Assembly (NCBI GenBank): GCA_903871775.1
Contig: CAIQIA010000006.1
Coordinates: 1 to 64,000 of the forward strand
Direction: 5' to 3'
Length of the DNA stretch: 64,000 nt
From: an uncultured cyanobacterium
Lineage (GTDB): Bacteria > Cyanobacteriota > Cyanobacteriia > PCC-6307 > Cyanobiaceae
Shown: positions 1 to 64,000 of the stretch, one piece after another
How positions within the stretch are numbered: the first letter of the stretch is position 1
Layout: each line of letters begins with the position of its first letter
Notes under the pieces: generated by a model
What the model saw: only the letters and a program-made list of their open reading frames with translations
Databases searched by the model: none
What the model was told of the DNA's origin: nothing
Position numbers and translations under genes: made by a program

Positions 1-1
1 C

Positions 2-1474
2 ACCGGCCCGTGGACGGCCATCGCCGGGGCGACGCAGGCGACGTTCACGCCGACGGCGGCCCAGGCGGGTGGCCTGCTGCGGGCGGTGGTGAGCTTCACC
101 GACGGAGGCGGCAGCCTCGAGACCTTGCCCACGGCCCCTACGGGGGTGGTGGGCAGCAATGGGGTGGGCACCGCCGGCAACGACACGCTCAATGGCACGG
201 CCGGCGACGATGTGCTGGCCGGTCTGGCTGGCAACGACACCCTCCAGGGTGGTGCTGGCAATGACAGCCTCAACGGTGGCGATGGCCTCGATGTGGCGCT
301 GTACAGCGGCCTGTCGACGGCCTACACGCTGACGCCGCTGGCCACGGGCGCCCGCCAGATCAGCGGTCCGGAGGGGATCGACACACTGGTGGGGATCGAG
401 GCGGCACGGTTCAGTGACCGCACGGTCAGCTTCAACAGCCCGGTGACGGGGCTGCCGACCATCAGCGACACCACCCCCACCGAAGGCAGTGCCCTCACGG
501 CCCAGACCACGGGCGTCAGCGACGCCGATGGCCTGGGACCGTTCAGCTACCAGTGGCTGCGTTTCGCCGTCGGGGCTGCCAGCGGCCTGCCCATCAGCGG
601 GGCCACCGCCGCCGGCTACACCCCCGTTCAGCAGGATGTCGGCCAGGTGCTGCGCGTGCTGGTCAGCTACGTGGACGGCATCGGCACCCGCGAGGAAGTC
701 CTCTCGGCGGCCACCGATCCCGTCGGCGATCTGATCATCGGCGCCCGCGAGACCGCCGACAATCTGGTGGGCAGCGCCGGCGCCGACAACATCTCCGGGG
801 ACAGGGGCAACGACACCCTCAGCGGTGCTTTAGGCAATGACACCCTCAATGGCGGCCGCGACAACGACCTGCTCGATGGTGGCCCCGGCGCCGACCTGCT
901 CATCGGTGACACCGGCAATGACGTGTTCGTGGTCGACGATCCCCTTGACAGCGTCAGTGAACTGACCGCCGGCGGCACCGACACGGTGGTCTCCACCCTG
1001 GCGGTCTACACGTTGCCCGAGAACGTCGAGGTTCTCAGCTTCAGTGGCCCCGGACCCTTCACAGGGGAAGGAAACGCCTTGGCCAACAGCATCAGCGGTG
1101 GCAGCGGCGCCGACACCCTGAGCGGCGGCCTCGGGGCCGACAGTCTCACCGGTGGCGGCGGTGCCGATGTGTTTGTGGTCCGTTCTGTGGCAGAGGCCGG
1201 CAACGGTCTTGGGCGCGATGTGATCACCGACTTCGCCGTCGGCACCGACCGCATCGACCTGCGCGCCATCGATGCCAACCCGCTCACGACCGGCGACCAG
1301 GCCTTTGTCTTCATCGGCAACGCTGCCTTCACGGCCATCGGCCAGGCCAGCATCAGCTTCGGCGCCGGCTTCACCCTGCTGCAGGCCAACCTCGATGCCA
1401 ACGTCACCACGGCTGAACTGCAGATCCAGCTGCAGGGCTCACCGGTGCTGACGGCCGCCAGCCTGCTGCTCTGA
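2..1474 (+). CDS. RTX (calcium-binding repeat) protein, 3' part
   Basis: This is the C-terminal part of a secreted protein; the frame is open from base 2, so the start lies outside the window. Two Ig-like repeats carry phrases such as TFTPTAAQAGGLLRAVVSFTD and the related YTPVQQDVGQVLRVLVSYVD. Three clusters of glycine/aspartate nonapeptides follow (GNDTLNG, GNDTLSG, GADTLSG types), which in RTX proteins bind calcium after export. The last ~90 residues (DVITDFAVGTDRIDLRAID, then GDQAFVFIG) resemble the serralysin C-terminal domain and end in hydrophobic LLL. Such proteins leave by type I secretion with an uncleaved C-terminal signal; a matching exporter lies at 46.7-51.6 kb. Its activity, if any, would be in the missing N-terminal part. 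Confidence 0.9.
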   Translation, partial: TGPWTAIAGATQATFTPTAAQAGGLLRAVVSFTDGGGSLETLPTAPTGVVGSNGVGTAGNDTLNGTAGDDVLAGLAGNDTLQGGAGNDSLNGGDGLDVALYSGLSTAYTLTPLATGARQISGPEGIDTLVGIEAARFSDRTVSFNSPVTGLPTISDTTPTEGSALTAQTTGVSDADGLGPFSYQWLRFAVGAASGLPISGATAAGYTPVQQDVGQVLRVLVSYVDGIGTREEVLSAATDPVGDLIIGARETADNLVGSAGADNISGDRGNDTLSGALGNDTLNGGRDNDLLDGGPGADLLIGDTGNDVFVVDDPLDSVSELTAGGTDTVVSTLAVYTLPENVEVLSFSGPGPFTGEGNALANSISGGSGADTLSGGLGADSLTGGGGADVFVVRSVAEAGNGLGRDVITDFAVGTDRIDLRAIDANPLTTGDQAFVFIGNAAFTAIGQASISFGAGFTLLQANLDANVTTAELQIQLQGSPVLTAASLLL

Positions 1475-1482
1475 CGGGGGAC

Positions 1483-1497
1483 GGCCCCGCTGGGGCC
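1483..1497. terminator. possible hairpin between convergent genes
   Basis: GGCCCC and GGGGCC form a perfect 6-bp stem around a 3-base loop, just between the stop of the RTX gene and the stop of the opposing small gene. There is no T-run, so a terminator role is only possible. Confidence 0.3.
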
Positions 1498-1740
1498 TCA
1501 GCTGTGGAACAGCAGCACCAGCCCCTGGCGCACCTGGTGGAACTCCCGTTCCTCCCGGCTCAGGTCAAGGCCCACGGCCCTGGCTTCGACCAGGGCCTGG
1601 TCAAAGGGCGGCAGGCTGGGCACCGATCCCGCCGTCCAGAGGGCCGCAATGCCAACGGGTGTCGCATGCCAGCTGAAGCGGTCGGTGCTGCCGATGGATG
1701 GTTCGCTCAGGGCATCTTCGAGCAGGGCACGCAGGGCCAA
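1498..1740 (-). CDS. small protein of unknown function
   Basis: An 80-residue soluble-looking protein with a TTG start; I do not recognise the family. Codon use follows the rest of the window (mostly G/C in third position, normal amino-acid mix), and it fills a stretch that would otherwise be 350 bases without a gene. The C-terminal half is charged, then hydrophobic (LDLSREEREFHQVRQGLVLL). The frame stays open upstream to about 1815, so a CTG at 1794 is another possible start. It is convergent with the RTX gene and divergent from the glycosyltransferase at 1829. Confidence 0.45.
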   Translation of the reverse strand: MALRALLEDALSEPSIGSTDRFSWHATPVGIAALWTAGSVPSLPPFDQALVEARAVGLDLSREEREFHQVRQGLVLLFHS

Positions 1741-1816
1741 GGCACGATCCGGACTGCCCTCAGCCTGGTCATCCCCCCTGGGCGCGGCAAGCAGGCTTGA
1801 GCATTCGTAGCGGGCC

Positions 1817-1822
1817 TAGGCT
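1817..1822 (+). promoter_or_regulatory. -10 box, possible leaderless start
   Basis: TAGGCT lies exactly where a transcript would begin at the A of the ATG at 1829 (hexamer at -12 to -7). No clear -35 box and no ribosome binding site are seen between box and start. Confidence 0.4.
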
Positions 1823-1828
1823 CCGCCG

Positions 1829-2983
1829 ATGGCCCTGTTCCCGTTCCCCACGGCCCTGGTGCACGAGTGGTTCTCGCCCCGTTCGGTGGGAGGAGCCGAA
1901 CTGGTCGTGCGGGAGATGGATGCCCTGCTGAAGCCCCGGCTGTTCGCGCTGGTGGACGGCGAGAGCCGCCGTGCCGGCAGCTGGCTCCAGGGCCGTGAGG
2001 TGGTCACCTCGTTCGTGCAGCGGCTGCCCTTTGGTGTCAGCCATGTGCAGCAGTACCTGCCGCTGCTGCCCTTCGCGATCGAGCAGCTTGATCTGCGCGG
2101 CCATCCCCTGGTGCTGAGCAGCAGCCACCTGGTGGCGAAGGGGGTGCTCACCGCCCCCGATCAGCTGCACGTCAGCTACGTGCACACCCCCGTCCGCTAC
2201 GCCTGGGACCAGATGCACGCCTACCTGGAGGCCTCGCGCCTGGCCCGCGGCCCCCTGGGGCCCCTGGTGCGCTGGCAGTTGCACCGTCTGCGCCAGTGGG
2301 ACGTGCTCAGCGCCGGACGGCCCGACCATCTGCTGGCCAATTCGCGCTTCACCGCCGCCCGCATCCGCCGCTACTGGGGCCGGCCGGCGACGGTGCTGCC
2401 CCCGCCGGTGGCGGTGGACCGCTTCGACTGGCGCCAGCCCCGCGACGACGTCTACCTGTCGGTGTGCCGGCTCGTGCCTTACAAGCGCGTAGACCTGTTG
2501 GTGCAGGCCTGCAGCCGCCTTGGCCTCCCCCTGCTCGTGGTGGGGGATGGCCCCGACCGCCGCCGGCTCGAGGCCCTCGCCGGACCCAGCGTGCGCTTTC
2601 TTGGCCGCTGCCCGGCCGATGAGGTGGCCCGGCTGATGGGCCGCTGCCGGGCGTTTCTTTATGCCGGGGTCGAGGATTTCGGCATTGCCCCGGTCGAGGC
2701 GATGGCGGCTGGGGCGCCGGTGGTCGCCCTGGGGGTCGGCGGATTGCGGGACAGTGTGCGCTGCCTGTCTGACGACCCGGCCACGGCCACGGGGTTGTTC
2801 TTCAGCCGCCAGACGGTCGACGACCTGGTGGCGGCCCTGCGGCATTACGAGGAGGGCCGGCTCTGGCGCCAGCTGCCGGCCGAACGGTTGCGTCGCCATG
2901 CCGAACGCTTCGCGCCCGGCCGCTTTCGTGACCGGCTGGCCCAGGTGCTGCAGGCCTGGATGGCTGATCGACCCTGTGCCTGA
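1829..2983 (+). CDS. GT4 family glycosyltransferase
   Basis: A 384-residue GT-B fold retaining glycosyltransferase, likely transferring a sugar from a nucleotide donor to a lipid-linked or surface glycan. The N-terminus has the usual acceptor-side opening (LVHEWFSPRSVGGAE), and the C-terminal Rossmann half carries the donor-binding E-x7-E motif at Glu282 and Glu290 (EDFGIAPVE) followed by AMAAGAPVV. Length is normal for the family. The sugar-phosphate transferase at 3055 is 70 bases downstream on the same strand, which suggests work on one extracellular polysaccharide. Substrate cannot be told from sequence. Confidence 0.9.
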   Translation: MALFPFPTALVHEWFSPRSVGGAELVVREMDALLKPRLFALVDGESRRAGSWLQGREVVTSFVQRLPFGVSHVQQYLPLLPFAIEQLDLRGHPLVLSSSHLVAKGVLTAPDQLHVSYVHTPVRYAWDQMHAYLEASRLARGPLGPLVRWQLHRLRQWDVLSAGRPDHLLANSRFTAARIRRYWGRPATVLPPPVAVDRFDWRQPRDDVYLSVCRLVPYKRVDLLVQACSRLGLPLLVVGDGPDRRRLEALAGPSVRFLGRCPADEVARLMGRCRAFLYAGVEDFGIAPVEAMAAGAPVVALGVGGLRDSVRCLSDDPATATGLFFSRQTVDDLVAALRHYEEGRLWRQLPAERLRRHAERFAPGRFRDRLAQVLQAWMADRPCA

Positions 2984-3054
2984 TCGGGCACTGACCCAGC
3001 GCCCCTGGGCCATGCGGGTTCCGATTCGTACGGTTCGGACAGTTGTCCGGCGGC

Positions 3055-3768
3055 ATGCTTTCCCGCCCCTCGCTGCAGCAGCCGAGCCTGGGACTTCTCC
3101 AGGGTGAGGCCCGGCTGCGTCGCCAGGCGGCCTCCCAGGCCCTCGTCAGGCCCAGGGCGGCGCTCAAGCGCGGCGGAGACATCGTCTTTGCTCTCACCCT
3201 GCTCAGCCTGGGTGCGCCGCTGCTGGTCGCCATTGCCGTGCTGGTGAAGCTGACGTCCCAGGGCCCCGTCTTCTATGTGCAGAAGCGCCTCGGTCGCCGT
3301 TATCGCCGCTTCGGCTGCATCAAGTTCCGCACGATGGAGCTCGACGCCGACCGCCGCCTGGCGGATCTGCTGGCCTCTTCCCCCTCGTTGCGGGCTGAGT
3401 ACGCCCAGGACCACAAGCTGCGCCGTGACCCCCGCATCACCCCCGTGGGCCAGCTGCTGCGGGTCACCAGCCTCGACGAGCTGCCCCAGCTGATCAACAT
3501 CCTCCGGGGTGAGATGAGTGTGGTGGGACCGCGCCCCATCGTTCAGGCCGAGGTGCCCCGCTACGGCGGGTCGATGGATGCTGTGCTCAGCGTCCGCCCG
3601 GGGCTCACGGGGCTCTGGCAGGTCTCGGGCCGCAACAATCTCGACTACCCCCGCCGCGTCGCCCTCGACGTCCAGTACGTGACGCGGCCGAGCCTGCGCC
3701 GTGATCTGACCATCCTCTGGCGAACCATCGGCGTGGTGCTCTGGCCCTCCGACAACGGCGCCTACTGA
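3055..3768 (+). CDS. polyprenyl-phosphate sugar-1-phosphate transferase (WcaJ/ExoY family)
   Basis: A 237-residue bacterial sugar transferase that puts the first sugar phosphate on undecaprenyl phosphate at the membrane. One hydrophobic segment lies at about residues 41-66; the family motifs KFRTM (about residue 90), DELPQ, VGPRP and RPGLTGLWQVSGR follow in order. It is the short form, without the N-terminal four-helix region of full-length WcaJ. I chose the ATG at 3055 over a TTG at 3043 in the same frame. With the upstream GT4 gene it suggests exopolysaccharide or capsule synthesis. Confidence 0.92.
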   Translation: MLSRPSLQQPSLGLLQGEARLRRQAASQALVRPRAALKRGGDIVFALTLLSLGAPLLVAIAVLVKLTSQGPVFYVQKRLGRRYRRFGCIKFRTMELDADRRLADLLASSPSLRAEYAQDHKLRRDPRITPVGQLLRVTSLDELPQLINILRGEMSVVGPRPIVQAEVPRYGGSMDAVLSVRPGLTGLWQVSGRNNLDYPRRVALDVQYVTRPSLRRDLTILWRTIGVVLWPSDNGAY

Positions 3769-3782
3769 GGCCAGAGCCCCTT

Positions 3783-4793
3783 TCAGGTCTGCATCCATCT
3801 CCAGGCCTGCAGTGCGGCGGCCGCCAGACCGGTGGCCGCCAGCCAGCCCAGGCTGATGCGTCCGGTCAGGTCAAGAATCGCCCCCAGGGCCGAAGCGTCT
3901 GTCGGCCGGCCCCGGCGGTTCAGCAGCGGCTTGCTGCGGGCTTCCCCCCGGTAGTGGTTCAGGCCCCCCAGGCGGATCCCCACGGCATGGGCATAGGCCG
4001 CCTGGGACACGCCGGCGTTCGGCGACGGATCGGGGCGTCCGTCGTCAAGCGCCTCTGTCCAGTGGCCCAGGCCGAGGGCGGTCAATCGGCAGGGGAGCCA
4101 GGTGAGGGCATCGTCCAGCCGTGCCCCGGCGGTGCCCAGCCAGCGCAGCCGCCCCCGGCGGTAGCCCAGCATCGAATCCAGGGTGCTGCTGGCCTTGAAG
4201 GCCCAGGCGAGGGCGAGGGGGCCCGGCAGCCCCGGGGCGCTGCACCACAGGGCTGCGCCCACCAGCATCCAGAACAGAGGCGCCAGCTGGCCATCGACGG
4301 CGTTCTCGCTGGCGGTCTCGGCCAGAGCCCGCAGGATCCCCTCCCGGTTCAGGCGGTCGGTGTCCCGGCCGACGATCCAGGCCAGGCGCCCGCGGGCGGC
4401 GGTCAGATCACCATTGGCCGTGGCCGGCAACAGCCGTTGCACGGCCTCCACCTCCAGCCGCAGGCTGCGGCCGGCCAGGGCGCTGGCCAGGCCCGCCACA
4501 AGCAGTCCGACGCCGGCCAGGGGCGAGGCGACGGCCAGGCGTTCGATGGCCCACCCCCCCAGGCCGCTGCCACCCACCAGGACCAGGGTGATCAACATCC
4601 CGGCCAGCCTCAGGGCCCAGGGACGGTCGCCCGCCAGGGCCTCGGCCGCGGCGCGGAACCGGCCGATCCACCACCCCATGGCCACCACCGGGTGGGGCCA
4701 TGGGCGCGGATCCCCCACCAGTCGGTCGAGACCGGCGGCCAGGGCCACCGCCAGCCAGGCGGCCAGCGGGGCGGGGGGGCTGGTCGGGCTCAG
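3783..4793 (-). CDS. cobD: adenosylcobinamide-phosphate synthase CobD/CbiB
   Basis: A membrane enzyme of the cobamide pathway that attaches the aminopropanol arm to cobyric acid. Family signatures are GLDRLVGDP and WPHPVVAMG near the N-terminus, then several membrane helices and [19 protein letters not shown] in the middle. The start is uncertain. A GTG at 4748 would cut the first membrane helix, whereas a CTG at 4793 keeps it; this CTG overlaps the stop of ilvC as CTGA. The next ATG upstream (4901) would run over 100 bases into ilvC. It belongs with the CobT-like gene at 62458. Stop and function are secure; the CTG start is inference. Confidence 0.87.
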
Positions 4794-5782
4794 GCCTTGA
4801 GCCAGCTGAACATCGACCGCAGCCCCTTGCCCACCTGTTCGATGGGGTGCTGGCTGTCGCGCTCGCGGATGCGGGCCATCTCGGGCTTGCCCGACTCGCA
4901 TTCGGCCACGAAGCGCCGGGCGAAGGTGCCGTCCTGGATGTCGCTCAGGATGCGCTTCATCTCGGCCTTGGTGTCGGCCGTGATCAGCCGCGGGCCGCTC
5001 ACGTAATCACCGTATTCCGCGGTGTTGGAGATCGAGTCGCGCATGGCGGTGAGGCCTCCCTTGACCATCAGGTCGACGATCAGCTTCACCTCGTGCAGGC
5101 ATTCGAAGTAGGCCAGCTCGGGCTGGTAGCCAGCCTCCACCAGGGTCTCGAAACCTGCCTTCACCAGCTCCGAGAGGCCGCCGCAGAGCACCGCCTGTTC
5201 ACCGAACAGATCGGTTTCGGTCTCCTCCTTGAAGTTGGTCTCGAGAATGCCGGCGCGGGTGCCGCCGATGCCCTTGGCGTAGGCCATGGCCAGGGCCCGT
5301 GCCTGGCCGCTGGCGTCCTGCTGGACGGCGAACAGGGCGGGAACACCCATCCCGTTCTGATACTCCCAGCGCACGGTGTGGCCCGGTCCCTTGGGGGCGA
5401 TCATCACCACATCCACGTCGGCCGGCGGTTCGATCAGGCCGAAGCGGATGTTGAAGCCATGGGCGAAGCTCAGCACCTTGCCCGCCGTCAGATGCGGCGC
5501 GATCTCGGTGGCGTAGACGGTGCGCTGGGCCTCATCGGGCAGCAGCACCATGATCCAGTCGGCCCGGGCGGCGGCCTCTGCCACCCCCAGCACCTCCAGG
5601 CCGTCGGCCCGGGCCTTCTCGGCCGAGCGGCTGCCTTCGTAGAGGCCAACGATCACATCAATGCCGCTGTCCTTGAGGTTCAGCGCATGGGCATGGCCCT
5701 GGGAGCCGTAGCCGATGATCGCCACGGTCCTGCCGTTCAGCAGACCGAGGTCGGCGTCGGTGTCATAGAAGAGCTGGGCCAT
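4790..5782 (-). CDS. ilvC: ketol-acid reductoisomerase
   Basis: The second common step of valine, leucine and isoleucine synthesis: Mg- and NADPH-dependent rearrangement and reduction of acetolactate or acetohydroxybutyrate. The 330-residue length fits class I. The nucleotide-binding loop [10 protein letters not shown] begins at Gly24, and FAHGFNI and the acidic segment with EQAVLCGG and [10 protein letters not shown] carry catalytic and metal residues. I start at MAQLFYDTD; the frame is open further upstream, but that part runs through the promoter and the divergent gene at 5886. Its stop overlaps the proposed cobD start. Confidence 0.97.
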
Positions 5783-5814
5783 CAGGGCGCGGGATCCGGG
5801 CAGGGCAAGAAGCA

Positions 5815-5820
5815 ACTTTA
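5815..5820 (-). promoter_or_regulatory. -10 box of ilvC
   Basis: TAAAGT on the minus strand predicts a start near 5808, giving a 26-base leader before the ilvC ATG. No obvious -35 box. Confidence 0.35.
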
Positions 5821-5885
5821 CGAAAGCGCCGCCGCCGGTTCCGGTCAGAGGGCCCTGGCTACGGTCCGGGCAGCGTCCTGCACCA

Positions 5886-6383
5886 ATGGCCATGAGCGAC
5901 CCCACGGCCCTGTTCGCGGCCCACATGCAGGCCGAGTTCCACGCCGATCTGGAGGGCACCCTGGCCACGATGGTGCCGAATCCCCATGTGCTCAACCTCG
6001 GCTCCGGCACGGGCGGCACCGGCCATGGGGGGGTGCGGGAGTTCTACGCCACCAAGCTGATCGGCCAGTTCTTCCCCCCCGATGTGGAGTTCATCACCAT
6101 CTCCAGCACGGTGGACGGTGAGCGGTTGGTGGATGAGCTGGTGATCCGCTTCACCCACAGCGAGACCCTGACCCACCTGCTGCCAGGGGTGGTCCCCACG
6201 GGCCGGCGGGTGGAGATGGCCCTGGTGGTGATCGTGGGCTTTGACGATGACAAGGTCGCCTACGAGCACATCTACTGGGACCAGGCGGGGCTGCTGGTCC
6301 AGCTGGGGCTGCTCGACCCGGCGGGGTTGCCGGTGGATCCGACGGCGGCCCAGAAGCTGCTGGCCTTCACCGGCAGGGGCTGA
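5886..6383 (+). CDS. NTF2-fold (SnoaL-like) protein
   Basis: A 165-residue protein with the single-domain cone fold of SnoaL/ester-cyclase-like proteins. Visible family traits are an N-terminal helix region ([20 protein letters not shown]), the segment [10 protein letters not shown], and the strand [20 protein letters not shown] that ends many of these proteins. Members are cyclases, dehydratases or non-enzymatic binders, so no reaction can be assigned. A second ATG at 5892 (MSDP) is an equally good start. It is divergent from ilvC; TACGGT at 5860-5865 is a possible -10 box. Confidence 0.75.
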
Positions 6384-6550
6384 ATCCGCCGATACAGCCG
6401 CTGGTGCGCTCGATGCACACCACGAATCCCAGGTCGGTCGCTTCAACTCATTGCCGTTCCTCCCCCTTCAGGGTGCCGGCGAACCCCAGGCGCGACTCGT
6501 GGGCGAAGCCCTCGATCCCGGCCTTCCGGCCTGCTCGAGGGACTCCGACG

Positions 6551-7153
6551 TCAGGCGTCACTGGGGTGGCTGATGACCCGGTCGATGAGGCCGTAATCGC
6601 GGGCCTCCTCGGCACTCATGAAATAGTCGCGGTCGGTGTCGCGGGCGATCTTCTCGATCGTCTGATCGGTCATGCGCGCCATTTCGCCATTGAGCTGGTC
6701 GCGGATGCGCAGGATCTCGCGGGCTTCGATCTCGATGTCGCTGGCCTGGCGCTGGCTCGTTCCCCCGAGGGGCTGGTGGATCATGATGCGGCTGTGGGGC
6801 AGGGCCAGGCGTTTGCCCTTGGTGCCGGCCCCCAGCAGAAAGGCTCCCATCGAGGCGGCCAGGCCGACGCAGATGGTCACCACATCCGATTTGACGTACT
6901 GGATCGTGTCGTAGATCGCCAGGCCCGCCGTCACCGACCCCCCCGGTGAGTTGATGTACAGATAGATGGGCTTGCTGTTGTCGTCGGAATCGAGATACAG
7001 CATCTGGGCCACGAGGGCATTGGCGACGGCGTCATTCACCTCCTGCCCCAGAAACAGGATGCGTTCGACGCCGAGGCGGGTGTAGATGTCGACCCAGCGC
7101 TCGACCTGGCTGCCGGGAAGTCTGTAGGGAACGCTCGGGGTGCCGATGGGCAT
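6551..7153 (-). CDS. clpP: ATP-dependent Clp protease proteolytic subunit ClpP
   Basis: A 200-residue serine peptidase subunit that forms the heptameric Clp core. The catalytic triad is intact: Ser101 in GLAASMGAF, His126 in RIMIHQP and an Asp at about 176 in RDTDRDYF. The substrate-binding stretch INSPGGSV is present. It lies 46 bases downstream of clpR on the same strand, the arrangement in cyanobacteria whose mixed ClpP3/ClpR core is essential. By that context this is the ClpP3 type. Confidence 0.95.
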
Positions 7154-7199
7154 GGTCGGTGGTGGGGGGGAAGGGTGGAAGAACCGGAGGGGGAGAGGG

Positions 7200-7904
7200 T
7201 CAGGCCGCCGGCACCGGGGCGGGCAGGTCCTTGCGGCTGGAGAGCACCCGGTCGATCAGGCCGTACTCCAGGGCCTGGTCGGGGGTGAGGTAGGTCATGC
7301 GGTCGGAATCACGGCTCAGCTGCTCGATGCTGCGGCCGGTGTTGGCCGCGAAGATCTCGAGCATGGTGTGCTTGTTCTGCAGCACCTCCTTGGCGCGGAT
7401 CTGAATGTCGGTCGCCTGGCCGCGGGCACCGCTGCGGGGCTGGTGCAGCACGATCGAGGCGTGGGGGAGGGCCGCCCGCTGCCCTTTGGTGCCGGCGCTG
7501 AGAATCATCGCCGCAGTGCCCATGGCCTGGCCGATGCAGATGGTGTGCACCGGCGGCTTCACGTAACGGATGGTGTCGCAGATGGCGAAGGCCTCGGTCT
7601 CGAAGCCGATGGCATCACCGGAATACCAGCTGGTGCCGGTGGAGTTGATGTAAAAGAAGATCGGCTTCTCGGGGTTGTCGAACTCCAGATAGAGCAGCTG
7701 GGCAATGATCAGCTCGGTGACGTCGATGCCCATCTGCCGCTTGGCGTCGTCATCCGAGAACAGGGGAAGCCCCAGATAGACGATCCGTTCCTTGAGCAGC
7801 AGCGACGGCAGGTCGGGCGGCGGTGTGCGGAAGGTCGCGCCGCCTCCCTCGTAGTAAGGGGCCGAGACGGCCCGGGGCGGAAAGGCGTCGGAGGGGACAG
7901 TCAT
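7200..7904 (-). CDS. clpR: ClpP-like inactive subunit ClpR
   Basis: A ClpP paralogue of 234 residues. At the catalytic serine position the sequence reads GQAMGTAAM, with Gly129 in place of Ser, so it cannot cleave peptides. His is kept in IVLHQPRSG. The ClpR-specific insertion near residues 90-105 ([12 protein letters not shown]) is present. In cyanobacteria ClpR assembles with ClpP3 in one ring. I start at MTVPSDAF; the longer open frame would run into the gene upstream. Confidence 0.93.
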
Positions 7905-7924
7905 CGTCGGATGCTGAGGTGGGG

Positions 7925-7930
7925 AGCCTA
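7925..7930 (-). promoter_or_regulatory. -10 box of clpR
   Basis: TAGGCT on the minus strand predicts a start near 7918, 14 bases before the clpR ATG. It overlaps the first copy of a 14-base tandem repeat. Confidence 0.35.
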
Positions 7931-7955
7931 GCGAGAGTCCGCTAGCGAGAGTCGG
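7928..7955. repeat. 14-base tandem duplication
   Basis: CTAGCGAGAGTC occurs at 7928-7939 and again at 7942-7953, a 14-base period. The second copy encodes the last codons and TAG stop of the PIN-domain gene; the first overlaps the clpR promoter. Confidence 0.7.
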
Positions 7956-9015
7956 TGGGGCGGGCGAAGACCATGCGGCCGGCGGGGGTCTGCAGGGCAC
8001 CGGTGACGGTCACCGAACGACGTTCGCCGATGCTGCGGCGCCCGTCTTCCACCACCACCATCGTGCCGTCCTCGAGGTAGCCCACGCCCTGGTCGGCCTC
8101 CTTGCCCTCGCGCACGATCTTGATCTGCAGCTGATCCCCCGGCTGCACCTCGGCCCGCAGCGCCTGGGTGAGTTCGCCCAGATGCAGGGTGCGCAGGTTG
8201 CGCACCTCCGCCACCTTGGACAGGTTCCAGTCGGAGGTCAGCAACAGCCCGTCGGTGTCCTCGCTGAGCCGCAGGAGCCGGTCATCGACGCCATCGCCCT
8301 CATAGCGGGTGCTGTTGACCACCAGCCGGCGGCCGTAGGTCTCCCGCAGACCCGCCAGAAGCTTCAGGCCCCGGCGGCCCCGGCCCCGCTTCTCAGCATT
8401 GCCCGAATCGGCCAGCTGCTGCAGTTCATCGATCACGCACTGGGCCACGATCACCTGCCCCTCGAGCAGCCCCATGGCCAGCAGAGCCTGGATGCGCCCG
8501 TCGATGATGACGCTGGTGTCGAGGATCTTCGGTCGCGCCGGCTGCACCACGCCATCGGCCAGCAGCAGGGTCTCGCCGGCGGTGCCCGGGTTGAACAACC
8601 GCAGCAGCGTGCGGCCGTGCACCTCGGCCAGGTTGTAGCCGCTCACACCGAAGAACACATTGCTGAGCACCGCTGCCAGCGGTTTGACGAAGTCGACCTC
8701 CCAGGGCAGCGGCAGCAGCAGGATCGGCGCCAGCAGCAGGTTCGCCACCAGCAGCCCGAGGATCAGCCCCACGGCCCGACTGACCAGCAGGTCGGTCGGC
8801 ATGGTGCGCACCTGCCGCATCAGCTTCTGGCGCAGCTGCTGGAAGAGGAAGCCGGCCACCAGGCCGAAGAACGCCCCGAAGCCCCCCAGCACCCAGCGCA
8901 GCCCCTCGATGTTGGTGACCTGCAGCAGCCACCGTTCCGGCAGCAGGTCCACCCCCAGCCAGCCGGAGGCGGCGCCGGAGACCATGAACAGAATCAGGAT
9001 CAGCGCGTCCACCAT
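7942..9015 (-). CDS. membrane-anchored PIN/TRAM-domain protein (YacL type)
   Basis: A 357-residue protein with about four N-terminal membrane helices, then a PIN nuclease-like domain starting at KILDTSVIIDGRI, with further acidic positions in VIDELQQLADS and DTDGLLLTSDWN, and a C-terminal TRAM RNA-binding segment (QPGDQLQIKIVREG). The acidic residues expected for metal binding in a PIN ribonuclease are visible. Function of the family is not established. I chose the ATG at 9015; GTG 9033 and ATG 9051 are in frame, but the last overlaps the hemW start codon on the other strand. Confidence 0.85.
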   Translation of the reverse strand: MVDALILILFMVSGAASGWLGVDLLPERWLLQVTNIEGLRWVLGGFGAFFGLVAGFLFQQLRQKLMRQVRTMPTDLLVSRAVGLILGLLVANLLLAPILLLPLPWEVDFVKPLAAVLSNVFFGVSGYNLAEVHGRTLLRLFNPGTAGETLLLADGVVQPARPKILDTSVIIDGRIQALLAMGLLEGQVIVAQCVIDELQQLADSGNAEKRGRGRRGLKLLAGLRETYGRRLVVNSTRYEGDGVDDRLLRLSEDTDGLLLTSDWNLSKVAEVRNLRTLHLGELTQALRAEVQPGDQLQIKIVREGKEADQGVGYLEDGTMVVVEDGRRSIGERRSVTVTGALQTPAGRMVFARPTDSR

Positions 9016-9049
9016 CGTCGCGTCGTCCGTCACTGGTGCGCAGAGTGCC

Positions 9050-10309
9050 ATGAGTGTGCCGCTTCCGCCCTCCCGACGCCTGCCGCGCAGCCTCTATCTC
9101 CATATCCCGTTCTGTCGGCGCCGCTGCTTCTACTGCGATTTCCCGGTGGTGCCCCTCGGCGATGGCGCCGACGGCACCCGTTCACCGTCGATCGCCCGGT
9201 ACCTCGACCTGCTGCACCGTGATCTGGCCGCCGCCCCCGCCGGACCGCCCCTGTCGACCGTCTACATCGGTGGCGGCACCCCATCCCTGCTCAGCGTGCC
9301 GCAGCTGCAGGCGCTGCTGGCTGCCGTGCGCCGCCGCTGGGGGCTCGCCCCCGCCGCCGAGGTCACCCTCGAGATGGATCCCGGCAGCTTCGATGCCGAC
9401 CGCCTCCGGGGGGTGCTGGCGGCCGGCGTGAACCGGGTCAGCCTCGGTGGCCAGAGCTTCGACGATGGCGTGCTGGCGGGTCTCGGCCGCTGCCATCGCC
9501 GGGCCGATCTGCTCCAGGCCTGCCGCTGGCTGCGGCAGGCCCGGGCCCAGGGTCGTCTGCACAGCTGGAGCCTTGATCTGATCGTCAACCTCCCCGGTCA
9601 GTCGGCCGACCTCTGGGAGACGACCCTGGCGGCTGCCCTGGCGGAGCAGCCGCCGCATCTGTCGATCTACGACCTGATCGTGGAGCCGGGCACCGTCTTC
9701 GCGCGGGCGGAGGCGCGGGGCCAGCTCGACTGTCCCGATGAAGACGCCGCCGCCGATCGGCTCGTGCACACCCACCATCGGCTCGCGGCTGCCGGTTATG
9801 GCCACTACGAGATCAGCAGCTGGGCCCTGCCCGGCCATGGGGCCCGCCACAACCGCACCTACTGGACCGGCGCCGGCTGGTGGGCCTGCGGCCTGGGGGC
9901 CACCGCCGGCGCCGGCGCCGAGCGGCTGGCCCGCCCGCGCACCCGGGAGGCTTACGCCCTGTGGTTGCAGCAGCGGGCCGGTGACCAGGGGGGCGACGGT
10001 CCCCCCTGGCCGGCCCCGCCGGTGGACGACCTGCTGCTGGTGGGCCTGCGCTGCCGCGAGGGGGTCCCGCTGCGCTGGCTGGCCGGGGCCAGCGGGCTCA
10101 CCCCTGGGGCCCTGCAGGCCGACCTGGAGGCTGCGCTGGCCGGCTGGCGGCGGCAGGGGCTGGTGGCCTGGGATGGGGGCCGCCTGCGATTGCTGCCCCC
10201 CGAGGGGTTCTGCCTCAGCAATGCCGTGCTGCGGGATCTGCTGGCGTGGTGGCAGGGGCGCCGGGGGGCTGACGCACCTGGTCGACCCAGCCCCGCAGGG
10301 TGTCGCTGA
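9050..10309 (+). CDS. hemW: radical SAM heme chaperone HemW
   Basis: A 419-residue radical SAM protein of the HemW (formerly HemN-like) family, which binds heme and delivers it to heme enzymes. The cluster motif is C-x3-C-x2-C at Cys22, Cys26 and Cys29 ([14 protein letters not shown]), followed by YIGGGTPS and a Gly-rich SAM site. The four-Cys pattern of true coproporphyrinogen oxidase is absent. The conserved C-terminus is FCLSNAVL; the last 25 residues lie over the 3' end of panB on the opposite strand. Confidence 0.9.
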
Positions 10310-11039
10310 ACAGCTGTTCGCCGGACACCAGGGCCTGGGCGAAGGGGGGTTGCCGGGGGGTCAGCCCCAGCAGGTCAGCGGTGACCCGCACCTGCCCGTC
10401 GCAGTCCTCACCGGCGCCGATGCCGATCACCGGCAGCTCCAGCCGGCGGCGCAGGTCGCCGGCCAGGCCGTCGGGCACGTGTTCGAGCACGAGGGCGAAG
10501 CAGCCCAGGGCCTGCAGCTGCTCGGCCTGCCGCCGCAGCCGGTCCTGGGCGACCGGATCGGTGGCCTGGCGCCGATAGCCCAGCTGCCGCACCGACTGGG
10601 GCGTCAGGCCCAGGTGACCCATCACGGGGATGCCATGGCGCACCAGCCTGTCGACGACGGCGAGGGTCTCGGCTTCGGCCCCCTCGAGCTTCACGCCATG
10701 GCAGCCGGTCTCCTGCAACAGCCGGCCGGCGGCGGCCATGGCGCTGTCGCTGCCGCACTGGTAACTCAGGAACGGCAGGTCCACCACCACCGGGGTGTGG
10801 CGCAGGGACCGTTGCACCGCCATGGCGTGGTGGACCATGGCGTCGAGGGTCACCGGCAGGGTCGTGGCGTGGCCGAGCGCCACCATGCCGAGGGAATCCC
10901 CCACCAGCACCAGGTCGACGCCGGCCCCCTCGGCCCAGCGGGCGCTGGGGGCGTCCCAGGCCGTCAGCACGGTGATCGGCAGGCCCTCGCGTTTGCGGCG
11001 CATCAGCAGCGGCAGCAGTTCAGCGGGGCTGAAGGTCAC
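10215..11039 (-). CDS. panB: 3-methyl-2-oxobutanoate hydroxymethyltransferase
   Basis: First step of pantothenate synthesis: transfer of a hydroxymethyl group from methylene-THF to 2-oxoisovalerate, a product of the pathway that ilvC belongs to. Motifs are LTAWDAPSA, the Mg-binding VGDSLGMV, and GCHGVKLEG with [10 protein letters not shown]. From the GTG at 11039 the length is 274 residues, normal for PanB. An ATG at 11090 would add 17 residues that lie inside the SRP RNA gene, so I rejected it. The 3' end overlaps hemW by 95 bases, in the non-conserved tails of both. Confidence 0.94.
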
Positions 11040-11061
11040 GGTGTCTGGCAGGCCGTTGCTG

Positions 11062-11071
11062 TTGCTAGCAT
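11062..11071. promoter_or_regulatory. overlapping divergent -10 boxes (SRP RNA / panB)
   Basis: TTGCTAGCAT is built around CTAG. Read on the plus strand, TAGCAT at 11066-11071 would start transcription at 11078, the 5' end of the SRP RNA. Read on the minus strand, TAGCAA would start near 11055, 16 bases before the panB GTG. Confidence 0.4.
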
Positions 11072-11077
11072 CCCAGA

Positions 11078-11173
11078 GACTCGGACCCATGCGGTTCCGA
11101 CGCCCAAACCTGGTCAGGACCGGAAGGCAGCAGCCACACGGGATGCTCTGAACAGGCGTGGACTCCGGGTCAC
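11078..11173 (+). ncRNA. ffs: signal recognition particle RNA (small bacterial type)
   Basis: The universally conserved apical part of SRP RNA is present: GGTCAGGACCGGAAGGCAGC, with the GGAA tetraloop and the Ffh-binding asymmetric bulge. Flanking arms pair as expected: GACCC (11084-11088) with GGGTC (about 11167-11171), CATGC with GCGTG, GTTC with GAAC, CCC with GGG. The 5' end is inferred from the -10 box; the 3' end is approximate. A pyrimidine-rich stretch follows. Confidence 0.9.
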
Positions 11174-11282
11174 CCTCTTTCTGTCTCTGTGATCTCCGGG
11201 AAACATCCGGATGTCCGCTCAGGATTTAGAACGCAACGTTCTTGGCTCGACATTCAGGGTTCAGGGCGCGACCTGCAGGCCC

Positions 11283-11314
11283 CCCCCGACAGATCCGTGA
11301 GGACGCGTCGGGGG
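11283..11314. terminator. hairpin downstream of ftsZ
   Basis: CCCCCGAC and GTCGGGGG pair over 8 bases between the SRP RNA and the 3' end of ftsZ. It lacks a T-run, so intrinsic termination is uncertain. The rest of 11174-11335 shows no gene. Confidence 0.35.
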
Positions 11315-11335
11315 CGCTGTCGTCAGGGAGTGGCT

Positions 11336-12544
11336 TCAGTCGGCGCCGGAGCGGTTCTGGCGATTGAGCAGGAATGACGGAATCCGAACCCCCGAGTCAT
11401 CGGTGGCTGCGGGGTCGACGGTGGGGCTGCCGCTGGCGTCCAGGGCCGTCGAGAGCCGGGGCCGGGGGGGGGCACTGGGACCGCCATCGAAGCCCGTGGC
11501 GATCACGGTCACGTGGATCTCGCCCTCGAGCTGCTCGTCGACCACCGCGCCCACGATGATGTTGGCTTCGGGGTCGACCACGTCGTAGATGACCTCCGAG
11601 GCGGTGGTCATGTCTTCGAGGGTCATGTCACGGCCGCCGCTGATGTTGATGACGCACCCCTTGGCGCCATCGATGCGGGCCGACTCCAGCAGCGGGCTGC
11701 TCATGGCGGCGATGGCGGCCTCCGACGCCCTGGAGCGGCCCGAGCCGACGCCGATGCCCAGGAGGGCGGTGCCGGCCGAGGCCATCACCGAGCGCACGTC
11801 GGCGAAGTCGACGTTCACGAGGCCCGGTTTGGTGATGATGTCGGAGATGCCCTTGACGCCGCTGCGGAGCACATCATCCGCCGCCCGGAAGGCCTCCTGC
11901 AGCGGCGCACCGGCGATCGATTCCCGCAGGCGGTCGTTGGGAATCACGATGAGCGTGTCGACATGTTCGGCCAGGCGGGCGATGCCCTCCTCGGCCTGAC
12001 GCATCCGCTTGCGTCCCTCGAAGGTGAAGGGCTTGGTGACGATGGCCACGGTGAGGGCGCCGGTCTCCTTGGCCACTTCAGCCACGATCGGCGCCGCACC
12101 GGTGCCGGTGCCACCCCCCATGCCGGCGGTGATGAACACCAGATCGGTGCCGGCCAGGGCCTCCTGCAGTTCGGTGCGCGATTCTTCGGCGGCCTTCTGG
12201 CCGATGGCCGGGTTGCCGCCGGCCCCCAGGCCGCGGGTGAGCTTGATGCCCAGCTGGGTGCGCTGGCCGGTCGACGAGCTCAGCAGGGCCTGGGCATCGG
12301 TGTTGAGCACCCGGAAGCCCACCCCCATCAGCTCGGAGGCAATCATGCGGTTGACGGCATTGCTGCCGCCACCACCGACGCCGATCACCTCGATGCGGGC
12401 CATCTGGCTGGGAACGATCCCCTGGCCGGCAGCCTGGACCTGATGGTTGGCGCCAGGACGCTCCCGATCATGGAGTGAGCCCTGCCCTGCCATGGGTTCC
12501 ATGCCGTCCATCGCCGCAGCGGCGCCATCGATGTGCTGAAGCAT
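11336..12544 (-). CDS. ftsZ: cell division GTPase FtsZ
   Basis: A 402-residue tubulin homologue that polymerises into the Z-ring at mid-cell. The core starts at [19 protein letters not shown]; the GTP-binding loop is [10 protein letters not shown] and the T7 catalytic loop is [11 protein letters not shown]. The C-terminal peptide is IPSFLLNR, the tail that binds membrane tethers, after a linker of about 45 residues. Several Met codons lie in the ~50-residue N-terminal extension, so the exact start is open. It follows ftsQ with an 80-base gap that may hold its own promoter. Confidence 0.97.
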
Positions 12545-12624
12545 TATCCAGGCTGGACACCAAGGTCCCTAGTAGTCGAACAAGGATCGCCGCAGGGCGC
12601 TGCAATCGCAACGTGGTTGTGGTG

Positions 12625-13470
12625 TCAATTCGCTGACCTGCCCTTGCGGACAGCGCCGCCAGCGTTCAATCCGTCCCCAGGCGGCGCCAGCAGCAATTCG
12701 GGATGCTCGGGATCATCGAGGTCAATGGCCCGGCTCCCGCCCAGGGCCGCGGTCTTCGGCAGGTCGGCGGCCAGATGGTCGAGCACCTGAAGCCGCCGCT
12801 GCAGGCGGTCGTCGAGGGTGCCGAAGCGCACCAGCCCGAGTCGGCTGCTTGACAGCCACAGGTCCCCCTCGGGCCGGAAGCGGAGCTCGCTCACCGCTGC
12901 CGAGGCCGGCAGCTGGCGGAGCAGCACCTCGAGGCCCGGCTGGTGCCGCTCCTGCCAGCCGGTGATCCAGAGCGGACTGGCAACCGGCACCCCGCCCATG
13001 GCCTGCTGTCGGGCGCTGATCCAGCGGCCGGTGCGGTCGACGAAGCCGTTCTCGACACCGGCGCTGGTGCGGCGCTGGGCGCGGGCCACGGCCACCCGCG
13101 GATGCAGGCGGATCGTGAGGCCGGCGGGGAGCATGTGGCGTTGCACGACCACCTGATCCACCGGCAGCTGCGCCGCCAGCCGCCGGCGCAGGTCGGCCGG
13201 ATCCAGGTCCAGCAGGGGCTGGGGGAACTCCAGACCGCCGGCCTTGATGACCTGATCGCGGCCCAGGCCCACCGTGCCTTGCACCGTCACCTGGGCCGGC
13301 GACTGCAGCAGCCAGCCATGGCGCAGCAGCACCCAGCCCAGGCCGGTGGCCGCCGCCAGCAGGGCCAGCAGCCGCCAGACCTGGGCGAGCCGTCCCAGCC
13401 GGCGCTGGCGCCGCAGCTCCTGGCGGCGTTGCACCCCTTCGGTGGCGGGCCGCTGCTTCAGAGGTCGCAT
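12625..13470 (-). CDS. ftsQ: cell division protein FtsQ (POTRA domain)
   Basis: A 281-residue bitopic protein: a basic N-terminus, one membrane helix at about residues 30-50 (VWRLLALLAAATGLGWVLL), then a POTRA domain (VTVQGTVGLGRDQVIKAGGL). It would link early and late divisome proteins outside the membrane. Its start overlaps the upstream small gene by 13 bases, and it sits between ddl and ftsZ, the standard order in division/cell-wall clusters, which supports the name despite low conservation of the family. Confidence 0.85.
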   Translation of the reverse strand: MRPLKQRPATEGVQRRQELRRQRRLGRLAQVWRLLALLAAATGLGWVLLRHGWLLQSPAQVTVQGTVGLGRDQVIKAGGLEFPQPLLDLDPADLRRRLAAQLPVDQVVVQRHMLPAGLTIRLHPRVAVARAQRRTSAGVENGFVDRTGRWISARQQAMGGVPVASPLWITGWQERHQPGLEVLLRQLPASAAVSELRFRPEGDLWLSSSRLGLVRFGTLDDRLQRRLQVLDHLAADLPKTAALGGSRAIDLDDPEHPELLLAPPGDGLNAGGAVRKGRSAN

Positions 13471-13868
13471 CGTGAGCGCTGCATCAGTTCCTCGATCCAG
13501 CGGCGGGCCCGGTCGGCATCGGTGAAGGGAATGTCGCGCTGCACCCCGTCGCCGATCAGGCGCAGGCGGCAGGGCCCATGGCTCTCTTCAGTGAGGGGGG
13601 CGTCGCCGGACCCCAGGGCCAGCAGTTCCACCAGCTCGAGTTTCGAGACCGTGAAGGACCCCTGCGGGCGCAGCTGCCCGGCCTCGAAGCTGCTCCATTC
13701 GAGCTGGCCGTTGATCAGCCGCGCGGCCCCACCGCCGTCCAGCTTCGACAGCTCGGCGCCATCGGCCCATTCGAGGAACAGCCGCTGGCGTCGCCGCTCG
13801 AGCCAGCCCAGGGCGGTGAGCACCACGAAGGCCACCAGCAACGGCAGCCAGAGAAGGGCATGGGACAT
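13458..13868 (-). CDS. small membrane-anchored protein of the ddl-ftsQ gap
   Basis: A 136-residue protein with one N-terminal membrane helix (ALLWLPLLVAFVVLTALGW) and a basic/acidic cytoplasmic part ending in DADRARRWIEELMQRSRCDL. I do not recognise a named family. Start ATG at 13868 shares one base with the ddl stop (TGATG), and the 3' end overlaps ftsQ by 13 bases, so the three genes should be translated together. By position a role in wall synthesis or division is possible but not shown. Confidence 0.75.
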   Translation of the reverse strand: MSHALLWLPLLVAFVVLTALGWLERRRQRLFLEWADGAELSKLDGGGAARLINGQLEWSSFEAGQLRPQGSFTVSKLELVELLALGSGDAPLTEESHGPCRLRLIGDGVQRDIPFTDADRARRWIEELMQRSRCDL

Positions 13869-14932
13869 CAGGCCAGCTCCACCAGACGGTGCACAAGGTC
13901 GTCCAGCGGGATGCCGCTGGCGGCCCACAGCATGGGGTACATGCTCTGATTCGTGAACCCCGGCAGGGTGTTGATTTCGTTCAGCAGCAACCGACCGCTC
14001 GCTTCTTCGTAGAAGAAATCGACCCGGCTCAGGCCCGAGGCCCCGACGGCCCGCACGGCTTCGATGGCCAGCCGCCGGGCCTCGTCCTGCACGGCGGCGG
14101 GCACCGCCGCCGGAATGACGGTGCGGCTCAGCCCTTCGGTGTACTTGGTGTCGTAGTCGTACCAGTCGGCGTCAAAGACGATCTCCCCCAGCACCGAGGC
14201 TTCGAGCTGCCCCCGGCCCAGCACGGCGCATTCGAGCTCCCGGACCTTGAGGCCGCTCTCGACGATCAGGCGCGGATCGTGGGCGGCCGCCGCCTGCAGG
14301 CCTGCCAGCAGCTGCTCCCGGTCGCTGGCCTTGCTGATGCCGACCGACGAACCCATGTTGGCCGGCTTGACGAAGCAGGGGAGGCCGAGGCTGTCCTCGA
14401 GGCGCGCGAGCAGCGGGCCCGGGTCGGCCAGCTCGGTGGCCTCCACCGCCTGGTAGGGGCCCTGGGGCAGGCCGGCGGCGGCGAAGGCCGCCTTCATGGC
14501 CAGTTTGTCCATGCCCACCGCCGAGCCCAGCACCCCCGAACCCACGAAGGGCACCTGCATGAGGGTGAACAGCCCCTGCACGGTGCCGTCTTCCCCGTTG
14601 GGACCATGCAGCACCGGAAACCACACCTCGACCGCCAGCGCCCCCTCAGGAAGCCCCTGGAAGCCCGGCCGGTCCGCCGGGGACAGGTCGGCCGGGTCGG
14701 GAGCCACCCCCGACCGCAGCACGGCGCTCGCGACCTCGTCGCCCCACCAGCGCCCGAGGCGGTCGATGTAGAAGTGCCGTAGCCGGTATCGCGCCGCATT
14801 GCGGCCGCTGCCCAGGCCGCGGGCGACGGTGGCCGCCGAGCGGATCGAGACGTCGTGTTCGCCCGAGGCCCCTCCGAACACCAGACCCACGTCGCGGGGG
14901 CGTTGGGTTGCGGAGAACTCCTCGTCGCTCAT
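13868..14932 (-). CDS. ddl: D-alanine--D-alanine ligase
   Basis: A 354-residue ATP-grasp ligase that makes the D-Ala-D-Ala end of the peptidoglycan stem. N-terminal [17 protein letters not shown], the omega-loop region around [15 protein letters not shown], and the metal-binding VDFFYEE and [11 protein letters not shown] are present. Length is normal. It opens the ddl-unknown-ftsQ-ftsZ minus-strand run. Confidence 0.96.
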
Positions 14933-14968
14933 GGGCGGAACAGGTCGCGTTTCAAGGTACCAGTGCCG

Positions 14969-16345
14969 TCAGGGCCTGGCATGGCCACTGAGGGAGAAGG
15001 CCCTCACGGTGTCGATGGCCACCGGCACCAGGTCACCGGGGCCATGGCCGTCGGCGGGGAAGAAGGTGAGTCGGTTGGTGCGGGTGCGGCCCATCAGCTG
15101 GCCGGCATCCCGGGGGTTGCTGCCCTCCACCAGCACCTCCTCGACCCGTCCCAGATAGCGGGCGCTGCGCTGCCGGGCCGTCCGCTCCACGGCGGCGTTC
15201 AGCTCCTGCAGCCGGGCCACCTTGACGGCCTCGTCGACCTGATCGGCCCAGAGGGCCGCCGGGGTGCCCGGTCGGGGGGAATAGGCGGCGGTGTTGACCT
15301 GGTCGAAGCCCATGGCCTCCACCAGGTCGAGGGTGTGGCGGAACTGGGCGTCGGTCTCGCCCGGGAAGCCCACGATGGCGTCGGCGCTGATGGCCGCATC
15401 GGGCATCCGCTCGCGGATGCGGTCGATGATGCGGCGGTAACGATCCACCGTGTACCCCCGGGCCATGGCCTGCAGCAGCGCGTCATCGCCGCTCTGGAAG
15501 GGGATGTGGAAGTGCTCGCAGACGTTGGGCAGGCTGGCGCAGGCGTCGATCAGCCGGTCGGTGAAGTAACGGGGGTGGCTGGTGGCGAACCGCAGCCGCG
15601 CCAGGCCGGGCACATCGTGGACGTGCTGCAGCAGATCGGTGAAGGTGTGGCGGTGCCGCCCCTCGGCCGTGCTGCCCGGCAGATCGCGGCCGTAGGCATC
15701 AATGTTCTGTCCCAGCAGTGTGATCTCGCGGTAGCCACGGGCGGCGAGGCCCTCCATCTCCAGCCGGATCGCTTCGGGCAGCCGTGACTGCTCCCTGCCG
15801 CGCACCGAGGGCACCACGCAGTAGGTGCAGCGCTCATTGCAGCCGTAGATCACGTTGACCCAGGCGCACACCTGGCTGTCGCGGCGGGCGGTGGTGATGT
15901 CTTCAAGGATGTGGTGCTCACCGGTGGCCACCACCTGCTGGCCGCTCTCCACCTGGGCCAGCAGGGTCTCGAGCCGGTTGGCGTGCTGGGGGCCCATCAC
16001 CAGATCGAGTTCCGGCACGCGCCGCAGCAGAGCTTCCCCCTCCTGTTGGGCGACGCAGCCCGCCACCACCAGGGTGAGCGCCGGGTTGGTGCGTTTGCGC
16101 CGGGCCTGACGGCCCAGGTAGCTGTAGACCTTCTGTTCGGCGTTGTCGCGGATCGTGCAGGTGTTGTACAGCACCAGATCCGCCTCGTCCTCGCCGCTGC
16201 CGGCCGCGTACCCCAGTTGCTCGAGGATGCCGGCCATCCGCTCCGAGTCGGCCTTGTTCATCTGGCAGCCGAAGGTGGTGATCCAGTAGGTCCCCCGCGG
16301 ACTGAGGCTCGAAGCGGGCAAGGTCTCGATGGCGGACGGTCTCAT
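14969..16345 (-). CDS. miaB: tRNA-2-methylthio-N6-dimethylallyladenosine synthase
   Basis: A 458-residue radical SAM methylthiotransferase acting on A37 of tRNAs that read codons beginning with U. Domain order is the N-terminal UPF0004 domain ([34 protein letters not shown], three cluster cysteines), the radical SAM motif C-x3-C-x2-C in [17 protein letters not shown], and a C-terminal TRAM region. It lies 36 bases upstream of ddl on the same strand and is divergent from the racemase-like gene at 16429. Confidence 0.96.
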
Positions 16346-16391
16346 TGTGGGTCAGCGCGGCCGCAGCCCGGGTGGTGGCCGCAGCCATCGG

Positions 16392-16397
16392 TAGGGT
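16392..16397 (+). promoter_or_regulatory. -10 box of the dgcA-dgcN pair
   Basis: TAGGGT predicts a start near 16404, 25 bases before the ATG at 16429. No clear -35 box. Confidence 0.35.
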
Positions 16398-16428
16398 CGA
16401 CGGGAGGCCCTGAGCGGAGTGTCCGCCC

Positions 16429-17469
16429 ATGCGTTGGCGACTGCAGCGGTTCACCCTCACCAAGGCTGTGCCCCTCACCATCAGCCGGGGCACCACCGCG
16501 GCGGTGGAGCACCTGTGCCTCACGGTCGACCACGACGGCTGCAGCGGCCGCGGCGAGACCGGTGGCTTCGATACGGGCCTGCGGGCGTTCGACACCGGAG
16601 CCCTGGAGGCCGAGCTGCGGGAGCTGTTGCCCTCCCTTGAGCCGCTCGATCCGATCTGCCGCCAGGCCATCGAGCCGCTGTTGGCCTCCCTGAGCCCCCC
16701 GGCCCGCTGTGCCGTGGATCTGGCCCTGCACGACTGGTGGGGCCAGCGGCTGGGGCGACCGCTGTGGCAGCTCTGGGGGCTCGACCGCCAGGCCTGTGTG
16801 CCCACCAGCGTCACCCTGGGCCTGGCCAGCCCCGAGGCGGTGGTTGACCGGCTGCACCGCTGGCGACAGCTGCTGCCGGCCTCCCGCGTCAAGCTCAAGC
16901 TGGGCAGCCCCGCGGGCCTCGACCATGACCGGGCCCTGGTGGAGGCGTTGCGCCCCCGGCTCGAGGGGGCCGAACTGCAGGTGGATGCCAACGGCGGCTG
17001 GACGCCGGACCAGGCCCGGCGCATGCTCCCCTGGCTGGCTGAACGCGAGGTGGTGCTGGTGGAACAGCCCCTGGCGGCCGCCCCCGACGACGGCGCCGCC
17101 TTCGCCGACCTGCGTGGCCGGGCCCCCCTGGCTCTGGTGGCCGACGAGAGCTGCTGGGATCTGCCCGACCTGCTGCGCCTGGCCCCCCACGTGGATGGGA
17201 TCAACATCAAGCTGCTCAAGGCGGGGGGACTCACGGAAGCCCTGCTGATGGCCCGCACGGCCCGGCGCCTGGGGCTGCGGCTGATGCTCGGCTGCTACTC
17301 AGACAGTGCCCTGCTCAACGGGGCGGCGGCCCAGTTGCTGCCGCTGGTGCACTGGCCTGACCTCGACAGCCACCTCAACCTGCTGGACGATCCCTTCCGG
17401 GGTCCACTGCAGGATGGTGATCTGCTCAGGCCCGGCGACGGGCCAGGACTGGGGGTGGAGCCATGCTGA
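16429..17469 (+). CDS. dgcA: enolase-superfamily epimerase; likely N-acyl-D-glutamate racemase DgcA
   Basis: A 346-residue member of the muconate-lactonizing/dipeptide-epimerase group. The two acid-base lysines are visible as K-x-K at Lys155/Lys157 and Lys261 (INIKLLKAGG), and the Mg ligands as Asp186 (DANGGW), Glu212 (EQPL) and Asp239 (DES). This layout fits 1,1-proton transfer on an amino acid derivative. By similarity alone it would be called L-Ala-D/L-Glu epimerase. The overlapping DUF1611 gene points instead to the DgcA-DgcN pair, where it racemises N-acetyl-D-glutamate. The catalytic residues are seen; the substrate is inferred. Confidence 0.8.
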   Translation: MRWRLQRFTLTKAVPLTISRGTTAAVEHLCLTVDHDGCSGRGETGGFDTGLRAFDTGALEAELRELLPSLEPLDPICRQAIEPLLASLSPPARCAVDLALHDWWGQRLGRPLWQLWGLDRQACVPTSVTLGLASPEAVVDRLHRWRQLLPASRVKLKLGSPAGLDHDRALVEALRPRLEGAELQVDANGGWTPDQARRMLPWLAEREVVLVEQPLAAAPDDGAAFADLRGRAPLALVADESCWDLPDLLRLAPHVDGINIKLLKAGGLTEALLMARTARRLGLRLMLGCYSDSALLNGAAAQLLPLVHWPDLDSHLNLLDDPFRGPLQDGDLLRPGDGPGLGVEPC

Positions 17470-18524
17470 CCGCCGATGCTCCGGTGCTGCTTCTGCAGCA
17501 CGACGGCCTGGAGGATCTCTCCGGCAAGACCGGTCTTGCCCTGCTGCGCTACCGCCAGGGCCCGGTGGTGGCGGTGCTGGATCCGGGGAGGGCCGGGGCC
17601 GACCTGCCGACCCTGACCGGCATCCCCCGGTCGGTGCCGGTGGTGGCGTCGGTGGCCGAGGCGATGCTCTATGGCCCCCAGGTGGCCGTGGTGGGGCTGG
17701 CGCCCTCCGGCGGGCGGTTGCCGCCGCCGGTGCGGGAGGCCGTGGCGGAGGCCCTGCGGGCGGGGCTCAGCGTCGCCAGCGGCCTGCACACCCGCCTGGG
17801 GGAGGATCCCGACCTGGCGGCGCTGGTCCAACCGGGCCGCTGGATCTGGGATCTGCGCCGGGAGCCCGGGCAGCTCACGGTCGCCACGGGGTTGGCGGCG
17901 GCCCTGCCCTGCCGTCGCATTCTTGCCCTCGGCAGCGACATGTCGGTGGGGAAGATGAGCGTCGCCCTCGAGCTCACGGCGGCGGCCCGGGGGCGGGGCC
18001 TTGATGCCCGTTTCGTCGGCACGGGCCAGGCCGGCATCCTCATTGCCGGTGGCGGGGTGGCCCTCGATGCCGTGCGGGTCGACTACGCCGCCGGAGCCGT
18101 CGAGCAGGCGGTGCGCTCCACCGCTGAGGGGGCCGGCCCCGAAGCGCTGGTGTTCGTCGAGGGGCAGGGGTCGTTCTGCCATCCCGGCTCCACCGCCAGC
18201 CTGCCCCTGCTGCGGGGCAGCCAGCCCACGGATCTGCTGCTGGTCCATCGGGCCGGTCAGGCCACCATCCGCAATCTGCCCCAGGTGCCCCTGCCGCCCC
18301 TGCCCCAGCTGATCGCCGTCTGCGAGGCCATGGCGGCCCTTGCCCTGCCCGTGGGGGGCCGTCCGGCTCGCGTGCGGGCGGTGGCCCTCAACACCGCCCA
18401 CCTCGACGACAGCGCGGCGCAGGCGGCCATCGAGACCGTCGCCCGTGACACAGGTCTTCCCTGTGCGGATGCGGTGCGCGGAGGAGCAGAAGCCCTGCTG
18501 GATGCTCTGCTGGGACCAGGATGA
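17463..18524 (+). CDS. dgcN: DUF1611 protein; likely D-glutamate N-acetyltransferase DgcN
   Basis: A 353-residue DUF1611 protein overlapping the previous gene by 7 bases. The C-terminal half has a P-loop-like motif at about residue 157 (GSDMSVGKMS), then RFVGTGQAGILIAGGG and VEGQGSFCHPG, which are typical of the family. In marine bacteria DgcN N-acylates D-glutamate, DgcA racemises the product, and a deacylase yields L-glutamate. No deacylase is seen nearby. The gene ends one base before the opposing tRNA-His. Confidence 0.8.
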   Translation: MLTADAPVLLLQHDGLEDLSGKTGLALLRYRQGPVVAVLDPGRAGADLPTLTGIPRSVPVVASVAEAMLYGPQVAVVGLAPSGGRLPPPVREAVAEALRAGLSVASGLHTRLGEDPDLAALVQPGRWIWDLRREPGQLTVATGLAAALPCRRILALGSDMSVGKMSVALELTAAARGRGLDARFVGTGQAGILIAGGGVALDAVRVDYAAGAVEQAVRSTAEGAGPEALVFVEGQGSFCHPGSTASLPLLRGSQPTDLLLVHRAGQATIRNLPQVPLPPLPQLIAVCEAMAALALPVGGRPARVRAVALNTAHLDDSAAQAAIETVARDTGLPCADAVRGGAEALLDALLGPG

Positions 18525-18525
18525 G

Positions 18526-18599
18526 GGCGAGCGAGGGGATTCGAACCCCCGAATAGCGGCGCCACAAGCCGCTGCCTTAACCGCTTGGCGACGCCCGCC
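18526..18599 (-). tRNA. trnH: tRNA-His (GTG)
   Basis: The minus strand folds into a cloverleaf. The anticodon stem GCGGC/GCCGC encloses loop TTGTGGC with anticodon GTG, and the T-arm has GGTTCGAATCC. An extra G at -1 paired with C73 is encoded, as expected for tRNA-His. CCA is not encoded. It is convergent with dgcN at a distance of one base. Confidence 0.97.
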
Positions 18600-18636
18600 G
18601 TACAAAGAGAACCCTACAACACGGTTCATCACGCCC

Positions 18637-19101
18637 GTGTGGGACCCTGTGCGCCAGCATCTGGTCCCTGTGGGTCGTCGCTCGTCACTGCCTCTGCTGC
18701 TGGCCGGAATCACCTCGGGGGGGCTGCTGGTGCTCTCCAACCCCGGCCCAGACGATTTCCGCAGCTTTGCCGGTGCCGAACTGAGCCGCCGGGGCGTGGA
18801 TGAGTTCTGCCGGCCGGGGGGCCTTCCCCTCGGCCTCAATCTGCTGCTGGCCAACTGTCCAGATCTTGTGCGCGACCAGCAGGCGAACCTGGGTCACCTG
18901 GCCCAGGGATTCACGCGCCGCTGGAATCTGGGTCTTCTGAGCGTCTACGACACGCGCATCGGCAGCCAGGACCTGCTGCCGCAGCTGGGGCTGCCGGGAT
19001 ACCACCTGCGCACCCTGGGGGTCGCCGGCCACTTCATCGTTCTCGAGGCCGGTCTGTCGACCTCGCGGTCCAGGGCCGAAGCCGCCGGAGGCCCCAGGTG
19101 A
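18637..19101 (+). CDS. DUF4359 family protein
   Basis: A protein of about 154 residues with an N-terminal hydrophobic segment (LPLLLAGITSGGLLVLSNP) that may be a signal anchor, then NPGPDDFRSFAG, a pair of cysteines (DEFCRPG, LANCPDL) and the closing GYHLRTLGVAGHFIVL. This order matches the cyanobacterial DUF4359 family, which has no known function. The start is either GTG 18637 or GTG 18670; neither has a clear ribosome binding site. It overlaps the next gene as GTGA. Confidence 0.65.
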   Translation: MWDPVRQHLVPVGRRSSLPLLLAGITSGGLLVLSNPGPDDFRSFAGAELSRRGVDEFCRPGGLPLGLNLLLANCPDLVRDQQANLGHLAQGFTRRWNLGLLSVYDTRIGSQDLLPQLGLPGYHLRTLGVAGHFIVLEAGLSTSRSRAEAAGGPR

Positions 19102-20462
19102 CACCGCTGCCCCAGCCCCTTGACCCCGAGGCCCTGCAGCGGTTGATCCACGATCTGGAGGGTCTGGATGTGCTGGACGGCGGGCCGGCGCTCCATGAGC
19201 TCTCGCGGGATCAGCACCACCTCTCCCCACCCCTGGAGGAGGCCCTGCGGGGGTGTCGGGCCCAGGTGGTGGTGCGGGCCCACGACCGGGAGCAGCTGCG
19301 GCGGGTGGCGGCCCTGTGCCATCGCCACCGGGCGCCGCTGACCCTGCGGGGGGCCGGCACCGGCAACCATGGGCAGTGCGTGCCCCTGAGCGGCGGCGTG
19401 GTGCTTGACACCTCGCCCCTGCAGCGTCTGCTGCATCTGGATCCCGCCACCGGGGTGCTCACCGCCGAACCGGGTTGCCGCCTGCTCGATCTCGACCGGC
19501 TGCTGCAGCCCCAGGGCCGGGCCCTGCGTCTCTCCCCGAGCACCTGGCGCACCGCCACCCTGGGGGGCTACATCGCCGGTGGCTCCAGCGGCGTGGGCAG
19601 CCTGCGCTGGGGCCTGCTGCGGGATGCGGGCAATCTGCTTGGCCTGGAGGTGCTCACCGTCGAGGCCGACCCTCGCTGGATGCAGCTGGATGCCGCGGCC
19701 GCCGCGGCCCTCAACCACGCCTACGGCTGCAATGGCATCCTGACGGCGATCACGGTGCCCACCGCCCCCTGGCAGCCCTGGCAGGAGCTGGTGCTGGACC
19801 TGCCTGACCGGCCCGCGGCCCTGGGGCTTGCAGAAGCGCTGACCACCGCCGCCCTGGAGATCGACCAGCTGGCTTTCCTCGAGCGGGACCTGGCCGCCCT
19901 GCTGCCCAGCCTGGCGGGCCTGCCTCCCCCCCAGGGCGACCGGCTGCTGCTCCATGCCGACCCCGCCGCCCTGGGGCCCATCAGCGCCCTGGCCCAGGCC
20001 CGCGGCGGCCGGCTGCTGCTGCAGCGTCCGTGCTGGCCCCCGCGGGGGCTGCTGCTGCGGGAGCTGTGCTGGAACCACACCACGTTGCATGCCCGGGCCG
20101 CCGACCCCCGACTCACCTACCTCATCGCCCTGCTGCCCGATCCGGTCGAGCCGGTGCTGGCTGCCCTGGCGGCGGCCGAGCCGGGGCTGCTCTGGCATCT
20201 GGAGCGGGTCCGTCAGGGGGGCTGCCCCCGCTGGGTGGGGCTGCCGGTCTTCCCCTGGCGCGGGGACGACGCCCTGGCCGGCCTGATCGACACCTGCCGC
20301 CGCCACGGTGTGCTGGTCTTCAACCCCCATGCGCTCACCGTCGAGGACAGCGGCCTCGGGGTGATCGATGCCGCCCAGGTGGACGCCAAGCGGGCCCACG
20401 ACCCTGCGGCACTGCTCAACCCCGGCAAGCTGCGCGGTGCCCTCAGGGACACTCCAGGCTGA
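19098..20462 (+). CDS. FAD-binding oxidoreductase (GlcD/VAO family)
   Basis: A 454-residue flavoprotein. The PCMH-type FAD-binding region is clear: RGAGTGNHGQCVPLSGGVVLD, ATGVLTAEPGCRLLDLD and GGYIAGGSSGVGSLRWG. The C-terminal part is less conserved and ends with HDPAALLNPGKL, a phrase common in D-lactate/glycolate-dehydrogenase-like proteins. The substrate may be a 2-hydroxy acid but cannot be told. GTG start overlaps the DUF4359 stop (GTGA). The 3' end overlaps the pentapeptide gene on the other strand by 20 bases. Confidence 0.85.
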   Translation: MTPLPQPLDPEALQRLIHDLEGLDVLDGGPALHELSRDQHHLSPPLEEALRGCRAQVVVRAHDREQLRRVAALCHRHRAPLTLRGAGTGNHGQCVPLSGGVVLDTSPLQRLLHLDPATGVLTAEPGCRLLDLDRLLQPQGRALRLSPSTWRTATLGGYIAGGSSGVGSLRWGLLRDAGNLLGLEVLTVEADPRWMQLDAAAAAALNHAYGCNGILTAITVPTAPWQPWQELVLDLPDRPAALGLAEALTTAALEIDQLAFLERDLAALLPSLAGLPPPQGDRLLLHADPAALGPISALAQARGGRLLLQRPCWPPRGLLLRELCWNHTTLHARAADPRLTYLIALLPDPVEPVLAALAAAEPGLLWHLERVRQGGCPRWVGLPVFPWRGDDALAGLIDTCRRHGVLVFNPHALTVEDSGLGVIDAAQVDAKRAHDPAALLNPGKLRGALRDTPG

Positions 20463-20943
20463 GGCGGGTGTCGAGGCCGGTCTGGGGATGACGGCCGCTG
20501 GCCCGGCGGCAGAGGCTGAGGCGGTCGGCCCTGTCCAGCAGGGCGTCGCTGAAATCGGCCCCCTCGATGCGGGCGTCGGCGAAGCTGCTGCCGCTGGCGA
20601 TCACACCGCTCAGCAGCGCGTCGCGCAGGTCGGTGCCGGCGAAGTCGGCCCGGTCCATCAGGGCATCGCTCAGGTCGGCCCCACGGAAGTCGGCGCCGGC
20701 CATGGCCGCCTGGGTGAAGATCGCCCCATGCAGCCGGGCACCGGAGAAGTCGGCCTGGCGGCCGACGGCGCCGGCGAAGGAGCTGCCCTCGAGGTCCTGG
20801 CCGTGGAAGTCGACGCCGCTCTGGTTCGTGAGCGTGTAGTCGATGCTGTCGAGGTAGCTGCGGGCCCATCCCGGGGCAACGCCGGCGGCCAGGGGCAGCA
20901 GCAGGGCCAGCACCAGGGCCAGCAGGCGCACGGTCACGGACAT
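20443..20943 (-). CDS. pentapeptide-repeat protein with signal peptide
   Basis: A 166-residue protein with a typical signal peptide (LLALVLALLLPLAAGVAPGWA) and about 15 consecutive A(D/N)LXX-type pentapeptides between residues 45 and 140 (for example ADFRGADLSDALMDRADFAG). These fold as a right-handed beta-helix. Secreted members occur in the thylakoid lumen of cyanobacteria and plants, with unknown role. The C-terminus has one cysteine near LSLCRRASG and one at the end. Confidence 0.88.
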   Translation of the reverse strand: MSVTVRLLALVLALLLPLAAGVAPGWARSYLDSIDYTLTNQSGVDFHGQDLEGSSFAGAVGRQADFSGARLHGAIFTQAAMAGADFRGADLSDALMDRADFAGTDLRDALLSGVIASGSSFADARIEGADFSDALLDRADRLSLCRRASGRHPQTGLDTRLSLECP

Positions 20944-20962
20944 CCGCGGGCAGCGACTGGCC

Positions 20963-22210
20963 TCAGTCTGGGACCTCGCCAGGCGTCAGGACCCAGGGCT
21001 CCGGCGGATCGAGCTGCTCCCAGAGGCTGCCGAGCAGGTGCAGCGAGCCGGTGACCACCGGCAGCGGGCCGGGGCCCACCAGCTGGGCGAGGCCCTGGGC
21101 GGCGCTGTCTGCCTGGTGCAGCTGCCCTGCCAGGGAAGGGACCGCAGCCGCCAGGGCCGTCGCGGTCCAGCAGTCATGGTCCTCGAAGGACAGGATCCAG
21201 GCTTGGTCGCCCGGGCGCAGCAGCGCCGTCAGCATCGACGGGGCATCTTTATGGCGCTGGATGCCGATCAACCAGCGGCGCGGGCCCCCCGGAGCCAGCC
21301 CATCCAGTTCCTGGCGCAGGGCCTGGGCGGCGGGCGGGTTGTGGGCGCCGTCCACGAGCAACGGCTGCCCCCGCCAGCTGCGCCGCTCCAGCCGCCCGGG
21401 CCAGCGGGCCGCCGCCAGGCCCCGGGCGATGGCGTCAGCGGGCAGGGGCCAGCCCCGTTCCGCCAGGGCCTCGGCCATGCCGACCGCCACGGCGCCGTTG
21501 ACCCGCTGCAGCTGGCCGGGCAGGCCCAGGGGCACCGTGGCCGGCAGAGGATCCACCCAACGCAGCTCGGTGCCCCTGGCGATGGCCTCTGCCTCGAGCC
21601 TGCGGCCCACCTCGGGGGCCTGGGGGCCGCTGATCGCCACGCTTCCAGGGCTGAAGATCCCGGCTTTCTCGGCGGCGATCGAGGCCAGGTCGTGGCCGAG
21701 CCATTCGCAATGGTCCAGGCCGATGGTCGCCAGGCCCAGCACCGTCCGCTGGGGATGGGTGGTGGTGGCGTCCAGCCGACCGCCGAGGCCCACCTCCAGG
21801 ACGGCGATCGGCACCGCCGCCGCCGCGAAATGACTGAAGGCCGCGCCGGTGAGCTGCTCGAAGGTGGTGAGCCCATGGGCCTCGGCCTGGGGCTGCCAAG
21901 CCAGCAACCGTGCGCGCAGCTCGTCGGGGGGGATCCAGCGGCCGGCGACCCGGATCCGTTCGCACCAGCTGCGCAGGTGGGGGGAGCGATACACCCCCGC
22001 CGACATCCCGGCCGCCGCCAGGATCGCCTCCAGCATCGCCACGATGGAGCCCTTGCCGTTGGTGCCGGCCACCTGCACCGCCTCGAAGCAGCGCTCGGGA
22101 TGGCCCATGGCCGCCAGCCCCTGCTGCAGCCGGTCCAGCCGCAGGTCGACACCGCGGCTGCGAAAGGGTTCCAGCAGGTCGGTCAGATCGACCGGCTCGG
22201 GAAGGTTCAT
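20963..22210 (-). CDS. folC: folylpolyglutamate / dihydrofolate synthase
   Basis: A 415-residue Mur-ligase-superfamily enzyme that adds glutamate to dihydropteroate and to folates. The P-loop is VAGTNGKGSIVAM, and LEVGLGGRLDATT plus GLDHCEWLG follow as in the family; the C-terminal domain opens with LVDGAHNPPA. The start codon overlaps the argD stop as ATGA, so the two should be co-translated. Confidence 0.94.
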   Translation of the reverse strand: MNLPEPVDLTDLLEPFRSRGVDLRLDRLQQGLAAMGHPERCFEAVQVAGTNGKGSIVAMLEAILAAAGMSAGVYRSPHLRSWCERIRVAGRWIPPDELRARLLAWQPQAEAHGLTTFEQLTGAAFSHFAAAAVPIAVLEVGLGGRLDATTTHPQRTVLGLATIGLDHCEWLGHDLASIAAEKAGIFSPGSVAISGPQAPEVGRRLEAEAIARGTELRWVDPLPATVPLGLPGQLQRVNGAVAVGMAEALAERGWPLPADAIARGLAAARWPGRLERRSWRGQPLLVDGAHNPPAAQALRQELDGLAPGGPRRWLIGIQRHKDAPSMLTALLRPGDQAWILSFEDHDCWTATALAAAVPSLAGQLHQADSAAQGLAQLVGPGPLPVVTGSLHLLGSLWEQLDPPEPWVLTPGEVPD

Positions 22211-23400
22211 GCCAGCCGGGCCAGGCTGCGGTCGAGGCGCTCCAGCAGCTGACGCACCTCGCGACGGCGGATCACCAGGGGGGGCACGAACCGCACCACC
22301 TGGGGGCCCGCCGGCACCACCAGCAGCCCCTCGGCCATGGCTTCGCGCACCAGATCGGCGGCGGTGACCGAGCCCTCCCGCAGCAGCAGGCCCTGGATCA
22401 ATCCCCAGCCCCTGACGCCGCTCAGCAGGCCTGGATGGCGGGCCACCCGCTGCAGCAGCCCCTCCCGCAGCTGTTCGCCCCGGGCCTGCACATGGGCCAG
22501 CAGCTCCCGGCGTTCCAGTTCGGCGGCCACGGTGAGCGCCGCCCGACAGGCGAAGGGGTTGCCGCCGAAGGTGCTGGCGTGGTCACCGGGTTCGAACACC
22601 GCGGCCCCGGTCTTCACCGCCAGGGCGCCGATGGCATGGCCACCGCCGAGGCCCTTGGCCAGGGTGATGGCGTCGGGTTCGATCCCGAGGTGTTCGTAGC
22701 CCCAGAGGCGACCGGTGCGTCCCATCCCCACCTGCACCTCGTCGAGGATCAGCAGCAGGCCCCGCCCATCGCAGAGCTGCCGCAGACCCTGGAAGAACGC
22801 GGGATCCCCGGGCACCACCCCCCCCTCCCCCTGCAGGGGCTCGATCAGCACCGCCACCGCCCGGCCGTCGTGGCGGTCGATGGCGGCCCGGGCGTCGTCC
22901 AGGTCGTTGTACTGGAAGTGATCAAAGCCCTCGGGCAGCGGCTCGAAGCCACGGTGGTACTTTGCCTGGCCGGTGGCGGTCACGGCGGCGAGGGTGCGGC
23001 CATGGAAGCTGGCGCGGGCCGACAGCACCACCGGCCGGTCGACACCGCGACGGCTGTGGCCGTATTTGCGCGCCAGCTTGATGGCGGCTTCGTTGGCCTC
23101 GGCGCCGGAGTTGCAGAAGAAGACCTGGTCGGTGCAGCTGCGGTCGGTGATCCAGCGGGCCAGCTCTTCCTGTTCCTGGATGCGGTACAGGTTCGAGACA
23201 TGCTGCAGCCGGCGGAGCTGCCGGGTCAGGGCGCGTCGCAGCACCCGATCGCTGTGGCCCAGGGTGCAGGTGGCGATGCCAGCGACGCAGTCGAGATGAC
23301 GGCGTCCCTGGTCATCCTCCACCCAGCAGCCCGACCCCTTGACGAGGGTGAGGGGCAGGCGTCCGTAGGTGGCCATCACGGCCGAAGGGGCAGCGCTCAC
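22207..23400 (-). CDS. argD: acetylornithine aminotransferase
   Basis: A 397-residue class III PLP aminotransferase of arginine synthesis. FFCNSGAEANEAAIKLAR, the PLP-ring residue in LILDEVQVGMGRTG, and the Schiff-base lysine in ITLAKGLGGG are present. The open frame extends to 23478, but that would run through the tRNA-Leu gene; the GTG at 23400 (SAAPSAVMATYGR) gives a normal N-terminus. ATG 23376 is another candidate. Overlaps folC by 4 bases. Confidence 0.94.
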   Translation of the reverse strand: MSAAPSAVMATYGRLPLTLVKGSGCWVEDDQGRRHLDCVAGIATCTLGHSDRVLRRALTRQLRRLQHVSNLYRIQEQEELARWITDRSCTDQVFFCNSGAEANEAAIKLARKYGHSRRGVDRPVVLSARASFHGRTLAAVTATGQAKYHRGFEPLPEGFDHFQYNDLDDARAAIDRHDGRAVAVLIEPLQGEGGVVPGDPAFFQGLRQLCDGRGLLLILDEVQVGMGRTGRLWGYEHLGIEPDAITLAKGLGGGHAIGALAVKTGAAVFEPGDHASTFGGNPFACRAALTVAAELERRELLAHVQARGEQLREGLLQRVARHPGLLSGVRGWGLIQGLLLREGSVTAADLVREAMAEGLLVVPAGPQVVRFVPPLVIRRREVRQLLERLDRSLARLA

Positions 23401-23430
23401 GGGCAGTCGTGCTCTGGGCTGCCTCCACCG

Positions 23431-23436
23431 TAAAAT
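23431..23436 (+). promoter_or_regulatory. -10 box of tRNA-Leu (CAA)
   Basis: TAAAAT predicts transcription from about 23443, three bases before the mature tRNA 5' end. Confidence 0.45.
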
Positions 23437-23445
23437 CGAGGGATC

Positions 23446-23527
23446 GGGGGCATGGCGGAATTGGTAGACGCAGCGCACTCAAAATGCGCCGGCTTCGGTC
23501 TTGTCGGTTCGAGTCCGACTGCCCCCA
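23446..23527 (+). tRNA. trnL: tRNA-Leu (CAA)
   Basis: Acceptor GGGGGCA pairs with TGCCCCC. The anticodon stem GCGCA/TGCGC encloses CTCAAAA with anticodon CAA. A long variable arm and TTCGAGTCC T-loop mark a class II leucine tRNA. CCA is not encoded. Confidence 0.97.
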
Positions 23528-23546
23528 TCAATTACAGGAAGCGGTC

Positions 23547-24848
23547 TCAGGCGTGTCTGCGCACGATCGAGGCACCCACGGCATTGAGCTTGCCCTCGAG
23601 GTTGTCGTAGCCCCGGTCCAGGTGCTGGAGCCCCTGCACCTGGGTGGTGCCGTCGGCCGCCAGGCCCGCCAGCACCATCGCCGCCGCGGCCCGCAGGTCG
23701 CTGCCGGTGACCGGTGCGCCGCTGAGCTGGCTCACCCCCTCGACGAAGGCCGTGTTGCCCTGGGTGCGGATGGCTGCGCCCATGCGCTGCAGTTCAGCCA
23801 CGTGCTGCAGACGGTTCTCGAAGATGGCTTCGGTGATGACGCTGGTGCCGCTGGCGGTGGCCAGCAGGCTCATGAAGGGGGCCTGCAGATCGGTGGGGAA
23901 GCCGGGGAAAGGCTGGGTGCGCAGGTCGACCGCCCGGATGGTCTCGGCGCTGATGGTCAGCCCCACGCCATCGGGAACGATGCGGCAGCCGGCTTCTTCA
24001 AGCTTGCTGATGACGGCCCCGAGATGCTCGGGAATGACGGGGGCCACCCGCAGGGTGGAGCGGGTGATGGCGGCGGCCAGGAGCAGGGTGCCGGCTTCGA
24101 TCCGGTCGGGAATCACCTGGTAGTCGGCCCCATGGAGACGGGGCATGCCGACGATGGTGATGGTCGGTGTGCCGGCGCCGCGCACCTTGCCGCCCATGGC
24201 GATGAGCAGACCGGCCAGGTCAGCCACCTCGGGCTCCTGGGCGGCGTTGTCGATGATGGTCTCGCCATCGGCGAGGGCGGCGGCCATCATCAGCGTCTCG
24301 GTGGCGCCGACGCTGGGACAGTCGAGATGGATGCGGCCGCCGGTCAGCCGGTGACCACGGCCCGGCACGACGGCAGAGACCACGCCGTGCTCGATGGACA
24401 CCTGGGCGCCGAGGGCCTTGAGACCCTTGACGTGCTCCACCACGGGCCGGGCACCGATCTTGCAGCCCCCGGGCAGGGGCACCCGGGCGACGCCGAGACG
24501 GGCCAGCAGGGGGCCGATGCAGAAGAAGCTCGCCCTCAGGCTGTTGACGAGGTCGTACGGCGGAGACGACTGGCTCAGGCCGGAGGCCTGCAGCTCGAGG
24601 CTGTCGCCGCTGCGCTCGCTGCGGACACCGAGGGCGCCCAGGATCTCAGCCATCCCATTGATGTCCGAGAGACCCGGCATGTTGCGCAGCCGCAGCCGAT
24701 CTTCTGTGAGCAGCGAGGCCGCCATCAGCACCAGAGCCGAATTCTTGGCGCCGCTGACCTTGACCTCACCCTCCAGGCGCCGCCCCCCCCGCACATCGAG
24801 CTGGGGAATCAGGGCGGAGGTCGTCGGCGTGGAGAGGAGATTGGTCAT
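23547..24848 (-). CDS. murA: UDP-N-acetylglucosamine 1-carboxyvinyltransferase
   Basis: First committed step of peptidoglycan synthesis: enolpyruvyl transfer from PEP to UDP-GlcNAc. The 433-residue protein has the inside-out alpha/beta barrel repeats, with [10 protein letters not shown] near the N-terminus and the active-site loop [10 protein letters not shown] with Cys129. That cysteine is the fosfomycin target and is kept. It is convergent with tRNA-Leu (CAA), 19 bases away. Confidence 0.96.
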
Positions 24849-24898
24849 GGGCTGCTACGGCGTCCGACTGGCCCACATCTTGACAATCAAACCTGAGA

Positions 24899-24910
24899 CC
24901 GTCTAGACGG
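24899..24910. promoter_or_regulatory. 12-base perfect palindrome upstream of murA
   Basis: CCGTCTAGACGG reads the same on both strands and lies 51 bases before the murA ATG in a gene-free stretch. It could be an operator or part of a divergent promoter. The rest of 24849-25026 has no gene; TATGGT at 24972-24977 may serve the downstream tRNA. Confidence 0.3.
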
Positions 24911-25026
24911 CCGGCCCCTGAAGTGTCTCGCCTCTCCCATGGCCGTCGGCGGCGTGTGGGCGCGCGATGGGGTATGGTCCATGAATGGCCGGTTGGGGCG
25001 ACAGCTCCTTCCAGAGGCCGACGCCA

Positions 25027-25110
25027 GCGGATGTGGCGGAATTGGTAGACGCGCTAGTTTCAGGTACTAGTGGCAGCAATGTCGTGGGAGTTCAAGTCTC
25101 CCCATCCGCA
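25027..25110 (+). tRNA. trnL: tRNA-Leu (CAG)
   Basis: Acceptor GCGGATG pairs with CATCCGC. The anticodon stem CTAGT/ACTAG encloses TTCAGGT with anticodon CAG. A long variable arm and GTTCAAGTC T-loop complete a class II leucine tRNA. CCA is not encoded. The following 187 bases show no gene. Confidence 0.96.
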
Positions 25111-25297
25111 TCGTCACCCCCAATCCAGCGATCCAGGCGTTCACAGGGTTTTGTGAGGGTTCTGTGGGGTTCTCCCGTTAGCGGGATCGGTGGGTCGAAT
25201 CACCGTCTTCCCGATCAAGATTTGTGTGGGCAGGTTGTGGCCTGCGGCCTGAATCTTCGCCATTATTTCAGGGTCTCGTCGCGACTGGTTCCGCCCC

Positions 25298-25546
25298 GTG
25301 ATCGTTCTCAAAATCACCAACGCCTCGGAACTGGTGGCGTCCAAGGTGGGCAAGTTCCTCGAGAGTCTCACGCCTGATTCCCTTGATGAGGCCAAGGTCG
25401 AGGAGGAGGTGCTCAAGAAGCTGGTCGAGAACCTCCGGCTGGAGGGCATCCGCGGTTCGGTGGCCTCGGTGAAGGGCCTCGACCTCTCCCCCGACGGCCT
25501 CACCATGAAGCGTGACCTCCACCTCCGGAAGTTCTCGGAGATCTGA
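25298..25546 (+). CDS. small conserved protein, unknown function
   Basis: An 82-residue acidic/basic soluble protein with a GTG start (IVLKITNASELVASKVGKFL). I recall similar short proteins as conserved in cyanobacteria but know no function. The central part (LDEAKVEEEVLKKLVENLRL) is predicted helical. It ends 3 bases before the probable CTG start of the RNA methyltransferase, so the two are likely co-translated, followed by lpd and trpC. Confidence 0.7.
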   Translation: MIVLKITNASELVASKVGKFLESLTPDSLDEAKVEEEVLKKLVENLRLEGIRGSVASVKGLDLSPDGLTMKRDLHLRKFSEI

Positions 25547-25549
25547 CCC

Positions 25550-26386
25550 CTGGCCGTTTCCGGACCCGAACCCCTCAGTTCCCGCCGCAACCCGCTGGTG
25601 GCCAGGGTGCGCGCCCTGCATCAGCCCCGCGGGCGCCGCGAGCAGGGGCTTGTGCTTCTCGAGGGCACCCATCTGGTCCAGGAATGCCGCCGCTGCGGCC
25701 TCCAGCCTGAGCTGCTGATCGCGACGCCCGCCTGGCTCACGGGCCATGCCGCCCTCGCCGGTGCCTGGCCCTGTAAGCCCGTCACGGCCGAGCTCCTCAC
25801 GGCCATGGCCAGCACCGAGTCCCCGGATGGGGTCATCGCCCTGGTGGCCCCTGGGGCCCTGCCCCCGCCGCCCCCGTCGCCGCAGCCGGCGTCCGAGGGC
25901 CTCTGGCTGGCCCTGGACCGTCTGCAGGACCCCGGAAACCTCGGCACCCTGCTGCGCACCGCCCTGGCCTGCGGCGTCGGCGGCCTGTGGCTGGGGGGTG
26001 GTGCCGATCCCTGGCAGCCCAAGGTCCTGAGGGCGTCGGCCGGGGCCTCCCTGCAGCTGCCCGTCCAGCGTCTCGAGGCGCTGGAGACCCTGGTGACGGC
26101 GGCCCTGGCCGTCGGCTGGCAGGTGCTCGCGGCGGTCCGGGAGGGGGGAGAGCCCTACTGGGCCGTGGACTGGCGGGCCCCCAGCCTGCTGCTGCTGGGC
26201 AATGAAGGTGCCGGTCTGGCGCCGGAGCTGCTGGCCGTGGCGGGTGTCCGGCGGGTGTCGATTCCCCACGACGGCCGGGTCGAGTCCCTGAACGTGGCGG
26301 TCGCCGGCGGGGTGCTGCTGCTGGAGCGCTGGCGCCAGGTGACCGTCGACAGGGGAGAATCGTCGGCAGCTGGCCTGGGCCATTGA
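25550..26386 (+). CDS. SpoU/TrmH family RNA 2'-O-methyltransferase
   Basis: A SPOUT methyltransferase that 2'-O-methylates rRNA or tRNA. The knot motifs are LDRLQDPGNLGTLLRTALA, LLLLGNEGAGL and IPHDGRVESLNVAVAGGVLL. The typical N-terminal start of the family, SSRRNPLV, lies upstream of the first usable GTG (25598). An in-frame TGA at 25544-25546 (the stop of the preceding gene) leaves only CTG at 25550 to include it; GGAG is about 10 bases before it. I therefore propose the CTG start, with GTG 25598 as fallback. Target nucleotide unknown. Confidence 0.9.
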   Translation: MAVSGPEPLSSRRNPLVARVRALHQPRGRREQGLVLLEGTHLVQECRRCGLQPELLIATPAWLTGHAALAGAWPCKPVTAELLTAMASTESPDGVIALVAPGALPPPPPSPQPASEGLWLALDRLQDPGNLGTLLRTALACGVGGLWLGGGADPWQPKVLRASAGASLQLPVQRLEALETLVTAALAVGWQVLAAVREGGEPYWAVDWRAPSLLLLGNEGAGLAPELLAVAGVRRVSIPHDGRVESLNVAVAGGVLLLERWRQVTVDRGESSAAGLGH

Positions 26387-26412
26387 CCGTGACTGCAGGT
26401 TCCGGAGGGGGA

Positions 26413-27840
26413 ATGGACTTCGATGTGATCGTCATCGGCGCCGGTTACGGCGGGTTTGATGCCGCCAAGCACGCGGCCGACCTGGGCCTGAAGACCGCGA
26501 TCATCGAGTTTCGCGAGATGGGCGGCACCTGTGTCAACAGGGGCTGTGTGCCCTCCAAGGCCCTGCTGGCCGCCGCCGGGCGGGTGCGTGAACTCGGCGA
26601 CGCCGCCCACCTGGCCGGGTTCGGCATCACCGCCGGTGCCCTGCAGTTCGATCGCCAGGGGATCGCCGACCATGCGGCCCAGCTGGTGGCCACCATCCGC
26701 GGCAACCTGACCAAGACCCTCGAGCGCGCCGGGGTGACGATCGTCCGGGGCGAGGGACGGCTCGACGGTCCCCAGCGGGTGGCCGTGCGGGAGGCCAGCG
26801 GCATCGAACGGGTGCTCACCGCCCGCGACGTGATCATCGCCACGGGCTCCGATCCCTTCGTTCCCCCGGGTATCACCATCGACGGTGAGACTGTCTTCAC
26901 CAGCGATGACGCCATCCGTCTCGCCAGTCTTCCCCAATGGCTGGCGATCGTCGGCAGCGGGTACATCGGCCTCGAGTTCGCTGACGTCTACACCGCCCTC
27001 GGCTGCGAGGTGACGATGATCGAGGCCCTCGATCGCGTCATGCCCACCTTTGACCCCGACATCGCCAAGCTGGCGGCCCGTCGGTTGATCGAGGGCCGCG
27101 ACATCGAGACCCGGGCCGGGGTGCTGGCCAGCCGTGTCACCCCCGGCCGGCCGGTGACGATCGAACTCGTGGATGCCGCCAGCCGCGAACCCGTCGAGAC
27201 CCTTGAGGTGGATGCCGTGCTGGTCGCCACCGGCCGTGTGCCGGTCAGCGCCACCCTCAACCTGGCCTCGGTCGGTGTCGAGACCCAGCGGGGATTCATC
27301 CCCGTCGACGACGGCATGCGCGTGCTTGTGGGCGCCGAGCCGGTGCCCCACCTCTGGGCCGTGGGCGATGTCACCGGCAAGATGATGCTGGCCCACACCG
27401 CCGCCGCCCAGGGCGTGGTGGCGGTGGAGAACATCGTCGGTGGCGAGCGCCGGATCGATTACCGCTCCATTCCGGCGGCCACCTTCACCCACCCCGAGAT
27501 CGGCTCCGTGGGCCTGTTGGAGGCCGAGGCCCGCCGCGAGGCCGAGGAGCAGGGCTACGAACTCGGCAGCGTCCGCAGTTACTTCAAGGCCAACTCCAAG
27601 GCCCTGGCCGAACTCGAGAGCGAGGGCATGCTCAAGCTGCTGTTCCGCAAGGACACCGGTGAGGTGCTCGGTGCCCACATCTACGGGCTCCACGCCGCCG
27701 ACCTGATTCAGGAGATCGCCAACGCCATCGCCCGGCGCCAGTCCGTGCGGGAGCTGGTCCAGGAGGTGCACACCCATCCCACCCTCAGCGAGGTGGTCGA
27801 GGCGGCCTACAAGCAGGCCGCCCACGCCCTGGCGGCCTGA
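26413..27840 (+). CDS. lpd: dihydrolipoyl dehydrogenase
   Basis: The E3 flavoprotein that reoxidises lipoamide of pyruvate dehydrogenase and the glycine cleavage system. FAD site [12 protein letters not shown], redox pair Cys40/Cys45 in [16 protein letters not shown] site [12 protein letters not shown], and the C-terminal catalytic HTHPTLSE are all seen. The ATG at 26413 has a strong GGAGG-type ribosome binding site; an upstream TTG (26383) overlaps the methyltransferase stop. 475 residues. Confidence 0.96.
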
Positions 27841-27848
27841 GGTCAGCG

Positions 27849-28757
27849 ATGCAGATCCGTCGACGCCCCCCCAACCCCAGCGTGCGGGTGGCCCACCTTG
27901 AGTACGGCATCCCCCACGAGGAGGAGGCCCCCCGTCACATCCTCGAAGAGATCGTCTGGGAGAAGGATCGTGAGACGGTCCAGGCACGGGAGCGGGTGCC
28001 CCTCGAGACCCTCAAGCGGCAGGTGCTCGACCTGCCGGCGCCCCGCGACTTCGCCACGGCCCTGCGGGCCTGCTGCCGCCGGCCGGCGGTGATCGCCGAG
28101 ATCAAGAAGGCCAGTCCGAGCAAGGGGGTGATCCGTGATCCGTTCGATCCTGAGGCGATCGCCCGGGGCTACGCCGCCGGTGGCGCCAGCTGCCTGTCGG
28201 TGCTCACCGATCGCAGCTTCTTCCAGGGGGGCTTTGACGTGCTGGTGGCCGTGCGGCAGGTCGTGGATCTGCCCCTGCTGTGCAAGGACTTCATCCTCAG
28301 CCCATACCAGCTGTACCAGGCCCGGGTGGCCGGGGCCGATGCGGCCCTGCTCATCGCCGCCATCCTCAGCGACCAGGACCTCACCTACCTGTTGCGGGTG
28401 GCCCATGGCCTGGGCCTGACGGTGCTGCTGGAGGTGCACGACAGCGAAGAGATGGCGCGCGTGCTGGCGCTGCCTGTCTGGTCCACGCCGGTCGCGGCCG
28501 GCCGCACCCTGATCGGCATCAACAACCGCGATCTCACACGTTTCACGACCGACCTGGCGACCACCGAACAGCTGATGGCGATCCACGGTGATGCGCTTCG
28601 CCGATGCGGTGCGCTGCTGGTGAGTGAATCGGGCCTGTTCAGCCGCGATGACCTCGACCGCGTCCAGCAGGCCGGGGCCGACGCCGTGCTGGTGGGTGAA
28701 GCGCTCATGCGCCAGGAGGATGTGACCGCGGCCCTGGAGACGCTGATCGGCGGCTGA
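27849..28757 (+). CDS. trpC: indole-3-glycerol phosphate synthase
   Basis: Fourth step of tryptophan synthesis. The 302-residue (beta/alpha)8 barrel carries [30 protein letters not shown] and VSESGLF, which include the catalytic Lys and Glu residues. The N-terminal extension of about 45 residues ([19 protein letters not shown]) is usual for cyanobacterial TrpC. It follows lpd by 8 bases. Confidence 0.96.
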
Positions 28758-28785
28758 TTCCCAGTCGCACGACGATCCCCATAGC

Positions 28786-28820
28786 AAAAAGCCCCCGCCG
28801 GACAGGATCCGGTCGGGGGC
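28786..28820 (-). terminator. intrinsic terminator of rpsD
   Basis: On the minus strand GCCCCCGACCGGA pairs with TCCGGCGGGGGC (one bulged base) and is followed by TTTTT. It is 16 bases after the rpsD stop. In the other direction it may also slow transcription leaving trpC. Confidence 0.8.
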
Positions 28821-28836
28821 CATCAGAGCGTGGTGG

Positions 28837-29445
28837 TCAGACCTTGCGGCTGTAGTACTCCACCACCAGCAGTTCGTTGATCTCGAGCGCCACCCACTCC
28901 CGCTCGCAGCCGCCGGTCACCCGGGCGGTCATCTTGGCTTTCTCGAACTCAAGATGCGGGGGGATGTTGGCGAGACCAGGGAACTCGAGGTTGGTCTCGG
29001 CCAGCTTGCGGCTGGGCTTGCGCTCCCGGATCGCCACCACATCGCCGGCGCGGCACTGGTAGCTGGGGATGTCGACCACCCGGCCGTTCACGGTCACATG
29101 ACCGTGGTTGACCAGCTGACGGGATCCGGGGATGGTGGGCCCGAAACCGAGACGGAAACACACGTTGTCGAGGCGTCCTTCGAGCAGCTTGAGGAGGTTC
29201 GTGCCGGTGGAACCCTCCATGGCACGGGCCTTCTTCACGTAGCGAACGAGCTGCCGTTCAGAGATGCCGTAATTAAACCGAAGCTTCTGCTTCTCTTCGA
29301 GACGGATGGCGTATTCGGAGCGCTTGCGACGGGCTTGGCCGTGCTGACCGGGGGGATAAGACCGCTTGGCGGACTTACGGGTGAGACCGGGAAGGTCTCC
29401 CAAGCGCCGCGTCACCCTCAGTCGAGCACCGCGGTATCGAGACAT
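28837..29445 (-). CDS. rpsD: 30S ribosomal protein S4
   Basis: A 202-residue primary 16S rRNA binding protein. N-terminal [35 protein letters not shown], and the S4 RNA-binding domain ([23 protein letters not shown]) are present. It lacks the zinc-binding cysteines of some S4 paralogues. It stands alone, with its own promoter and terminator. Confidence 0.98.
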
Positions 29446-29571
29446 GGAGACAGGGAAGAGTCAGGATGGATGAATCGTCCGCAGAATCTGCCGGTGTGCC
29501 GAGAGGAGGCGCGGAGCTCTGGACCCCACCTCTCCCCTGGCCCCCCGCCATGGCCTGAGGGCGAATCCACC

Positions 29572-29577
29572 ATCGTA
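29572..29577 (-). promoter_or_regulatory. -10 box of rpsD
   Basis: TACGAT on the minus strand predicts a start near 29565, giving a 120-base leader, long for this window. S4 autoregulates its mRNA leader in other bacteria, so this leader could have that role. Confidence 0.3.
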
Positions 29578-29610
29578 CCTCGGCCCGCATCGCCGCCCCC
29601 CGGGCCGCTG

Positions 29611-29841
29611 GTGCAGGTCTTGCGTGCCCTCGTGCACCTCTACCGCTGGGGCATCTCGCCGCTGCTGGGTCCCCCCCGTTGCCGCTATGTGCCCAGCTGC
29701 AGCGCCTACGCCCTCGAGGCCCTGGAGCGGCACGGGGCCTGGCGCGGCTGCCTGCTCACCTTGCAACGGCTCCTGCGCTGCCACCCCTGGGGCGGCTCGG
29801 GCTTTGATCCGGTGCCCCCCCCGGGGGACGCCCATGCCTGA
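29611..29841 (+). CDS. yidD: membrane protein insertion efficiency factor YidD
   Basis: A 76-residue small membrane-associated protein that helps YidC-dependent insertion. The family core is complete: [33 protein letters not shown], and [13 protein letters not shown] with its three cysteines. I chose the GTG at 29611; the frame is open further upstream but is proline-rich and not like YidD. It is unlinked to yidC at 36.7 kb. It overlaps the next gene by 8 bases. Confidence 0.92.
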
Positions 29842-30124
29842 GGCGACGGTGCTGCTGCTGGTCACCCGCCGCGGCTGCTGCCTCTGCGAGGGGCTGGCCG
29901 AGCGGCTGGCCGCCCTCGGGCCCGCCCTGCCATTGCCTTGGCGGGCTGTCGATGTGGATGGCGATCCAGCCCTGCTGGCCCGTTACGACCTGGAGGTGCC
30001 GGTGCTGCTGCTGCGGCAGGCGGGAACGGATGACCGGCCGCTGCCGCGGGTGCCCCCCCGACTGGTGGGGGACCGACTGGCGGAATGGTTGCGTGGACGG
30101 ATTTCCGGGCTGAAAACCGCCTAG
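29834..30124 (+). CDS. glutaredoxin-like protein (DUF836)
   Basis: A 96-residue thioredoxin-fold protein with the active-site-like GCCLCEG near residue 14 and the cis-proline segment VPVLLL. DUF836 proteins are glutaredoxin-like, with unknown partners. It overlaps yidD by 8 bases and precedes murE by 29, so it is likely transcribed with one or both. Confidence 0.85.
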
Positions 30125-30153
30125 AACAGCCCCCATTCGCAGCATCGGCGACG

Positions 30154-31668
30154 ATGACCTCCGCTGCCCCGCCGTCGACCCCCGCCGTCCGACTGCACGA
30201 GCTGCTTCGCGATGCCGGACTGCCGGTTCCCTCCGGTCTCCCTGATCCGCCGGTCACGGCGGTGAGCGCCGACTCCCGGCGGGTGGGCCCGGGCACCCTG
30301 TTCGTGGGGCTGCCCGGCGTCCGGGTTGATGGGGGATCGTTCTGGCCGGCGGCGTTGCAGGCCGGCGCCAGTGCCGCCGTGATCGGCCCCGCCGCCGCCG
30401 CCGTGGCTCCCCCGGGGCCCCAGGATCCGGTGCTGGTGCTCGCCGATCCCCTCGCCGAGGCCGCTGGCCGCCTGGCCGCCGCCTTCTGGGGATCTCCCAG
30501 CACCGGCCTTCGCCTGATCGGCGTCACCGGCACCAACGGCAAGACCACCACCACCCACCTGATCGAGCATCTGGCTGCCACGGCGGGCTGGCCTGCGGCC
30601 CTGTTCGGCACCCTGGTCAACCGCTGGCCCGGCCGCAGCCACACCGCCTCCCACACCACACCGTTCGCCGATCAGCTCCAGGCCGAACTGGCCGAGGCCG
30701 TTGCCGCCGGGGTCCGCCTCGCCGCGATGGAAGTCAGTTCCCACGCCCTCGACCAGCAGCGGGTCGCCGGCTGCCGTTTCTCCGGCGCCGTGTTCACGAA
30801 CCTCACCCAGGACCACCTCGACTACCACCCCGACCTCGACAGTTACTTCCAGGCCAAGGCCCGGCTGTTCGAGCCCTCCCTCCTGGCCGGTGGGGCGGTG
30901 ATCAACGTCGATGATGCCCATGGCCGCCGGCTGGCCTCCCGCCTCGGCTCCCGTTGCTGGCGCAGCTCCCTCGAGGATCCGGCCGTCGACCTGACGATGG
31001 CCGACCTGCGCATGTCTGCCGCCGGTGTTGACGGCACCATCGTCACCCCTCAGGGCTCAGCACCCTTCCGCTCGCCGCTGGTGGGGGGCTTCAACCTGAT
31101 GAACGTCCTCCAGGCCGTGGGGGTGCTGCTCCAGCAGGACCTGCCCCTTGAGGGATTGCTGCAGGGGCTGGCGTCCTTCCGCGGGGTGCCCGGCCGCATG
31201 GAGCGGGTGCCGGGGGGAGCCGATCAACCGGCGGTGCTGGTTGACTATGCCCACACCCCCGATGCCCTCGACAACGCCCTGCGGGCCTGTCGCCCCTTCA
31301 CGGATCGGCAGCTGGTCTGCGTCTTCGGCTGCGGCGGCGACCGCGACCGGGGCAAGCGGCCGCAGATGGGTGCCATCGCCGCCCGTCTGGCTGACCGGGT
31401 GGTGGTCACCTCCGACAATCCCCGCACCGAGGATCCCTCCCGGATCCTGGACGATGTGGTCGCCGGGATCCCGGCCGGCACAGCCCTGGTGGTGGAAGCC
31501 GACCGGCGCCGGGCCATCGAGGGAGCGATCAGCGCCGCCGCCGCGGGCGATCTGGTGCTCATCGCCGGCAAGGGCCATGAGGATTACCAGATTCTTGGCA
31601 GCGAGAAGATCCATTTCGACGACAGAGAGGAGGCAGCAAGGGCTCTGGCCACGCAAGGTTCCCTCTGA
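30154..31668 (+). CDS. murE: UDP-MurNAc-tripeptide ligase, meso-DAP type
   Basis: Adds the third residue to the peptidoglycan stem. The 504-residue protein has the ATP loop [32 protein letters not shown], and DYAHTPDAL. The specificity motif at residues 421-424 reads DNPR, the form that binds meso-diaminopimelate rather than lysine. That fits a Gram-negative type wall. Confidence 0.96.
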
Positions 31669-31713
31669 ACGGTCGGGCCGGTAAGGTCCGCCCATTGACG
31701 TGTGATTGCCGCC

Positions 31714-32460
31714 ATGGCCCAGGGGCCTTCCCTTTCGCGACGCTTTCTTGCTGAGCTCTTCGGCACCTTCTGGCTCGTCTTCGGGGGCTGCGGCAGCGCC
31801 GTGATCGCCGCGGTGTTCCCCTACGACTCCCCCACCGCCAACCCCCTCGGCCTCGGTTTTCTCGGTGTCGCGGTCGCCTTCGGCCTGACCCTGCTGACCA
31901 TGGCCTATGCCATCGGCCACATCTCCGGCTGCCACATCAACCCCGCCGTCAGCTTCGGCCTCTGGGCGGGTGGGCGCTTCCCCAGCCGTGACCTGCTCCC
32001 CTACATCGCGGCCCAGGTGATCGGTGGAACCATCGCCGGCGGTCTGCTCTACGGCATCGCCTCCGGTCGGGCCGGCTTCGAACTGGCAGGCTCCAATCCC
32101 TTGGCCACCAATGGTTACGGGGCCCATTCCCCCGGTGGTTACGGTCTCGCTTCAGCGCTGCTGATCGAGGTCATCCTCACGTTCGTCTTTCTGATGGTGA
32201 TCCTGGGCAGCACCGACCGACGGGCCCCCAGCGGCTTCGCGGGGCTGCCCATCGGCCTGTCCCTTGTGCTGATCCACCTGATCAGCATTCCGATCACCAA
32301 CACCTCGGTCAATCCCGCCCGCAGCACCGGCGTGGCGGTGTGGATCGGGGGTGATGCGATCGGCCAGCTGTGGCTGTTCTGGGTGGCCCCGATCCTGGGC
32401 GCCCTGCTGGCCGGCTGGGTCTATCGCAACCTGCTTGAAGATCCTGAGCGCACCGTCTGA
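31714..32460 (+). CDS. aqpZ: aquaporin Z
   Basis: A water channel with six membrane helices and two half-helices ending in the NPA motifs HINPAVSFG and SVNPARSTG. The Arg after the second NPA and His in the selectivity region fit a water-selective aquaporin rather than a glycerol facilitator. ATG 31714 is preferred; GTG 31702 is in frame. TAAGGT at 31682-31687 is a possible -10 box. About 248 residues. Confidence 0.95.
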
Positions 32461-32472
32461 CGATCGCGGGCC

Positions 32473-32841
32473 TCAGCCCACCTGTTCCTGACGCCGCAAC
32501 CACGACCAGATGAGGGTGGCAAGGCCCCCCGGCACCAGCAACCACCAGAGCCGCTGGCGATCCGGGCGCTTCATCACCTTGTGTTCGGTGTCCTTGGCGG
32601 CGGCGTAGGGCGAATCCTTGACCGTTTCAGGATTCACCTTGCCGCCACCGGGCACCCCCACCGGCGCATTGGGGGTCTCGGATCCATCCTTGGCGGAGGC
32701 ATAGGGCGACTCCTTGACCGCTTCAGGATCCCGGGTTCCACCCCCCGGGGTGGCCACGCCGGGCTCCTGGGCGAGGGCCGGCACCGACAGGGCCAGAACC
32801 AGGGCAGCGATTCCGGCCAGGGGCAGACGCGAACGCAGCAT
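32473..32841 (-). CDS. small exported protein with internal duplication
   Basis: A 122-residue protein: signal peptide (LAGIAALVLALSVPALA), two imperfect copies of a ~30-residue unit, then a C-terminal membrane helix (LWWLLVPGGLATLIW) and a basic tail. The copies align as GGGTRDPEAVKESPYASAKD and GGGKVNPETVKDSPYAAAKD. I know no named family. Topology predicts a short domain outside the membrane tethered at its C-terminus. Convergent with aqpZ, 12 bases apart. Confidence 0.7.
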   Translation of the reverse strand: MLRSRLPLAGIAALVLALSVPALAQEPGVATPGGGTRDPEAVKESPYASAKDGSETPNAPVGVPGGGKVNPETVKDSPYAAAKDTEHKVMKRPDRQRLWWLLVPGGLATLIWSWLRRQEQVG

Positions 32842-32891
32842 TGAACGGCAGTCTCTGGCGGCAGCCTAGAAATGCCCCCTGGTCGAAGGCT

Positions 32892-33230
32892 TCAGATCCT
32901 CACGCCATCTTCCGCATCCAGGTGTGCTCCCGGTGCTTCATCGTCATTCTCTTCGACAAGACTGTCGGCGACGTATTCAATCAGCCGCAGCAGGGCCTGG
33001 TGATTGCCGCCGGCCTGTTCAGCGAGCAGTTCCCGCACATGGGACAGGGGCAGCCCGAAGCCGAGCAGGATCGTGATCAGGCGGAACTCCACGTCGGGAT
33101 GGCCGCCCTCGAGGGCATCACTGACCAGTTCCTCGGCCAGGGCGAAACCGTTCCAGAGCACCGTGCCGGGTTCTTCCCCCGCCTCGATCCGGGCCAGGGG
33201 ATGGTGAAAGCGCCGCCCGTGATCAGACAC
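32892..33230 (-). CDS. hypothetical acidic protein
   Basis: A 112-residue acidic protein, mostly predicted helix (FALAEELVSDALEGG, VRELLAEQAGGNHQALLRLIEYVAD), ending in an acidic tail. I do not recognise it. Codon use is normal for the window. It lies 26 bases after the aminotransferase stop on the same strand and may be co-transcribed. Confidence 0.65.
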   Translation of the reverse strand: MSDHGRRFHHPLARIEAGEEPGTVLWNGFALAEELVSDALEGGHPDVEFRLITILLGFGLPLSHVRELLAEQAGGNHQALLRLIEYVADSLVEENDDEAPGAHLDAEDGVRI

Positions 33231-33256
33231 CCTGGTGCAGTCGGCGTCGCATCAGT

Positions 33257-34447
33257 TTAGGTGGTCTGGCCGGTGGCCAGAAGCGCGTCGAGCTGGGTCA
33301 GCAGGGTGTCGATCTCCTCGTCGGTGGTGACGACATGGGTGCAGGCCCGCAGGCAGGGGGGATCGGCCAGCACGCGCAGATGCAGGCCCCGCCGGGCCAG
33401 GGCCCGCACCAACTGTTGGGGGTCATGGCCTGGAGCGGTGAAGCTCACCAGTCCGCTGGCGGGCGGAGCCTCCTGCAGCAGCGGCTCCAGGGCGGGGTGG
33501 GCGCACAATCCCTCCCACAGGCGGCGGCTGCGCTGGCCGATCAGGGCCTCCCGCTCGCCGTCGGTGCCGCACAGCTCAAGTTCGGCCAGGGATGCCCGCA
33601 GCCCGGCCCCCAGGGGCAGACAGCTGGTGGCCACCTCGAAGCGTCGGGCATCGGGCTGCCAGGGGCTGCTTCCCTGGCCCTCGTCGGCAAGGCTGCGCCA
33701 GCCGATCAGTGTGGGGCTGCCTGCGTCGAGCAACCGCTGCGAGAGCACCACACCCCCCAGGCCCTCGGGGCCGCAGCACCATTTGTGGCCGGTGAAGGCA
33801 TAGATGTCTGCCCGATCCGGCACGGCCCCCAGGGCCAGGCTCCCCATCGCCTGGGCGGCATCGACCAGCAGCCAGGGCTGCAGGGGATGGCTGGAGAGGC
33901 GGTCGGCCACCGCTTCGATGGGCATCGGCAGGCCCGTGTTCCACAGCAGATGGGAGAGGGCGACCAGGCGCGTGCCGGGCTGCAGATGCTCCTCCAGAGC
34001 CTCCAGCACGGCGGCCCCGGTCCGGGCCCGTTGAACCGGGAAGCGGTCGATGGCCAGTCCCTGGCGGCGGGCCAGCTCGGTGATCGCCGCCACCACCCCC
34101 GGATGTTCGGCATCCGACAGGAGCAGGCGCTCGCCGGGCTGGAAGGGCAGCCCCCACAGAGGCAGCACGCAGCCGCTGGTGACGTTTTCGGTGAGGGCGA
34201 GGCGCTGGGGGGGGACCCCGCACCAGCGGGCGAGGGTGGCGCGCAGGGCCTCGGTTTCCTGGGCCATCCAGGGAAAGGCGTCACTGCCGAAGGGCCCCAG
34301 CTCCTGCAGGGTCCGCCAGCAGTCGACCATCGCCTGCAGGGCGCTGTCGGGCAGGGGGCCCTGACCGCCGTAGTTGAAATACAGCTTGACGGCCAGGGCG
34401 GGCAGCCGGGCCCGCAGGGCGTTGAGCGTGGTCGGATCGGGGCTCAG
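33257..34447 (-). CDS. class V aminotransferase (cysteine-desulfurase-like)
   Basis: A PLP enzyme of the NifS / isopenicillin-N-epimerase group. LTENVTSGCVLPLWG, SDAEHPGVVAA, VDAAQAMGSL and the Schiff-base lysine in AFTGHKWCCGPEGLGG are seen. The conserved N-terminal segment YFNYGGQGPLP lies upstream of the first ATG (34330); the only start that keeps it is a CTG at 34447, overlapping the stop of the small upstream gene as CTGA. That gives 396 residues, normal for the family. Whether it is a desulfurase, a lyase or an epimerase cannot be told. Confidence 0.88.
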   Translation of the reverse strand: MSPDPTTLNALRARLPALAVKLYFNYGGQGPLPDSALQAMVDCWRTLQELGPFGSDAFPWMAQETEALRATLARWCGVPPQRLALTENVTSGCVLPLWGLPFQPGERLLLSDAEHPGVVAAITELARRQGLAIDRFPVQRARTGAAVLEALEEHLQPGTRLVALSHLLWNTGLPMPIEAVADRLSSHPLQPWLLVDAAQAMGSLALGAVPDRADIYAFTGHKWCCGPEGLGGVVLSQRLLDAGSPTLIGWRSLADEGQGSSPWQPDARRFEVATSCLPLGAGLRASLAELELCGTDGEREALIGQRSRRLWEGLCAHPALEPLLQEAPPASGLVSFTAPGHDPQQLVRALARRGLHLRVLADPPCLRACTHVVTTDEEIDTLLTQLDALLATGQTT

Positions 34448-34614
34448 AGCACCTGGCCCACCGCAACGGCGGCGATGGCAGAGAAGAGGGTGATGCTGAG
34501 GGCGGTGAGGGGCGACTGCCCCTGGGCCACCGCCAGGGTGGTCACCACTCCGGCCCCGAGGGCGGCGACGGCCAGCTGACTGGTCAGCTCGGAGCGCTGG
34601 GGAGGAAGGGACAC
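34444..34614 (-). CDS. 56-residue two-helix membrane protein
   Basis: A short gene (GTG start at 34614) encoding two hydrophobic helices: QLAVAALGAGVVTTLAVAQG and LSITLFSAIAAVAVGQVL, with almost no loop. No family recognised. Its TGA stop overlaps the proposed CTG start of the aminotransferase, so the two are translationally linked. Frame, codon use and the coupled stop/start support it as a real gene. Confidence 0.6.
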   Translation of the reverse strand: MSLPPQRSELTSQLAVAALGAGVVTTLAVAQGQSPLTALSITLFSAIAAVAVGQVL

Positions 34615-34682
34615 GGCCGGTCGGTGACTCGTCAGACCCTAGGGAGAGGTGTCGCGGAGCACTTGACGGCCGGCTGTGTTCG

Positions 34683-36182
34683 TTACTCGCCGTGGGAGTT
34701 CGTAAAGCTCCGCAATCTTCCCGCCGGCCGGGCCCGTCCCTGGGCGGCCCAGCGCTGCAGGGCTTCGAGGGATTCCCGGGCCGTGCGGCTGAGGGGAATC
34801 AGGTCGCTGGCGGCCGCCACCAGGTCGGCTTCCGCGAACTCCCGTCCTTCGCTGAAGGCCGTGAGCATGGCTTCGAGCACGATCTGCTCGAGTTCGGCCC
34901 CGGAAAACCCCGCACAGCGATCCACCAGGGTGTCAAGGGGGATGGTGTGGTCGGGGCGCCGCCGCCGCAGCTGCAGGTCCAGGATCTGCCGCCGTTCGTC
35001 GGCGCTGGGCAGGTCGAGCAGAAAGATCTCATCGAAGCGGCCCTTGCGCAGCAGTTCCGCCGGCAGGCGATCGATGGCGTTCGCCGTGGCCACGACGAAC
35101 ACCGGGCTGGTCTTCTCGGCCATCCAGGTCAGCAGGGTGGCCAGCACCCGCTGACTGGTGCCGCCGTCGCTGCGGCCATCGACGCCGAAACCCTTGTCGA
35201 TCTCATCGATCCAGAGGATGCAGGGGGCCATGCCTTCGACCGTGCGGATCATCTCGCGGGTGCGGGCTTCACTGGCCCCCACCAGGCCAGCGAACAGGCG
35301 CCCCAGGTCGAGCCGCAGCAGCGGCATGGCCCAGTCGTGGGCGATGGCCCGGGCGGTCAGCGATTTGCCGGTGCCCTGGGGACCCACCAGCAGCACCCCC
35401 CGCGGTGGCGGCAATCCATAGGCGCGGGCCTCGGCCCCGAAGGCGCCCCGCCGCCGTTCCAGCCATTGCTTGAGCTGATCCAGTCCGCCGATGTCGGCGC
35501 GGCTGGCCTGGCTGGGGCAGTACTCGAGCAGATCACTGCGGGCCAGGGTCAGCCGTTTTTCCTCCAGCACGTCGTCCAGGTCGGCGGCATCCAGGCCGCC
35601 ATGGCGCACCAGCGCCCGGGCCGCCAGCTGCCGGATGCGCTGCTCGGGCAGGCCGCGGCAGTTGCTGGCCAGGGTGTCGAGGGTGGTGGCCGGCAGGGGA
35701 GCCCCTGCCGCCTGGGCCAGGCTCTGGAGCAGCGCGCGGATCTCGCCCGGGTCCGGCAGGGGCAGGTCGAGCACCGTGACGCTGGCCTCCAGCTCCCGCG
35801 GCAGCTGAACCTCGGGGGAGGAGATCAGCAGGGTCCGCTCCTGGCGGCGCAGGGCGCCGGCGAGGTTGCGCAGGCGCCGGCAGACGGCACTGTCCTCGAC
35901 GTACCGGTGGAAGTCGAGCAGCAGCAGCAGCGCGGGTTGCCGGTCGGGCAGCAGCTCGAAGAGATCGAGGGCCTGCAGCGGTTGCCGGGCCGCCCGGCCC
36001 TCGTGGTTCGGAAGCCCCTGCAGCCCTGCCACCACGTCCCAGCGCAGCAGGGGCCGCTGGTCGAGCCTGCGGGCCACCTCGGTGAGGAGCCGCAGCAGCC
36101 GCTCCTCCTCCTGCTGCCGGATCCAGAGGATGGGCGCACGGCTGCGGATGAGCAGATCGAGCTGGTCGATCCAGGCCGTCAT
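34683..36182 (-). CDS. ycf46: Ycf46-type AAA+ ATPase
   Basis: A 499-residue AAA+ protein, with an N-terminal half that resembles a degenerate ATPase domain (ILWIRQQEEERLLRLL) and a C-terminal full AAA+ module: Walker A GPQGTGKSLTAR, Walker B ILWIDEID, and ATANAIDRLPAELLRKGRFDE. It is encoded on chloroplast genomes of red algae and in cyanobacteria; a link to photosynthesis or carbon regulation has been proposed but is not settled. Start ATG overlaps the DUF177 stop (ATGA). Confidence 0.93.
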   Translation of the reverse strand: MTAWIDQLDLLIRSRAPILWIRQQEEERLLRLLTEVARRLDQRPLLRWDVVAGLQGLPNHEGRAARQPLQALDLFELLPDRQPALLLLLDFHRYVEDSAVCRRLRNLAGALRRQERTLLISSPEVQLPRELEASVTVLDLPLPDPGEIRALLQSLAQAAGAPLPATTLDTLASNCRGLPEQRIRQLAARALVRHGGLDAADLDDVLEEKRLTLARSDLLEYCPSQASRADIGGLDQLKQWLERRRGAFGAEARAYGLPPPRGVLLVGPQGTGKSLTARAIAHDWAMPLLRLDLGRLFAGLVGASEARTREMIRTVEGMAPCILWIDEIDKGFGVDGRSDGGTSQRVLATLLTWMAEKTSPVFVVATANAIDRLPAELLRKGRFDEIFLLDLPSADERRQILDLQLRRRRPDHTIPLDTLVDRCAGFSGAELEQIVLEAMLTAFSEGREFAEADLVAAASDLIPLSRTARESLEALQRWAAQGRARPAGRLRSFTNSHGE

Positions 36183-36703
36183 GGGGCGTTGTGGCGCTGC
36201 AGGTTCTGTAGCGCCCGCCAGCGGGGGTCGATCGGTTCCGTGGCCTCTGCGTCCGGCAGCAGGCCCGGGCAGTCGTTCCGGCAGAGGCAGCGCAGGGGCT
36301 GCACGAGGCTGAGCTGCTCGAAGAGCCAGCGCTCCGGGTCGAAGCTGCCCTGGGGGTCGAGGGTGTCGAGGGGCAGTTCGGGGCCGCCGTCGAGCACGAT
36401 CTCGGTGTCGGCGTCGCCGTCGCCAGCGGCGCCATCGGCCTCGAGGCCGATCCATTCGTCCACCTCGGCGACGAGGGGTACGGCCACCGGTTGCAGGCAA
36501 CGGTCACAGGGGCGTTCGACCCGGGTGCGTGCCTCGCCCCGGACGCGCAGCTGGGTGCCGTGGTGCCAGACCTGCAGCCAGCCAACGACGGGCTCGAGGC
36601 TGTCGAGGTCCTGCAGCCGCTGCTCCACCGTCCAGTGACGGCCATCGGGGAGCAGCCGCAGTTCGGCCACAGGAACAGGCCGGAGGCGCGGGGAGGGGGG
36701 CAC
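36179..36703 (-). CDS. YceD/DUF177 family protein
   Basis: A 174-residue DUF177 protein. The two cysteine pairs, PCDRCLQPV and CLCRNDCPGL, are the family hallmark and could bind a metal. In many bacteria the gene sits next to rpmF and is linked to 23S rRNA or ribosome assembly; here it sits between yidC and ycf46. GTG start; overlaps ycf46 by 4 bases. Confidence 0.88.
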   Translation of the reverse strand: MPPSPRLRPVPVAELRLLPDGRHWTVEQRLQDLDSLEPVVGWLQVWHHGTQLRVRGEARTRVERPCDRCLQPVAVPLVAEVDEWIGLEADGAAGDGDADTEIVLDGGPELPLDTLDPQGSFDPERWLFEQLSLVQPLRCLCRNDCPGLLPDAEATEPIDPRWRALQNLQRHNAP

Positions 36704-36709
36704 GGCGCC

Positions 36710-37846
36710 TCAGCGTTTGCCGCGGGGTTCGAAGGGAAGCCGTTCGCTGCTGACGGCGGCGGCATCGGCCACCACCGTCTGCTGGGCCAGCTGCTGATCG
36801 AGGATCGTCTGGAGGTTGTCGGGGAGGGGTTCACGGATCAGCAGGAACGTCTGCAGCGCCTGGAAGACGTTCGCGACGACCATGTAGAGCAGCACCCCCG
36901 CCGGCAGGGGGAAGAACAGGAACATGCCCGTGATCATCACCGGCGTGATGCGGTTGGCGGTGGCCTGCTGTGGGTTGGCGGGCATGCCCCAGCCCGACAG
37001 CACCTGCGACAGGAACAGGCTCAGGCCGAACCCGGCCACCAGCCCGGCGATGTCCCAGTTCACCTGACCATCGGTCAGGAAGCCCACCTGGCCGAGGGCC
37101 TTGATGAACAGGAAACCGCTGCGGGCAGCCAGCCCGGGGATCTTGGCCTCGACCGTGGCATCGCCGGGGGCGACGGCGGTGATCGTGCCGTCCTGGGCGA
37201 CGCTCACCACCCCCTCACCCTTGGTCACACTCCACTGGGGGGTGAGGTCGATGCTGGGGTGCAGGCGCTCCTCAACGGCGGTCAGGGTTTCGCCGCTGCG
37301 GGTGGCCAGCTGCACGGTGGCGCTGTCGCCCACCCCAAGACGGTTGCCCCCAGGCAGGCTGGCGATCACCGGCACGTGGTCGGTCTCGGTGATGAAGATC
37401 GAATGGCTGGGGGTGGCGAAGGGCTTGGCCTCGACGGTGGCCACCTGCTCCTGGTCCACCACCTTCACATTCAGGGTGTAAGGCACGTCGGCGAAGGGTG
37501 ACCCGCGCAGGGTGGCGAAGAGGGCGAAGAGGATCGGCATCTGCACCAGCAGGGGCAGGCAGCCGGCCAGGGGGCTGCCGAACTCCTGCATGAGCTTCCC
37601 CAGTTCCTCCTGCTGCTTCTGCGGGTTGTTGGCGTAGCGCGAGCGGATCTCGGTCTGCCGCTGCTGCATCACCGGCTGGGCGATCCGCATGCGCCGGGCG
37701 TTACGGATGGACCCGGCGCTGAGGGGGAACAGGGCCAGGCGGATGACCAGGGTGAGGGCGATGATCCCGAGTCCGTAACTGGGCACGAGCCCATAGAAGA
37801 AATCGAGGATCGGGAGGAGCAGGTTGTCGGAGATGTAGCCGATCAC
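36710..37846 (-). CDS. yidC: membrane protein insertase YidC with lumenal Ig-like insert
   Basis: A 378-residue YidC/Oxa1/Alb3 insertase. Core helices are [56 protein letters not shown] and [20 protein letters not shown], with the basic cytoplasmic hairpin between the first two. About 150 residues sit in the loop between the second and third; around Trp205 they read like a Big2 domain ([19 protein letters not shown]). I chose the GTG at 37846, giving [11 protein letters not shown]. It lies in the rpmH-rnpA-PH-yidC run. Confidence 0.94.
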
Positions 37847-37886
37847 GGCGGAGACAGCGGGGGGGCGGAAGCGGAGAGGAGGGTGG

Positions 37887-38327
37887 TCAGGCCGCGGCGC
37901 GGTCGACCCCGAATCCCGGAGGAGCCTCGGTGGCCTTGGTGCCACCGACGGCGACCATCCGCTGGGTGATGTAGGCCTCGATCTCGCGGTACCGGGGCAC
38001 GGCGCGCATTTCCAGACGGGTGCCGTCCTTGAGGATCAGCACCATGTCTCCCCAGGCGCCCAGGCCCCTGGAGACGGAGCGCACCTCACGGATCTGGGTG
38101 TAGCCGACCTGGGTGCGGTCGCGCCCCAGCCAGCCGCCCGAGACCGAGACCCGGCGGCTGGTGATCAGGAACCGCAGCCACAGGGCCCGCACGATGGCAC
38201 CAACGGCGAAGGGAATGCCGATCAGCGTTGCGCCCAGCACCAGGTTGAAGATCAGGTCGCCGCGGGCGGGACCCCCCTCATAGAACACGTCCTCGTTCGG
38301 GGATACCGGGGAACTCGTCGTCATCAA
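37887..38327 (-). CDS. bacterial PH-domain membrane protein
   Basis: A 146-residue protein with two hydrophobic segments near the N-terminus ([21 protein letters not shown]) followed by a bPH2-type domain ([41 protein letters not shown]). Function unknown. The start codon lies inside rnpA: the two genes overlap by 50 bases in different frames. It is set in the conserved rnpA-yidC gap. Confidence 0.85.
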
Positions 38328-38700
38328 GCAGACCCGACTGGTGCAGGAGATGCGTCCATTGTTTCAGGAGATCGGCCGGATCGCTCTCCGCTGCTCCCGG
38401 ACGCAGGCTGAGCAGCAACCAGGCGGCTGGCAGGGGCTGCTGCCGCTGCCGATGGCGGAAGGCCTCGTGGAACAGCCGCCGGAGCCGGTTGCGGACCACG
38501 GCGCGCTTGCTGACCTTGCTGCTCACCACCACCGCCAGACGGCAGCTGTCGGCATGCAGAGGCTGGGGCGGATGCAGCAGCTCGGGACAGGGGGGGGCCA
38601 CCCGCAGAACCATGCTGTCCAGGCGCTGGCAGCGGCCGCGGCGGTAGAGGTGGTCGAACACCCCGCGTCCCCGCAGGCGCATCGGGCCCGGCAGCACCAC
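38278..38700 (-). CDS. rnpA: ribonuclease P protein component
   Basis: A 140-residue basic protein that assists the RNase P RNA in 5' tRNA maturation. The signature KRAVVRNRLRRLFHEAFR is clear, and SCRLAVVVSSKVSK precedes it. It follows rpmH by 21 bases. The last 16 codons overlap the PH-domain gene. Confidence 0.94.
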   Translation of the reverse strand: MVLPGPMRLRGRGVFDHLYRRGRCQRLDSMVLRVAPPCPELLHPPQPLHADSCRLAVVVSSKVSKRAVVRNRLRRLFHEAFRHRQRQQPLPAAWLLLSLRPGAAESDPADLLKQWTHLLHQSGLLDDDEFPGIPERGRVL

Positions 38701-38721
38701 CGTCCCGACGGAGCCCAGGGC

Positions 38722-38859
38722 TCAGACCGCCAGACGCGCCCGGCCCCGCCGGCGGCGGGCGCGGATCACGCGGCGGCCGGTGTGGGTGCGCATGCGCACC
38801 CGGAAACCGGACACGCGCTTGCGCTTGCGGCTGGTTCCCTCAAGGGTGCGTTTGGTCAT
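38722..38859 (-). CDS. rpmH: 50S ribosomal protein L34
   Basis: A 45-residue, very basic protein: [20 protein letters not shown], then [19 protein letters not shown]. This is the normal L34 length and sequence. First gene of the rpmH-rnpA-PH-yidC-DUF177-ycf46 run. Confidence 0.98.
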
Positions 38860-38937
38860 GGCGGCAGAACGTGGTCAGACGTGGGAACGGGACCCGCCAC
38901 AGGCGGGGAATCGATGAGATTAGCAGCGCGGCTGGAC

Positions 38938-39510
38938 TCAGTTGCTGATGTCGATGACCCAGCTGCCGAGGTAGCCGGCCAGGGGCACGTCGCCCGGGGC
39001 CTCGGCCAGGGCATTGAACTGGTACATGCCGCTGTTGAACGGGTTCACCACCGTCATCACCACGCCGATGCCCCGATCCGGCGGAATGGGGGCGGCCGGA
39101 TAGATGTCGATCCGCTTGCCGTTGTCGCTCAGCTTCACGTCGGCCGGGATGGCTTCGTCGCAGCGGGTGCGTTTCACGTATCCGCCGATGTTGCAGTACT
39201 TCAGCTGCACCTTGTCAGCGGTGATCCTGCCGTTGAAATACGACGGCACCGTCACGGTGAGCTTGAGAATGGCCGCCTTGCGGTCCTTGCCCCGCAGCAG
39301 CAGAAAGTAGTCGGCCCAGCGGGTGCGCTCGGTGTCGGAGACGAAGTAGGGGAGCTTGCGGAAATCCTTGTTGTTGTCCCAGCGGAATTCCACGGCCGAG
39401 GGGGTGCCGGCGGAGCCCTGGGCGGTGGCCGGGCCCGGGGGCACCAGGGCGGCGCCGAGGGCCAGGCCGGCGATGGTCAGGCCCGCCAGGGGGCGCAGGC
39501 GGTGGGTCAT
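38938..39510 (-). CDS. DUF2808 exported protein
   Basis: A 190-residue protein with a signal peptide (LTIAGLALGAALVPPGPATA) and the DUF2808 core: FRWDNNKDFRKLPYFVSDT, YFNGRITADKVQLKYCNIGG and the closing VVNPFNSGMYQFNA. The family is common in cyanobacteria and its role is unknown. Single gene between rpmH and aroH. Confidence 0.85.
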   Translation of the reverse strand: MTHRLRPLAGLTIAGLALGAALVPPGPATAQGSAGTPSAVEFRWDNNKDFRKLPYFVSDTERTRWADYFLLLRGKDRKAAILKLTVTVPSYFNGRITADKVQLKYCNIGGYVKRTRCDEAIPADVKLSDNGKRIDIYPAAPIPPDRGIGVVMTVVNPFNSGMYQFNALAEAPGDVPLAGYLGSWVIDISN

Positions 39511-39585
39511 GGGATCACTGCGATGGATCGATTCTCATGAGGCTCCCGCCGACCGCCCCCCGCTGCTGGGCCGGCCCGGCAGCTG

Positions 39586-39969
39586 TCAGTTGTGACCGGA
39601 TCGGTCCGGCCGCAGGCGCAGGGCCTCCCGCAGGTAGGGATGCTGGGGCGGGCGGTCGGGTTCCATCCAGGCCTGGACCAGCACGCGGATGCAGCGCGGT
39701 AGGTCGCCCGCCACCGCCATCTGCTGGCAGTCCAGCAGGGCCACGGCGTCCCAGCCCTGGCGGCGACGGGCGATGGACGCCGGGAACAGGGCATCGAGAT
39801 CGGCCGTCACCGAGAACACCGCCGAGATCACCTGCCCGGCCTCAAGCCCGTTGCTCTGCACCAGGGCTTCCATCAGTTCATCCACGGCGGCGGCGATGGC
39901 CGCGGCCGTGTTGGCCTCGACGGTGGTGGCGCCGCGCAGGGCCTGCAGCCGAAGGGACGGGCCGCTCAT
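39586..39969 (-). CDS. aroH: chorismate mutase, AroH type
   Basis: A 127-residue monofunctional chorismate mutase, converting chorismate to prephenate for Phe/Tyr. AroH motifs LRGATTVEANT, VSAVFSVTADLDALFPA and the Cys/Arg segment DCQQMAVAGDLPRCIRVL fit the Bacillus-type trimer. Start overlaps the sppA stop (ATGA), so sppA-aroH are co-translated in that order. Confidence 0.94.
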   Translation of the reverse strand: MSGPSLRLQALRGATTVEANTAAAIAAAVDELMEALVQSNGLEAGQVISAVFSVTADLDALFPASIARRRQGWDAVALLDCQQMAVAGDLPRCIRVLVQAWMEPDRPPQHPYLREALRLRPDRSGHN

Positions 39970-40763
39970 GGGCGGAAGAGCCAGAGGGGTTGCCCGGCCA
40001 TCCCGAAGGTCACCGCCAGCTCCTGGCGTAAGCGTCCCAGCAGGCCGCGACGGGGCTGGCCCAGGGTGTGGGGCCTGCAGCGGTCCGGGGCCACTCCGGC
40101 CAGGCGGGCCAGCTCCAGCCGGGCGGTCTCCTCGTCCCCCAGCAGATCCACCAGCCCCAGGTGCAGGGCCTGGGCACCGCTGAAGACCCGGCCGTCGGCG
40201 AAGCTGCGGACCCGTTCCGGGGTGAGGCCGCGACCCTCCGCCACGGCGGCCACGAACTGGTCGTAGCTGCTGTCGATCAGGTCCTGGAGCAGGCTGCGCT
40301 CCTCCCCCGTCAGCGGACGGTCGGGGGACAGGATGTCCTTGTAGGGGCCGCTCTTGATCGTCTCGAAGCGCACCCCCACCCGCCGCAGCAGCTCCTCGAG
40401 ATTGTTGCCCCGCAGGATCACGCCGATGGAGCCGGTGATCGTGCCCGGATTCGCCACCACCCGCTCGGCGGCCGAACCCACATAGACCCCTCCGGAGGCG
40501 GAGATGTTGCCGTAGCTGGCGACGATGTGGCAGCCGTCCTGGCGCAGCCGTCGCAGGGCCTGGTGAATCTCCTGGCTGTCGCCGACGGTGCCGCCGGGGC
40601 TGTCGATCCGCAGAAGCAGACCGGTGCAGCGTCGTCTGGCGACCTGCTCCAGCGCCTGCAGGGTCCGCCGTCTGGCGGCGCCGGCGATGGGCCCTTCGAG
40701 CACGATCCGGGCGAAGCGGCGGCGGCCGGGGCGATGGAGGGGCCAGACCGGGGGCCAGACCAT
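39966..40763 (-). CDS. sppA: signal peptide peptidase SppA (short form)
   Basis: A 265-residue serine/lysine membrane-associated peptidase that degrades cleaved signal peptides. IDSPGGTVGDSQEI, the nucleophile in GNISASGGVYVGSAA and the general-base lysine in ETIKSGPYKDILSP are present. It is the half-length form, not the duplicated E. coli form. I start at MVWPPVW; longer in-frame starts would overlap the divergent transporter gene. Confidence 0.93.
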   Translation of the reverse strand: MVWPPVWPLHRPGRRRFARIVLEGPIAGAARRRTLQALEQVARRRCTGLLLRIDSPGGTVGDSQEIHQALRRLRQDGCHIVASYGNISASGGVYVGSAAERVVANPGTITGSIGVILRGNNLEELLRRVGVRFETIKSGPYKDILSPDRPLTGEERSLLQDLIDSSYDQFVAAVAEGRGLTPERVRSFADGRVFSGAQALHLGLVDLLGDEETARLELARLAGVAPDRCRPHTLGQPRRGLLGRLRQELAVTFGMAGQPLWLFRP

Positions 40764-40816
40764 GGCGGATGGGGGCAGTGAAACGGGCTCGCCGGATCCT
40801 ATGCAGAACCTGCTCC

Positions 40817-40822
40817 TAGGCT
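40817..40822 (+). promoter_or_regulatory. -10 box of the 40.8-51.6 kb gene run
   Basis: TAGGCT predicts a start near 40829, 14 bases before the GTG at 40843. Confidence 0.4.
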
Positions 40823-40842
40823 CGTGACTGCCGCCCCGTGGC

Positions 40843-41799
40843 GTGAACGCCTTTCTGCGCTGGCCGCTGATGCTGCTGCCCTTCGCCCTCTGGGGAACGG
40901 CGATGGCGGCCATGAAGCCCCTGCTTGACAGCCTCTCGCCGCCGTCCCTGGCCTGGCTGCGGCTGCTGCCGGCCGGACTGGCCCTGCTGCTGGCGACGGT
41001 CGTTCTGCGGCGACCCCTCGCCGTCGACCCCCGCGACAGGCCCTGGCTGCTCGCCTTCGCCCTCGTCGATGGCAGCCTCTTCCAGCTGCTGCTGGCCGCG
41101 GGGCTGGCCGACACCGGTGCCGGCCTCGGGTCGGTGCTGATCGATTCCCAGCCCCTCCTGGTGGCGCTGCTGGCGCGCACGGTGCTGGGGGAAGCCATCA
41201 ATCCCGTGGGCTGGGTGGGGTTGCTGATCGGCCTCGCCGGCATTGCCTGCCTCGGCCTGCCGGCGGGTCTGCTGCGGCACTGGTGGCTGCTCGGTCCGCC
41301 CCTGCCCACGGTGGAGGCGCTGGGGCGGGGGGAGCTGCTGATGCTGCTGGCGGCGGCGGCCATGGCCGTCGGCACGATCCTGGCGCGCCGGGCCTGCCGC
41401 CACAGCGATCCGGTGGCGGTGACCGCCTGGCATCTGCTGGTCGGTGCCCTGCCACCCCTCGTGCTGGCGGCGCTGCCCGCCTTCGGGGGCTGGCAGGGGC
41501 TCTGGCCGTCCCTGGCGCCCGGAGGCTGGCTGCTGGTGGCCTATGCGGCCCTGCCCGGCAGTGCCCTGGCCTACGGCCTCTTCTTTTGGTTCGCCAGCCA
41601 GGGAGACCTGACCGGGTTCACCTCCCTCACCTTCCTCACCCCGGTGTTCGCCCTGCTGAGCGCCGGCCTGCTGCTGCACGAATCGCTGCGACCTCTGCAG
41701 TGGCTCGGGGTGGTGCTGGCCCTGGCCTCGGTGCTGCTGATCAACCGACGGGCGGTGCTCTGGCAGCCGCCGACATCGCTGCAGCCGGAGCGGATCTGA
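40843..41799 (+). CDS. DMT-family (EamA) transporter
   Basis: A 318-residue inner-membrane protein with about ten helices arranged as two EamA repeats; LLPFALWGTAMAAMKPLL opens the first and GRGELLMLLAAAAMAVGTIL the second. Such proteins export or import small metabolites; the substrate is unknown. GTG start. Its stop shares a base with the next ATG (TGATG), so the glycosyltransferase is co-translated. Confidence 0.9.
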   Translation: MNAFLRWPLMLLPFALWGTAMAAMKPLLDSLSPPSLAWLRLLPAGLALLLATVVLRRPLAVDPRDRPWLLAFALVDGSLFQLLLAAGLADTGAGLGSVLIDSQPLLVALLARTVLGEAINPVGWVGLLIGLAGIACLGLPAGLLRHWWLLGPPLPTVEALGRGELLMLLAAAAMAVGTILARRACRHSDPVAVTAWHLLVGALPPLVLAALPAFGGWQGLWPSLAPGGWLLVAYAALPGSALAYGLFFWFASQGDLTGFTSLTFLTPVFALLSAGLLLHESLRPLQWLGVVLALASVLLINRRAVLWQPPTSLQPERI

Positions 41800-42878
41800 T
41801 GCCGGCCGCCTCCCTGCGTCTGCTGCTGGTCTCGACGCCGATGGGCCCCATCGGCCAGGGCCTCGGCGGCGGGGTCGAACTCACCCTGGAGAGCCTGCTG
41901 CGGGGGCTGGCGGCCCGGGGCCATCGGCTGACGGTGCTCGCCGCCACGGGCTCGAGGCTTGCCGATGACCTGCCGGTGCGGCTGCTGCTCGAGCCGGGGG
42001 TGCCCCAGGCCAGCTGGCAGCACGCCGACCGGGACGCTCCGGTGACGATCCCCGCCGACGGGCTGCTGCCCAGGCTGTGGCAGCGGGCCCTGGCGCTGCA
42101 GGAGGACCACGACCGGGTGCTCAACCTCGGCTACGACTGGCTGCCCCTGTGGCTCACCGGCGTCTTCCGCACGCCTCTGTTCCACCTGGTCAGCATGGGG
42201 AGCGTCAGCCGGGCCATGGATGAGGCCATCGCTGCCGTGGCGGCCGGCCATCCCGGACGGCTGGCCTTCCACACCGCCGCCCAGGCGGCCGACTTCGCCC
42301 TGCCCACGCCGCCGCGGCTGCTGGCCAACGGCTTCGACTTTGATCGCTACACCTGCCGGCAGACACCGGAACGGGTGCTGGGCTGGGTGGGCCGCATCGC
42401 CCCCGAGAAGGGCCTCGAAGATGCCGCCGTGGCGGCGGCCCGGCTCGGCTGGCCCCTGCGGGTGTGGGGGCTGCGGGAGGACCCGGCCTATGCCGCGGCC
42501 GTGGAGGCCTCGGTTCCCGCCGGTACCATCGACTGGCGGGGGTTCCTGCCCACCGACCGGCTCCAGGCCGAGCTGGGGGCCTGTGCTGCCCTGCTGAACA
42601 CCCCCAAGTGGACCGAGGCCTTCGGCAACGTGGTGGTCGAGGCGATGGCCTGCGGCGTGCCGGTGGTGGCCTACCGCCGGGGCGGCCCCGCCGAGCTGGT
42701 GGAACCGGGCCTCACCGGGGTGCTGGTTCCTCCGGATGATCCGTCGGCGCTGGTCGCCGCCCTCCCCGAGGCCCTGGCCATCGACCGTCGCGCCTGTCGC
42801 TCCCGGGCCGAGGAGCGCTTCGGGCTGGGGGCCTTCGCCGAACGGGTGGAGCGCTGGTTGCTGGCCCAGCCGGGCTGA
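41799..42878 (+). CDS. GT4 family glycosyltransferase
   Basis: A 359-residue GT-B glycosyltransferase. GQGLGGGVELTLESLLRGL is the N-terminal acceptor side; LGWVGRIAPEKGLEDA opens the donor side and NTPKWTEAFGNVVVEAMACG contains the E-x7-E motif. It starts inside a TGATG overlap. Donor and acceptor are unknown; the neighbouring GT39 enzyme suggests surface glycans or glycoproteins. Confidence 0.9.
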   Translation: MPAASLRLLLVSTPMGPIGQGLGGGVELTLESLLRGLAARGHRLTVLAATGSRLADDLPVRLLLEPGVPQASWQHADRDAPVTIPADGLLPRLWQRALALQEDHDRVLNLGYDWLPLWLTGVFRTPLFHLVSMGSVSRAMDEAIAAVAAGHPGRLAFHTAAQAADFALPTPPRLLANGFDFDRYTCRQTPERVLGWVGRIAPEKGLEDAAVAAARLGWPLRVWGLREDPAYAAAVEASVPAGTIDWRGFLPTDRLQAELGACAALLNTPKWTEAFGNVVVEAMACGVPVVAYRRGGPAELVEPGLTGVLVPPDDPSALVAALPEALAIDRRACRSRAEERFGLGAFAERVERWLLAQPG

Positions 42879-42911
42879 CTAGCCTGGCGATGGAGCCCTG
42901 AGCCCGACCCT

Positions 42912-44873
42912 GTGGAGGCGACCCCGGAGACGGTGCTGGTCTGCGGACTGGGGGGCCTCGGCCAGTCGTGCCTCCGCAGCCTCATGGCCCTGCGGGTGCC
43001 GGTCCGCTGTCTCGACCTGCACCCCCCCCGCTGGGACGATGCGGCCCTGGCGGCGGCCCTCGACCCGACGGTGACCGTCGGGGACATGCGCTACCCCGAA
43101 GTGCTGCAGCGGGCGGAGGTGGCCTCGGCGAGGGCAGTGCTGCTGCTGACCGCCGATGCCGCCATCAACCTGGAGGCGGCGCTGCAGGTGCGGCGTCTCA
43201 ACCCGACGGCCCAGCTGGTGGTGCGCTCCTCGACCCGCCGCCGCCTGCGCGAGCAGCTCGAGCAGCGCATCCCGGGCCTGGCCTTCTGTGATCCCCACGA
43301 CCTGACGGCCGGGGTCTTCGCCAATGCCCTGCGGCCCGATGGCCTTGAGGCCGCCATCGACCTGGAGGGGGAACGGTTCACCATCCACAGCCGCAGCCTC
43401 AGCGCCGACAGCCCCAGGGATCTGCACGGCTGTTTCGGGCGGCGGCAGCGGCTGCTGCAGTGGTTGCCCGCCGAGGGGCCGCCGATGGCACCGGTGGCCA
43501 GTGGCTGGTGGCCCCTGGAGGCGCATCCCCGCCGGGGCGATCGGCTGGTCTGGCTTGAGCAGGCCACCACCCTGCGCACGGGCCGCCGCAGGCCGCTGCT
43601 GCCCCGCCTCACCGCCCGGCTCGTGGTCTGGCGCCAGGTCCTGCGGGAGGTGCCCCTCTGGCTGGCCGCCCGCCGGGGGGCGCTGCTGCTGCCGGCCGCT
43701 CTGCTGCTCGCGCTGCTGGTGGTGGGGGGATGGCAGTTCGGCGGCGGCTCGTTCCCGCGGGGCGTGATGCTGACCCTGGCCCTGCTCAAGGGCGAATTTC
43801 TTGATGCGTTCAGCTACTACGGATCCGAGCTCGGTCCGCCCCTGACCGACGCCGATCTGTGGCCGGCCTTCCTCGGGCTGCTCTATGCCCTGCTGGGGAT
43901 TCTCCTCACCTCCTGGCTGGTCGGTGTCATCGTCGAACGGCTGGTGGGGGCCCGCTTCGGGCAGCGGCAGCCTTCCCCCCTGGCTCCCGGCAGCGGCGCC
44001 GTGCTGCTCATCGAGGGCGGCAGCCTCGCCCGCAGCATCGCCCGCACCCTGCGCGCCCAGAATGTGCAGGTGCTGCGGGTGGCGTCGCAGGCGGATCCCG
44101 AGGACGTGGACGGTTGCCATCGCTCCCTGCCGTCGGCCCTGCGGGCCCTGCGGCACGGCCGTTGTCTGGCGGTGGCCGTGCTGGGGGACGAGCTCATCCC
44201 CAACCTCGAGGTCGCCCTTGATCTGAACGAGCGCTGGCCGTCGGCGCGGCTGGCGGTGCAGGCCACGACCCTCGTGGAGGCCCGGGCGATCAGTTCGCTG
44301 CTGGCGTCCATGGAGCTGGTCAATCCGCTGGAGGTCGCCGCCGACGCCGTGGTGGCCACCGCCTTCGGTGAGCGGGTGCTGGCGATGGTGCGCATCTGTG
44401 ACGACAACCTGCTCATCACCGAATACCGCCTCGAGCCGGGCGACACCCTGGTGGGCTGCTCCCTGGCCCAGGTGTCGCAGGGGTACGGGCTGGTGGTGCT
44501 GCTCCACACCGGCCCCGGTGGATCGGCCGAGCCGCTGCCGCGGGAGGAAGGCCAGCTTCAGCCGGGGGCGCGGCTGGTGGTGCTGGCCACCCTTGAGGCC
44601 CTGCACCGGGTCGAGCAGGGGGAGGTGCGCCGCCCCGCCTGGTGCCTGCAGATCCTCTCGGCCCCCGCGGAAGCCTCGCGCCCGCAGGTCCTCCAGACCC
44701 TGGCCCGCTTTCTCGGCGGGATGCCCAGCGCCATGGCCCCGTACCTGGATCTGCAGCAGGGCCAACCCCTGACGCCCCCCCTCCACGCCCAGCCGGCACG
44801 GTTGCTGGCCGATCAGCTGCGTCTGCTGGGAATCCGCTGCCAGCTCATCACTGCACCGGATGGACGGCCCTAG
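42912..44873 (+). CDS. membrane protein with two RCK/TrkA domains
   Basis: A 653-residue protein with order: TrkA-N Rossmann domain (ETVLVCGLGGLGQSCLRSL, about 8-130), a linker domain, membrane helix near 257-277, second helix near 316-344, a second TrkA-N domain (about 358-480) and a TrkA-C-like domain (LEPGDTLVGCSLAQVSQGYG). This layout recalls RCK-gated cation channels, but no GYG-type selectivity filter lies between the two helices. It may be a divergent channel of the CASTOR/POLLUX kind or a regulatory subunit. GTG start; overlaps the GT39 gene by 14 bases. Confidence 0.8.
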   Translation: MEATPETVLVCGLGGLGQSCLRSLMALRVPVRCLDLHPPRWDDAALAAALDPTVTVGDMRYPEVLQRAEVASARAVLLLTADAAINLEAALQVRRLNPTAQLVVRSSTRRRLREQLEQRIPGLAFCDPHDLTAGVFANALRPDGLEAAIDLEGERFTIHSRSLSADSPRDLHGCFGRRQRLLQWLPAEGPPMAPVASGWWPLEAHPRRGDRLVWLEQATTLRTGRRRPLLPRLTARLVVWRQVLREVPLWLAARRGALLLPAALLLALLVVGGWQFGGGSFPRGVMLTLALLKGEFLDAFSYYGSELGPPLTDADLWPAFLGLLYALLGILLTSWLVGVIVERLVGARFGQRQPSPLAPGSGAVLLIEGGSLARSIARTLRAQNVQVLRVASQADPEDVDGCHRSLPSALRALRHGRCLAVAVLGDELIPNLEVALDLNERWPSARLAVQATTLVEARAISSLLASMELVNPLEVAADAVVATAFGERVLAMVRICDDNLLITEYRLEPGDTLVGCSLAQVSQGYGLVVLLHTGPGGSAEPLPREEGQLQPGARLVVLATLEALHRVEQGEVRRPAWCLQILSAPAEASRPQVLQTLARFLGGMPSAMAPYLDLQQGQPLTPPLHAQPARLLADQLRLLGIRCQLITAPDGRP

Positions 44874-46659
44874 GTTCAGCCTCCAGGCGCGACGGACGGT
44901 CTTGAGCCCACGGGGAGGCCTGCGGATCCAGCTGTTGCTGTTGCTGCTGGCGGGGGGATTGCTGTTCCTCTGGCGCCTGAATGCCGTCGGCCAGGTCGAC
45001 GAGACCCCGGCCCTGTTCGCCGCGGCCGGCCGGGCCATGGCCGAAACCGGAGACTGGATCACCCCCCGGGTGAACGGTCACCCCCGGTTCGACAAACCGG
45101 TGCTCATCTACTGGCTGATCGGTCTTGGCAGCTCGTGGCTGCCGTCGGCGCTGGACCCCCTGGGCGGCCTCGCCGCCTGCCTGCCCTCGGCCCTGGCCAC
45201 CATCGCCGTGATGCTCGCCCTGGCCATCACGGTGCCCCTTGACCGCGGGGCCATGCCCACGGCCCCCCTGGCGGCGGGTCTGGCCTTCGCGCTCTCGCCC
45301 CTGGTGCTGGTCTGGGGACGGGTCTCGGTGAGTGATCCGCTGCTCACCGCCTGTGTGGCCGTGGCCCTGCTCGGGTTCTGGCGGGCCTACGCCGATCCCC
45401 ACAGCCGCCGGCCCTGGTTCGCCTGGCTGGCCCTGGGCCTGGCGGTGCTGGCCAAAGGACCCGTCGGTCTGCTGCTGCCCCTGCTGGTGCTGCTGCTGTT
45501 CGCCTGGCTGCAACGGGATGCCGGCGGCCTGGCCCGCGCGGTTCATCCGGCTTCAGGGCTGGCGCTGACCCTGGCGGTGGCCCTGCCCTGGTACCTGCTG
45601 GTCTGGCAGCGGGAGGGGGGCGCCTTCGTGCAGAGCTTCTTCGGGTATCACAACCTCCAGCGGTTCACCCAGGTGGTCAACCACCACGCCGGGCCCTGGT
45701 GGTTCTATCTGCCGGTGCTGGCCCTGGCGAGCCTGCCCTTTCTGCCGTTGCTGCTGCTGGGTCTGGCCTCTGGGGCCCGCGGGCTGCGGCGGCGGACGCC
45801 GCTGCGGGCGGCCGAATCGCTGCCCCGCTTCGCCCTCTGCTGGCTGCTGGTGGTGGTCGTGTTCTTCAGCCTTTCGGCGACCAAGCTGCCCAGCTACCTG
45901 CTGCCTGGCCTGCCGGCCATGGCCCTGCTGGTGGCCCTTGCCGACGGACCGCCACCCCAGCTGCGCACCGGCCGGCTGGGGTCGTTGCTGCTGCTGGCCC
46001 TGCTGGCGCTGGTGCTGCTGGTCGCCCCCCTCTGGCTGCCCCGGGTCCACGATCCGGAAATGCCCGGCCTGGCCGAGGCGCTGATCGCCAGCGGTCTGGT
46101 GAGGGGGGCCGGGATGCTGACCCTGGCGGCCGCGGCGGTCGGGGCGCTGAGGTTGTGGCGCCATCCGATGCCGAGGGCCTGGCTCCCGAGCGTGCAGCTG
46201 CCGCTGGTCCTGCTGGGCCCTCTGGTGCTCGCCCCCCTCGCCGGGCAGGTCGACCACATCCGCCAGGCACCCGTGCGTGCCATGGCCGCCACGGTCCGCC
46301 AGCACCTGCGCCCGGCGGAACCCCTGGCCATGGCGGGCATCAACAAACCTTCGCTGCACTACTACAGCCGCCAGGTGGTCCACTACGCCGGCCAGCCCCC
46401 CACCGGTCTGCGCAACCTCGGCGAGCAGCTGGGCTCCCCCACGGGCCCCCGCGACCCCTCCCCGACGCTGCTGCTGGTGATCGATGCCGGCACCGCGGCC
46501 CTGCCCCACTGGCGTGCCGTCCCCCACCGGTCCCTGGCGACCGCCGGGCTCTACCGGCTGTGGCGGGTCGAGCGGCAGGCCCTTGCGCAACTGTCAAGCG
46601 CCCTGGCCCGGAAGGGGGTGCCGTCCACCTGGCGCACGCACGATCCGGAGCGCTATTAA
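44860..46659 (+). CDS. GT39/ArnT-like membrane glycosyltransferase
   Basis: A 599-residue integral membrane GT-C enzyme using a polyprenyl-phosphate sugar donor. The first outer loop has NAVGQVDETPALFAAAGRAM with the Asp-Glu pair expected for catalysis, then GDWITPRVNGHPRFDKPVL. About 12 helices follow, then a soluble C-terminal domain. Targets in this family are lipid A, proteins or glycans; it cannot be narrowed here. Confidence 0.9.
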   Translation: MDGPRFSLQARRTVLSPRGGLRIQLLLLLLAGGLLFLWRLNAVGQVDETPALFAAAGRAMAETGDWITPRVNGHPRFDKPVLIYWLIGLGSSWLPSALDPLGGLAACLPSALATIAVMLALAITVPLDRGAMPTAPLAAGLAFALSPLVLVWGRVSVSDPLLTACVAVALLGFWRAYADPHSRRPWFAWLALGLAVLAKGPVGLLLPLLVLLLFAWLQRDAGGLARAVHPASGLALTLAVALPWYLLVWQREGGAFVQSFFGYHNLQRFTQVVNHHAGPWWFYLPVLALASLPFLPLLLLGLASGARGLRRRTPLRAAESLPRFALCWLLVVVVFFSLSATKLPSYLLPGLPAMALLVALADGPPPQLRTGRLGSLLLLALLALVLLVAPLWLPRVHDPEMPGLAEALIASGLVRGAGMLTLAAAAVGALRLWRHPMPRAWLPSVQLPLVLLGPLVLAPLAGQVDHIRQAPVRAMAATVRQHLRPAEPLAMAGINKPSLHYYSRQVVHYAGQPPTGLRNLGEQLGSPTGPRDPSPTLLLVIDAGTAALPHWRAVPHRSLATAGLYRLWRVERQALAQLSSALARKGVPSTWRTHDPERY

Positions 46660-46691
46660 ATTCCGGTGACAATTTTCTGAGTTGGTCAGGT

Positions 46692-47420
46692 TTGGACGCG
46701 TTCACAGACCGCGAGCTCGCCCGGCTGGGTCTCTTTGATGCGGCGTGGCGGTTCCGCCTGATGGACGCCGAGACGGCCGCGATTCCGGCGCCACCCCCCG
46801 GTCCTGAGGTGGAACAGGCCCTCGGACGGTTCCTCGCCGAACTGCAGCTCCAGGATCCGGCCGCCCGCCAGGCCTGGTGCCAGTCGCGGGGGCTGGAGGA
46901 GCAGGATCTGCTCAACATCGCCCTGCGTCCCCTGCGCTGGCAGACCTGGTGCGAGCAGCGCTTCGGCGGGTCGGTCGAGACCGAGTACCTGCGCCGGAAG
47001 GCCGAATTCGACCTGGTCACCTACTCGCTGCTGCGGGTGAGGGATGCCGACCTCGCGTCAGAACTGCACCAGCAGATCCGGGAAGGCGAGGCCAGCTTCG
47101 CCGACCTGGCCGCACGCCATTCCGAAGGGCCCGAGCAGCGCACGGGTGGCGTGGTCGGGCCCGTGCCGCTGGCCACCCCCCATCCCTCCCTGGCACGGCT
47201 GCTGCAGATCAGCCAGCCCGGTCAGCTCTGGCCCCCCAAGCTGCTCGAGGAGTGGTGGATCATCGTGCGCCTCGACACCCTCACCACCACCCAGCTCGAC
47301 GACCCCCTGCGCCGCCGGCTGGTAGTGGATCAGGGCGAGCAGTGGCTGCGGTCCCGTGTCCAGGAGGCCATCTCTGGGCAGAATCCGCCCGATGCCGATC
47401 CGTCCGCCGGACCCCGATGA
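46692..47420 (+). CDS. parvulin-like peptidyl-prolyl isomerase of a type I secretion module
   Basis: A protein of about 242 residues. The N-terminal 140 residues are helical (SurA-like); the C-terminal part is a PpiC-type domain (EGEASFADLAARHSEGPEQRT, GGVVGPVPL). No signal peptide is visible, so it should act in the cytoplasm. It overlaps the HlyB start as ATGA. The start is uncertain: TTG at 46692 is the first usual codon after the GT39 stop. The region just upstream (46655-46690) is AT-rich for this window and may hold a promoter. Confidence 0.8.
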   Translation: MDAFTDRELARLGLFDAAWRFRLMDAETAAIPAPPPGPEVEQALGRFLAELQLQDPAARQAWCQSRGLEEQDLLNIALRPLRWQTWCEQRFGGSVETEYLRRKAEFDLVTYSLLRVRDADLASELHQQIREGEASFADLAARHSEGPEQRTGGVVGPVPLATPHPSLARLLQISQPGQLWPPKLLEEWWIIVRLDTLTTTQLDDPLRRRLVVDQGEQWLRSRVQEAISGQNPPDADPSAGPR

Positions 47421-50400
47421 GTCTCTCTGCGGCGCTGGATCTTCTCAGCGGTTTTCAGCCCTTTGCCGGCCTGCCGGCCCACGAACAGTCGCGGCTCGCT
47501 GGGCTGCTGCGGCCTGTGCAGCTGCGGCCCGGCACCCGCCTGCACGACTTCAGTGAGCTGCCCCCTGCGGTGGTGCTGCTCCAGGACGGACAGCTGCGGG
47601 TGCTGGCCCAGGACAGCCGCGGTGAGTCGTACACCCTCGAGCGGGTGGAGGCGGGATGCTTCACCGGCTGGCTGCCGTTGCTGCGGGGGGTGCCGGGTCA
47701 GGTGGTGGCTGCGGCCCAGCCCAGCCGCGCCTGGCTGCTGCCCGCCGATGACTTTCTCGAGCTCCATCGCCGGCATGCGTCCGTCCGCGAGTTCTGCCGC
47801 GGGGGTGGCGCCCTTGAGCTCCTGGCGGTCGCTTCCGCCGATCCCCGCCCCGATCTCCTGCGCGATGCGGCCCTGCGGGACTGGGCCCGCCAGACCCCTG
47901 CCCAGCCCGCGCTCCTGCTCGACGGGCCCCGGCCGCGGGTGCCCGATGGCCACTGGCTGTTGAGCAGCGCCGCCGTCGAAGACCAGCCCGTGGGGGCCGT
48001 CCTGGAGGGCGGCGTCGAGCTGACGCTGAAGGGGCTGCTGCCCGCGCGTCTGCTGCCCCGTCCGGAGTCGTGGCCTCCGGTTTCGGCGGCACCGTCCAGC
48101 CCGGCGCTGACGTCGGATCCTGTGGTTCCGGCCGGTCCGCTGGCGGCGGCCCCCGCCACGCCCGAGGTGCTGGAGCCCGAGTGGGTGGAGGGCAGTGAGC
48201 TGGTGCCCCAGCTGCGCCAGGCCGAGGCCCTCCAGGACTGGTACGGCCGCCTCGGCGATGACGGCAGCTTCCCCCAGGTCGAGGGCAGCGGCCCCCTCGA
48301 TGAGCCCTTCGCCTGCCTGCGGATGCTGGCCAGGTCCTTCGACCTGCCCTTCCGACGCGACATCGTGCGCCGCATTCTTGACGATCAGCTGCAGCGCTCC
48401 GAAGGCAAGGGCATCACGCAGCTGCAGCTCGCCGCCGTCTGCGATCTGCTTGGTCTCAGTGCCTCCCTGCTCGAGGTCGACACGGCCCAGGTGCACCGTC
48501 TCCCCACGCCCGCGGTGCTGATGCAGGACGCCACCCATCCGGTGGTGCTCTGGTCGGCGGAGGGCGGTTCGCTGCTGCTGGGGGATCCGCGCCAGGGCCA
48601 GCGCCGCGTCTCCCGTGGCGAGCTCGCGCCCTTCCTCGGGGAGAACGGACGGCTGCCGGTGCTGTGCCTGCAGCGTTCGAGCGCCACCCCCAAGGCCCGC
48701 TTCGGCCTGGCCTGGTTCCTGCCGGCCATCCGCCAGCACCGCGGCATCCTCACCCAGGTGCTGGTGGCCAGCTTCTTCGTGCAGCTGTTCGCCCTGCTCA
48801 ATCCGCTGCTGATCCAGCAGATCATCGACGCGGTCATCAGCCAGGGCAACCTGCGCAGCCTCAATGTGCTGGGCACCCTGCTGGTGGCCATGGCCATCGC
48901 CGAGGCTCTGCTCGGATCCCTGCGCACGTACCTCTTCAGCGACACCACCAACCGGATCGACATTTCCCTGGGGTCGTCGATCATCGACCACCTGCTGCGG
49001 CTTCCCCTCGGTTACTTCGCCCGCCGTCCGGTCGGTGAGGTGGCGAGTCGGATCAACGAACTGGAGCGGATCCGGCGTTTCCTCACCGGCACCGCCCTGA
49101 CGGTGGTGCTCGATGCCGTGTTCTCGGTGATCTACATCGCCGTGATGCTGCTTTACAGCCCGATTCTCACCCTCTGGGCCCTGGCGGTGGTGCCCTTCTT
49201 CATCGGGCTCACCGCCGCCGCCGCGCCGGTCATCCGCCGCCAGCTGCGCGAACAGGCCGAGGCCAATGCCCGCGTCCAGAGCCATCTGGTCGAGACCCTC
49301 GGCGGCATGGAGACCGTCAAGGGCCAGGGCATGGAACTGCACAGCCGCTGGCGCTGGCAGCAGCTCTACGGCGGCCAGATCGCGGCCGGTTTCCGCAACA
49401 CCGTCACCAGCACCGCTGCCGGTTCGGCCTCCCATTTCTTCGAACAGCTCTCGGGTCTGCTGGTGCTGTGGGTCGGGGCCGGCCTGGTGCTGCAGGGCAA
49501 GCTCACCCTCGGCCAGCTGATCGCCTTCCGCATCCTGTCGGGCTACGTCACCAGCCCCCTGCTGCGGCTGGCGACCCTCTGGCAGAACTTCCAGGAAACC
49601 GCGCTGTCCCTGGAGCGCCTCTCCGACATCGTCGACCACCCCCAGGAGCTCGAGATCGCCGGCGCCCAGCTGCCGCCGCTGCCCCCGGTTCAGGGGGCGA
49701 TCCGCTACGAGCGGGTCAACTTCCGCTTCGGCAGCGGCGGTCCGCTGCAGCTGGTCAACGTCGATCTCGACATCCCTGCCGGGAGCTTCATCGGCATCGT
49801 CGGCAGCAGCGGTTCAGGCAAGAGCACCCTGCTCAAGCTGCTCACCCGCCTCTACGACCCCCTCGAGGGGACGATCCGGGTCGATGGCTACGACATCGCC
49901 AAGGTCGATCTTTATTCCCTGCGTCGCCAGATCGGCGTGGTGCCCCAGGACAGCCTGCTGTTCGACGGCACCGTGCAGGAGAACATCGCCCTCACCCGGC
50001 CCGATGCCGATTTCGAGGAGATCATGGCGGCGGCCCAGGTCGCCTGCGCCCACGATTTCATCCAGCAGCTGCCTGCCGGTTACAGCACCTCGGTGGGGGA
50101 GCGGGGCTCGGGGCTGTCGGGCGGCCAGAGGCAGCGTCTGGCCATCGCCCGCATGGTGCTGAAGCAGCCCCGCCTGCTGGTGCTCGATGAGGCCACCAGT
50201 GCCCTGGATGTCGACACCGAACAGCAGCTCACCCGCAACCTCAGCCAGGCCTACCGGGGTCGCACGGTGTTGTTCATCACCCACCGACTGGGCACTCTGC
50301 GCCACGCCGACCGCATCATCGTGATGCACGAGGGAGCGGTCGCCGAACAGGGCAGCCACGAACAGCTGCTGGCCCTCGGGGGCCGTTACGCCACGCTCTT

Positions 50401-50428
50401 CCGCCAACAGGAGTCCGCCCTCGCATGA
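47417..50428 (+). CDS. type I secretion ABC transporter (HlyB) with cNMP-binding domain
   Basis: A 1003-residue fusion. Residues 10-130 form a cyclic-nucleotide-binding fold (RPGTRLHDFSELPPAVVLL, VEAGCFTGWLPLLRG). A Pro/Ala linker follows (about 200-255). Residues 270-420 are a C39 peptidase-like domain in which the catalytic Cys is replaced (DEPFACLRML) while His remains (ATHPVVLW), so no leader cleavage is expected. The six-helix exporter domain and an ABC ATPase follow: Walker A from about 796 (GSSGSGKST), signature LSGGQRQR near 900, Walker B LVLDEAT near 924. The inactive C39 domain fits RTX-type cargo. Overlaps both neighbours by 4 bases. Confidence 0.93.
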   Translation: MSLSAALDLLSGFQPFAGLPAHEQSRLAGLLRPVQLRPGTRLHDFSELPPAVVLLQDGQLRVLAQDSRGESYTLERVEAGCFTGWLPLLRGVPGQVVAAAQPSRAWLLPADDFLELHRRHASVREFCRGGGALELLAVASADPRPDLLRDAALRDWARQTPAQPALLLDGPRPRVPDGHWLLSSAAVEDQPVGAVLEGGVELTLKGLLPARLLPRPESWPPVSAAPSSPALTSDPVVPAGPLAAAPATPEVLEPEWVEGSELVPQLRQAEALQDWYGRLGDDGSFPQVEGSGPLDEPFACLRMLARSFDLPFRRDIVRRILDDQLQRSEGKGITQLQLAAVCDLLGLSASLLEVDTAQVHRLPTPAVLMQDATHPVVLWSAEGGSLLLGDPRQGQRRVSRGELAPFLGENGRLPVLCLQRSSATPKARFGLAWFLPAIRQHRGILTQVLVASFFVQLFALLNPLLIQQIIDAVISQGNLRSLNVLGTLLVAMAIAEALLGSLRTYLFSDTTNRIDISLGSSIIDHLLRLPLGYFARRPVGEVASRINELERIRRFLTGTALTVVLDAVFSVIYIAVMLLYSPILTLWALAVVPFFIGLTAAAAPVIRRQLREQAEANARVQSHLVETLGGMETVKGQGMELHSRWRWQQLYGGQIAAGFRNTVTSTAAGSASHFFEQLSGLLVLWVGAGLVLQGKLTLGQLIAFRILSGYVTSPLLRLATLWQNFQETALSLERLSDIVDHPQELEIAGAQLPPLPPVQGAIRYERVNFRFGSGGPLQLVNVDLDIPAGSFIGIVGSSGSGKSTLLKLLTRLYDPLEGTIRVDGYDIAKVDLYSLRRQIGVVPQDSLLFDGTVQENIALTRPDADFEEIMAAAQVACAHDFIQQLPAGYSTSVGERGSGLSGGQRQRLAIARMVLKQPRLLVLDEATSALDVDTEQQLTRNLSQAYRGRTVLFITHRLGTLRHADRIIVMHEGAVAEQGSHEQLLALGGRYATLFRQQESALA

Positions 50429-51606
50429 GCCAGCTCGTTCCCATCAACCGCGGCGATCTGCAGGAGGTCCGTCTCCGCCCCGCCCCCACCTGGAGCCGGG
50501 CCCTCACCTGGGGGATCATCGGCACCGCCAGCTTAGGGTTCATCTTCGCCCTGGTCACCCGCATCGACGAGGTCGTGCCCGCCCAGGGGCAACTGGAACC
50601 CGTGAGCTCGCTCAAGCCCATCAAGGCGGTGCAGGCGGCCGTCGTCGACGAGATCTTCGTCAAGGAGGGCCAGCTGGTGAAGCCCGGCCAGCCCCTGATC
50701 CGCTTCGACACCGACAAGTCGGTGGCCCAGGCCAGCACCCTGCAGACGCAGCAGGGCCTCGAACAGCAGCGCTTCGGCGAGCAGGTGCGCACGTCCCTCG
50801 CCCGTCGCCAGGCCCTGGCCGCCAAGCGCGACAGCCTCGTGGCCAAACGCAACAGTGATGTGCTCACCCTGGGCAACGAGCAGGAGATCCTCTCCCGCTA
50901 CGAACCCCTGGCCCGCCAGGGGGCCCTGCCCGAGCTTCAGTATCTGCAGCAGCGCAACCGGATCCAGCAGATCCAGTCTGAGATCGCCCAGGCCGAGGCC
51001 GAGATCCGCCAGACCGAGTCGGAGATCGGTGAGGTTGACGCCAACCTGCTCAAGGAACGCAAGGAGAGCGAGCAGCAGCAGGTGAGCCTGGCCCGCCAGG
51101 GGGTCGAGGCCCGCGAGAACCTGCAGACCGAGGTGCTCAGGGCCCCGGTTGCCGGTCGTGTCTTCAATCTCGTTCCCACCAGTCCCCGTTATGCCGCCTC
51201 CCCCGGGGAGGAACTGCTCAAGATCGTTCCCGATGGCTCCCTGCAGGCCAAGGTCTATGTCACCAGCAAGGACGTGTCGTTCGTCAAACCGGGCAAACGG
51301 GCCGAGGTGCGCCTCGATTCGTATCCCTTCACCGAATATGGCTCGATCGTGGGCAAGGTGAAACGCATCGGCACCGAGGCGTTGCCGGCCGATGAGCAGA
51401 ATCCCCAGCCCCGCTTCCCCGTGGTGGTGACCCTCGAGACCCAGAGCCTCTACCGCAACGGTCGGGCCTATCCGCTCAAGTCAGGGGAAACGGTCACCAC
51501 CAACATCATCCTGCGGGACAAGCGGGTGATCACCCTGCTCACCGATGTGATCGACAGGGCCCTGGATGCCTTGCGGCCCATCAAGTCGCCGACGGGCGAC
51601 CGCTGA
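50425..51606 (+). CDS. HlyD family periplasmic adaptor
   Basis: A 393-residue membrane fusion protein. One membrane helix near residues 28-47 (LTWGIIGTASLGFIFALV), lipoyl-like halves (VDEIFVKEGQLVKPGQPL and LRAPVAGRVFNL), a long coiled coil between them (about 95-235) and a beta-barrel end. It bridges the HlyB transporter and an outer-membrane TolC channel, which is not in this window. ATGA overlap with hlyB. Confidence 0.94.
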   Translation: MSQLVPINRGDLQEVRLRPAPTWSRALTWGIIGTASLGFIFALVTRIDEVVPAQGQLEPVSSLKPIKAVQAAVVDEIFVKEGQLVKPGQPLIRFDTDKSVAQASTLQTQQGLEQQRFGEQVRTSLARRQALAAKRDSLVAKRNSDVLTLGNEQEILSRYEPLARQGALPELQYLQQRNRIQQIQSEIAQAEAEIRQTESEIGEVDANLLKERKESEQQQVSLARQGVEARENLQTEVLRAPVAGRVFNLVPTSPRYAASPGEELLKIVPDGSLQAKVYVTSKDVSFVKPGKRAEVRLDSYPFTEYGSIVGKVKRIGTEALPADEQNPQPRFPVVVTLETQSLYRNGRAYPLKSGETVTTNIILRDKRVITLLTDVIDRALDALRPIKSPTGDR

Positions 51607-52066
51607 GGTCGTTCCCCTGCCTCTGGCAGAAGGCACAGCGTCCCCAGCGTTCCAGTTCGCCCGGCGGTGCCGGGCAGCGGCAGGCTGGACAGGTCACCAT
51701 GGCGCTCTGCCTCGGGCGGCTTGGGTGGCTTTCCCAGTCGCTGATGGTGACGTCGACGGCGGTGGGCGAGGCTCGGACCGCCTCCCGCTGTTCGATCCTG
51801 AGATCGCGCACCGGGTGCCCCGCCGCCCGCAGGGCGCCCAGCAGCTGATGGCGGCTGAAGCGCAGGGCCTGCAACCAACTGGGATGGTCGGCTCCCACCC
51901 AGAGCACCCCCCCCTGCAGGCGCAGGGGCCGGCAATGGTCGGCCAGGGGGCTGCCGACGATGCGCGGCCAGGCCTGCCAGAGGCCCGCCAGCCCGCCGTC
52001 CCGTCGCCAGTCGTCGGAGAGCACCTCCAGGCAGCGGCCCAGGGAGGTGCCACGGGGATCGGCCAT
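51581..52066 (-). CDS. DUF721/DciA-like protein with C-terminal zinc finger
   Basis: A 161-residue protein. The N-terminal 100 residues match DUF721/DciA (AWPRIVGSPLADHCRPLRLQ, LWVGADHPSWLQALRF), the family that loads or stabilises the replicative helicase DnaB in bacteria without DnaC. The C-terminus carries two Cys pairs, CPACRCP and CAFCQRQ, about 15 residues apart, likely binding zinc. This tail is not part of the minimal DciA domain. Convergent overlap with hlyD of 26 bases. Confidence 0.82.
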   Translation of the reverse strand: MADPRGTSLGRCLEVLSDDWRRDGGLAGLWQAWPRIVGSPLADHCRPLRLQGGVLWVGADHPSWLQALRFSRHQLLGALRAAGHPVRDLRIEQREAVRASPTAVDVTISDWESHPSRPRQSAMVTCPACRCPAPPGELERWGRCAFCQRQGNDLSGRPSAT

Positions 52067-52122
52067 GGCGCCAGGTTAAAGCGGACGGCCATCCGACCCT
52101 GGTGGCCCCCGTCGGGTCTGGC

Positions 52123-52128
52123 TAGGGT
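52123..52128 (+). promoter_or_regulatory. -10 box of the Vipp1/PspA gene
   Basis: TAGGGT predicts a start near 52135, 22 bases before the ATG. Confidence 0.4.
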
Positions 52129-52156
52129 CGCTGCAGCCCCGCTCCACCCCCGCCCC

Positions 52157-52924
52157 ATGGGCTTCTTCGAACGACTCAGCCGCCTGTTCCGGGCCAACCT
52201 CAACGATCTGGTGAGCCGGGCCGAGGATCCCGTCAAGATCCTGGATCAGTCGGTCGCCGACATGCAGGCGGACCTGATCAAGCTGCGCAGTGCCGTGGCC
52301 ACCGCCATCGCCAGCCAGAAACGCATTCAGAACCAGGCCGAGCAGGCCGAGAGCCAGTCGCGCACCTGGTACGAGCGGGCCGAGCTGGCCCTGAAGAAGG
52401 GGGAGGAGGATCTGGCCCGGGAAGCCCTCAGCCGCCGCAAGACCTACCAGGAGACGGCCACGGCCCTCAATGCCCAGCTGAGCAGCCAGACCACCCAGAT
52501 CGACGCCCTCAAGAAGAACCTGATGGCGCTCGAGGGCAAGATCGCCGAGGCGCGCACCAAGAAGGACATGCTCAAGGCCCGGGCCCAGGCGGCCCAGGCC
52601 CAGGAGCAGCTCCAGGGTGCCGTCGGCGGACTCAGCACCGATTCCTCGATGGCGGCGTTCGAGCGCATGGAGGAGAAGGTTCAGGCCATGGAGGCCAGGG
52701 GCCAGGCCGCCGCTGAGCTGGCCGGCTCCGACCTCGAGAGCCGCTTTCAGAGCCTCGAGGCCGGTGGTGATGTGGATGCCGAGCTGGCTGCCCTCAAGGC
52801 CAGCCTCAACCACACCCCGGTGGCCCTGCCCGACGAGAGCCGCAAGCCCCAGCTGCAACCGGCCCAGGCGGCCGAGGTCGACCAGGAGCTGGAACAGCTC
52901 AAGCGCTCGATCGACAGCCTCTGA
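52157..52924 (+). CDS. vipp1: PspA/IM30 (Vipp1) family protein
   Basis: A 255-residue coiled-coil protein of the ESCRT-III-like PspA/Vipp1 family that binds and remodels membranes; in cyanobacteria it is needed for thylakoid upkeep. The N-terminal amphipathic helix is GFFERLSRLFRANLNDLVSR, then DPVKILDQSVADMQADLIKL and long helices to about 210. A C-terminal extension (VDQELEQLKRSID) beyond the PspA core favours Vipp1 over PspA, but both types exist in some cyanobacteria. Confidence 0.9.
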   Translation: MGFFERLSRLFRANLNDLVSRAEDPVKILDQSVADMQADLIKLRSAVATAIASQKRIQNQAEQAESQSRTWYERAELALKKGEEDLAREALSRRKTYQETATALNAQLSSQTTQIDALKKNLMALEGKIAEARTKKDMLKARAQAAQAQEQLQGAVGGLSTDSSMAAFERMEEKVQAMEARGQAAAELAGSDLESRFQSLEAGGDVDAELAALKASLNHTPVALPDESRKPQLQPAQAAEVDQELEQLKRSIDSL

Positions 52925-52941
52925 CCGCCGACGGGCCCCCA

Positions 52942-52947
52942 TAGGAT
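52942..52947 (+). promoter_or_regulatory. -10 box of the thioredoxin gene
   Basis: TAGGAT predicts a start at about 52954, one base before the in-frame GTG at 52955 and 16 before the GTG at 52970. Confidence 0.35.
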
Positions 52948-52969
52948 CGGTGCAGTGCTCTGCCCTGCT

Positions 52970-53290
52970 GTGGCTGTTCTGACCCTCACCGATGCCAACT
53001 TCCCGGAGCAGGTGCTGCAGGCCAGCGGCCCGGTGCTGGTTGACTTCTGGGCGCCCTGGTGCGGCCCCTGCCGGCTGGTGGCGCCCCTGATGGACTGGGC
53101 CAGCGAGACCTATGCCGGTCGCCTCACGGTCGGCAAGCTCGAGGTCGATGGCAATCCGCAGCAACGGGATGCCTTCAGGGTTCAGGGGATCCCCAGCCTG
53201 CTGATCTTCCGCGACGGCGCCGAGGTCGTCCGCCACGAGGGCGCCATCACCCGACCCCAGCTGCAGGCGCTGCTGGATGCGCACCTCTGA
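52970..53290 (+). CDS. thioredoxin
   Basis: A 106-residue cytosolic disulfide reductase with the canonical active site WAPWCGPCR, VDGNPQQRDAF and cis-Pro in GIPSLLIF. I prefer the GTG at 52970 (AVLTLTDANF); the GTG at 52955 would add five residues. Its end overlaps the next aminotransferase by 14 bases. Confidence 0.94.
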   Translation: MAVLTLTDANFPEQVLQASGPVLVDFWAPWCGPCRLVAPLMDWASETYAGRLTVGKLEVDGNPQQRDAFRVQGIPSLLIFRDGAEVVRHEGAITRPQLQALLDAHL

Positions 53291-54461
53291 TCGGCTGGAG
53301 GCCCTGGGGGCCGGTGTCTTCGCCCGCATGGACGGGCGCAAGCAGGCCTACGCCGCCTCGGCGGCCGCCGCCGGCAGCCCCCTGATCGATCTCTCCCTCG
53401 GCTCCACCGACCTGCAGCCGCCGCCGGCGGTGCTCGATGTCTTCGCCGGGGCCCTGCGGGAGCCGGCCAGTGCGGCCTACTGCCTGCAGGCGGGCACCCT
53501 CCCGTTCCGGGAGGCCGCAGCCGCCTGGGTGCAGCGCCGGTTCGGTGTCAGCGTCGATCCCCGCAGCGAGGTGCTGCTGCTGGTGGGTTCCCAGGAGGGC
53601 ACGGCCCATCTGCCCCTGGCCCTGCTGAATCCCGGCGATGAAGCTCTGGTGCTGGATCCCTGCTACCCCAGCCACGGGGGCGGTGTGCTGCTGGCGGGGG
53701 GGCGGCTGCGGCGGCTGCGGCTCAGGGCCGACCAGGGCTGGCTGCCCCGCTGGGATCAGCTCAGCGACGCCGACTGGGAGCAGCTGCGGCTGCTGGTCTT
53801 CGGCTTTCCCCACAACCCCACGGCAACGGTGGGGGCGCAGGAGTGTCTTGACGAGGCCCTGGCCCGCACCCGTCGCCATGGGCTGGTGCTCGCCCACGAC
53901 AACCCCTACGTCGACCTGGCCCTCGATGGGGAGGCCCCGGCCCTGCTGCGCTGCCCCCACTGGCGCGAGGGCGGCATCGAATTCTTCTCCCTCTCCAAGG
54001 CCTGGTGCCTCGGGGGCTTCCGGCTGGCCTTCGCCGTCGGAGCCGCGCCGCTGATCGAAGCTCTGGCGCGGGTCAAGGCCGTGATCGACTTCAACCAGTC
54101 CCTGGCCCTGCAGGCCGGCGCAGCGGCCGCCCTGCGGGACTGGCCTGACTGGTCCGGGCGGTTGCTGCCGATCTATCGCGCCCGGCGCGAGGCCATGGGT
54201 GAAGCCCTGGTCCAGGCCGGCTGGACCGTGCCGCCGCCGGGGATGGCGCTTTACCACTGGCTGCCGTTGCCGCCTGCGCTGCAGGCCCTCGGCAGCGAGG
54301 AGGCCGCCAGCCGGCTGCTGCAGCGCAGCGGCGTCGCCCTCACCCCCGGGGTGGGATTCGGACCTGGGGGCGAGGGCTGGCTGCGGCTGGCGCTGGTGCG
54401 GGAGGAGCCCGTGCTTCGGGACGCGGCCCGCCGCCTGGCGGCTGCGATCACCGGATGCTGA
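53277..54461 (+). CDS. class I/II PLP aminotransferase
   Basis: A 394-residue fold-type I aminotransferase: PSAAYCLQ-like N-terminal loop, GSQEGTAHL, the substrate-side FPHNPTA, AHDNPYVDL and Schiff-base lysine in FSLSKAWCLGGFR. It is closest in layout to the AlaC / succinyl-diaminopimelate / LL-DAP aminotransferase group, but the substrate cannot be read. Overlaps the thioredoxin gene by 14 bases. Confidence 0.88.
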   Translation: MRTSDRLEALGAGVFARMDGRKQAYAASAAAAGSPLIDLSLGSTDLQPPPAVLDVFAGALREPASAAYCLQAGTLPFREAAAAWVQRRFGVSVDPRSEVLLLVGSQEGTAHLPLALLNPGDEALVLDPCYPSHGGGVLLAGGRLRRLRLRADQGWLPRWDQLSDADWEQLRLLVFGFPHNPTATVGAQECLDEALARTRRHGLVLAHDNPYVDLALDGEAPALLRCPHWREGGIEFFSLSKAWCLGGFRLAFAVGAAPLIEALARVKAVIDFNQSLALQAGAAAALRDWPDWSGRLLPIYRARREAMGEALVQAGWTVPPPGMALYHWLPLPPALQALGSEEAASRLLQRSGVALTPGVGFGPGGEGWLRLALVREEPVLRDAARRLAAAITGC

Positions 54462-54549
54462 AAACAAGCTTGCGAGCGCAAAAACACGGCCGTCCAGGCT
54501 TCAGTCTTGGCTGAGACGCACGGGATCCCCGTGCACCGCGTTCCCGCCG

Positions 54550-54792
54550 ATGAACCTCTGGAGCCCCTGGCTTGATCCCGTCCGTTCCCTGCGGGGGGTC
54601 GACCCCGAGCGTTATGCGCTCACCATGGGAGAGAACCACGCCTACCTCAGCCTCGGCGCTGAGCAGGCGATCGTGACCGTGGCCCGGCCCGACGAGGCCT
54701 ACCAGTTCCACACCCACGAGCGGGCTGTGGCCACCGCCCGGCGCCTGCAGGCGGTATTGGCCCGTCCGGTGGATGTGGTCAAACTGCGTTGA
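54550..54792 (+). CDS. small protein of unknown function
   Basis: An 80-residue soluble protein (WSPWLDPVRSLRGVDPERYA, then HERAVATARRLQAVLARP). I do not recognise a family. Normal codon use, an ATG start, and a TTGA overlap with birA support it. The 88 bases before it hold a 19-codon open frame and no other feature. Confidence 0.7.
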   Translation: MNLWSPWLDPVRSLRGVDPERYALTMGENHAYLSLGAEQAIVTVARPDEAYQFHTHERAVATARRLQAVLARPVDVVKLR

Positions 54793-55373
54793 CGGCCGGC
54801 GGCCGCCTGCGGGCCCGCTGGTCCCGACGGCGCCAAGGGCTGCTGCTGCCCTGGCGCCTGCGCCAGCTGCCCGTCTGTGCCAGCACAGAGGACGAGCTCA
54901 GCCGCTGGCTGGCCACCGGCGCCCAGGCTCCCCTGGCGGTGATCGCCCGGCGCCAGCGCTTCGGTCGCGGCCAGCACGGTCGCCGCTGGCAGTCGCCGGC
55001 GGGGGGGCTCTGGATCAGTGCCGCCCTGCCCTGGACGGCGCCGGCGCCGCCCCCCTCCGGTCTGCCGCTGCTGATGGCCGAGGCCCTGGCGGCGGAACTG
55101 GCGCCCCTGGGGCTGCCCCTGGTGATCAAGCCCCCCAACGATCTGATGCTCGACGGCCGCAAGCTCGCCGGCATGCTGTCGGCGGTGGTGTGGCGGGGGA
55201 GAGTGGCGCGGCAGCTGCGCTTCGGCATCGGTCTCAATGGGCGCCATCCGATGCCGGTCCCGGCGGTGAGCCTGCGGGACCGCCTGGGCAGCCGCTGTCC
55301 CCCCTGGCCTGACCTGGTGCTGCTGGGCCTGCGCGCCCTGGAGCGTTGTGGCCGCATGGCGGCCGGATCCTGA
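54789..55373 (+). CDS. birA: biotin--[acetyl-CoA carboxylase] ligase
   Basis: Attaches biotin to the carboxyl carrier of acetyl-CoA carboxylase. The biotinyl-AMP loop FGRGQHGRRWQSPAGGLW and KPPNDLMLDGRKLAGML (the KWPNDL motif, with Pro in place of Trp) are present. At 194 residues it is short: no N-terminal DNA-binding domain, and the C-terminal SH3-like domain is missing or minimal. TTG start inside a TTGA overlap. Confidence 0.9.
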   Translation: MTAGGRLRARWSRRRQGLLLPWRLRQLPVCASTEDELSRWLATGAQAPLAVIARRQRFGRGQHGRRWQSPAGGLWISAALPWTAPAPPPSGLPLLMAEALAAELAPLGLPLVIKPPNDLMLDGRKLAGMLSAVVWRGRVARQLRFGIGLNGRHPMPVPAVSLRDRLGSRCPPWPDLVLLGLRALERCGRMAAGS

Positions 55374-55396
55374 GACCCATCCGTCAGACTGGGGCC

Positions 55397-56413
55397 ATGA
55401 TGGCCCCACGTCTTCTTCTGCTGCTCCCGCTGTTGCCGCTGCTCGCCCAGGTCGAGCCGGCACCGGTCGATGCCCCTGGGTTGGCGCCGCCGCCGGCGCC
55501 GGTGGCGATCGATCCGGCACCGCCAGTCGCACCGCCGGCGCCACCCGTCCGCTTTGACCGCTCCCTCGAAGACCTGGAGCGCCAGGGGGTGATCACCAAC
55601 CGCGAACGGACCCGGCTCGAATCCGGTCCCGCCGCCGGTGTCGCCGGACGGCTGGCCTCCCCTGAGCGGGTGCAGTTCTGTGCCAGCGGTGCCCTCTCCC
55701 GCCGTGAATGCCAGGAGGGCTCCGTTGGCACAGACCCGAGTGGCCCTGCGGGCCATGACGCCGAGGGCCGACCCTTCCGCCTCAGTGCCGAAGGGCTGCC
55801 CCTGCCGCCGCTCACGGTGCCGGTCAGTGCCCTGCTCGTGGGGGGTGGGGGCAGTTTCTCCCTGTCGAACGTGCTGCGGGTCACGCCGCGGCCGGCACCG
55901 TTGCTGGGCAACGGCAACCGCCGGCTGCTCTTTCCCCTGATCGGCAGTGCCGTCACCACCAGTCCCTTCGGCTGGCGCCTGCATCCGGTGCTGGGCAGCC
56001 TGCTGCTCCACAGCGGCCGCGACCTGGCGGCCCCCGAGGGCACCCCAGTGGTGGCCACCCTGGATGGCACGGTGGTGAGTTCTGGTCTCGCCGGCGGTTA
56101 CGGCCTCGCCATCGAGATCGAGCACGAGCGTCCCAGCCGCCGCACCCTCTACGGCCACCTGTCGGAACTCTTCGTGCAGCCCGGCGAGCGGGTGCGCCAG
56201 GGTGAGGTCATCGGCCGGGTGGGCAGCACCGGCCTCAGCACCGGTCCCCACCTGCATTTCGAGGTGCGCGAGTCGACCTCTGACGGCTGGGTGGCCGTCG
56301 ATCCGGGTGAGCTGGCGCCGAGCGTGGCCGAAGCCGCCCCCCGCGGTCAGCTGGTCGCCGAGCTGATGGATCAGCTGCTCCGCGGCATCGAGCGGCGGCC
56401 GCCTGCGGGCTAG
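55397..56413 (+). CDS. M23 (LytM) family peptidase, exported
   Basis: A 338-residue protein with a signal peptide, a Pro-rich segment (about 25-50), a linker domain with two cysteines (QFCASG, RRECQEG), and a C-terminal LytM domain: [13 protein letters not shown], the zinc ligands in HSGRDLAAP and HLHFEV. Both ligand motifs are intact, so it may cut peptidoglycan cross-links. It ends exactly where the opposing ABC gene ends. Confidence 0.9.
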
Positions 56414-57085
56414 TCAGGCGGCGATCCGGCCGTCGCGAAAGCGCAGGATCCGTTCGGCCCGCTCGGCCACGTCGGCTTCGTGGGTCACCAGCATCACGGT
56501 GATGCCGTCGCGGTGGAGCTCATCGAAGATCGCGAGCACCTCCTCGGTCGTTTCCGAATCGAGGGCTCCGGTGGGTTCATCGGCCAGCAGCAGCGCCGGG
56601 CGGTTGATGATCGCCCGGGCGATGGCCACCCGCTGCTGCTGGCCGCCGCTGAGCTGGTTGGGGCGGTTGTGCAGCCGCTGGCCCAAGCCCACCCGTTCGA
56701 GGGCCTCGCAGGCCCGCCGCCGCCGCTCCGCCGCCGGCACCGCCGCGTAGACCATCGGCAGTTCGACGTTCTGCAGGGCGGTCAGATGGGGCAGCAGATG
56801 GAACTGCTGGAACACGAAGCCCAGGCACGTGTTGCGAAGACCGGCGAGGGCGTTGTCGTCGAGGTCGTTGATTCGTTGTCCCTGGAGGATGTATTCACCA
56901 TCGGTGGGCCGATCGAGACAGCCGAGGATGTTCATCGCCGTGCTCTTGCCGGAGCCCGATGCTCCCATCACAGCCAGGTATTCGCCGGGCTGAACGGTGA
57001 GGTTGAGATCGTTGACCGCCCTCACCTCGGTGTCGCCGCTCCCGTAGATCTTGTAGACGTGCCGCAGCTCGGCCACCGGCTCCAT
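56414..57085 (-). CDS. MacB/LolD/FtsE-type ABC ATPase
   Basis: A 223-residue ATP-binding subunit. Walker [10 protein letters not shown], the Q-loop [12 protein letters not shown], signature LSGGQQQR, Walker [14 protein letters not shown] and H-loop VTHEADVA are all present. By sequence it belongs to the group that works with FtsX/MacB-like membrane subunits. No permease is adjacent; it follows ndhB by 4 bases, so it is an orphan subunit transcribed with ndhB. Confidence 0.92.
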
Positions 57086-57089
57086 GGCG

Positions 57090-58616
57090 TCAGGCCGGCG
57101 GCACGCTGGGGCCCTGGCTGATCAGGCTCTGGAGCAGGGGTGTGCCTTCCACAGCCTGGTTGGACCAGGTGAACAGCGGGTTGGAGAGCACACCGCCGAT
57201 CGCCGTCACGGCCAGGCACACCAGCAGGGCGGCGCGCAGGGGCTGAAGACCCGGCTGCACCCAGGTGATGGCGGGGTAGCTCTTGACCACATCAGAGGCT
57301 TCCTGGGGTTCCTTCACCACCATCATCTTGATGACCGAGATGTAGTAGTAGATCGAAATCACCGATGTGAGCAGACCCACCACCACCAGCAGGTACTGGC
57401 CATCGGCCCAGCCGGCGAAGAACAGATAGATCTTTCCGAAGAAGCCCAGCATCGGCGGAATGCCACCAAGGGAAAGCAGACAGAGGCTCAGGGCCAGGGT
57501 GATCAGCGGATCCTTCTGGTAGAGGCCGGCGTAATCGGAGATACGGTCGCTGCCGGTGCGCAGGGAGAACAGGGTGATGCAGGCGAAGGCGCCCAGGTTC
57601 ATGAACAGGTAGGCCGCCATGTAGAGCACCATCGCCGAGAAACCCTCCTGGGTTCCGCAGACGAGGCCGATCATCACGAAACCCGCCTGGCCGATGGAGC
57701 TGTAGGCGAGCATCCGCTTCATGCTGGTCTGGGCCAGGGCAACCACGTTGCCGAGGGTCATGCTCAGCACCGCCAGCACGGTGAACAGCAGCTGCCACTG
57801 GGCTTCGAAGGCGCTGAAGCAGCCCACCAGCAGCCGCAGGGCGAGGGCGAAACCGGCGGCCTTGGACCCCACCGAGAGAAAGGCCACCACCGGGGTGGGG
57901 GATCCTTCATAAACATCTGGGGTCCACTGGTGGAAGGGCACCGCCGAGATCTTGAAGGCCACCGTCGCCAGTACGAACACCAGGGCCAGGGCGCTGAGGG
58001 GGGCCACCCCGGTCGCGGTGAGGGCCTCGGTGATGGAGGCGAGGTCGGTGCTGCCACCGCTGACCCCGTACAGCAGCGAGGTGCCGTACAGAAACACCGC
58101 TGCGGCGGCGGAACCCACCAGCAGGTACTTGAGGGCGGCCTCCGATGAGCGGGCGTCGCGCTTCATGTAGCCCGACAGGAGGTAGCTGGAGACCGACAGG
58201 GTCTCGAGGGCCACGAAGATGCTCACCAGGTCGGTGGCACCGCAGAGCAGCATCGCGCCGATGGTGGCGGCCAGAAGAATCGAGGCGTATTCGCCCACGG
58301 GGGTTCCCGCCCGTTCGACGTAGCGCCAGCTGATCAGCAGGGACAGGAGGGTGGAGGTGGCGACCACGGCCCGGAAGGCCACCGCCAGGTTGTCGGCCAG
58401 AAAGGAGCCGAAGAACGACGGTGCCGCCGGCTGGTTCCATTGCAGGGCCAGCAGCACGAGGCTGGTGCCGAGCCCCAGATAGGTGAAGGGGGGCACGAAG
58501 CGGGCGGCGGTGCGTTCGCCGGCCAGGTCGGCCAGGAGGCAGGCGATGAGCGCGACGAGGATCGCCGCCTCCGGCGCGATGGCGCCCGCGTTGAGGGACT
58601 GGGCGAGGGTGTCCAT
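57090..58616 (-). CDS. ndhB: NAD(P)H-quinone oxidoreductase subunit 2
   Basis: A 508-residue, 14-helix antiporter-like subunit of the NDH-1 photosynthetic complex I, which takes electrons from ferredoxin and pumps protons across the thylakoid. [20 protein letters not shown] is the usual cyanobacterial start; [18 protein letters not shown] and [15 protein letters not shown] carry conserved Lys/His positions. Longer in-frame starts would overlap topA. Confidence 0.96.
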
Positions 58617-58667
58617 GGCGGCGGTGTCGGTCGGGTGCGGCGCTCGGCCGAACATGAGCGTGCCGGG

Positions 58668-58673
58668 ATCGTA
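58668..58673 (-). promoter_or_regulatory. -10 box of ndhB
   Basis: TACGAT on the minus strand predicts a start near 58661 and a 45-base leader. Confidence 0.3.
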
Positions 58674-58700
58674 GCGGTGTCGCCCCGTCGGTTCGGGGCC

Positions 58701-58706
58701 TACCCT
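58701..58706 (+). promoter_or_regulatory. -10 box of topA
   Basis: TACCCT predicts a start near 58713, 28 bases before the GTG. Confidence 0.3.
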
Positions 58707-58740
58707 TCGGGATCGAGGTTCCTCCCTGAGCCAGCGGCCT

Positions 58741-61404
58741 GTGCCCCACACCCTCGTCATCGTCGAGAGTCCCACCAAGGCCCGGACGATCCGCGGTTTC
58801 CTTCCGCGCACCTTCCGCGTCGAGGCTTCGATGGGGCACGTGCGGGATCTGCCCAACAGCGCCAGCGAGATCCCGGCCAGCCACAAAGGTGAGAAGTGGG
58901 CCAACCTCGGCGTGAACACCGCCGCCGACTTCGAACCGCTCTACGTGGTTCCCAAGGACAAGAAGAAGGTCGTCAAAGAGCTCAAGGACGCCCTCAAGGG
59001 CGCCGACCGCCTGCTGCTGGCGACGGACGAAGACCGCGAAGGTGAGTCGATCAGCTGGCATCTGCTGCAGCTGCTGCAGCCCAAGGTGCCGGTGCAGCGG
59101 ATGGTCTTTCACGAGATCACGGAGGAGGCGATCCAGCGGGCCCTCGACGAGACCCGTGAGCTGAACATGGAGCTCGTGCACGCCCAGGAGACGCGCCGGA
59201 TCCTGGATCGTCTGGTGGGTTACACCCTCTCGCCCCTGCTCTGGAAGAAGGTGGCCTGGGGGCTGTCCGCCGGCCGTGTCCAGTCGGTGGCCGTGCGCCT
59301 GCTGGTGCAGCGGGAGCGGGCCCGTCGCGCCTTCCGCAGCGGCAGCTACTGGGACCTCAAGGCCCGCCTCGACCATGGCGGTCTGGGGTTCGAAGCCCGG
59401 CTCACCCACCTGCGGGGTGAACGCATCGCCACCGGTGCCGACTTCGATGAGGCGACCGGCGCCATCAAGCAGGACCTGCAGGTGCGGCTGCTGAGCGAGG
59501 CCGACGCCCGCACCCTCCAGTCCGCCATCGAGGGAAGCCCCTGGACCGTCGCGGAGGTCGAGGAGAAGCCCACGGTCCGCCGGCCGGCCCCTCCCTTCAC
59601 CACCAGCACCCTGCAGCAGGAGGCCAACCGCAAGCTGCGGCTGTCGGCCCGCGAGACCATGCGCACCGCCCAGGGGCTCTACGAACGGGGCTTCATCACC
59701 TACATGCGCACCGATTCGGTGCATCTCAGCGAGCAGGCCATCGCCGCCGCCCGCGACTGTGTCCAGGAGCGTTACGGCAAGGATCACCTCAGCCCCCAGC
59801 CCCGGCAGTACACGACCCGGAGCCGCAATGCCCAGGAGGCCCACGAGGCGATCCGACCGGCGGGGTCGAGCTTCCGCAGCCCGGCGGAGACAGGGCTCGC
59901 CGGTCTTGACCTGGCCCTCTACGAGCTGATCTGGAAGCGCACGGTCGCCTCGCAGATGGCCGATGCCCGCCTGACGATGCTGGCGGTGCAGATCGATGTG
60001 GTCGACGCCCGCTTCCGGGCCTCCGGCAAGCGCATCGATTTCGCCGGCTTCTTCCGGGCCTATGTCGAGGGCAGCGATGACCCCGATGCGGCCCTCGAGG
60101 GTCAGGAGGTGCTGCTGCCGGCCCTCGCCGTGGGAGACCACCCCGCCTGCAGCGCCTGTGAGGCCCTCGGGCACCAGACCCAGCCACCGGCCCGCTACAG
60201 CGAGGCCGCCCTCGTCAAGGTGCTGGAGAAGGAGGGCATCGGCCGCCCCTCCACCTACGCCTCGATCATCGGCACGATCTGCGACCGCGGCTACGCCACC
60301 CTCCAGAACAACGCCCTGATTCCCAGCTTCACGGCCTTCGCTGTCACAGCCCTGCTGGAGGAGCATTTCCCCGACCTGGTGGACCCGAGCTTCACCGCTC
60401 GCATGGAAAACACCCTCGACGAGATCTCGGACGGGTCCACCGACTGGCGTCCGTATCTCGACCGCTTCTACCGCGGCGACGAGGGGCTCGAGCAGCAGGT
60501 GGCCCGCCGGGAGGGAGACATCGATGCGACCGCCTTCCGCACCATCAACCTGGAGGGGCTGCCCTGTGTGGTGCGCATCGGCCGTTTCGGCGCCTACCTC
60601 GAGGCCCGTCGTCCCGGGGAGGACGGTGAAGAGGAGCTGATCAAGGCGACCCTGCCCCAGGAGCTGACGCCGGCTGACCTCGACGGCCCCAAGGCCGAAC
60701 TGCTGCTGCGCCAGAAGGCCGAAGGCCCCGAGAGCCTGGGGGTCGACCCCGGCACGGGCGAGGCCGTCTATCTGCTCTTCGGCCAGTACGGGCCCTACGT
60801 GCAGCGGGGCCAGGTCAGTGACGACAACCCCAAGCCGCGTCGCGCTTCCCTTCCCAAGGGGACCAAACCCGAAGACCTGACCCTGGAGGCCGCCTGCGGA
60901 CTGCTGCAGCTGCCGAGGGAGCTGGGCGAGCACCCCGAGGGGGGGCGGGTGCAGGCGGGGCTTGGGCGGTTCGGGGCCTATGTGGTGCACGACCGTGGCA
61001 AGGGCGAGAAGGATTACCGCTCGCTCAAGGCCGAGGACGACGTGCTGACCGTCGACCTTGAGCGCGCCCTCGAACTGCTGGCCATGCCGAAGCGGGGCCG
61101 CGGTGGCCGCACCGCCCTGCGGACCATCGGCTCCCATCCCGAGAGCGGCGAGCCTGTGGCCGTCTTCGACGGGCCCTATGGCCTGTATGTGAAGAGCGGC
61201 AAGGTCAATGCGTCCCTCCCCGAGGGCCGCACGGCCGAATCGATCGAGATGCCCGAGGCCCTGGAGCTGCTGGCGGCCAAGACCGCCGCCAAGGGTGGCG
61301 GACGCCGGACCACCAAGACCGCCGCGAAGCCGGCGGCCAAAGGCACCCGCCGCCCGGCGGCCCGCAGCACCTCGAGCCGGAGCTCCAGCAGTGTCAAGGC
61401 CTGA
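58741..61404 (+). CDS. topA: DNA topoisomerase I
   Basis: An 887-residue type IA topoisomerase that relaxes negative supercoils. Toprim motifs [10 protein letters not shown] and [10 protein letters not shown], the active-site tyrosine in [10 protein letters not shown], and the core [12 protein letters not shown] are present. The C-terminal part has repeated topo C-terminal domains ([38 protein letters not shown]) without zinc fingers, then a Lys/Ala/Ser-rich tail of about 45 residues likely to bind DNA. GTG start. Confidence 0.96.
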
Positions 61405-61834
61405 GGTCCCAGGGGGGGGCCTGTGGCTGCTGGTGCTGCTGCTCGGCCTGGGCGGCTGCAGCGGCACCACCCTGGGCACCCGCCTCGGTGACAGTTTCGG
61501 CCCGGCGCCGGCAGCGGCTCCAACCCCGGCCCCGGCCCCACCGAAGGCCCCGGCCACGGCGCCGGCTGTGGTCGCCGCCCCAGCGACGGTGACCCCCACT
61601 CCCACCGCACCGGCCCCCACCCCCACCGCACCGGCCAAGGCCCCAGCACCGGCCAAGGCCCCAGACCCGGTGGCGACGGTTCCTTACCGCGTGGTGCTGC
61701 GCCTGCCCCGCACCGACCCCGCCGCCCCTGCCGAGGCCCTGACCCAGGCCCTGCGGGCCGCGGATCTGCCCTTTGAGGTCGAGACCATCGAGCGGCTGCC
61801 GACCGGGGATGAGGCCCCCACCCGTGCCCGCTGA
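61391..61834 (+). CDS. lipoprotein with Pro/Ala-rich linker
   Basis: A 147-residue protein. The signal peptide ends in a lipobox (LLGLGGC, Cys about residue 23), then about 60 residues of Pro/Ala/Thr repeats ([20 protein letters not shown]), then a small domain ([17 protein letters not shown]). The linker could span peptidoglycan. Unknown family. GTG start inside topA; overlaps topA by 14 bases and the next gene by 26. Confidence 0.7.
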
Positions 61835-62468
61835 GGCGCGTCGTCGCGCCGCCCGGCGGCTGTCGGAAACGGCCTACCTGGCGGCCAGCACAGGATTGCT
61901 GTGGGTGGCCATCTACTACCTGCCGATCGGTGATGCCCTCTTCAGGCTGGCGATCCCGCTGCCCCTGGTGCTGCTGCAGATGCGCCAGGGGGGCCGGGCC
62001 GGCCTCGAGGGGGTGGCGGTGGCCGTGCTGCTGCTGGTGGTGCTCATGGGGCCGGTGCGCGGGCCCCTGATGCTCTTTCCCTATGGCCTCCTGTCCCTCT
62101 GGCTGGGCTGGTGCTGGGGGCGGCGCCGCAGCTGGTGGATCTCCCTGGCCGGTGGGGTGCTCATCGGCGCCCTCGGCTTTCTGCTGCGGCTGATGGTGGT
62201 CTCGGTGCTGCTGGGGGAGAACCTCTGGGTGGTCATCACCACCGCCGCCGCCGGCATGCTCGACGGTCTGGCGGATCGTCTGCAGTGGAGCGGTGCCCCG
62301 GATCTGTTCCAGGTCGAGCTGATGGCGGTGCTGCTGGTGATGCTCCAGAACGTGGTCTATGTGGGCGCCCTGCATGCCGTGGCCCATTGGGTGTTCCCCC
62401 GACTGGGGCAGCCCCTGCCGCCGCCCCCGCCCGCGCTGCAGCCCCTGCTGAGCCTGGATGGCACCTGA
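61809..62468 (+). CDS. DUF2232 membrane protein
   Basis: A 219-residue protein with about six helices, typical of DUF2232 (ETAYLAASTGLLWVAIYYLP, GVAVAVLLLVVLMGPVRGPL, LLGENLWVVITTAAAGMLD). Family function is unknown; members look like small transporter or ECF-type membrane subunits. ATG 61809 or GTG 61824. Overlaps the CobT-like gene by 11 bases. Confidence 0.82.
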   Translation: MRPPPVPAEARRRAARRLSETAYLAASTGLLWVAIYYLPIGDALFRLAIPLPLVLLQMRQGGRAGLEGVAVAVLLLVVLMGPVRGPLMLFPYGLLSLWLGWCWGRRRSWWISLAGGVLIGALGFLLRLMVVSVLLGENLWVVITTAAAGMLDGLADRLQWSGAPDLFQVELMAVLLVMLQNVVYVGALHAVAHWVFPRLGQPLPPPPPALQPLLSLDGT

Positions 62469-63600
62469 CGACCTCACCGCGGCTCCGTCCCCCTGGGCGA
62501 CGACCCTGGACCGGGCCCGGCGCAGCGGCGGTCTGCAGGTGCTGCTGGTGCTGGGGGGCACCGAGACAGCGGCCGTGCCAGGGATTTCGGCGGCCGGCGC
62601 CACGGCCGAGAGCCGCCGCTTCACGGCCGCCGCCGACGCCGAACTGCTGCTGCTGGGTCCGGCGGGCCACCGTCCCCACGCCCTGCCGCCCCTGCCCGCC
62701 GGTGTCAGTCCGGCGTTGATCAGCTGGGTGGCCTGTGAGGGCCTGGGCCTCGAGCCCCTGGTGGTGGATGCCGGCGCCATGGTCGCCCCGGCGGTGCCCC
62801 ATCTGCAGCTGGGATTGCCCCCCGCCCGTTGCCTCAGCAGCGGCAGGGCCATGGCGGCGGCGGCCGTCCAGCGGCGGCGGCAGGTCGGCCGCGCCCTCGC
62901 CAGCCGCTGGCGACGGCGCCACCCCGATGGGGTGCTGCTGCTGGCGGAATGTGTTCCCGGTGGCACCAGCACCGCCGAAGCCCTGCTCTGCGGGCTGGGC
63001 ATCGCCGCGGCGGGCCTGGTGAGCGGCAGCTGCCGGGAGCCGCCCCACGGCCTGCGGGCGGCCCTGGTCGCCCAGGGCCTGGCGGCCGCCCGCGGTGCCG
63101 GTGTCGGTGACGACGACCCCCTGGGCTGGCTGGCCGCCGTGGGGGACCCCTTGCAGGCCTTTGCCCTCGGTTTGCTGGAGGGACTGCTGGAGGGGCCGCC
63201 GCATCCCCCGGCCCCGCGGGTGCTGCTGGCCGGTGGCAGCCAGATGGCGGCGGTGCTGGCCCTGGCGCTGGCCCTGGCCCCCCCGGCCCGCCGTCCCTGG
63301 CTGGCGGCCCGGGCGGCGGTCGTGACCACGGCCTGGGTGGCCCAGGAGCCCGCCAGTGACCTGGCGGGGCTGCTGGGGCGCATCGGTGACCACTGGCAGG
63401 TGGTGCCCCAGCTGCTGCACACCGGTCTGCGCTTCGATCGCTGCCGCTCCGCTGCCCTGCGCGACTACGAACAGGGGTACGTCAAGGAGGGCGTGGGGGC
63501 CGGCGGTCTGGCCTGGCTCTGGGAGCAGCTGGGCGGCACGGCCCTCGAGCTTGCTGAGCGCTGCGACCGTGCCTGCGGGCGGCTGGAGCTGTCCCGGTAG
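62458..63600 (+). CDS. CobT-like nicotinate-nucleotide phosphoribosyltransferase family protein
   Basis: A 380-residue protein of the CobT-like group found in cyanobacteria and archaea (former TIGR00303). VLLLAECVPGGTSTAEALLCG and GGSQMAAVLALALAL are characteristic. CobT activates the lower base of cobamides; many picocyanobacteria make pseudocobalamin with adenine, so the exact role of this form is open. With cobD at 3.8 kb it indicates cobamide synthesis. ATG start. Confidence 0.85.
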   Translation: MAPDDLTAAPSPWATTLDRARRSGGLQVLLVLGGTETAAVPGISAAGATAESRRFTAAADAELLLLGPAGHRPHALPPLPAGVSPALISWVACEGLGLEPLVVDAGAMVAPAVPHLQLGLPPARCLSSGRAMAAAAVQRRRQVGRALASRWRRRHPDGVLLLAECVPGGTSTAEALLCGLGIAAAGLVSGSCREPPHGLRAALVAQGLAAARGAGVGDDDPLGWLAAVGDPLQAFALGLLEGLLEGPPHPPAPRVLLAGGSQMAAVLALALALAPPARRPWLAARAAVVTTAWVAQEPASDLAGLLGRIGDHWQVVPQLLHTGLRFDRCRSAALRDYEQGYVKEGVGAGGLAWLWEQLGGTALELAERCDRACGRLELSR

Positions 63601-63603
63601 GGT
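63598..63603 (+). promoter_or_regulatory. -10 box, possible leaderless start
   Basis: TAGGGT overlaps the stop of the CobT-like gene and predicts transcription from the A of the ATG at 63610. Confidence 0.4.
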
Positions 63604-63609
63604 CAGGCC

Positions 63610-64000
63610 ATGCCCTCCCTGCTCCCCCGCTGGCGGGTGCTGCTGCTGGCCGCCCTGGCTCCCCTGGCGGCCTGCCGCCCGCCGCAGCGCCAGCGGTTGC
63701 TGGCCCCGCCGGGCCTGCTGCCCTCAGCCCTGCTGCGCAGTCTCCCCGGCGGCTGGCTGGCGGCCGACTGGACGCCCCCGGTGACGAACGCAGCCCCCGT
63801 CTGGCCGGCGGGGGCCGGGCTGCTGGCCTTGCCCGACGGCTGGGCCACCGCCTGGGAGCCCACGAGGGTCGGGGGCTGGTCGGGTCTGGGTCTTGAGGTC
63901 GACCTGCTGCCCCAGGCCCTGCCGCTGCTGCGCTGGGGCCTGCCCCTGGCCTTCGGTCCGTGGCTGATCGTGCTGCGCAACCGTCCTGACCTGACCGGCC
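63610..64000 (+). CDS. lipoprotein, 5' part
   Basis: The first 130 residues of an exported lipoprotein; the gene runs off the window. The signal peptide ends in LAALAPLAAC (lipobox Cys about residue 22). The following part (LPSALLRSLPGGWLAADW, FGPWLIVLRNRPDL) reminds me of polyamine-type solute-binding proteins, but this is only suggestive. Confidence 0.75.
   Translation, partial: MPSLLPRWRVLLLAALAPLAACRPPQRQRLLAPPGLLPSALLRSLPGGWLAADWTPPVTNAAPVWPAGAGLLALPDGWATAWEPTRVGGWSGLGLEVDLLPQALPLLRWGLPLAFGPWLIVLRNRPDLTG

Follow-up and report, generated by a model that had tools for sequence, protein, structure and literature searches.

The closest described relatives of the gene pair analysed here are found in the DgcN-DgcA pathway, which has been described as a route from D-glutamate to L-glutamate (PMC10845958) and as an irreversible pathway for acidic D-amino acids as well as their amides (PMC12363236). 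An earlier note on the genome of an uncultured cyanobacterium had read two overlapping genes, one for an enolase-superfamily racemase and one for a DUF1611 protein, as such a pair and had connected a recycling of D-glutamate with the many wall genes of the stretch. The source genome consists of 2.57 Mb in 27 contigs and is, among named organisms, most closely related to Cyanobium and Synechococcus; the stretch analysed, called the window in the following, comprises 64,000 nucleotides of one contig. The reported overlap of seven bases and the intact catalytic residues were confirmed, and the relevant features are located as follows:

16429..17469, + strand: gene for an enolase-superfamily racemase/epimerase of 346 aa, ATG start (Pfam MR_MLE_N and MR_MLE_C)
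16891..16899, + strand: catalytic K155-x-K157 of the racemase, without variation in any cyanobacterial-type, other-phyla or DgcA-type row of the comparison
16984..16995, + strand: metal ligand D186 and subgroup marker G189 of the racemase (D-A-N-G; D-A-N-E in DgcA), from the alignment
17062..17064, + strand: metal ligand E212 of the racemase, from the alignment
17143..17145, + strand: metal ligand D239 of the racemase, from the alignment
17209..17211, + strand: catalytic K261 of the racemase, from the alignment
17359..17379, + strand: D311-L-D313 followed by S314-H315-L-N317 of the racemase (G-P-L-L in DgcA), from the alignment
17463..17469, + strand: overlap ATGCTGA of 7 nt between the racemase stop and the DUF1611 start, from the sequence
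17463..18524, + strand: gene for a DUF1611 protein of 353 aa, ATG start (Pfam DUF1611_N and DUF1611_C)
17931..17957, + strand: P-loop G157-x-D159-x3-G163-K164-M165 of the DUF1611 protein, kept in DgcN-type and window-type proteins

The overlap of the racemase stop with the DUF1611 start suggests that the two genes are translationally coupled. They lie side by side as in the DgcN-DgcA operon, but in reversed order: the dgcN gene came first in all 29 alphaproteobacterial loci that had both genes, whereas the racemase gene is first in the window.

The racemase and the DUF1611 protein are a real functional unit that is inherited together across the cyanobacteria. Counting strong matches to either protein in 194 genomes of the cyanobacterial phylum, we found DUF1611 in 55 and the racemase in 56 of them; 55 genomes contained both genes and 138 neither, so 193 of the 194 had both or neither (Fisher 5e-48, a statistic that ignores phylogeny). 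Because members with both genes occur next to members without either inside the same families and genera (groups f1 including genus g5, f6 including genus g48, f7, f9 and f11), the match does not reflect one old inheritance. Adjacency elsewhere in cyanobacteria, which the earlier note had proposed to check, was evident in 50 of the 55 pair-bearing genomes, where both genes are on the same strand and at most 2.5 kb apart, while the other five (G011, G033, G045, G060, G185) have retained both genes at distant positions or on separate contigs. The distant group f35 includes three genomes with the inverted gene order. The cyanobacterial host, which the earlier note had stressed, is nothing exceptional: many members of the phylum have the pair, and the structure of an Anabaena DUF1611 protein (2obn) dates from 2007. 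DUF1611 is also encoded in Synechococcus elongatus. In only one surveyed genome of the phylum, G053, does the racemase have a fairly strong counterpart (39% identity, L161:4029-5096) in the absence of DUF1611.

Adjacent pairs were also present in Planctomycetota, Armatimonadota, Myxococcota, Flavobacteriaceae, Rhodobacteraceae, and other Pseudomonadota. The distances within the two protein families were correlated with r = 0.93 over 64 loci, with DgcN and DgcA left out and with species history contributing to the value, and the deep topologies of the racemase and DUF1611 trees agree. The rows from Pirellulaceae were placed inside or beside the cyanobacterial rows in both trees, which fits a joint transfer of the pair.

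The DUF1611 protein matched its Pfam family with 220 bits (cut-off 25), and its best NCBIfam model was that of DgcN (NF041892). The 223 bits reached there compare with an equivalog cut-off of 480 and with 551–560 bits for canonical DgcN proteins, and a tree calculated by a quick method placed the protein in a separate clade (SH-aLRT 99) which excludes the DgcN clade (100). The AF2 model of the protein (pLDDT 94.2) exhibits the two-domain DUF1611 fold of the DgcN structure 7xrj, to which it was aligned over 329 residues at 2.6 Å with 35% identity (VIA Z 38.3), and it matches 2g0t from Thermotoga over nearly the full length (Z 37.8). The C-terminal part of the model resembles the P-loop domains of CobB-type cobyrinic acid a,c-diamide synthase, MinD, and dethiobiotin synthetase (Z around 13). 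The predicted structural match, together with 45 positions common to window-type and DgcN-type proteins that include the P-loop and an EGQGS motif, indicates that both have the same protein core. Ava_3511 of Anabaena, known from the structural-genomics entry 2obn, is likewise cyanobacterial and 54% identical, matches with Z 48.0 over 346 residues, and shows no evident difference from the window protein.

The best NCBIfam model for the racemase was correspondingly DgcA (NF042940), with 171 bits against an equivalog cut-off of 400 and 487–511 bits for canonical DgcA proteins, and the quick-method tree again resulted in a separate clade (SH-aLRT 99) excluding the DgcA clade (100). We did not accept the best match to DgcA as proof of this identity because the Bacteroides dipeptide epimerase 3iji, which is also the best PDB match of the window racemase, likewise scores best with DgcA (215 bits, vs. 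152 bits with the L-Ala-D/L-Glu epimerase model), and because 1jpd, the L-Ala-D/L-Glu epimerase of E. coli, was placed within the DgcA clade of the same quick-method tree, apart from the window racemase. The retained catalytic set of the enolase superfamily (K155-x-K157, D186, E212, D239, K261) and the motif D311-x-D313 are not specific for DgcA either, since dipeptide epimerases contain them as well. Other residues separated the two groups in a comparison of 34 DgcA-type rows with 121 window-type rows, of which 111 were cyanobacterial (some genomes represented twice) and 10 came from other phyla. All 34 DgcA-type rows have Glu at residue 189 and Asp at residue 263, where the window-type rows have Gly (120 of 121) and Met, Leu or Val, respectively, and the window-type residues Ser-His at 314–315 and Asn at 317 correspond to Gly/Ala, Pro, and mostly Leu in DgcA-type rows. 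At residue 290, only the cyanobacterial rows deviate from DgcA, with Tyr instead of the Met that DgcA-type rows and those from other phyla have in common.

Taken as a module, the window pair shares with DgcN-DgcA two homologous and mostly adjacent genes, the folds, the catalytic residues, and the P-loop motif. It differs in that its proteins are only about 27–37% identical, reach less than half of both equivalog cut-offs, and form separate clades, that the substrate-side residues of the racemase are different, and that the locus is without an adjoining D-amino-acid transaminase or transporter. Judged from these comparisons, the pair forms a separate branch and likely catalyses a similar reaction. 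The earlier note was right about the partnership and probably about the general chemistry but overstated the identity with DgcA-DgcN and the role in wall recycling. Its warning that a plain label as L-Ala-D/L-Glu epimerase would conceal the partnership with DUF1611 was well founded.

Enzymes of the enolase superfamily abstract an alpha-proton from their substrates and stabilise the resulting enolate by a metal. In the mechanism we favour, the DUF1611 protein would acylate, and probably acetylate, a D-amino acid at its alpha-amine; the most likely substrate is D-glutamate or a closely related compound. With K157 and K261 as catalytic residues, the enolase-type enzyme would racemise the N-acylated product at the alpha carbon via a metal-bound enolate. 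Removal of the acyl group from the resulting N-acyl-L compound could follow; N-acetyl-L-glutamate, if formed, might alternatively enter arginine synthesis, for which ArgJ is encoded in the source genome together with MurI, one M20 peptidase, and a separate MenC-like gene. We rate the chances as about even that the module as a whole, as a separate subgroup with its own pocket residues, serves the N-acylation and racemisation of D-glutamate or a close relative. D-glutamate itself is the leading substrate candidate by homology, and we regard this assignment as plausible, if somewhat below an even chance. MurI, which already links D- and L-glutamate, could do so without the pair, and this counts against the proposed module. 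In two related Rhodobacteraceae, a gene for an amide-hydrolysing protein of the histone-deacetylase fold is located directly upstream of the pair (L143:3901-4980 and L145:3826-4980), preceded in L143 by genes for an ABC transporter, a class III aminotransferase, and a BKACE protein; such a neighbour, confined to this one lineage, would suit an N-acyl intermediate.

The main rival explanation assumes that the racemase is a dipeptide epimerase of the L-Ala-D/L-Glu type acting on murein peptides cut by NlpC/P60 peptidases, with the DUF1611 protein as an accessory enzyme modifying the dipeptide or its D-Glu end. Its best PDB matches, 3iji and 3jva, are consistent with this role, as is residue 263, which is Met or Leu as in these two structures and Asp in DgcA, and cyanobacteria do carry NlpC/P60 and LdcA peptidases. 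The enolase fold, the K-x-K/D/E/D/K set, and the D-x-D motif of the last barrel strand (D311-L-D313) are further common traits, but we rejected the latter as proof because it is equally present in DgcA and does not discriminate. Against this assignment, the racemase reached only 112 and 81 bits with the epimerase models PRK15129 and A_G_epim_Thtga (cut-offs 343 and 500), and it deviates from the known epimerases by Gly189 instead of Gln or Glu, by Ser-His after the D-x-D motif, and by its tie to DUF1611. Epimerisation of dipeptides as the sole role would also leave the near-absence of the racemase without DUF1611 unexplained. The distribution of the peptidases points in the same direction: both NlpC/P60 and S66 (LdcA) peptidases are common across the phylum irrespective of the pair, six genomes with the pair are without NlpC/P60 (G054, G070, G087, G121, G159, G177), and many genomes with NlpC/P60 are without the pair. 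We consequently dropped co-occurrence as an argument for a link to peptidoglycan recycling. Overall, we consider the dipeptide epimerase with an accessory enzyme rather unlikely.

Outside Cyanobium/Synechococcus, the gene neighbourhood does not support the link to wall genes proposed in the earlier note. The adjoining genes on the opposite strand, which we take from their sequences to be miaB, ddl, ftsQ and ftsZ, have counterparts matching ddl/ftsQ/ftsZ beside the pair only in Cyanobium/Synechococcus loci, while filamentous cyanobacteria have different neighbours, e.g., a NUDIX gene. A search for a conserved neighbouring pathway across the cyanobacterial loci yielded only lineage-specific recurrent neighbours. 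Downstream of the pair follow genes that are presumably folC-, argD- and murA-like; the latter two lie on the opposite strand at 22207-24848 of the window, 4–6 kb from the pair, and a few Cyanobium/Synechococcus loci likewise have an argD-like gene close to the pair.

A second rival retains the logic of acylation and racemisation but assumes another amino acid, such as D-Asp, D-Gln, D-Ala, or a D-diamino or non-protein amino acid, with the specificities of DUF1611 proteins spread over several racemase partners. The fixed signature residues of the window type are in line with this assumption, as is the metagenome-assembled genome of the alphaproteobacterium Natronohydrobacter (G195), which contains a canonical dgcN-dgcA pair (560 and 511 bits) besides a window-type pair (221 and 193 bits; loci L169, L178). 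The coexistence of both types in one genome hints at different substrates, and the two are perhaps not redundant. Moreover, the DUF1611 family serves more than one kind of racemase. Three cyanobacterial genomes (G070, G105, G175) contain a second strong and separate DUF1611 copy, each beside a gene for a PLP-type racemase, which belongs to Ala_racemase_N in all three cases and has ornithine racemase as its best NCBIfam model in both of the two scored; a plasmid of Vibrio parahaemolyticus shows the same arrangement with an ornithine-racemase-like PLP gene. These loci (L159:3024-5231, L160:2983-5213 and L158:4245-5312 from cyanobacteria, L070:3650-5964 from the Vibrio plasmid) resemble the window in a DUF1611 gene adjoining an amino-acid racemase gene, but the racemase fold is unrelated and their DUF1611 proteins score 152–158 bits with the DgcN model. 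DUF1611 is therefore paired with two unrelated racemase folds in the few loci compared. An apparent frame of 24637 aa at the second copy of G175 was discarded as an artefact of masked bases, since this locus (L158) contains 6000 N and its DUF1611 stretch is masked. Since there is no direct sign of an alternative substrate and D-glutamate is the named substrate of the characterised relative, we judge a different amino acid to be rather improbable.

The homology to the DgcN-DgcA racemase and N-acetyltransferase, including the match to 7xrj, and the pairing itself would also agree with a canonical DgcA-DgcN pair that has merely diverged in sequence, but this is very improbable given the missed cut-offs, the separate clades, the opposite gene order, the differing signature residues on the substrate side, and the presence of both types in Natronohydrobacter. 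An o-succinylbenzoate synthase (MenC) of phylloquinone synthesis can practically be dismissed, because despite the common superfamily and weak matches to MenC models the racemase reaches at most 54.6 bits against cut-offs of at least 130, and the genome contains a better candidate elsewhere, at C7 (134 bits vs. 30 for the window racemase).

If the favoured acylation and racemisation chemistry holds, many cyanobacteria would possess a PLP-free racemisation of amino acids via N-acyl intermediates, by which D-amino acids might feed the N-acetylglutamate pool for arginine. It would also assign a function to a DUF whose structure has been solved from a cyanobacterium (2obn) and correct the annotation of the racemases as 'L-Ala-D/L-Glu epimerase' or 'muconate cycloisomerase'. 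Because of its strict co-inheritance, the pair is an easy target for a two-gene knock-out in a model cyanobacterium.

More tentatively, DUF1611 may be a general family of racemase partners, each branch acylating or otherwise activating its own D-amino acid for or after the adjacent racemase, and the branch of the window, present in cyanobacteria, Planctomycetota, Armatimonadota, some Pseudomonadota and Bacteroidota, would then act on a substrate other than that of DgcN-DgcA; we regard this as possible rather than probable. In a 10-Mb deltaproteobacterial metagenome-assembled genome, a second DUF1611 gene overlaps a gene of the PALP family (threonine/cysteine-synthase-like; L179:2-2133), which looks like a different pathway, and another DUF1611 gene adjoins an SMP-30 gene. 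On a plasmid of Haladaptatus, a DUF1611 gene is located between two enolase-type 'dipeptide epimerase' genes of differing sequence (L068:2501-5862).
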